A DNA stretch of 24,703 nt from a virus, in the IMG/VR virus record IMGVR_UViG_3300001460_000191, positions 1 through 24,703 of that record, one strand, 5' to 3'. Both the position numbers and the translations under genes were made by a program. Under the pieces are notes generated by a model. It did not search any database. It had not been told where the DNA came from and saw only the letters and a list, made by a program, of their open reading frames with translations. Of this stretch, positions 1-24,703 are shown piece after piece. Position 1 is the stretch's first letter; each line of letters opens with the position of its first letter.

Positions 1-166
1 GTTTACGCCAAGCGGCAATACCAGCTTCAGATAGTATTCCTAAAACAGTAGTAATACTAGGAAAGCTGCGACCATCAGGAGTGCTATAAGTTCTCCCTGA
101 TTTACGTGTGTCAGTAACCAAGTCGTTATAGCCGAGATCAATTGTTTCATGTGTAAACTCCATCAT
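1..166 (-). CDS. RecB-like exonuclease, N-terminal fragment (runs off the left edge)
   Basis: Reading from ATG at 166, about 55 codons are open up to the window edge. The protein starts MMEFTHETIDLGYNDL and continues with a YSTPDGRSFPSITTVLG stretch ending in an AAWRK segment. From memory, the T4-like cyanophage and pelagiphage proteins annotated as putative PD-(D/E)XK (RecB/Cas4-type) exonucleases open with this pattern: a short lead, 'TPDG..YPSVTTVL', then a W-R motif. The catalytic domain would lie outside the window, so nuclease activity cannot be confirmed here. The ATG overlaps the TGA of the upstream gene (ATGA), which suggests translational coupling. A second ATG follows directly at 163, so the exact start is uncertain by one codon. 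Confidence 0.6.
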   Translation of the reverse strand, partial: MMEFTHETIDLGYNDLVTDTRKSGRTYSTPDGRSFPSITTVLGILSEAGIAAWRK

Positions 167-399
167 GTCTTAATAGTGTTATTCTTTCCAGAACCTTTTT
201 TAATTCTACCTAAAAGATCCTTCCAGCCATTACTGGTTTTTGAGTTAGCGTGTGTTTTAGTCGATGATACAAATCCTGGTGTAGACAGAACCTTAATTAA
301 ATCAGGTTGTGCATCTAAGATTTCTTGCAATTCATCGTAAGAACAATTTACATCATGTTCTTTTTGAGTCTTAATGTCTTTTAATGTGTAGGTTGGCAT
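163..399 (-). CDS. Small conserved phage protein, FmdB-like N-terminus
   Basis: This 78-residue protein starts MPTYTLKDIKTQKEHDV. It has a central helix-like segment (YDELQEILDAQPDL), then STPGFVSSTKT, and a basic C-terminus (KDLLGRIKKGSGK). The MPTY start and the 'P.FVSS...GWKDLL..IKK' tail resemble a small family found in many marine T4-like phages that is sometimes annotated as FmdB-type regulatory zinc-ribbon relatives. Here the expected CxxC zinc pairs are missing and only one Cys (C19) is present, so metal binding is unlikely. It overlaps the end of the upstream 58-residue gene by 29 nt and its own stop overlaps the exonuclease start. Function is unknown. Confidence 0.65.
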   Translation of the reverse strand: MPTYTLKDIKTQKEHDVNCSYDELQEILDAQPDLIKVLSTPGFVSSTKTHANSKTSNGWKDLLGRIKKGSGKNNTIKT

Positions 400-547
400 C
401 TTTTCGAATTTCTTCCTTTATAGCAGTAACACGTTTTGTCATCCAACCAATTGCTGTACTAATATGTCCAGTATCCTGTGGCTGTAAGCATGATTTAGCA
501 TAGAGAATTTCATTCTCAATAATATCTATCTGATCTAATTTATCCAT
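371..547 (-). CDS. 58-residue conserved hypothetical protein
   Basis: Starting from ATG at 547, this short ORF begins MDKLDQIDIIENEILYAKSC, continues with QDTGHISTAIGW and ends IRKDANLHIKRH. It looks like a two-helix hairpin: an amphipathic helix, a turn around 'QDTGHIS', then a second basic helix. A clear Shine-Dalgarno sequence (GGAG, 7 nt upstream, inside the end of the previous gene) supports the start, which overlaps the previous stop codon. Similar tiny proteins with a 'DTGHI' turn are known to me from other marine T4-like phages, with no assigned function. It sits in a string of small overlapping genes downstream of the promoter at 1367-1395. Confidence 0.65.
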   Translation of the reverse strand: MDKLDQIDIIENEILYAKSCLQPQDTGHISTAIGWMTKRVTAIKEEIRKDANLHIKRH

Positions 548-764
548 TACATTTCTCCTTGCCTGCGCATTCTTTTGGATAACACTGTGTCTTCATCATG
601 TAGTATTCGTTTTCGTATGTAGCAACCCATTTGTCATCTTGAATTATATATTGACACTGCTTTTCAGTCATTGGTTCTTGAAGTACGATTTGATTTCCAA
701 TGTACTCCCATTCAGTACCAGTATTACCCCACATAGATATAACTAGTAAAAAAACTTTATCCAT
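540..764 (-). CDS. Small Cys-containing, possibly exported phage protein
   Basis: The protein is 74 residues from ATG at 764. The reading frame is open for 11 more codons (to 797), but 764 is preferred because GGAG lies 7 nt upstream and the ATG overlaps the stop of the previous gene. The N-terminus (MDKVFLLVISMWG) is a short hydrophobic stretch that could act as a weak signal or membrane anchor. The body has an MTEKQCQYIIQDDKW motif, then YYMMKTQCYPKEC and a final EKCNG. Four cysteines fit disulfide pairing outside the cytoplasm. The family is familiar from marine phages as a hypothetical protein. No function can be assigned. Confidence 0.65.
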   Translation of the reverse strand: MDKVFLLVISMWGNTGTEWEYIGNQIVLQEPMTEKQCQYIIQDDKWVATYENEYYMMKTQCYPKECAGKEKCNG

Positions 765-1335
765 CACATTTCTCCATAAACCATTCAGGCATTTCACGCT
801 TAGTCCACACCATTTTAAATCGAGCTTGCTTTGTTTTATAGAATGCTCGATAAGATCTTACTGGCTCATTGTAAAAAAAGCATTCTGGATTCGAACCCAT
901 TGCTAGTCTAAATGGTGTAAGTGGACCGGTTGGTATATTCCTTGGCATAGTCCATAAAGGTGAACCTAGATCTCTAGAAGTCTTATGTGTTTTATCATAC
1001 CTATATGTATATTCTTCGCACAAGGCAATGAAATGCTCGTAGTGCCAACGATAGTTTGTATCGCTTTCCATTGTCCATTGAGTACAAGGATGACCGACAT
1101 GCACAGCTTTGTAGTATAGTAACTCGGCTTCAAGGTCATCGGCACCTTCGTATAGATCCCAATACTTTACCATAGTCTTGCCAGATTTTGAGGGGCGTTT
1201 AGTAAGCTGGCCATCAAGAACACGATGGGCAGTTGACAACATTTGAGCAGATTCCACAACCATTTTTGGAATATGCTTGTCACATTGCATTTGCGCGGCA
1301 ATAACCGGATCTTCATCGAGAATAAAAATATTCAT
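757..1335 (-). CDS. Conserved phage protein of unknown function (192 residues)
   Basis: The protein opens MNIFILDEDPVIAAQMQCDK, followed by HIPKMVVESAQMLSTAHRVLDG, then a WDLYEGADDLE segment and an aromatic-rich C-terminal half (HPCTQWTMESDTNYRWHYEHF, YRAFYKTKQARFKMVW). The 'DxDPxxAAxxxCDKHxxKMxxESAQMLSTAHR' opening is a recurrent signature in T4-like phages. I know it only as a conserved hypothetical. The conserved acidic, Cys and His residues could suggest an enzyme, but no catalytic motif is recognised. AAAGG lies about 7 nt upstream of the ATG, and a sigma70-like promoter at 1367-1395 precedes it, making it the first gene of this small-gene transcription unit. Confidence 0.75.
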   Translation of the reverse strand: MNIFILDEDPVIAAQMQCDKHIPKMVVESAQMLSTAHRVLDGQLTKRPSKSGKTMVKYWDLYEGADDLEAELLYYKAVHVGHPCTQWTMESDTNYRWHYEHFIALCEEYTYRYDKTHKTSRDLGSPLWTMPRNIPTGPLTPFRLAMGSNPECFFYNEPVRSYRAFYKTKQARFKMVWTKREMPEWFMEKCDG

Positions 1336-1366
1336 ACTGTAACCTTTTCGCTTTATTAATTATATA

Positions 1367-1395
1367 ATTATACCACAATTTATTCTAAATGTACA
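1367..1395 (-). promoter_or_regulatory. Sigma70-like promoter with extended -10
   Basis: On the minus strand, TGTACA (1395-1390) is followed by a 17-nt spacer and a perfect TATAAT (1372-1367). The spacer ends TGTGG, giving an extended -10 (TGG-TATAAT). It lies about 30 nt upstream of the 192-residue gene at 1335, with no other gene in between. The same GTGTAC...TGTGGTATAAT arrangement occurs before RNase H at 2947-2975, which supports a phage early or middle promoter class read by host RNA polymerase. Confidence 0.65.
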
Positions 1396-1402
1396 CTATT
1401 AA

Positions 1403-1627
1403 TTAACTACCTAATAGAGGTAACCTTCCTGTTTTTAATAAATCTAATTGTTTTATTTTCCATAATCTCATTAGAACTCTCCGTCTTCGTCTATCTTTTT
1501 GTTTTCTTATCTTTAGCCAATTCTGATTTATAAAATACAACTTCACTCTTTTATCATGCCGAATTATTTGTTTTTTCATCTGCTGGTAGAGTTTCTTTTG
1601 CCTTAACGGCTTCAGTTCTAATTTCAT
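1403..1627 (-). CDS. Very basic 74-residue ORF of doubtful reality
   Basis: An open frame with a well-placed ribosome site (AGGA, 6 nt before ATG at 1627) encodes an extremely basic protein. It starts MKLELKPLRQKKLYQQMKKQ, contains an Arg run (KDRRRRRVLMRLWK) and ends GRLPLLGS. The codons, however, are not typical of the neighbouring genes. G-first codons are scarce, while an overlapping frame is rich in GAA/GAT/GCA/GTT codons and reads like a normal acidic phage protein. The long ORF may be the shadow of a disrupted gene. Its last 22 codons (ATG at 1471) might be translated alone, because that ATG overlaps a TAA stop (TAATG) and has GGAG 7 nt upstream. Confidence 0.3.
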   Translation of the reverse strand: MKLELKPLRQKKLYQQMKKQIIRHDKRVKLYFINQNWLKIRKQKDRRRRRVLMRLWKIKQLDLLKTGRLPLLGS

Positions 1628-1652
1628 CTGAATTCCTATGGTTGAGGTTAAT
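1471..1652 (-). pseudogene. Frame-disrupted small gene
   Basis: In the frame offset by one from the 74-residue ORF, the sequence reads INLNHRNSDEIRTEAVKAKE, then TLPADEKTNNSA, and stops at TGA-TAA (1556-1551). The same frame resumes SEVVFYKSELAKDKKTK and stops at TAG (1493). In the neighbouring frame the reading carries on KIDEDGEF and stops at TAA (1473). The pieces are compositionally like a real phage protein of about 60 residues. They could be joined by a few 1-nt indels, one of them in an A-run at about 1495-1500. No ATG is seen for the first piece. An ATT at 1652, overlapping the upstream stop, is the only start-like codon in place. This could be true decay or sequence error. Confidence 0.35.
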
Positions 1653-2061
1653 CAGTAAGAAGACCAGGAAATGCCTCCTCTACGATTGGGCGAGTAATAC
1701 CCTTTGGTGTTTCTTTATTAATCATATCAATAAGTACCAACGCATCTTGAGGATGAACGCCTTCAAGCATTCCCAAGAATAGTTTTTCTCTTTTATATGA
1801 TGGTAGTGTTTCGCATTTTTTTTGACCTTGGACAAAATAAACAAATTGTTTATGTTCTCGATGTAAGCTGGCTGGATAATTGTGTTCTTCGCATGGAGTG
1901 TACGGAGGAGTTCCTCCGGGCAACTTCCATTTGATATTAGAATCCATAGACCCTCTTATAATATCTTTCAATGCCCAAGTCTCATTTTCTTTTAAGACCT
2001 TTACCTTATCGGCTTTATGTCTTTGTTTATCTACTTTTCTTAGTATTTCGAATATATCCAT
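1648..2061 (-). CDS. DUF6433-like conserved phage protein
   Basis: This 137-residue protein begins MDIFEILRKVDKQRHKADKV. It has a middle section around PYTPCEEHNYPASLHREHKQ and a conserved C-terminal half (FVYFVQGQKK..., YKREKLFLGMLEGVHPQDALVL, then GITRPIVEEAFPGLL). The 'KRExLFxxMLEsvhPxdAxlll...KGIT..vVneAFPGL' ending is a signature I associate with the T4-like phage family DUF6433, sometimes loosely linked to a DNA ligase N-terminal-like fold. The function is not established. Its ATG overlaps the TAA of RNase H (TAATG), so the two are translationally coupled and probably both belong to the replication/repair set transcribed from 2947-2975. Confidence 0.7.
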   Translation of the reverse strand: MDIFEILRKVDKQRHKADKVKVLKENETWALKDIIRGSMDSNIKWKLPGGTPPYTPCEEHNYPASLHREHKQFVYFVQGQKKCETLPSYKREKLFLGMLEGVHPQDALVLIDMINKETPKGITRPIVEEAFPGLLTD

Positions 2062-2918
2062 TACTTAATAAATTCCTCTACGGATTCAATCAACATCTTA
2101 CATTGTTTATTTATAAGATAAGGAAGTACACGAGCTGTGTTTTCTGCCGGCACTGTTATCCAAAATTCGTCAATAATTTGATTTTTTAGTTGCTGTGGGG
2201 TTTGTGTAAGATCAATTAGCTTTTCATTGCGTTGATAGTTACGATACCAAGAAGCCGCATATAGTAACTCACCTTCAGATAGATCTTCTATAATAGCTTC
2301 TTTCTTTTTCTTTGATAACGGTGTTTGTCTATCACCATTAACAAAGGTATCATCATGTGATAACACATTAGGGACACCATCGCCAGCATCACCTCTTAAT
2401 ATTTTATCGATGAGGTTAAGCCGCGGATTATCATCCTTTACTTCTTTCTTAGTAAGTGGAGAGAACTGCTTAACATTATTATATTTTTGTAATTGTTTGA
2501 AGTCACCATCAGCAGAAACAATCATAACATCTTCGTGCTGACCAAACTCTTGAGTCTGTTCAACTAAAGTACCGATAATGTCATCGGCTTCGCAACCATC
2601 TATATGGATAACTTTATAGGGAAAGTTTTCTTTGATTTCGTCACGGACTTGACTTAGAATAGACCATGCTTTATTCCAATCAAAGTCTGATGCATCACGG
2701 CTTTTCTTACGGTTGGCTTTGTATTGCGGATAGTATTGTCTACGCCAATTGTTACCAGCATCGCATGCTAATATAATATTGGTACCGTATTGTTCTTTGT
2801 ATCTTTTGCGATACATACGAATAGAATTAAGAATCATATGCCGAATCATAGACTCGTCATTCATTTTCTGTACAATAATATTACTGACAGCAATACCACT
2901 AAAATCCATAATAATCAT
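2061..2918 (-). CDS. rnh: RNase H / 5'-3' flap exonuclease, T4 Rnh type
   Basis: The 285-residue protein is a FEN-1-like nuclease of the T4 RNase H family (T4: about 305 residues), which removes RNA primers and flaps from lagging strands. Acidic metal-site motifs are in the right order: MDFSG (D5), ILACDAGNNWRRQYYPQYKANRKK (about 49-72, including the acid-plus-basic arch region), IDGCEADDIIGTLV (about 105-118), VSADGDFKQLQ (about 133-143) and a RGDAGDGVPNV helix-hairpin-helix entry (about 175-185). GGAG lies 7 nt upstream of the ATG at 2918. A second ATG at codon 4 (MDFSG) is possible but less well spaced. It is the first gene after a sigma70-like promoter. Confidence 0.92.
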   Translation of the reverse strand: MIIMDFSGIAVSNIIVQKMNDESMIRHMILNSIRMYRKRYKEQYGTNIILACDAGNNWRRQYYPQYKANRKKSRDASDFDWNKAWSILSQVRDEIKENFPYKVIHIDGCEADDIIGTLVEQTQEFGQHEDVMIVSADGDFKQLQKYNNVKQFSPLTKKEVKDDNPRLNLIDKILRGDAGDGVPNVLSHDDTFVNGDRQTPLSKKKKEAIIEDLSEGELLYAASWYRNYQRNEKLIDLTQTPQQLKNQIIDEFWITVPAENTARVLPYLINKQCKMLIESVEEFIK

Positions 2919-2946
2919 TAATAAGCTCCATTACAATTATAGATCT

Positions 2947-2975
2947 ATTATACCACAGATTTTTAGAAAAGTACA
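2947..2975 (-). promoter_or_regulatory. Sigma70-like promoter with extended -10 (upstream of rnh)
   Basis: On the minus strand, TGTACT (2975-2970), a 17-nt spacer and TATAAT (2952-2947) are seen. TGTGG immediately precedes the -10. It aligns closely with the promoter at 1367-1395: both have GTGTAC, then T-rich sequence, then TGTGGTATAAT. It lies 29 nt upstream of the RNase H start. Confidence 0.65.
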
Positions 2976-2987
2976 CCGCTAAATGCG

Positions 2988-3395
2988 TTATTCAATCATT
3001 AATTCTACAAGATCTCGATTAACTAAATGAGCTTCTTCAATATCTTCTTTTGCTTGTCCATGATACGGAACAGCGTTATGAGATTCAATAAGAGCTTCAC
3101 AAAGACTATCTTCACCTACATGTAGATCTCCAAGTATTCTACCGAACTTTCCTTTAGCATCATACTTACGAGTTACTAATATTACTTCTTGCCCTTCAAG
3201 GAATTTCTTTACAAAGTTTTTAGCATTGTTACCATAAACTTTTTCTTCCTTATCAGATGTTCTTGATTCAGGTGTATCTACACCATAGAGTCTTACTCGC
3301 TCTTTATGTAACCAAACTCCAAATCCAAGATCTACATCGATGTCAACAGTATCTCCATCAACAACTCTTGTTACGTTGCATCTATATTCGAACAT
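2988..3395 (-). CDS. Staphylococcal-nuclease-like thermonuclease, cytoplasmic form
   Basis: This 135-residue SNase (TNase) domain covers the whole protein. The catalytic pattern of staphylococcal nuclease is present: VVDGDTVDIDV (calcium-site Asp residues around 13-20), ERVRLYGVDTPES (R35, D40, E43) and FGRILGDL (R86). There is no signal peptide, so unlike secreted SNases it would act inside the infected cell, perhaps in host DNA breakdown or nucleotide recycling alongside the RNR. The start at 3395 overlaps the end of the GIY-YIG-like gene by 25 nt. AAGGAAAAA sits just upstream of the ATG as the ribosome site. Confidence 0.88.
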   Translation of the reverse strand: MFEYRCNVTRVVDGDTVDIDVDLGFGVWLHKERVRLYGVDTPESRTSDKEEKVYGNNAKNFVKKFLEGQEVILVTRKYDAKGKFGRILGDLHVGEDSLCEALIESHNAVPYHGQAKEDIEEAHLVNRDLVELMIE

Positions 3396-3799
3396 GATTT
3401 TTTCCTTATGTGTTTTGAGTGAATCTTACATCCAATAAACTCGTTGTAATATTCATCACTTAATAACACATCATGTTCGAATTGTAATTTGGCTTCGTAA
3501 TAAGACATTTCGCCTTTAGTAGTACATAATCTTAGTATTTGTCTTTTGTAGTTACTTGTCCCTTTTCGTTCAACGAGAATTTGAACTTCTTTATTTGATC
3601 CATAATATGATTTCCAGTCAGACTCAACTCTTGTCTTGACCCTTCTAGTTCTTTTTGAATTCTTTGGTAATGTCTTAGGCCTCCAGAAGTTCTTTTTACC
3701 GATATATTTCTTATCTGTATCCAGTTCTGTGATGAGATAAACAAATCCTTGGAACTCTTCGGGAGTATATTCATATTGTTCATTTTTATAATACCACAT
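3371..3799 (-). CDS. GIY-YIG-like nuclease domain protein
   Basis: The 142-residue protein has FVYLITELDTDKKYIGKKNF at about 19-38. This is the two-strand GIY-(X)n-YIG signature (YLI at 21-23, YIG at 32-34), followed by the W-R-P-K and basic linker typical of a family common in T4-like marine phages and usually annotated as a putative endonuclease. Later conserved pieces are ESDWKSYYGSNKEVQILV (about 66-83), NYKRQILRLC and a Glu-containing helix (YYEAKLQFEHDVLLSDEYYN) followed by IRKKS. It is free-standing, not inside an intron or intein, so homing is possible but not shown. The start at 3799 gives the conserved frame, although its ribosome site is weak. A second ATG at 3783 lies in a different frame and is not preferred. 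Confidence 0.7.
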   Translation of the reverse strand: MWYYKNEQYEYTPEEFQGFVYLITELDTDKKYIGKKNFWRPKTLPKNSKRTRRVKTRVESDWKSYYGSNKEVQILVERKGTSNYKRQILRLCTTKGEMSYYEAKLQFEHDVLLSDEYYNEFIGCKIHSKHIRKKSCSNIDAT

Positions 3800-3807
3800 A
3801 CATGTAT

Positions 3808-3957
3808 TTATTCATCGTCTTGCCAGTAGTCATCTTCTTCTTTTACTAGCTGAATTACTGCTCTTCTACCGCAAATCGGACAATACATTGGTTCTTCAAA
3901 GCTTCCTACAAAAGATGTATTTTCACATTCCTCGCATTCAATTCTGTGATCTATCAC
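3808..3957 (-). CDS. 49-residue zinc-ribbon protein with GTG start
   Basis: This short gene starts at GTG 3957 (V/MIDHRIECEEC...) and ends with QLVKEEDDYWQDDE. Two knuckles are seen: C8-x2-C11 and C26-x2-C29 (YCPICGRR), the classical spacing of a small zinc ribbon. AAGGA lies 6 nt upstream of the GTG, inside the end of the DUF1289 gene, which it overlaps by 20 nt. Similar tiny 'IECEEC...CPICGRRA' proteins occur in marine phages. They may bind DNA, RNA or a protein partner. It is in the RNR transcription unit. Confidence 0.7.
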   Translation of the reverse strand: MIDHRIECEECENTSFVGSFEEPMYCPICGRRAVIQLVKEEDDYWQDDE

Positions 3958-4129
3958 TCTCAATCCTTTCTAGGATTTGTGTTTTTCTTTCGTTGGTTGC
4001 AGTAAGCCATTCTGTTATTTCTTCAGAATGTCTACCACAACCAATACAATATTCATCTATAATAGTACAGACTTGAATACACGGACTAGAAGTCAATTTC
4101 ACAGGCTCCGCCTGCACAGGCAGCAGCAC
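3938..4129 (-). CDS. DUF1289 family Cys-rich small protein
   Basis: The frame encodes SSPCIQVCTIIDEYCIGCGR followed by HSEEITEWLTATNERKTQIL. This is the DUF1289 signature: SPCxxVC-(x)n-CxGCGRxxEEIxxW..., then a helical 'ERxxIL' tail. The family is known as a small, mostly proteobacterial domain with four cysteines that are presumably metal-binding. The start is uncertain. ATG 4129 gives 63 residues but overlaps the RNR C-terminus by 44 nt. GTG (about 4102) or TTG (about 4096) would remove a low-value N-terminal extension and sit 3 or 9 nt after a GGAG, so one of these may be the real start. Its position directly behind the RNR hints at a redox or metal link, but that is only inference. Confidence 0.75.
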   Translation of the reverse strand: MLLPVQAEPVKLTSSPCIQVCTIIDEYCIGCGRHSEEITEWLTATNERKTQILERIESDRSQN

Positions 4130-6305
4130 CCATAGTATCTACATCAGTAAATACTTGTTCTGTCAAATCATGATTCCAATTTGGCATTTGCAAATATTGC
4201 TGAATCTTATTCCATTTGTGCATAAGGTAAGCATCTTTTAAACAATATTCTGTTTTCTTAATATCGCCGTCTAGATAGTTATTTGCAAAGTTTTCAAACC
4301 GGCGTACCCAATCTTGCCGTGCTGAGTTTTCTGATGATTCTAGACTAATGTCCATTCCCATACCTTGAGCAGTAGAACAAGCATCCCACAAGTTAGGGAA
4401 TACTTTCATAGCATCTACTACTAAGCCTGATGCAAAGATTGATGCGGCTCCATATAGCTTTACCATTTGCTTTTCATCAATCACTGCAGTGTTTGGTGCT
4501 TGGTTGTAATCTTTATCACCTGACATACTAAGGAATGAAATACCTGAGAAAGAATACCGATTCTCAAATACATATTTTTCTACTTCATCCCAATCATCTA
4601 CAATAATTGTATTTGATACATTATGACGGATACCTTCATCAGCACATAGCTCTTCATTTGTACCAGCAATAACCCAATGCTTTTGAGCTTTCTTAACGAG
4701 CTCAAGATGTTTAACACCAATAAGATCATCCTTATACATTGAACCTTTATGTGGTACAATAGGATACGAAATTACTACATCAGTACCATTAGCAGACCAT
4801 ACTGATTCTTCAACCATATACGGATTTGATTTGATAATCGATTGCGTAATTTCAGATTCTTTATTCATTTGGATGTTACGGATGTACATTGGGGAATGTT
4901 CGGCGTGGATACCACTTGCTGTTTGTAAGAGGACGCTTGCGTTACCGCTTGGTTTAACACATGTAGTCCGAGCAGCAGGATTAATGCCAATGATAGCAGC
5001 AACCTCTCTATTAATTTTCTTAACAATTTTAGCTCCTTTTTCAAGAACCTTAGCATCAAAGAGTACTTCAGGATTGTTCATCCAACCAGTAACTGATACA
5101 CCCAATAATGCTTCACGATCAAAGATCTTTTTAGATACTGGAGAAAGAAACTTAAAGTCTGTATAACCTGCTTGTAGTGTACCAAGTATAGCACCAGCTT
5201 TACATGCTAGATAAAAATCTTCTGGTGTTTTACACATGCCACCATTGATTTCTGTAAGGTTACAACCTTGCCATCCAGACTCACCTTCGTATTGTGGATA
5301 CATTCCAATCTCAACACAAGGATTAGTTGTATGTTCTTTTGAAGTTGTAAAGTAGAATCCTGGCTCACCAAATGATTTCACTGATTCCATAATCTTAGCA
5401 AACATTTCAGGTGTTGCCTCATCACGAACAATCACTGCTGAGTTATTAGATCTACCGCGTTGAGCGTTATCCATAAACCAGTTACCGGTTTTTGCATTCA
5501 TCATCTCATCATCTTCTGGTGAGAACAAACAAATAGTAGCTGAACGACGAACACCACCAGATAATACTGCATCAGCCGCATGCATGCAGATGTCGTATAC
5601 AGTAATTGGTTTTAGTTTAACAGGTTCTTTTGAATCAATAACTTGATTTTGCAATAAGAGTTCAATCTTATCCAATGCTTTACGTAAACCTTCTGGCCCA
5701 GGAGCTTTAAATCCACCTGAAATTTTAGCACCCTTTGGTCTAATATTAGTTAGATCAAAGAATACTCTACGGCCTTCATACTCTGGGAACTTACCACCAG
5801 ATACAAAGTAAGAAGACATCAACACGTCGAGGGCTGAAGCCCAACCTTCAATAGAGTCTTCTACAATATAACCCTTAGCTTGCTTAGTCCTTCCTTGAAT
5901 TTGTGGAAATTTAGCTACGTGATGTTGTTGTACAGAAAATCCAGCACCAGCACCACATAATAGAATATAAAAGAACTCACCAAAGAATTCTGCGCGATCA
6001 GCATAAGATGATGTGCAATTATACATGCGCATTTGATGTTTAAGTAGTTGTTCACCACCAAACTGTAAAGCTCGTTGTGCGCCTAGTACCCTTTGCTCTT
6101 TATAAGCAGTACGAGCTTCTTGCAAATACGGGCCCAATTTATCTGCGGCTTCATTATAATTTTCTTCATGCATGGTAATAACTCGATCTACCGATTCATC
6201 CCATGACTCATAACCGCCGTTACCGGTCTCTTTAAACCGAGAGTATCCTTCGTAAAATTTAGTTTGCGATAAAAACTCTCTGGTGTCTACAAACGGTGTT
6301 TGCAT
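4086..6305 (-). CDS. Adenosylcobalamin-dependent (class II) ribonucleoside-triphosphate reductase
   Basis: This 739-residue protein matches the monomeric class II reductase family (the Lactobacillus leichmannii enzyme is also about 739 residues). It makes deoxyribonucleotides for phage DNA synthesis with a B12 cofactor and needs neither oxygen nor an NrdB subunit. Visible active-site residues are: C97 in MRMYNCTSS and C348 in QGCNLTEING (the redox pair), N328-C330-E332 in TNPCVEI (the thiyl radical Cys with partners) and C730/C735 in the C-terminal ACAGGACEIDF tail that passes on electrons. GGVRRSATI (about 250-258) and TTCVKPSGNAS (about 447-457) are further family motifs. It is the first gene after the promoter at 6347-6375. 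The start at 6305 has GGACAGAGGT upstream. T4 itself uses class I NrdAB, so this is a lineage difference. Confidence 0.93.
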   Translation of the reverse strand: MQTPFVDTREFLSQTKFYEGYSRFKETGNGGYESWDESVDRVITMHEENYNEAADKLGPYLQEARTAYKEQRVLGAQRALQFGGEQLLKHQMRMYNCTSSYADRAEFFGEFFYILLCGAGAGFSVQQHHVAKFPQIQGRTKQAKGYIVEDSIEGWASALDVLMSSYFVSGGKFPEYEGRRVFFDLTNIRPKGAKISGGFKAPGPEGLRKALDKIELLLQNQVIDSKEPVKLKPITVYDICMHAADAVLSGGVRRSATICLFSPEDDEMMNAKTGNWFMDNAQRGRSNNSAVIVRDEATPEMFAKIMESVKSFGEPGFYFTTSKEHTTNPCVEIGMYPQYEGESGWQGCNLTEINGGMCKTPEDFYLACKAGAILGTLQAGYTDFKFLSPVSKKIFDREALLGVSVTGWMNNPEVLFDAKVLEKGAKIVKKINREVAAIIGINPAARTTCVKPSGNASVLLQTASGIHAEHSPMYIRNIQMNKESEITQSIIKSNPYMVEESVWSANGTDVVISYPIVPHKGSMYKDDLIGVKHLELVKKAQKHWVIAGTNEELCADEGIRHNVSNTIIVDDWDEVEKYVFENRYSFSGISFLSMSGDKDYNQAPNTAVIDEKQMVKLYGAASIFASGLVVDAMKVFPNLWDACSTAQGMGMDISLESSENSARQDWVRRFENFANNYLDGDIKKTEYCLKDAYLMHKWNKIQQYLQMPNWNHDLTEQVFTDVDTMGAAACAGGACEIDF

Positions 6306-6346
6306 ACCTCTGTCCTAACATATAGCTGATTTAATTTATTGGTACT

Positions 6347-6375
6347 ATTATATATCAAAACGCAATCTTTGTAAA
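6347..6375 (-). promoter_or_regulatory. Sigma70-like promoter upstream of the class II RNR
   Basis: On the minus strand, TTTACA (6375-6370), a 17-nt spacer and TATAAT (6352-6347) lie 41 nt upstream of the RNR start. The spacer overlaps one arm of an inverted repeat (6356-6370 with 6392-6406), which could be an operator or a hairpin. Confidence 0.6.
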
Positions 6376-6406
6376 CCCCTAAAATGGCTGTAAAGACTGC
6401 GTTTTG
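6356..6406. repeat. 15-bp inverted repeat overlapping the RNR promoter
   Basis: CAAAACGCAATCTTT at 6356-6370 pairs with AAAGACTGCGTTTTG at 6392-6406. Fourteen of 15 positions match, with a 21-nt centre that contains the -35 box. As RNA on the minus strand it would fold into a 15-bp stem-loop behind the gene ending at 6424, and the downstream arm ends TTTTG. It could therefore act as a terminator-like hairpin for the lysis module, or as a repressor operator, since the promoter spacer is one arm. Confidence 0.6.
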
Positions 6407-6423
6407 GTAAAAATATTTTCTTT

Positions 6424-6651
6424 TTAATCGTAAAAGCGAAAATGATGATTAATCGTATCTATTACATCTTGCCAACGAGCAATCTTTTCCATTTCTGCTA
6501 CTACGGCTTCAGTAACATCTGAGTGTTCACCGATACCAGCTGGATTAGCAAGGTATACTTCAACATTCATTTTATGAATCGCAATATTACCAGCTGCATA
6601 ATGCTCAACTGCGTGTAACATTTCATCTCTTTGTGTTTCAATTCTATCCAT
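6424..6651 (-). CDS. 75-residue conserved hypothetical phage protein
   Basis: The protein begins MDRIETQRDEMLHAVEHYAA. It has a central GNIAIHKMNVEVYLANPAGIG segment, then EHSDVTEAVVAEMEKIARWQ and a short ending (HHFRFYD). The 'NVEVYLxNPxGIGEHSDVxEAxxxEmxxiAxxxD' pattern is one I recognise from many marine T4-like phages without known function. It is predicted helical, soluble and acidic. It is the last gene before the hairpin/promoter at 6347-6406 and follows the small membrane protein by 9 nt, so it may be cotranscribed with the lysis genes. Confidence 0.7.
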   Translation of the reverse strand: MDRIETQRDEMLHAVEHYAAGNIAIHKMNVEVYLANPAGIGEHSDVTEAVVAEMEKIARWQDVIDTINHHFRFYD

Positions 6652-6660
6652 TTTTAAGTT

Positions 6661-6822
6661 CTACTCCGATTTCCATACTGTCCATGCACCATAAGCTATA
6701 GCTGCGTATGCTGCGATTTTTGCAAAGGGTCCGGCAAATAAAATTACAACACCTACAGCAATAAGTGCTGCGCCGTCCCACGATGTTCTTTCTGCTACTC
6801 TATTATTTATCCAACTTGTCAT
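6661..6822 (-). CDS. 53-residue two-helix membrane protein (holin candidate)
   Basis: From ATG at 6822 (GGAGAG about 5 nt upstream; the upstream gene ends 1 nt before) the protein starts MTSWINNRVAERTSWDGAAL. It then has a hydrophobic run IAVGVVILFAGPF (about 21-33), a short KI turn and a second hydrophobic run AAYAAIAYGAWTVW (about 37-50), ending KSE. Two closely spaced helices and a short charged tail fit a small class II-type holin or a spanin/holin regulator. Its position next to spanins supports a lysis role, but no family proof is visible. Similar 'ERTSWDG...' proteins occur in marine phages as hypotheticals. Confidence 0.65.
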   Translation of the reverse strand: MTSWINNRVAERTSWDGAALIAVGVVILFAGPFAKIAAYAAIAYGAWTVWKSE

Positions 6823-6823
6823 G

Positions 6824-7450
6824 CTACTCTCCTAACAATTTTTTTTCGTTAAACTCATTGAGTCCTTCGATTTTACAGTTACGTTTACGGTGTCCATTCC
6901 ATGCCATAAAGCCACCAATACGTAGTGCCCAATAAGCAAGGTTATTAAGGAAATGGAAACCATTTTGCTCGATGTTAATATCTCTAAATATTTCATCGGC
7001 CTTCTTCTGATCAATTACTCCCATTGTTTCTTTTTGACCAGATCGTAATAGAGTTTCATACTTATATGCATAGTCATGCACAAGACCACCCATTAACAAA
7101 ACTCCTGTTGGTGATAACCATGTATGTAAAAATTTTGGAATTGATGCACCATCAAATTGGAATCCTTGTGGTATTATATATCCTTCTCCTGCAATCTTAA
7201 ATGCCCAATCATCAGCAACTTCCCAATGACGTGTACCCATCAACCACATCCATATTGCACCCCAGAAACCTTTACCGGCTGTTGCTATAGGAATCGGTCT
7301 TAGCTTTGGCATCACATTATATTCGAATCCAATAAGCTCTTCGTCTTGGTCTACACCAAGTTTATTGATGAGCCAACCAATAATAATAAGAATACCGACT
7401 ACGGTAAACTGCCACCATGTTATAAGTTGATCTATAATGAAAGACATCAT
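6824..7450 (-). CDS. Membrane-anchored DUF1353 protein (lysis-module candidate)
   Basis: The protein is 208 residues. Residues about 12-29 (WWQFTVVGILIIIGWLIN) form an N-terminal membrane helix. A DUF1353 domain follows, with EVADDWAFKI (about 77-86), IIPQGFQFDGASIPKFLHTW (92-111) and GGLVHDYAYKYE (121-132), then KADEIFRDI. The 'GFxxDxASIPxxxxxxxxP...LVHDyxY...D..F...' pattern is the hallmark of DUF1353. The conserved D100, S103, H125 and D126 look like possible active-site or metal residues. The function of the family is unproven. The ATG overlaps the o-spanin stop (ATGA), so it is translationally coupled to a lysis gene, which makes a cell-envelope role likely. Two consecutive ATGs make the start uncertain by one codon. 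Confidence 0.75.
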   Translation of the reverse strand: MMSFIIDQLITWWQFTVVGILIIIGWLINKLGVDQDEELIGFEYNVMPKLRPIPIATAGKGFWGAIWMWLMGTRHWEVADDWAFKIAGEGYIIPQGFQFDGASIPKFLHTWLSPTGVLLMGGLVHDYAYKYETLLRSGQKETMGVIDQKKADEIFRDINIEQNGFHFLNNLAYWALRIGGFMAWNGHRKRNCKIEGLNEFNEKKLLGE

Positions 7451-7839
7451 TCTTCTTTCTCCTTATCTGTTACAGCTTCTTCGTAATATACAATAATATT
7501 TTTTTGTTGATTAATATATCTTCGAAGCTCTGCAATATTAAGAGCTAAGTTTTCATAGTCTTTCATTGATAATGCAACAAAGGCAAGTTCACCGTTTTCT
7601 TCGGTAAACTCTTGTACGAATTCTTCATAGATCTCTTTGTTTACTACGTAAACTCGGACATCATTGAGTTGTACTGGCTTCGGTCGTGCTACTGTCGGTA
7701 TTACTACTTTTTCGATCTTGGTTACTGTCTTCACTTCCGCTGGCAGCCTTAGACTGCTGCAGCCAGTTAGGAATAGGACGGCCACCATCGCCACCGGTAT
7801 CGGTAGTAATTTCACGCCAAATTTTAGCAGTTGCACCAT
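7447..7839 (-). CDS. Outer-membrane spanin lipoprotein (Rz1-like)
   Basis: The 130-residue protein starts inside the i-spanin gene in another frame. It has a lipoprotein signal peptide: basic start (MVQLLKFGVK), hydrophobic core (LLPIPVAMVAVLF) and lipobox LTGC with C27 as the lipidated residue. S28 and S29 follow, with no Asp at +2, which fits outer-membrane sorting. The mature part (about 104 residues) is larger than lambda Rz1, with a PTVARPKPVQLND linker and a helical C-terminal half. It would pair with the i-spanin to fuse inner and outer membranes at lysis. AAGG lies 8 nt before the ATG. The downstream DUF1353 gene overlaps its stop. Confidence 0.82.
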   Translation of the reverse strand: MVQLLKFGVKLLPIPVAMVAVLFLTGCSSLRLPAEVKTVTKIEKVVIPTVARPKPVQLNDVRVYVVNKEIYEEFVQEFTEENGELAFVALSMKDYENLALNIAELRRYINQQKNIIVYYEEAVTDKEKEE

Positions 7840-8164
7840 TCATTCTACCTTCTAAGTCTTTTGCATCAGTCAGTGCATCTTTGACTAGATTCAGTTGTTG
7901 TAATTTATCACGGAGACTATCTCCATATTGTTCAGCCTTTTGTAAATCTACTTGTAGAGATTTATTGAGTGCTCCTAATTTTTCTTGATTTTCGATTGCT
8001 GCATCTAAACTCGCAGATGCAGTTTGTACTGCAACTTCGAGTTGTGCATTGTTTTCAGTAAGGATTGCAATCTTATTTTGTGTAGTGTCATAATAGTATT
8101 TAGCGCTATATGCTACACCACCTAAGATTGCTATGACAAATATTAAAGCATAAATTCTAAGCAT
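7661..8164 (-). CDS. Inner-membrane spanin (Rz-like)
   Basis: The protein is 167 residues. Residues about 4-20 (IYALIFVIAILGGVAYS) form an N-terminal signal-anchor helix. A long periplasmic coiled coil follows (about 28-110; ILTENNAQLEVAVQTASASL, LNKSLQVDLQKAEQYGDSL). The C-terminal 45 residues are Gly/Ser/Thr/Asn-rich, probably because the same DNA also encodes the o-spanin signal peptide (overlap 7661-7839). One membrane anchor, a coiled coil and a nested lipoprotein gene are the standard Rz/Rz1 arrangement of phages of Gram-negative hosts. No strong ribosome site precedes the ATG at 8164. Confidence 0.8.
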   Translation of the reverse strand: MLRIYALIFVIAILGGVAYSAKYYYDTTQNKIAILTENNAQLEVAVQTASASLDAAIENQEKLGALNKSLQVDLQKAEQYGDSLRDKLQQLNLVKDALTDAKDLEGRMNGATAKIWREITTDTGGDGGRPIPNWLQQSKAASGSEDSNQDRKSSNTDSSTTEASTTQ

Positions 8165-8181
8165 TAGAAGTTTTATCTTCT

Positions 8182-8463
8182 TTAATCATTAGCTTCCCAA
8201 ACCCAACTAGTTTTATTTAGAGTCCAATCGCTATCTGGCTTAGGTGCATAAAAAACATCTGCACTATCATTATAGTTCCAACCCACTCCTGCAAAATTTT
8301 GTCTTAACGGAATACCACCTAAATCATGCACACCGTTATGAGTATTATAAGATGTTTGAATCCACTGCCCAGGCGAGTTATCTACATAATTATCGATAAA
8401 CTCTGGCTCAGCAACAATTACGTCTGTAACTTTATTATTTAATACTTTAGCAAAATGTCCCAT
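8182..8463 (-). CDS. Small phage protein, fibre-module associated
   Basis: This 93-residue protein starts MGHFAKVLNNKVTDVIVAEP, followed by the conserved WIQTSYNTHNGVHDLGG, then LRQNFAGVGWNYNDSADVFY and a closing KPDSDWTLNKTSWVWEAND. The 'HFAKI...V..VIVAE..FI...WIQTSYNT..GVH...LRkNFAGIGYtYD...DaFyaPkPy.SWvLne' pattern is very common in marine T4-like phages. It is usually annotated as a hypothetical or tail-fibre-associated protein. It is rich in aromatics and likely beta-structured. It lies immediately downstream of the glycine-rich adhesin gene, consistent with a virion or fibre-assembly role, though that role is inferred. Confidence 0.75.
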   Translation of the reverse strand: MGHFAKVLNNKVTDVIVAEPEFIDNYVDNSPGQWIQTSYNTHNGVHDLGGIPLRQNFAGVGWNYNDSADVFYAPKPDSDWTLNKTSWVWEAND

Positions 8464-8471
8464 GTTACTCC

Positions 8472-9569
8472 TTAACTAGTCGGATATCTAATTATAACTA
8501 TGCCTGAACCACCAGCAGCGCCGGTATCATTGGTAGACCAAGAACCGCCTCCTCCACCACCTCCAGTGTTTACTGTTCCAGCAACTGGTGCTGAATTGTT
8601 TAATCCACCATTGCCACCGCCACCAGATCCGCCTAAACCTCGTTTAGCAGCATCGGTTGAGTTAGTACCACCACCACCTCCGCCGGCTCTATATACTAAA
8701 GTACCAGAAATTGCCGACTGTATACCAATTCCACCATCACCCGCAACTTCGCTAGTCAAGCCAACTTCACCGACAGAATCAGCTCCTCCTCCTCCACCTG
8801 CAGCAAATCCGCTACCGCCCTGTGATGTTCCTCCTGCGCGTCCTTGTCCAGCTGTGCCGGCACCACCAGTACCTCCATCTTTACCACCTCCACCACCAGA
8901 TCCGCCAGAAAGGCCTGTGTTACCACCACCTTGATCTGCACCTCCTCCGCCGCCTAATGATGTTATAGTATCAAATACTGTATTTTGTCCAGTAACACCA
9001 GGATTTCCACTTGTACCGCCGGCGCCACCAGCACCAACTATAACTGAAAATGAACCTTCGACCATAGTTCTTGTAGATTCTACTGCAGAATTAGCTCCAC
9101 TTTTTTCTCCTACAACGTTCGAACGATATCCGCCAGCTCCGCCGCCTCCACCGCCTTTACCTCCACCGCCGCCACCGCCGCCAATAACAACATATTCTAT
9201 ATCACCGCCAGCTGTAACTACAAATGTGCCGGTTTGGGTAAACGTGTGAATTTTATATCCATTGCTTTCTACAACAGTGTCTCCGCCTGACGCAGCTACA
9301 GGACCACCAATTAAATTTCCTCCGGTTGTAATTTTATACCAACCTCCATCAGAATCATTCCATACTGCTAATGTGTTTGATTTTTCTGCATATGCTAAAT
9401 TTCCAGATGATAATGCAGAGGAATCAACTAATGCCAACCCTTCAGCACTATCAACTAAAGGATATAGCTTTACACTTCCACCGCCGCCTCCAGCACCAAG
9501 AGAAATGTTAGTGGTATTTTCTGCTTCAGTTGCGCCGAGTATTGATGCTATGTCTCTTGATCTACTCAT
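8472..9569 (-). CDS. Glycine-rich fibre/adhesin protein
   Basis: The protein is 365 residues. The N-terminus (MSRSRDIASILGATEAENTT) resembles that of the 579-residue fibre (MSRVRDI...). Residues about 50-80 (LAYAEKSNTLAVWNDSDGGWYKI) match the short 'display' module of the neighbouring fibres. After a beta-rich segment (YKIHTFTQTGTFVVTAGGDIE, split across about 105-125) comes a long glycine domain with many G-runs and GGAGG/GGSGG repeats, ending with SGIVIIRYP. Glycine-island domains form the receptor-binding tips of several T-even adhesins (gp38 of T2-type phages) and recur in marine phage fibres. Receptor binding is therefore the likely role. AAGGA in the last codons of the upstream gene serves as its ribosome site. 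Confidence 0.8.
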   Translation of the reverse strand: MSRSRDIASILGATEAENTTNISLGAGGGGGSVKLYPLVDSAEGLALVDSSALSSGNLAYAEKSNTLAVWNDSDGGWYKITTGGNLIGGPVAASGGDTVVESNGYKIHTFTQTGTFVVTAGGDIEYVVIGGGGGGGGKGGGGGGAGGYRSNVVGEKSGANSAVESTRTMVEGSFSVIVGAGGAGGTSGNPGVTGQNTVFDTITSLGGGGGADQGGGNTGLSGGSGGGGGKDGGTGGAGTAGQGRAGGTSQGGSGFAAGGGGGADSVGEVGLTSEVAGDGGIGIQSAISGTLVYRAGGGGGGTNSTDAAKRGLGGSGGGGNGGLNNSAPVAGTVNTGGGGGGGSWSTNDTGAAGGSGIVIIRYPTS

Positions 9570-9574
9570 TTTTT

Positions 9575-12058
9575 TTATCCTTCAAACGTTGAATCAGGCG
9601 GTGTAAAGTTACTCGTGTACCTAGCATAATCTAAAGAAATTCTAAGATCTTGTGTATAACCGGACCACATATTATTAGATTGATGTCCAACACCATATGC
9701 TAAATATCTGGCACTATAATTAGCTGTATCAGCATTAGAATGAATTTCAGTTCCATTTAGATATAGTTTTGAATAACCACCAGTTCTAACATAAGCAACG
9801 TGATGCCATGTATTAGTGACTACATCAGCTGTTGTATGCTGATAACCAGCATTCCCACCCGTAGTCCCATATCGCCATTTACCGTTGTTTAATCCAATTC
9901 CAATTTGCGTGTTTTGTGAAGTTATGGCTTGATGTCCAGCAGTTTGGTTTGAAATCTGAAACACATGCTGCGCGCCGGTTGACGTAGGATAAACCCAAGC
10001 TTCAACGGTAAAATCTCTTGTTCCTATTGTTTCACCAAGATCTTTTAAAAGGTAATTACCACTACTACTATTAAAATGTAAAGCGGAAGAAGTAGTAAAT
10101 TTTCTTTGAGTATCACTTACTGTTGGTCCAGTACCTACTATAGTAAATTGCTTGCCATTTACAGTTTCCCAAATGCTATTTTTATTTGTACATGTAAGTA
10201 ATACAGTATTTGTAATTGCAGTCAAAGGTTGAGTTGGTGGTGTAAAGTTATCTGTATAAACGCCAGTTCCCTTAACAAGTCTCACGTCACTTACATAACC
10301 AGTATACTGATAGGAAACGCTTCCGCCGTATCGACCAAACCAAACCTTTGTTGAAGAAGAATTGTGAGTATCTGCTACACTAGCAGTTTCTTTTCCATTC
10401 ATGTACATTTTTGTTGTGCCACTAATTCTACATACAGCCATGTGATGCCACGTATTATTTATAAAGTCAGCACCTGTACTAATTAGATCACCAGAATATC
10501 CTAAAGTTGAGTTTGTATAAGTAAATTTATTATTTATTATACGGAAAATTAGTCCATTCACGCCAATATCAACAATATAATTATTTGCTTGTGTATAACC
10601 AGATGGAACCCAGATCCACATCTCAACTGTCCAATCACCGGTACCAAATCCAAAGTCAGCGTGATTATTGGGCCCAGTGACCATATAAGTATTAGCAGCA
10701 TCATCAAAGTATACAGAACCACCATGATCTGCTTTTGTATAACCGAGATAATTATATGGGCTAAATCTTCGTGTTTGAGTATTACCTGCAACAGTTAAAG
10801 TATGTGAATTAGTTGATCCATCAGCAATATAAGGGAGATGACATGCTAATAATGATGTATTTGTTATTGCTGTAAGAGATGAAGTTGGTGGTGTAAATGC
10901 AGATGTATAAACTGCTGTTCCCTTAACAACTCTTACATCTCTTATATAACCATTGAAATAACCATTCGCTCCAATGTCATAACCTATCCTTGTTCCAGTA
11001 TTTGCATCGTTTTGATTGAATGTAGTGCTATTTGTTACTGCATGTCTTTCAGCACCATTAACAAATAGTTTTAAACTTGTGCCAGATCGTGTTACTGCTA
11101 CATGGTACCAAGTATTACTTGCTACGTTTTCTGCATAAGTTAATAAAAAACTACTATGGAAAAATGATATTGTTCCATTCGAATTGGTAATGTAAATAGC
11201 CCATCCATTACTACTGCTTCCATTACCACCAATTATTGAACAATATGTTCCAGATACCACAGCACTTCTATAGAACCAACATTCAATGGTAAAGTCGCCG
11301 TCAAGTTCAAATCCATTATCATCAGGAATTCCAAGATAATCACCATTACCATCAAAGTATGCACTATAACCACCGGGATGATATGGTGAAAAAGCTGTTG
11401 AAGTTATGGGACCAGTTTCGGTAATAGCATGTGTACTAGTCGAGGCATCGACCTGATTATCTGTACCTCCTGTATCTGCTTTTGCTAATAGAGTAGAATA
11501 TCGAGAATTAGCAACTGAGAATGCTACTGTAAATGTATTCTGTACAGATGCAATACTTATACCATCGGTCGCTTTAAAAGTAAGTGTTGCAGATCCGTCA
11601 GATCCTAGTGTTGTTGCGGAATCTTCTGATCGTGCAGTAATGGTTACTACACTTGAATCCCGAGATACTGTGGCAAACTTGAATAGATCACCACCGGATT
11701 CTAATGATAGTGTTAAATTAGCACTTGCATTATCAGAGTCTAGAGCAGTCATTGTGATGGTAGTAGGTGTACCATCAGAAGACAATGCAATTGTACCATC
11801 ACTACTTAGTGTTAATCTAGGTGTGGCATTGACTAATGCTACATTAAACCAACCAGATCCATTTGAAATATATAATCTACTTGTTCCTGCATTGCCGGCT
11901 GATTCTACAAATGCTTGATCTCCTGATGACAAACCAGTAGTAGGAAGTGAGTCAACGGAATTAAATACTTGCATACTAGCGGCATTGTCTAAAGCAGCAC
12001 TTGTAACATCTCCAGTACTCGTTATGAGATTTGCTAATTTTCTATTAATAGAAGACAT
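9575..12058 (-). CDS. Large tail fibre with three LamG-type lectin domains
   Basis: The protein is 827 residues. Residues about 37-75 are a display module (SGDQAFVESAG...RLYISNGSGWFNV). Residues about 78-182 are a cadherin-like beta domain with 'SLESGGDLFKFATVSRDSS'. Three concanavalin A/LamG-like domains follow at about 230-390, 445-607 and 660-820. Each has a DFT[IV]E.W.Y-type strand, an NTW[YH]H[VM]A motif and a G-Y-x-x-D-[VL]-R ending with a conserved YT..FTPP. Such domains bind glycans or surface polymers, so host recognition is likely. A late promoter box (12076-12083) and AAGG lie upstream of the ATG. The N-terminal block is shared with the 579-residue fibre, which indicates duplication or exchange. 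Confidence 0.85.
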   Translation of the reverse strand: MSSINRKLANLITSTGDVTSAALDNAASMQVFNSVDSLPTTGLSSGDQAFVESAGNAGTSRLYISNGSGWFNVALVNATPRLTLSSDGTIALSSDGTPTTITMTALDSDNASANLTLSLESGGDLFKFATVSRDSSVVTITARSEDSATTLGSDGSATLTFKATDGISIASVQNTFTVAFSVANSRYSTLLAKADTGGTDNQVDASTSTHAITETGPITSTAFSPYHPGGYSAYFDGNGDYLGIPDDNGFELDGDFTIECWFYRSAVVSGTYCSIIGGNGSSSNGWAIYITNSNGTISFFHSSFLLTYAENVASNTWYHVAVTRSGTSLKLFVNGAERHAVTNSTTFNQNDANTGTRIGYDIGANGYFNGYIRDVRVVKGTAVYTSAFTPPTSSLTAITNTSLLACHLPYIADGSTNSHTLTVAGNTQTRRFSPYNYLGYTKADHGGSVYFDDAANTYMVTGPNNHADFGFGTGDWTVEMWIWVPSGYTQANNYIVDIGVNGLIFRIINNKFTYTNSTLGYSGDLISTGADFINNTWHHMAVCRISGTTKMYMNGKETASVADTHNSSSTKVWFGRYGGSVSYQYTGYVSDVRLVKGTGVYTDNFTPPTQPLTAITNTVLLTCTNKNSIWETVNGKQFTIVGTGPTVSDTQRKFTTSSALHFNSSSGNYLLKDLGETIGTRDFTVEAWVYPTSTGAQHVFQISNQTAGHQAITSQNTQIGIGLNNGKWRYGTTGGNAGYQHTTADVVTNTWHHVAYVRTGGYSKLYLNGTEIHSNADTANYSARYLAYGVGHQSNNMWSGYTQDLRISLDYARYTSNFTPPDSTFEG

Positions 12059-12075
12059 GCCTTTTCCTTTTTACC

Positions 12076-12083
12076 TATTTATA
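12076..12083 (-). promoter_or_regulatory. T4-type late promoter box (upstream of LamG fibre)
   Basis: TATAAATA on the minus strand lies in the 29-nt gap between the 579- and 827-residue fibre genes, 17 nt before the ATG. It matches the T4 late -10 consensus recognised by gp55-type sigma factors. Start-site data would be needed for proof. Confidence 0.5.
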
Positions 12084-12087
12084 ATTC

Positions 12088-13827
12088 TTAACTCGGTGTA
12101 AAGACTTGAAATTTTTCATGATCCATATCACCACCGGCAATATATTTACCGTCTGAAGAAATACCAACGCCGTCAAATGGACCTTGTGCTGTAGTAGCAG
12201 ATATTATAGTATTTTTATTGGTCCATGAACCATCTGCATATTGATAAGTGTATAATCTAGTCTTGTATTTCAGTGGGTGAGTACCTACATGCCAAGGTCT
12301 ACCTCCAACAACTAATATGGTACCGGTACTGTCTAAAGTACAAATACTACCAAAATATGAACTAGTTGAAGGTGTTGGTTGTGTTACTGTAGCTTGAAGT
12401 GACCAGCTGCTGCTTGTGTTACTCGGTCTAGAGTATACTTTACAATATCCTGTATTTGTATTAAAAGAAGATGATGTAGCAGCTATGACTGTCACATCTG
12501 AGTTAGCAGCGATGAATTTACCAAAATTTTCATAGTTATTAGAACCAGTACCAATTGTAGCATCTAAACTCCAGCTTGTGCCTGTTCTTTTGTAAACATA
12601 AACTCTACCGTAAGAAGTATTACCGTAAGCCGGATCTGAAACTAACATGTATGATCCATCAGAAGATAATACAATGTGTTGACCAAAATTTCTGCCCCCG
12701 CCGGAATAGTTCGTAGGCCTACTTACTGTTGCTTCAGATGAATAACTTGAGCCACCCCACTTATACACAATTATTCCACTTTCGACTCCTTGTTTACTCT
12801 GTCCTATGGCCACATAATTACCATCGGCAGACATGTCGCCGCCATTAGCAAAATAGTTTTCAGCCGATCCGTTTACTGTTTGAGCCTGAGTCCATGTACC
12901 ACTACTTTCTGTAAATATAGCGAATGATCCGAAGCTGGTACCAGCTGTATTATCGAGAGGATTTCCGATTAGCAATCTATTACCAGCAGAATTTATTCCG
13001 CAGCAGCTTTCCGGGTCAGCTGCTCTACTTCCCCAGTACATAAGTCCTGAATAACTGCTGTTACTACCAGAACTCGTATCAAAAGCTAAACTTGACCCAG
13101 TCCTTCTAACAACTGTCCAGCCTTCTGCTCCTCCTACAGCAAAAACCGTACCATCTGAATTGACTGGAATTTTGTGATTATTTCCAAATTGATTACCCTG
13201 TGCAGCGTCTGAACCCACACCAGTTAAAGATGTAACAGAAGACCAATCTAATGTAAACGTTAGTGTAAACGTATTCTGCACTGTGGCTTGGTTAACACCG
13301 TCACTGGCTTTAAATGTCAACGTTGCCGATCCATCTGATCCTAGTGCTGTTGCGGAATCTTGTGTTCTTGGTGTTATTGTTACAACCGACGAATCCTGAG
13401 ATACCGTAGCAAATTTAAATAGATCTCCGCCAGATTCGAGTGATAAAACTAGATTAGCGTTATCATTATCAGAATCGGTAGCTGTCATTGTAATAGTTGT
13501 AGCAGCTCCAGCAGTCAAAGCAATAGTACCGGATGAGCTTAGTGTGAGTGATGGTGTGGCATTAACTACTGCTACGTTATACCAGCCATTACCATTTGAA
13601 ATGTATATTCTTGAGTTTTCAGTTACATATGCTTGTTGGCCGGTAGTTAAACTTGTTACAGGTAATGAATCAAGTGTAGAAAACACTGACATTCCAGATG
13701 CAGACTTCATTACAAGAACCGCAGCTGAATCAATAGTAGAAGTAGTAGAAGGACGTAACGCTTTTAAATTAGTATTAGTCTTACGTGTTTCTTCTAAGAA
13801 TTTCGTTATGTCTCGTACTCTACTCAT
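12088..13827 (-). CDS. Tail fibre with C-terminal beta-propeller
   Basis: The protein is 579 residues. It has an N-terminal attachment-like segment (MSRVRDITKFLEETRKTNTN), a display module (about 63-88, QQAYVTENSRIYISNGNGWY) and a cadherin-like beta domain (about 90-193) very close to that of the 827-residue fibre. From about 205 onwards there are repeated units of the type '.FG......SDGT..AVG' (QFGNNHKIPVNSDGTVFAVG, FANGGDMSADGNYVAIGQ, NFGQHIVLSSDGSYMLVSD, NFGKFIAANSDVTVIAA, YFGSICTLDSTGTILVVG, VGISSDGKYIAGGD). These fit a six- or seven-bladed FG-GAP-like propeller. The role is probably receptor or glycan binding. AAGGAAG upstream supports the start. Confidence 0.82.
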   Translation of the reverse strand: MSRVRDITKFLEETRKTNTNLKALRPSTTSTIDSAAVLVMKSASGMSVFSTLDSLPVTSLTTGQQAYVTENSRIYISNGNGWYNVAVVNATPSLTLSSSGTIALTAGAATTITMTATDSDNDNANLVLSLESGGDLFKFATVSQDSSVVTITPRTQDSATALGSDGSATLTFKASDGVNQATVQNTFTLTFTLDWSSVTSLTGVGSDAAQGNQFGNNHKIPVNSDGTVFAVGGAEGWTVVRRTGSSLAFDTSSGSNSSYSGLMYWGSRAADPESCCGINSAGNRLLIGNPLDNTAGTSFGSFAIFTESSGTWTQAQTVNGSAENYFANGGDMSADGNYVAIGQSKQGVESGIIVYKWGGSSYSSEATVSRPTNYSGGGRNFGQHIVLSSDGSYMLVSDPAYGNTSYGRVYVYKRTGTSWSLDATIGTGSNNYENFGKFIAANSDVTVIAATSSSFNTNTGYCKVYSRPSNTSSSWSLQATVTQPTPSTSSYFGSICTLDSTGTILVVGGRPWHVGTHPLKYKTRLYTYQYADGSWTNKNTIISATTAQGPFDGVGISSDGKYIAGGDMDHEKFQVFTPS

Positions 13828-13846
13828 TATATCTTCCTTAGTTTTC

Positions 13847-14230
13847 TTATGCCGGCTTCGTAGGCCAAGTTACATCGTCTAAGCTGGTTGCACTACTAGT
13901 AATGTCACGTAATGCTTGACGATAAGTTGTACGAGCTGAATTCATTGTAAGGTCGCTTGAAGCCCACCAGTCTACTTCTGCAAGGCGTTTATCACGCTCT
14001 GCACGGAGTAGCTTCATAGGCTCTGCTGCCTTTAGCTCATCAGACTTTGCTTTGACCGCTGACCAAGTTGTACCCCAGTCACTTGGGTTGCTGCTTTCAA
14101 TAGCTGCTGATGCTGCATCAACGCCTGTGACTTTGCGGAACATTTCGTTAAACTCAGCCTCTGTGGTTGGCTCACCACGAAGTACCCATTCTTTAATGCC
14201 TAGTTCTTGTAGTGCTTGTGATATACTCAT
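13847..14230 (-). CDS. Tail-fibre assembly chaperone-domain protein (Phage_tail_APC-like)
   Basis: The protein is 127 residues. The N-terminal part (MSISQALQELGIKEWVLRGE, then PTTEAEFNEMFRKVTG) is mostly helical. The C-terminal 55 residues read LLRAERDKRLAEVDWWASSD, then LTMNSARTTYRQALRDI, and end DDVTWPTKP. The motif 'R..RD.LLaetDWwa.sD.tmt...ayRQALRDit.......vtWPtkP' is the signature of the phage tail assembly chaperone family (Pfam Phage_tail_APC), found on proteins encoded beside fibres. It probably helps fold or assemble one of the adjacent fibres, although in some phages this domain is a small virion part. It is directly upstream of the beta-propeller fibre. Confidence 0.8.
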   Translation of the reverse strand: MSISQALQELGIKEWVLRGEPTTEAEFNEMFRKVTGVDAASAAIESSNPSDWGTTWSAVKAKSDELKAAEPMKLLRAERDKRLAEVDWWASSDLTMNSARTTYRQALRDITSSATSLDDVTWPTKPA

Positions 14231-14239
14231 TTTATTCTC

Positions 14240-14764
14240 CTATCCTATTCTAAATCCGCTCATGAAAAAGCCTATAGCTTGAGATGGTGGATACGTAGCC
14301 ATTGTTGAACCTTGATCGTGATACATATCTAACTCAAGAAAATCACCACTGTTAAATTGGTATATAAAATTAAATGTTGGGTAAGCATAAGTGCTAGTTG
14401 TTTTACCAATTTCAAAGTAGCCAATATAAGGGCCAGTACTCATGCTGCCTTCTTTACGTATCCAATAACCAATTCTATTAGCAGTTGCATCTTGTAATTT
14501 ACCACCAAAATTAATTTGGTATACACCAGCCGTTGTTGAATTAAAAACAATTTTATTATTAGTAAGATCGGCAAAATTATGAGTATCTAAAACAGTATTG
14601 TTAAATTCAGCTCTAGTATATGTGGCAGTCAAAATTGATTGCGCAGTTGTATTTCTTATAAGGAAATGAGGCAGTTTCAGAAACGTATAACCACTACTAT
14701 CAACAGTCAGCGCAGTAGTACCCGCCAAATTTTGAATTTGATTGACCTTTAGAGTACTTGTCAT
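14240..14764 (-). CDS. Short fibre protein with C1q-like C-terminal domain
   Basis: The 174-residue protein opens MTSTLKVNQIQNLAGTTALT, the short fibre N-terminal block also seen in the 177-residue gene (SILNVDQINNAAGTSAVTIN). It then has a predicted jelly-roll: TATYTRAEFNNTVLDTHN, KIVFNSTTAGVYQINFGGKL, RIGYWIRKEGSMSTGPYIGY, FNFIYQFNSGDFLELDMYHD and a closing GFFMSGFRIG. The 'F.p...G.Y.i.....' and 'GDflel' pattern fits a C1q/TNF-like trimeric head, a common tip of phage fibres. The ATG overlaps the stop of the preceding gene (ATGA). GGAG is contained in the preceding gene's last codons. Confidence 0.72.
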   Translation of the reverse strand: MTSTLKVNQIQNLAGTTALTVDSSGYTFLKLPHFLIRNTTAQSILTATYTRAEFNNTVLDTHNFADLTNNKIVFNSTTAGVYQINFGGKLQDATANRIGYWIRKEGSMSTGPYIGYFEIGKTTSTYAYPTFNFIYQFNSGDFLELDMYHDQGSTMATYPPSQAIGFFMSGFRIG

Positions 14765-15231
14765 TGTGCAATCTCCATAAGAGTAAGAGTTGATGTTGAG
14801 ACTACAAGATTGCTATAGCTAAACAAAAAATCTCCCCCGTCTTTAAACATTTGCACTTTGTAAGTAGTAGCACTAGCTGTTGAGGGACTATCAAGAAATT
14901 GAAACGAACCAGTTACCATGCCATAACCAGCGTTAGTAGACCCTGACCAAAGATTCATCTGATATACGTTTGTACTACCTCTGAGAAGCCTTAAAATAGC
15001 GTCTTCAGTATTTCGATAAACAATTGGCGCATGAAGTGTAGCTAAGATTTTACTACTAGCAAATTTAGGAGTTATTGTTGCTGCTAAATTAGTGTCTACA
15101 TATGTGCCAGTAGAGCCAAGAGAAGTATAAGTAGTGCTTATTCCTTGTACAATCTGAACCATGTGACCCGCAATCTGCACACCGTTGCCGCTAGTCTTTT
15201 CGGTGATTGTATTAACGTATAGTTGACTCAT
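14761..15231 (-). CDS. Short fibre-type virion protein
   Basis: This 156-residue protein starts MSQLYVNTITEKTSGNGVQI, a variant of the 'L.V..I....G...I' fibre opening used by its neighbours. The beta-rich body includes STGTYVDTNLAATITPKFAS, KILATLHAPIVYRN and LRLLRGSTNVYQM, then TYKVQMFKDGGDFLFSYS and a closing STLTLMEIAQ. This 'p.f.sSKil......', 'l.Rg....y', 'STltlmEIa' layout is widespread in marine phage tail fibre proteins. The final ME codons double as part of the ribosome site for the next gene. It is likely a trimeric fibre-tip protein; the exact receptor is unknown. Confidence 0.72.
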   Translation of the reverse strand: MSQLYVNTITEKTSGNGVQIAGHMVQIVQGISTTYTSLGSTGTYVDTNLAATITPKFASSKILATLHAPIVYRNTEDAILRLLRGSTNVYQMNLWSGSTNAGYGMVTGSFQFLDSPSTASATTYKVQMFKDGGDFLFSYSNLVVSTSTLTLMEIAQ

Positions 15232-15299
15232 CCGGCAATCTCCATAACTGTAGTGTCATTAGTATGTTTAATATCTTGTACTTTTAATATACTAGCCAT
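15228..15299 (-). CDS. 23-residue fibre gene remnant or mini-ORF
   Basis: ATG at 15299 (AGGAGA about 6 nt upstream) opens a 23-codon frame. It starts MASILKVQDI, the same opening as the fibre gene at 15844, and ends TVMEIAG, the same ending as the fibre gene at 14761 (LMEIAQ). Only a short KHTNDT linker lies between. It looks like a fibre gene whose whole beta-rich middle has been deleted in frame, leaving the start with its ribosome site and the end with the next gene's ribosome site. Its TGA overlaps the ATG of the next gene (ATGA). It may be translated, but a function for the peptide is unlikely. Confidence 0.5.
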   Translation of the reverse strand: MASILKVQDIKHTNDTTVMEIAG

Positions 15300-15310
15300 G
15301 TAGTCTCCTA

Positions 15311-15844
15311 TTAAGTTGGGTGTACCAACATACCCCAGAAAAATGATCGCCTAGCATTATCATGGATTTCACAATTTTCTTCAGATTGAAAATATGCCTC
15401 AACATAATCGCTTGAGCCGTTCATCTGCAGCATTCCAGTAGGAAGAGGATATTCACCGTTTGTAAAAGCATCTGCATCCACTTGGAATTGTGACAGCATA
15501 ATGTCGGACTGTGTGGTGGTTTGTCCATTTTTTGCTACGTTAAAAGCAACAAGGGTTACACTACCAGAGAGCGTTTTAATTCGCACCTGACCACCAAACA
15601 AATACCAACCAGCAACTTGTGGTGTATATCTATGATTTGTTGAATCCCAATAACTAGCAGTATCAAGCTCAACAGACTCCCATGTGATTTTTGCATAAGC
15701 ACTTGCTGTATAACTTTGCTCTGTATCAGTAGCATTTACTTGAAATGCTACTTTTTTAGCCATAACCAAACCACTGCTATTAATCGTAACAGCAGACGTA
15801 CCTGCCGCATTGTTTATCTGGTCTACATTTAATATTGAAGCCAT
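15311..15844 (-). CDS. Short fibre protein with C1q-like domain
   Basis: The protein is 177 residues from ATG 15844 (MASILNVDQINNAAGTSAVT). The frame is open to an ATG at 15859, but 15844 matches the family opening, overlaps the upstream stop (TAATG) and has GGAG about 9 nt upstream. After the N-terminal block (about 1-25) comes VAFQVNATDTEQSYTASAYA, then HRYTPQVAGWYLFGGQVRIK, AFNVAKNGQTT, MLQMNGSSDYVEAYFQSEEN and FFWGMLVHP. The '..Y.p..aGwY.f......' and 'l..GDyVe.y' pattern is that of C1q-like jelly-roll heads. It is one of several alternative adhesins in this block. Confidence 0.75.
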   Translation of the reverse strand: MASILNVDQINNAAGTSAVTINSSGLVMAKKVAFQVNATDTEQSYTASAYAKITWESVELDTASYWDSTNHRYTPQVAGWYLFGGQVRIKTLSGSVTLVAFNVAKNGQTTTQSDIMLSQFQVDADAFTNGEYPLPTGMLQMNGSSDYVEAYFQSEENCEIHDNARRSFFWGMLVHPT

Positions 15845-16140
15845 TATACAACACTCCAATTTCCATTAATTGTTATTGTTACACCACTATCTATACTGAT
15901 TGGTCCAGCCGACATTGCGTTATCAGCGCTATCAATTGTATGATTTACAGATATAGATTGTGGATTAACTCTAAAAACACCTGCTTCTACGTGAGCAGCT
16001 AGTGAAATAACACCGGCGGAATCTAAAACATTTCCTGCTGGCATGGCCGGAGCTCCAGCAGCAGTTACGACAGCAGTAGCTTCTATTCCTCCAGTAGGAC
16101 TAAATGATTTGTTTATATTCCTCGCTTTTGATTCTGCCAT
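15844..16140 (-). CDS. 98-residue fibre-tip-like protein
   Basis: The protein begins MAESKARNINKSFSPTGGIE, continues with a small hydrophobic Ala/Gly/Pro segment (ATAVVTAAGAPAMPAGNVLD) and ends with a repeat-like beta segment (NHTIDSADNAMSAGPISIDS, then GVTITINGNWSVV). The 'DNAMSAGPI[ST]IdsGvtvTI..g..Wvv' motif is very common at the ends of phage tail fibre proteins and sometimes as a free-standing short domain. It is probably a fibre tip or trimerisation element. AGGACCC lies just upstream of the ATG. It is 9 nt downstream of the tube-like gene and its stop overlaps the start of the next fibre. Confidence 0.7.
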   Translation of the reverse strand: MAESKARNINKSFSPTGGIEATAVVTAAGAPAMPAGNVLDSAGVISLAAHVEAGVFRVNPQSISVNHTIDSADNAMSAGPISIDSGVTITINGNWSVV

Positions 16141-16149
16141 AGTGGGTCC

Positions 16150-16659
16150 TTACTTGGTTAATTCAAAATAGTTAAATCTAAATGATGCGGCAAAGGTAAT
16201 AAATTCGTTTCCACTTGCAGTTGATTCAAATGCAATGTCACCTAATGATGTAGGTACACAATCAACATACCTTACTCGCTTTGTCTGGTTATTATGACTC
16301 GATAAAATCGATAGAGTAATATCAGCATAAGTCCCAGGTTGACCAGCAGATGCTTGAAATGCTGTACGCTTTGTCATAGGTGTTTCAAGTAATCTACGTA
16401 TCCATTGATACATCTCATCATAACCTTTAAGGTCTTCATCCAATATAATATTACATGCTAGCTCGTTAAAAGTAAGTGCATCACCCGGAAGTGGTACACC
16501 TGCAATTCGAGAATATGGAAGTTCAACTGGATTAAATATCATTCCGGGATGTGTAATATTTTGACAAAAGAATTCAAGGTTAGGAAAGTTACGTCTGTCA
16601 ATAACCAGCTTAAAGCTAGTCGGTTGTAGGTAATTAAAATTTTCAGTTAGTGTTGCCAT
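16150..16659 (-). CDS. Second tail-tube-fold protein (gp19/gp54-like)
   Basis: This 169-residue protein has NYLQPTSFKLVIDRRNFPNL (about 9-28), CQNITHPGMIF, PLPGDALTFNELACNIILDE (about 56-75), GYDEMYQWIRRL and a closing FITFAASFRFNYFEL. 'L.PtsFklvid...fPn...f.q...lPG..........p..GD.l.f..l....ivDEdl.nY..i..WI' is the tail-tube-protein pattern that marine T4-like phages show in gp19 and in related tube-initiator or baseplate-hub proteins. Because a canonical gp19 is present at 22109-22636, this is a paralogue. It could be a tube initiator, a tail terminator or a minor tube component. TATAAATA (16665-16672) lies only 5 nt before the ATG and no good ribosome site is seen. Confidence 0.75.
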   Translation of the reverse strand: MATLTENFNYLQPTSFKLVIDRRNFPNLEFFCQNITHPGMIFNPVELPYSRIAGVPLPGDALTFNELACNIILDEDLKGYDEMYQWIRRLLETPMTKRTAFQASAGQPGTYADITLSILSSHNNQTKRVRYVDCVPTSLGDIAFESTASGNEFITFAASFRFNYFELTK

Positions 16660-16664
16660 ACTCT

Positions 16665-16672
16665 TATTTATA
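16665..16672 (-). promoter_or_regulatory. T4-type late promoter box abutting a start codon
   Basis: TATAAATA on the minus strand ends 5 nt before the ATG at 16659. A late promoter here would start transcription at or next to the start codon, giving a leaderless or near-leaderless mRNA. Confidence 0.45.
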
Positions 16673-16682
16673 TGTTTTTTCC

Positions 16683-16711
16683 TTTACAAACTCAACAAAC
16701 TATGGTATAAT
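16683..16711 (+). promoter_or_regulatory. Plus-strand sigma70-like promoter with extended -10
   Basis: TTTACA (16683-16688), a 17-nt spacer and TATAAT (16706-16711) are preceded by TGG, giving the same TGG-TATAAT extended -10 as the two minus-strand promoters at 1367 and 2947. It points rightwards, against every gene in the window, into the gp23 terminator and the antisense strand of gp23. A purine-rich GGAGAGGGAGG follows at 16723-16733, but no ATG/GTG/TTG start is spaced correctly behind it. Confidence 0.5.
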
Positions 16712-16742
16712 AAACTGTGGTTTGGAGAGGGAGGATACCTAT

Positions 16743-16768
16743 AAAAAAGGACCGGCTTTCGCCGGTCC
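16743..16768 (-). terminator. Rho-independent terminator after gp23
   Basis: On the minus strand, GGACCGGC-GAAA-GCCGGTCC (16768-16749) forms a perfect 8-bp GC-rich stem with a GAAA tetraloop, followed directly by TTTTTT (16748-16743). It begins 25 nt after the gp23 stop codon. This is a textbook intrinsic terminator for the highly expressed capsid transcript. Confidence 0.9.
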
Positions 16769-16793
16769 AGTCTATATTCTATTTTTTTATTCT

Positions 16794-18131
16794 TTATGCA
16801 AGAATATTGTCTACACGGAAGATCCGGTAGTACTGGTTAGTCTTAGCAGTAGCTAGGCCATTAGATGGAGCAGCACCTACGAATGGGTTTGATACCATAC
16901 CGTAACGTGTCTTAAATCCAATTTTTGGCTGGAAGCTTTGCTCACCTACTGCACGGACCATTGTTAGTGGTACGTATGGGCAATAGAAGAGACCTGCATC
17001 ATAAGGGTTAGTTCCCTTATAACCAACATTGACATAGTCCTGAGTTGCATATGGATCAATGTAGACCCGTGTGCGACCATTCATAACACCGGCAAAAGTA
17101 TTGCCAGTATCATCTACTTGCAAGTTGGTTGACATTGCTGGAGTATAGTCAAGCATGCCAGAAGCTGAGAGAGCAGAAGCAACATCTGATGAACAGATCA
17201 TAAAGTTACCTTTACCCCGACGTGTTTCTTTAGCAATTGTGTTAGCTTCACGCTCGATTTGTACGATCAGGCCTTTGAATTTCTCCACTGACCAACGACC
17301 ATCTGCATCTGTTGAGAGGTTGAAGATACCGTTAATTGCTGTGTTAGCAGTTAGTGCACCTGTCTTAGCTTGTGAGTTAACTGTGCGAATAACTTCACGG
17401 TTAATTTCAGCCATGATCTCAGTTGACAGAATGTTAGCCAGTTCTGTTTCAGCATCCAGGCCATGAATGGCTTTAAGATCCTGAGCAAGTTCCAAGCTAT
17501 ATTCTGCTTTCAGTGCCCGTGACTTGGCAGTCACAGTTGCTTTTTCGATGGTGAAACCCATTTCAGCAAAGCTCTCACCAACACCGTCACCCAAAGCTTC
17601 AGCTTCGGCTGTTGAGTATGGATCATTAGCTGCTAGAGGATCAGTACGCTCATCATCAATTGATCCTACACCAGAGGATGAAGAATCAGCCAAACCAGAG
17701 GATGAACCGTTTGCAGTTGTTGCAGAATCTCCGGAGAAGCCAATTGCTGCTTCATTGAAGAGTGCTTCTGCACCGTCTGATACACCTGCCTTTGTCTTTT
17801 CAAAGGTTGACTTCATTGCGAAGATCAAGCCTGTTGGTCCGGACATTGGCTGGACTCCACACATGTCATATGCCATAAGGTTTGGCATAGCACGGCGGAC
17901 AAGAGCAATAAGAACTGGATTCCAGTTAGCAGCATTGCCTGTGTTGTTTGTTGGAGCTGCTTCTGTCATGAATTGGCCTTGGGCCGCTTCTTCTGCGAAT
18001 GCACGCTCTTGGTTTTCTAGAATAGCAGCAGTAACTGCTTTCCGGTGATGATCTTTAATAGTGCCGGCAGACTCTTCGTTCAGTACCGGTGCCCATTTCT
18101 CGATCAGTCGATCGTATGATACGGTTTGCAT
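16794..18131 (-). CDS. 23: Major capsid protein gp23
   Basis: The 445-residue protein is the T4-type major capsid protein (T4: 521 residues). Family landmarks are the N-terminal scaffold-contact region (RLIEKWAPVLNEESAGTIKD), AAILENQERAF, the protease site region GQFMTE|AAPTN, and VRRAMPNLMAYDMCGVQPMS followed by GPTGLIFAMKS. The last is nearly identical to T4's 'MVRRAIPNLIAFDICGVQPMNSPTG'. By analogy with T4 (cleavage after FLTE), gp21 would cut after E57. The C-terminal half contains NFMICSSDVASALSASGML and ends YRIFRVDNILA. The ribosome site (GGAG) is about 10 nt before the ATG. The gene follows gp22 by 18 nt and ends at a strong terminator. Confidence 0.97.
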   Translation of the reverse strand: MQTVSYDRLIEKWAPVLNEESAGTIKDHHRKAVTAAILENQERAFAEEAAQGQFMTEAAPTNNTGNAANWNPVLIALVRRAMPNLMAYDMCGVQPMSGPTGLIFAMKSTFEKTKAGVSDGAEALFNEAAIGFSGDSATTANGSSSGLADSSSSGVGSIDDERTDPLAANDPYSTAEAEALGDGVGESFAEMGFTIEKATVTAKSRALKAEYSLELAQDLKAIHGLDAETELANILSTEIMAEINREVIRTVNSQAKTGALTANTAINGIFNLSTDADGRWSVEKFKGLIVQIEREANTIAKETRRGKGNFMICSSDVASALSASGMLDYTPAMSTNLQVDDTGNTFAGVMNGRTRVYIDPYATQDYVNVGYKGTNPYDAGLFYCPYVPLTMVRAVGEQSFQPKIGFKTRYGMVSNPFVGAAPSNGLATAKTNQYYRIFRVDNILA

Positions 18132-18149
18132 TTTTTTTGGACTCCCAAA

Positions 18150-19202
18150 TTATTTATTTGTTTTTTGGATTGCTGTTAGATACTGAGCCATAGAACCCGA
18201 TGCTACTTGAACACCATCGTCATCCGACACATCTTCTTCGATAGAAGCTGTTTCAGTAACCTTTTTGGTAAAGTATGATTCTTTAACAGTCTCTACTTTC
18301 TCTGCGAAAGTTTCTTCTGAATCAAAATCGATATCACTTACCAGTGACTTTAGTTTTTCAACTTGAGTTTCTGCAAGACCTTCAGATGCTTCACGGATAA
18401 TCTTTTCCCGCATTAGCTCTTCGAGTACTCCCATCATCTCAATGTTTTTAGCAGTTGTATCATTTAGTGACTCTTCGAGTTCTGATACTTGATCTGCCAT
18501 TTCGTCAACTAAGTCAACCTTAGCTTCCGGAACTTCGATGTAAGACTCTTCAAACAAATCTTTCAGACTTGACATGAAGTTCTCAGCAATTTCTGTTCTT
18601 AGGCCTGACTGGACTGCAAGCTTATTCTCTTCCATCCAGCTCTCAACTACGTAGTTAAGATAATTGTCGACTTTTTCAACTAAGTCAGCTTTAGTAGATT
18701 CTACTTCTTCTGCCAACTCTTCGTTGTACTTCTCTTCAAGGCGATCGATCTCTTCACCCAGCTTAGACTTAATAGCTGCTTCAAAGATTGTCTCTGCTTT
18801 TGCCTTGAATTCATCTGACAGAGTTGCCTCTGATTCGACGAGTGCGTTTAGATCCTCAGAAAAATCAACTTGATAATCGAGCTCTGGAGATTCAGCAATT
18901 GCTTCACCTTCAAAATTCTCTACATCAAAGTCGTCTTTATGGTACATTGCCTGTAAATCAGTCTTGCCCATTTTTTGCATTTTTCCAACCATAGCAGTAA
19001 TTAGTCCTGCTTTAGTTTTGATCATTGGATCTTGTTTAGTTTGATCACCCTTACGCGTTGGCGCTTTACCTGTAGCTTCACCTGCTTTATCAACAGATGC
19101 TACAGACTGAGCCTCAGCATTTTTAGGATCGTGAGCTTCTTCCACGACATCGTTGTCATCATGGAGGTCAATCTCTTGATCTTGATTTTGATCTTCAGTC
19201 AT
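18150..19202 (-). CDS. 22: Prohead core scaffolding protein gp22
   Basis: The 350-residue protein is very acidic and almost all helical. The N-terminus is acidic and disordered (MTEDQNQDQEIDLHDDNDVV), followed by a Thr/Lys-rich linker and an HKDDFDVENFEG region. A long coiled coil occupies about 120-330 (including LEEKYNEELAEEVESTKADL, ADQVSELEESLNDTTAKNIE and MMGVLEELMREKII). Size and composition fit the internal scaffold around which gp23 assembles and which gp21 later degrades. It is longer than T4 gp22 (about 269 residues), mainly through its acidic N-terminal extension. GGAG lies 6 nt before the ATG. It sits between gp21 and gp23 exactly as in T4. Confidence 0.92.
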   Translation of the reverse strand: MTEDQNQDQEIDLHDDNDVVEEAHDPKNAEAQSVASVDKAGEATGKAPTRKGDQTKQDPMIKTKAGLITAMVGKMQKMGKTDLQAMYHKDDFDVENFEGEAIAESPELDYQVDFSEDLNALVESEATLSDEFKAKAETIFEAAIKSKLGEEIDRLEEKYNEELAEEVESTKADLVEKVDNYLNYVVESWMEENKLAVQSGLRTEIAENFMSSLKDLFEESYIEVPEAKVDLVDEMADQVSELEESLNDTTAKNIEMMGVLEELMREKIIREASEGLAETQVEKLKSLVSDIDFDSEETFAEKVETVKESYFTKKVTETASIEEDVSDDDGVQVASGSMAQYLTAIQKTNK

Positions 19203-19220
19203 AATTGACTCCTTTATTTA

Positions 19221-19871
19221 CTATTTGAGCAACGAGAGGAAATTCTTAAACTCACGAACTTGTGTCTCATAGAGATCCGCACGAGGAGCTTTCTTAATTT
19301 CAGTCTCCATTATTTCAATTGCTTGTGGTTCAATGATTCCGTTATTCCAAACCCATTCAACACCTTCCATAACTCCATTAACAAAAGCGCTAGGTGCAGA
19401 TGGATCTTGAACGATGTCTACCGCATTAAGAATAAAGTCGTCTTTGACGACCATTGCGTTACCATTGTTCTGCAAGCTTCCCATACCACGAGTTGAAACG
19501 CCTAATCTGACACCACCATCGAGCAAACCTTTTACAATTTGTCCCATAGGAGTTTCCAAAATAGTCGCTTTGCCCACAACATCATTACCTTTCCAATCAA
19601 GGGATTCGATCTTGTGAGAAACTTTGTCTAAATTAACGGTCGGTCCTTCAGGGTGGTTTAACTCACCGACTGCTCTACCTTTTGAAACTTGCTCTGTATT
19701 ATATTTACCGAGTGCTTTTTCCATGATAGGCTTTGGATATATTCGACCGTTACGATTCTTTTGTTCTGCTTGCATGAACACGCCTTCAATAGAATAACTT
19801 TTCCCACCACCTTCTTTTTCTTCGGTGAGAATCTCTAAACTTTGATCTGTATATTCTGCAATCAGTTTCAT
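19221..19871 (-). CDS. 21: Prohead maturation protease gp21
   Basis: The 216-residue protein is the T4 gp21 serine protease (T4: about 212 residues) that cuts the scaffold and capsid proteins during head maturation. Motifs seen are QAEQKNRNGRIYPKPIMEKA (about 35-54), VGELNHPE with the catalytic H73, KATILETPMGQIVKGLL (about 101-117), RLGVSTRGMGS with the nucleophile S126, and AVDIVQDPSAPSAFVN (D152 region). The start at 19871 overlaps the stop of the preceding small gene (ATGA), with AAAGG about 10 nt upstream. No insertion or defect is visible. Confidence 0.95.
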   Translation of the reverse strand: MKLIAEYTDQSLEILTEEKEGGGKSYSIEGVFMQAEQKNRNGRIYPKPIMEKALGKYNTEQVSKGRAVGELNHPEGPTVNLDKVSHKIESLDWKGNDVVGKATILETPMGQIVKGLLDGGVRLGVSTRGMGSLQNNGNAMVVKDDFILNAVDIVQDPSAPSAFVNGVMEGVEWVWNNGIIEPQAIEIMETEIKKAPRADLYETQVREFKNFLSLLK

Positions 19872-20083
19872 TTCTTTGCTGCCTTTATAAATTCTTGGCC
19901 GGCTTTTTTTGCCATACCTAAAGTAGGATACGTATCTAGTTTTTCCATATCAATGTATACACAAAATTTGCCTTTTTCTTTGTGGATCATTAAAGTTTTA
20001 CCATCAACTTTTTTATCGAAAACATGTTCACCAGGCGGCATGCCCTTCTCCATCTTTTCTCTTAGTTGAGTAAATGTTAACAT
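19868..20083 (-). CDS. Small prohead-locus protein in the gp68 position
   Basis: The protein is 71 residues and starts MLTFTQLREKMEKGMPPGEH. It then has VFDKKVDGKTLMIHKEKGKF, CVYIDMEKLDTYPTLGMAKK and a basic AGQEFIKAAKK tail. In T4 the gene between the gp67-like protein and gp21 encodes gp68, a prohead core protein. Here the protein is shorter and sequence similarity to gp68 is not evident, so only its position suggests a core role. The 'v.v.Ihk.kgkF.vYIDg..LD.y......A...' layout recurs at this locus in other marine T4-like phages. A late promoter box (20102-20109) and AAGGA lie upstream. Confidence 0.7.
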   Translation of the reverse strand: MLTFTQLREKMEKGMPPGEHVFDKKVDGKTLMIHKEKGKFCVYIDMEKLDTYPTLGMAKKAGQEFIKAAKK

Positions 20084-20101
20084 TTTACAATCCTTTAGCT
20101 T

Positions 20102-20109
20102 TATTTATA
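20102..20109 (-). promoter_or_regulatory. T4-type late promoter box
   Basis: TATAAATA on the minus strand lies in the 52-nt gap between the gp67-like gene and the 71-residue gene, 18 nt before the latter's ATG. It could drive the gp21-gp22-gp23 block. Confidence 0.55.
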
Positions 20110-20135
20110 CTTTTATTACTTTTTACTTAAAAGAA

Positions 20136-20489
20136 TTATTCTTCTTCTTGATCATCTTCGGTGGCTTCGTCATCAGATTCTTCTTCATCATCTTCCTCTT
20201 CATCGCCATCTTCTGTGTCAAGCTCAAGTTCGAGCTGATCGTCATCCTCATCCCCCAACTCGTCATCTTCATCAACATCGTCATCTTCTTCTGCTCCGTT
20301 GAAAAGTTGATCAGCCAATTTAATTTTTTCTTGATCTAATAAATCGTTTTGCCTAACTGTCATGACATCACCAAAGATCTTATTGGCACCGTTATAATCT
20401 TGCTCTAGAGCATTTGCAATCAAATCTTTAATATAGTCATTAGGTTCTGAAACTGCATTCTCAGCTTCTTGCGCGTCTACTTCACTCAC
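20136..20489 (-). CDS. 67: Prohead core protein gp67-like, GTG start
   Basis: The protein is 117 residues. It has a helical N-terminal part (DYIKDLIANALEQDYNGANK, then IFGDVMTVRQNDLLDQEKIK and LADQLFNGAEE) and a C-terminal half made almost only of Asp/Glu. T4 gp67 has the same plan ('L.AARKLFAEAMAARTIDLIKEEKI' followed by an acidic tail), so this is the prohead core protein PIP homologue, longer than T4's (about 80 residues). An ATG exists at 20495, but it directly abuts the AAGGAG ribosome site. The GTG two codons later (20489) is spaced 6 nt and is preferred. The start overlaps the end of gp20 by 8 nt. Confidence 0.85.
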   Translation of the reverse strand: MSEVDAQEAENAVSEPNDYIKDLIANALEQDYNGANKIFGDVMTVRQNDLLDQEKIKLADQLFNGAEEDDDVDEDDELGDEDDDQLELELDTEDGDEEEDDEEESDDEATEDDQEEE

Positions 20490-22047
20490 TGTCATCTCCT
20501 TGTACAGGTTTCAATTCAAATTTTTGTGATGGTGCTTCTTGATCCTGTGGCTCTTCCTCAGGCTTTTCTTCTTGTTCACCATTGATTTCTTTATTCATCT
20601 TTTCTACGTCTTCATCAGAAAGCATAAGTACATTCTTTTGAATCCACTCTTTAGAGAAATACTCTCCAGCATAGTTATTGATTTGATCGAGTGTTTGTAC
20701 TCTTTCTCTCAATACTTCCATATCCCGTAATTCTGTAAAGTGGTTATCCCTTACATAGTCAACGGTAATATCATTTTTCCAATCTTCCCAATCTTCTTCA
20801 GTAATAATACCTTTTAGAATAAGTTGAGTTTTTAGAATACCATAGAATAGATGAGCAAACCTCATACGTAATCTATCGATAAACTTTTGGAATTTTAATT
20901 CATCTCTATTTACCTCAGTAGATCTACCAAGATTAAATTGATTTTCTTGTTCTAATCGATTAAGTGGTACATTTAATGAACGGTAAACTTTCTTTTGAAA
21001 GAAAATTACATCATCAATTTGTCCAAGGTTTTCTCCACCCGGAAGTGTAGATATCTCTGTGCCTTTACCACCTTCACGGCGAGGCAACCAGAAGTCTTCT
21101 AGCATTGACATATGTTTACGGTCATCTTTAATTTGACCAGTTGCTGCATCATACACAAGCTTATTACGATACTTAGTCATAATATCTTTCATATATTGTT
21201 CAGCTTTACCACGTGGTAAGCTACCAACATCTACATAAAAGATTCTTCGCTCGGGTGCACGTGCGAGGCGATAGATAACTAATGAGTCTTCCATCATTCG
21301 CAATTGATTAATAGGCTTTAAAGCTTTATGCAAAAATGAAATAATTTTTTTACGATCTTCACTAAGCAAACCAGATGTAACATAACTTACTGCATCATTT
21401 GTCATTTTTACACCGGATGTAGATGACCCTGGCTTTTCTTGGAAGATATAAAACTCTTCGGTATTCTCAATAATATCTGCACCGGTTACCGGATCTTTTT
21501 TCTTCTTAATCTTTTTGACCTTGCGCATTTTAGCAGCATCAATAGGTCGTATTTCTTGAATACCTTCTTTAGGATTTGCTTCATTTAAAACAAGATGGTG
21601 ATAGATTCTTCCATCCACATACCACCTACGGAAAATATCATGACCTAACTCTTTAAAGTTAAGCATTCCATATATGTTATCAAATTCTTCTGTAATTTTC
21701 TTTTTAATAGAATCAGGAGCTTTTACTTCCTCCATATTCAATTCTAAAGTTTGTTCTAACTGGCTACCAGTAATTGACTCGTTTACAATATCTTCAATAG
21801 CAGCATCAACTTCAGGATGCATTGCATTACCGCGATATTTCATTATCAATTGATAGTTGTCTTTTGAATCGTCATCACCTAGATTCAGGTACTGACCATA
21901 GTGCGAACCAGATGCAGTTGCATAACTACCACCTTCATCATCCCTAGGAGGAACGACAGATGGTAACTTCATCTCATCTTTCTTTTTTGCGCGCTTTATT
22001 TCAAAACCAAATAGTTTAACGCCGTCTTGTCCTGATTGTTCTGCCAT
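20482..22047 (-). CDS. 20: Portal vertex protein gp20
   Basis: The 521-residue protein (T4: 524) is the dodecameric portal through which DNA is packaged. Family stretches include YRGNAMHPEVDAAIEDIVNE (about 69-88), FDNIYGMLNFKELGHDIFRR, WYVDGRIYHHLVL, DSLVIYRLARAPERRIFYVD (about 257-276), VGSLPRGKAEQYM, DFWLPRREGGKGTEISTLPG (about 318-337) and RLRMRFAHLF. These match the T4-like portal consensus closely. AAGG lies 8 nt before the ATG. It is preceded by a terminator-like hairpin after gp19, and its stop overlaps the gp67-like start. Confidence 0.97.
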   Translation of the reverse strand: MAEQSGQDGVKLFGFEIKRAKKKDEMKLPSVVPPRDDEGGSYATASGSHYGQYLNLGDDDSKDNYQLIMKYRGNAMHPEVDAAIEDIVNESITGSQLEQTLELNMEEVKAPDSIKKKITEEFDNIYGMLNFKELGHDIFRRWYVDGRIYHHLVLNEANPKEGIQEIRPIDAAKMRKVKKIKKKKDPVTGADIIENTEEFYIFQEKPGSSTSGVKMTNDAVSYVTSGLLSEDRKKIISFLHKALKPINQLRMMEDSLVIYRLARAPERRIFYVDVGSLPRGKAEQYMKDIMTKYRNKLVYDAATGQIKDDRKHMSMLEDFWLPRREGGKGTEISTLPGGENLGQIDDVIFFQKKVYRSLNVPLNRLEQENQFNLGRSTEVNRDELKFQKFIDRLRMRFAHLFYGILKTQLILKGIITEEDWEDWKNDITVDYVRDNHFTELRDMEVLRERVQTLDQINNYAGEYFSKEWIQKNVLMLSDEDVEKMNKEINGEQEEKPEEEPQDQEAPSQKFELKPVQGDDSE

Positions 22048-22064
22048 TATAATTACCTTACATT

Positions 22065-22093
22065 AAAGAAGAAGAGCCGACCGTTGCCGGCTC
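22065..22093 (-). terminator. Terminator-like hairpin between gp19 and gp20
   Basis: On the minus strand, GAGCCGGC-AACG-GTCGGCTC (22093-22074) forms an 8-bp stem with one G-U pair, followed by TTCTTCTTT. It begins about 15 nt after the gp19 stop codon. It is probably a partial terminator that lowers portal expression relative to sheath and tube. The interrupted U-tract suggests read-through. Confidence 0.7.
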
Positions 22094-22108
22094 CTCTCTA
22101 TTTATTAC

Positions 22109-22636
22109 TTATGAAGTGGTATTAGACTCATAGTACTGGTATGCCCAGATACAATTGAATCTTTCAATATTATCATTATCGCCATAACTCAAAGCTATTT
22201 CTGACAAATCCTGCGGATAAGCACCACGGAATGTGTATGTCTTCAATACCGATGAATCACGATCAAGCTGTTCAACTTTTAGATCAGCCTCGTAAGCAAT
22301 CGGAGATGTGAGTCCGGTATTAGCACTATGTGCATTGATACCATTCATCCATCTTTCAATTGCATCACGAACTGAAAAGTCGGTGTCATTAATGATAGTA
22401 GTATTCCATTCAGCGAATGTCCTATCACCAGCCATTTTGAGGATACGTCCTCTAAATGCAACTGGAATGATTCCGAAAGTTGAACCGGGCAATGATGCAG
22501 CTTCACAAAGGAATGATGTTAATTCAGCATCACCATTTGCAAAACCCGGATAGTTAATAGTTACTTTAAAGAGGTTGGGACGTGCCCCACCGCCTCTAAG
22601 TTTCGACTTAAAATCGTCTACTCCGAGAACAGCCAT
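22109..22636 (-). CDS. 19: Tail tube protein gp19
   Basis: The 175-residue protein (T4: about 163) forms the inner tail tube. It starts MAVLGVDDFKSKLRGGGARP and continues with NLFKVTINYPGFANGD, FLCEAASLPGSTFGIIPVAF, RGRILKMAGDRTFAEWNTTI, INDTDFSVRDAIERWMNGIN and a C-terminal YPQDLSEIALSYGDNDNIER stretch. The 'RPNLFkV', 'aa.lPGst', 'gD.tf..W..ti.nD..f..rda.E.W' pattern is diagnostic. A strong AAGGAGG lies upstream of the ATG, directly after the gp18 stop. Confidence 0.95.
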   Translation of the reverse strand: MAVLGVDDFKSKLRGGGARPNLFKVTINYPGFANGDAELTSFLCEAASLPGSTFGIIPVAFRGRILKMAGDRTFAEWNTTIINDTDFSVRDAIERWMNGINAHSANTGLTSPIAYEADLKVEQLDRDSSVLKTYTFRGAYPQDLSEIALSYGDNDNIERFNCIWAYQYYESNTTS

Positions 22637-22650
22637 TTTACATTACCTCC

Positions 22651-24411
22651 TTAAACCGTGCCAACTACTTCTTCAAAGTCAACACCTGTTCTAACTGCCA
22701 CAAAATTCAGAGTGACGTAGTTAATAGAACGTGCTGGTTTGATGAAGATGTTTGCGATGAATTCATTACGATCAACAATAGCTGGTGTATTGTTTGTCTC
22801 ATCACAGACTACTCTAAAGTCTGTAATACCACGCCGGCCTTTGACTTCTCGAAGAACTGGCTCTACAATGTTGACAAACTCTGCTCTTGTGAATTCATCA
22901 TTGAATTCAAAGAGTACCTGTTGAGCGGCTCGGCCAATTGCTCTTTCGAGTACAAGGAAGAGTCTCCGTACATTGACTCGATCAAATGCTGATGGTCGAC
23001 CAAGCATTGTCTTATCACCGTAAAGAATTGTTCCTTGCCCAGGAATATTGGCAATTGGATTTACATCTGCTTTATACAGTGTATCCCTTTGTGACTTATT
23101 AGGAGTATAGGCAAGACCTGTAATTCCTAAATAATTACCACGCCTTTGACCTGCTGGAGAGAACCAAGGTGCTCTTTCAAGGTCTGTGGCTGCACAAATA
23201 CCGGCAGTAGATGATGCTGCTGGAATATGGATGTACTGATCATTATACTTATCATAGACTTTTAAGTAGTTATTATCTGCAACAAGGTAAGATGAGTTTG
23301 TAAATGCATTGGCAGTTGCTACTACATTAGTTACTGCAATTGCGGCTGCTGGCACATTTACTACGTCATCTCTTGCTGGAGATGCATTTACTATACAGTC
23401 TTTGCGAAGTGACTGAGCAGTTGATACCAAGTCATTTACGACTGTGGCCTGATCAGTGCTGTTTGTCATTCCCGGTGCAATTAAGAAGTCTACTTCTACT
23501 TGGTTTTCATCTTCAAAAAGATCAAATCCAGAAAGAAACTCTGAAGTTGTTAGCGCTTCTGAGTTAACACCTTTTGTGAATGTGTGATCAACTGGTGATG
23601 GAGAAGTTAACTTAAAGTTATCTCCACTATCGATGTCTGTGCCTGCCCCTGCAGCATTAAATGCAGAATCAAATCCGGCCATCCAAATATATTCGGAACG
23701 CTCGTTAATAACATCTTTTGCGAAGTTATTGGTTCCATCTGGATTCTTAGCATCTTTACCTACAGACACAAATGGGAATGTTTCTAGAACTGTACCTTTT
23801 GTTCCAGTAAACTTACCTTCTTGGTCAATTACTACTGCATGCATTTCATCAAATAAAGCTGCACGATTAGAAGCATAGGTTGAAGTTTGTGGTGCTTTAT
23901 CAAATTCGTTTTGATAAGCCCATCCGGTAAATGTTGCAGTTCCTGAGTCTGCAGGACAAATTGACACACGAATTGAGTTACCAAGATCACCTGGGTATTT
24001 CGCAACAAATGTGTGTGAATTAGATGTTAGTGTTGACAGCTGAGTATTAAAATTTGCTTCGTTCTTTACAGTTGGTGTCGGTAATCCACCATCTGAATCA
24101 ACGGCAGTTTGACCGATAATAGAACGAGAATTCTTAGCTGCACTAGTAACTTCCCTCACTACTTGCAGTGCACTTGAATAGCGCAAGAAGTATTGTGCTG
24201 AGTGGAAGTCTATGGTATTTGCTGAGTCTGGTGTTGCAAAGTTGTCGACTAGAGTTGCCTCATTGTCAACTAAAACTCTTTGTTCAACAGGACCCCAGCG
24301 AAAGTTACCTACGATTGCTCCGGTAGTTGACTGGACGTTAGGAACGCCACCTGTCAGATCTATTTCCTTTACAACAACCGCTGGACTTTCTGACGGTGTG
24401 CCGAGTGCCAT
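22651..24411 (-). CDS. 18: Tail sheath protein gp18
   Basis: The 586-residue protein (T4: 659) is the contractile sheath subunit. It opens MALGTPSESPAVVVKEIDLT with the conserved 'GGVPNVQSTTGAIVGNFRWG' block (about 21-40). The C-terminal folding core includes GQGTILYGDKTMLGRPSAFD, RVNVRRLFLVLERAIGRAAQ (about 480-499) and FNDEFTRAEFVNIVEPVLRE. It ends YVTLNFVAVRTGVDFEEVVG, the typical sheath C-terminus. It is shorter than T4's, probably in the variable outer domains. AAGGA is about 9 nt before the ATG. A late promoter box lies 62 nt upstream at 24474-24481. Confidence 0.96.
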   Translation of the reverse strand: MALGTPSESPAVVVKEIDLTGGVPNVQSTTGAIVGNFRWGPVEQRVLVDNEATLVDNFATPDSANTIDFHSAQYFLRYSSALQVVREVTSAAKNSRSIIGQTAVDSDGGLPTPTVKNEANFNTQLSTLTSNSHTFVAKYPGDLGNSIRVSICPADSGTATFTGWAYQNEFDKAPQTSTYASNRAALFDEMHAVVIDQEGKFTGTKGTVLETFPFVSVGKDAKNPDGTNNFAKDVINERSEYIWMAGFDSAFNAAGAGTDIDSGDNFKLTSPSPVDHTFTKGVNSEALTTSEFLSGFDLFEDENQVEVDFLIAPGMTNSTDQATVVNDLVSTAQSLRKDCIVNASPARDDVVNVPAAAIAVTNVVATANAFTNSSYLVADNNYLKVYDKYNDQYIHIPAASSTAGICAATDLERAPWFSPAGQRRGNYLGITGLAYTPNKSQRDTLYKADVNPIANIPGQGTILYGDKTMLGRPSAFDRVNVRRLFLVLERAIGRAAQQVLFEFNDEFTRAEFVNIVEPVLREVKGRRGITDFRVVCDETNNTPAIVDRNEFIANIFIKPARSINYVTLNFVAVRTGVDFEEVVGTV

Positions 24412-24473
24412 AGCTTTGTTTCCTTTTAACTAATTATATGATTTCATAATACGGTTATTGTTCAATATACCAT

Positions 24474-24481
24474 TATTTATA
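24474..24481 (-). promoter_or_regulatory. T4-type late promoter box upstream of gp18
   Basis: TATAAATA on the minus strand lies in the 76-nt gap between the terminase gene and gp18, leaving a leader of roughly 55 nt. The position suits late expression of the sheath-tube unit. Confidence 0.6.
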
Positions 24482-24487
24482 ATATTA

Positions 24488-24703
24488 CTAATCTTTAATT
24501 CTATCGAAGATTCCGTCAGTAGTGCTAAGATCTGGCTCATATCCTTGTACTTGCCAGTTATCCGGATCATTTCTTATATCTAAATCTACATCATCCTGGC
24601 CATTTTGGATAAACCCGAATGGCACAATGTCTTCTTCTATTTCTTTCATTCGTTGATCAAATAACATTTGCTTTAAGTTGATATCTGTCATATCACCAAA
24701 ATA
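24488..24703 (-). CDS. 17: Terminase large subunit gp17, C-terminal end (partial)
   Basis: The frame stays open to the window edge with YFGD before the first visible Met, so the gene enters from outside. The last 71 residues read YFGDMTDINLKQMLFDQRMK, then EIEEDIVPFGFIQNGQDD and an acidic tail ending GIFDRIKD. The 'T..YF.dmTdin.r..m...rm..ieedmlPfGfi.dG' segment is the typical C-terminal end of T4-like packaging ATPases after the nuclease domain. Immediately preceding gp18 is also the T4 position of gene 17. The catalytic motor and nuclease domains lie outside the window. Confidence 0.82.
   Translation of the reverse strand, partial: YFGDMTDINLKQMLFDQRMKEIEEDIVPFGFIQNGQDDVDLDIRNDPDNWQVQGYEPDLSTTDGIFDRIKD

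Follow-up and report, generated by a model that had tools for sequence, protein, structure and literature searches.

The closest described systems to the locus reported here are the bacteriophage T4 replication origins oriF (ori(uvsY)) and oriG (ori(34)). Each requires about 100 bp including a promoter, and the RNA made there forms an R-loop and then primes the leading strand (PMC3016281). In T4 this RNA is probably processed by RNase H, and at late times UvsW removes the R-loops (PMC3016281). In the minimal sequence of each origin, the promoter is followed by an A+T-rich unwinding element. No sequence motif is common to the T4 origins, and what governs R-loop formation at them is counted among the open questions (PMC3016281). 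In the T4 annotation (AF158101), uvsW is on the plus strand and the oriF primer transcript is on the minus strand, reading back toward uvsW from downstream, and the primer RNA of oriG runs opposite to gene 34. The initial transcript of oriF is not G-rich. For the marine T4-like phages, the literature searched mentions only one predicted origin, that of Syn9 (PMC2984593).

The window, the whole stretch of DNA analyzed here, comes from a T4-like phage and is an IMG/VR fragment of 24.7 kb; by gp23 DNA, the nearest record in GenBank is that of Phage C48C1 (Kyanoviridae), at 73%. The preliminary description had placed all genes on the minus strand and a rightward promoter, TTTACA-17-TATAAT with an extended -10, at 16683-16711 behind the major capsid gene. 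The minus strand indeed carries all large ORFs, and every element of the promoter is found where it had been placed (Table 1).

Table 1. Features of the plus-strand element and of the genes and signals discussed with it, in window coordinates
Feature	Position	Strand	Remarks
T4-type RNase H (rnh)	2061..2918	-	PF02739, PF09293
gp19-like (tail tube) gene	16150..16659	-	Syntenic C48C1 homologue annotated as tail tube; Pfam search without match; divergent from element
T4-type late promoter TATAAATA of gp19-like gene	16665..16672	-	Back to back with element
-35 hexamer TTTACA	16683..16688	+	Invariant in 10-sequence clade alignment
Extended -10 TATGG	16701-16705	+	End of 17-nt spacer
-10 hexamer TATAAT	16706..16711	+	Invariant in clade
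Inverted repeat AAAC-TGTG-GTTT	16712..16723	+	Spans predicted start site, ~16717-16718
G-rich purine tract GGAGAGGGAGGA of predicted transcript	16724..16735	+	G-rich across 89 elements; only purine-to-purine changes in clade
ATACC, end of conserved block	16735..16739	+	Family consensus TATACC / ATACTA
GC-rich hairpin	16749..16768		Minus strand: gp23 intrinsic terminator; position and form kept in nearly all relatives
Major capsid protein gp23	16794..18131	-	PF07068, E 5e-145; antisense to any rightward read-through

The promoter has a consensus score of 11/12, which in the 18.7 kb scanned is matched by only one other site, at 6375 on the minus strand, upstream of the ribonucleotide reductase gene. 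TGTGGTATAAT, the extended -10 that had been described as shared with the promoters before rnh and before the gene at 1335, is present at both (2955 and 1375, minus strand). However, promoter-like sites in the window are not in excess over shuffles (46 versus 54.6 ± 8.8), so that a consensus match on its own is weak evidence. A further promoter-like site on the plus strand (20084-20111, TTTACA-16-TATACT, 10/12) occupies the gap between the minus-strand genes at 19868-20083 and 20136-20495. With a sequence model of the element family, the window element, itself a member of the training set, scored 43.6 bits, and the ordinary promoters of the window scored at most 18.

Downstream of the -10, the plus strand carries, in order, AAACTGTGGTTT, GGAGAGGGAGG, ATACC, and the GC-rich hairpin. 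GGAGAGGGAGG (16724-16734) is the purine-rich, Shine-Dalgarno-like stretch to which the preliminary description had drawn attention, and it is followed by no usable start codon, as stated there. The same description had the predicted RNA run into a hairpin shared with the gp23 terminator. The hairpin is there and serves the minus strand; read in the plus-strand sense, it has no T-run directly after it, a run of seven T residues beginning only ∼20 nt later, and thus it is not a canonical rightward terminator. A plus-strand transcript would run through it.

The gp23/gp19 gap, or the 3' end of gp23, was read in some 100 relatives. Nearly all of them have the terminator hairpin and the late promoter TATAAATA at gp23/gp19, and the plus-strand promoter with its purine block is found in this gap only in the closest clade, consisting of the window and nine further sequences (L083-L091), where it is present in 10/10. 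The -35, the -10, and their spacing are invariant in the alignment of all ten, whereas the 17-nt spacer varies at several positions at constant length and the flanks vary too. Changes within the tract are limited to purine-to-purine substitutions or an inserted purine. This pattern argues for selection on the promoter and the tract rather than recent identity. A BLASTN search of the 70-bp element against GenBank phages gave only weak chance matches, the sequence being too diverged for BLASTN. The surroundings of the element in this clade are themselves rearranged on a large scale. In the window (16150-3990, minus strand) and in G001/G002, tail-fiber-like genes and ribonucleotide reductase lie 3' of gp19, where relatives instead have uvsY-uvsW-gp55, and gp55, uvsW, and uvsY are absent from the 40- to 44-kb contigs of the clade.

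A DNA pattern search located the block TATGGTATAATAAACTGTGG in another contig, L166, between a gene for a 161-amino-acid protein and gp55, the late sigma factor gene. The gene order in L166 is gp23, gp19, uvsY, uvsW, the 161-amino-acid gene, the element, and gp55, with the element pointing away from gp55. It is nearly identical to the element of the window clade, yet it lies upstream of gp55 and not at gp23/gp19, which suggests that the element acts independently of its neighbors. Other matches to the pattern (L170-L173, L175-L177, L179, and L180) were chance occurrences in unrelated sequence, mostly inside genes. A resemblance of TAATAAACTGTGGTTTAGGGAGA in L166 to a T7-type promoter was also considered and dropped, since the GGGAGA part has drifted in other phages and the -35 is conserved at 17-nt spacing, as fits a sigma-70 promoter.

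In most relatives the element is located as in L166, in the gap that separates gp55 from a small gene downstream of uvsW, and it is directed away from gp55. Among the best 80 gp55 loci surveyed, a promoter directed away from gp55 was called in 78, and the tract followed by (T)ATACC or ATACTA was present in most. Controls were run on 76 gp55 loci, with the purine tract defined as a 9/10 purine window containing five or more G. A promoter scoring at least 11/12 was found in 85.5% of these loci, compared with 2.8% of dinucleotide shuffles and 5.7% of other stretches of the same loci; promoter and tract together were found in 65.8%, compared with 0% of either control. The same divergent promoter is present in the isolated Kyanoviridae P-SSM2, ACG-2014a, ACG-2014d, S-RIM8, Syn1, Sf-CH11, DSL-LC03, and C48C1, with a weaker start and tract (AAC..TGTAAGGGTT) in most; in Methylophilales phage Melnitz a candidate -10 and start region can be recognized. 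The preliminary description had proposed looking for the -35, the -10, and the purine block in related phages, and they are conserved there, both in the ten-sequence clade and at the gp55 loci. Clade invariance and a recurrence at gp55 far above controls rule out, at the level of sequence comparison, a chance origin of the promoter, and the earlier view that this is a true orphan promoter, directed rightward and with a purine-rich, noncoding start, is strongly supported. By the same comparison, window positions 16683-16739 (plus strand) are a copy of a conserved, noncoding orphan promoter module of marine T4-like phages, which in the window clade has moved to the gp23/gp19 gap.

The anatomy of the module was derived from 89 distinct elements. 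A conserved -35, TKTACA, stands in the -30 region. At positions 16 to 23 after the -10, corresponding to about +10 to +17 of the RNA, G makes up 53 to 67%, C 0 to 9%, and T 2 to 11%. An inverted repeat at the start site is a probable further component, with stems of at least 5 bp in 33% of the elements against 4.1 ± 2.1% in a control of chimeras, made by joining halves from different phages, which does not take out shared ancestry. The stems have many different sequences and vary in length and register, and more than half of the elements lack even a 4-bp stem. Covariation tests at fixed register were borderline or negative, as would follow from the variable length and register, and the register-free chimera test alone was clearly positive. 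The left arm of the repeat lies upstream of the expected start and so the repeat would act in DNA, for example in the displaced strand, rather than in RNA.

The module might act locally, its divergent promoter influencing the neighbors through antisense RNA to the gene that it faces, through transcription interference, or through negative supercoiling that stimulates the back-to-back promoter (of gp55 or the late promoter of gp19). In both of its homes the next gene indeed has its promoter back to back with the module, and the gene before is read antisense. However, those neighbors differ between phages, being gp23/gp19 in one case and gp55 and the gene after uvsW in the other, and nearly all relatives lack the element at gp23. 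Moreover, a model scan of long contigs detected the copy at gp55 and, in some of them, another, full-length copy; one of these (G007 61234-61295, plus strand; L287:1501-1562) lies antisense inside an unrelated gene of 281 amino acids. Antisense transcription or supercoiling alone would also leave the conserved tract and start-site repeat unexplained, and we regard a local role as unlikely. The narrower proposal in the preliminary description, an antisense regulator specific to gp23, is likewise unlikely because the homologous element elsewhere faces the gene between uvsW and gp55. In G011 (L281), the homologue of the 281-amino-acid gene instead starts with an ordinary promoter.

A further reading is that descent has preserved an ordinary promoter and the ribosome-binding leader of a gene that is either lost or tiny. 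Early genes of these phages do have short leaders with purine-rich Shine-Dalgarno stretches. A start at G008:25256 (minus strand) is similar to that of the module and is followed by the ATG of a 121-amino-acid gene, and in G009 (IMGVR_UViG_3300025684_000015) a copy of the module (L288 1563-1501, minus strand) is followed by an ORF of 41 codons and a permuted tmRNA gene, suggesting that the module can also act as an ordinary promoter. Across the 89 elements, however, there is no conserved ORF after the tract: 24 have no start codon in reach, and the ORFs of the remainder have a median of 14 codons, are no longer than those in other frames, and are mutually unlike. A relic would not retain its -35, -10, and tract across dozens of diverged phages, and we consider this explanation highly improbable. 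The suggestion of a relic of a lost rightward gene fares poorly on the same grounds, as the element is conserved in dozens of phages without any conserved ORF. The tmRNA gene of G009 (L288:1080-1348, minus strand), about 150 nt downstream of the module, is of the permuted alphaproteobacterial type (Rfam RF01849, 102.6 bits) and was missed by ARAGORN; its type suggests an alphaproteobacterial host for that phage.

The main rival to the reading that we prefer is a trans-acting small RNA, a short early transcript whose purine stretch would pair with C/U-rich targets, either the 16S anti-Shine-Dalgarno sequence or mRNAs, and so change translation of the host or the phage. Conservation within the transcribed part is highest in a purine-rich, Shine-Dalgarno-like stretch, and the sequence of the element was kept after its move to another gap, as expected for a trans-acting gene. 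Cyanophages are also known to have antisense and noncoding RNAs, such as CfrI of S-PM2 (PMC2984593). CfrI resembles a transcript from the module in being an antisense RNA of a marine T4-like phage; it differs in its length (∼225 nt), in lying at another place, where it is antisense to both psbA and the gene of a homing endonuclease, and in having no reported purine tract (PMC2984593). Against a small RNA, conservation stops ∼30 nt past the start, with no conserved RNA body or T-run terminator after the tract, and the next plus-strand hairpin in the window has no adjacent T-run. Rfam gave nothing above the gathering threshold at the element, the subthreshold matches in the window being judged chance. 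The ribosome-titrating RNA envisaged in the preliminary description meets the same objection, and overall we think a small RNA possible but somewhat unlikely.

An element that keeps its own sequence amid changing neighbors, with no conserved ORF or RNA, points to an autonomous cis-acting unit consisting of a promoter and the first transcribed bases. The best explanation, to which we assign a probability of roughly 45%, is that the module is a transcription-primed (R-loop) replication origin of the T4 type. Judging from the promoter, host RNA polymerase with a sigma-70-type factor would start a short rightward RNA near 16717 early in infection. The first 10 to 20 nt of this RNA would be G-rich purines, tending to stay paired with the template. 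A G-rich purine start of a transcript favors R-loops. The phage RNase H may then trim the R-loop RNA, leaving a primer from which the leading strand is made, as at oriF and oriG of T4.

Several features of the module are consistent with such an origin. As in oriF and oriG, a core promoter with a sigma-70 -10 motif lies within about 100 bp, and there are genes for RNase H (rnh, in the window) and for UvsW (with uvsY, in the gene cluster next to the element in relatives). For the family as a whole, the module is orphan or antisense relative to late genes and near uvsW-uvsY. In most relatives it lies beside uvsW/gp55, and its transcript would arise downstream of uvsW and read back toward it, as that of oriF does; in the window clade the copy sits at gp23/gp19, and its RNA would run against gp23, a late structural gene, as the orphan RNA of oriG does against gene 34. 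The position of uvsY differs between the two groups: in T4 (AF158101 112500-116500) it lies downstream of uvsW but on the other strand, and in Kyanoviridae (C48C1, L082 1-6000) it lies upstream on the same strand. Despite the differing order, both have a promoter downstream of uvsW that is directed the opposite way.

The module is also unlike the T4 origins in several respects. No MotA box is found at the element, TKTACA standing in its place as the -35, and cyanomyoviruses lack motA (PMC2984593). For this reason, we describe the module as working like a T4 origin and do not file it in the MotA-dependent class. No clear A+T-rich unwinding element lies downstream on average, the AT fraction being 0.53 at +10 to +24 and then about the local mean; the AT-rich part of the elements lies upstream on average, and downstream AT richness in the window appears only at +55 to +69 (0.93). 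The G-rich purine tract and the start-site inverted repeat are missing from oriF, and oriF also drives uvsY, whereas the transcript of the module has no gene. GC and AT skews, which are dominated by the coding strand, do not switch at the element in G007, G008, G009, C48C1, or ACG-2014d; T4 oriA and oriC likewise lie outside skews (PMC3016281).

A parallel in mode of working only may be drawn with the LSP-CSBII heavy-strand origin of vertebrate mitochondria. CSBII is G-rich, more so than the tract described here, and it lies much further from its promoter; the two systems have no common descent. At the mitochondrial origin, the transcript from the promoter forms a stable R-loop and yields a replication primer after RNase H1 action (PMC6317783).

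More tentatively still, we suggest that Kyanoviridae and their uncultured relatives may have in common a sequence-defined, transcription-primed origin, in which an orphan sigma-70 promoter is combined, in a movable unit of ∼60 bp, with an inverted repeat at the start site and a tract of G-rich purines, the tract serving to stabilize the primer RNA. No earlier description of the conserved orphan promoter module was found in the sources searched. If it is an origin, the module offers a conserved, compact, and movable candidate in abundant ocean viruses, and cultured cyanophages would allow the R-loop question to be tested. Should it prove not to be an origin, a conserved noncoding promoter beside the late sigma factor gene would still be a new regulatory element in these phages.
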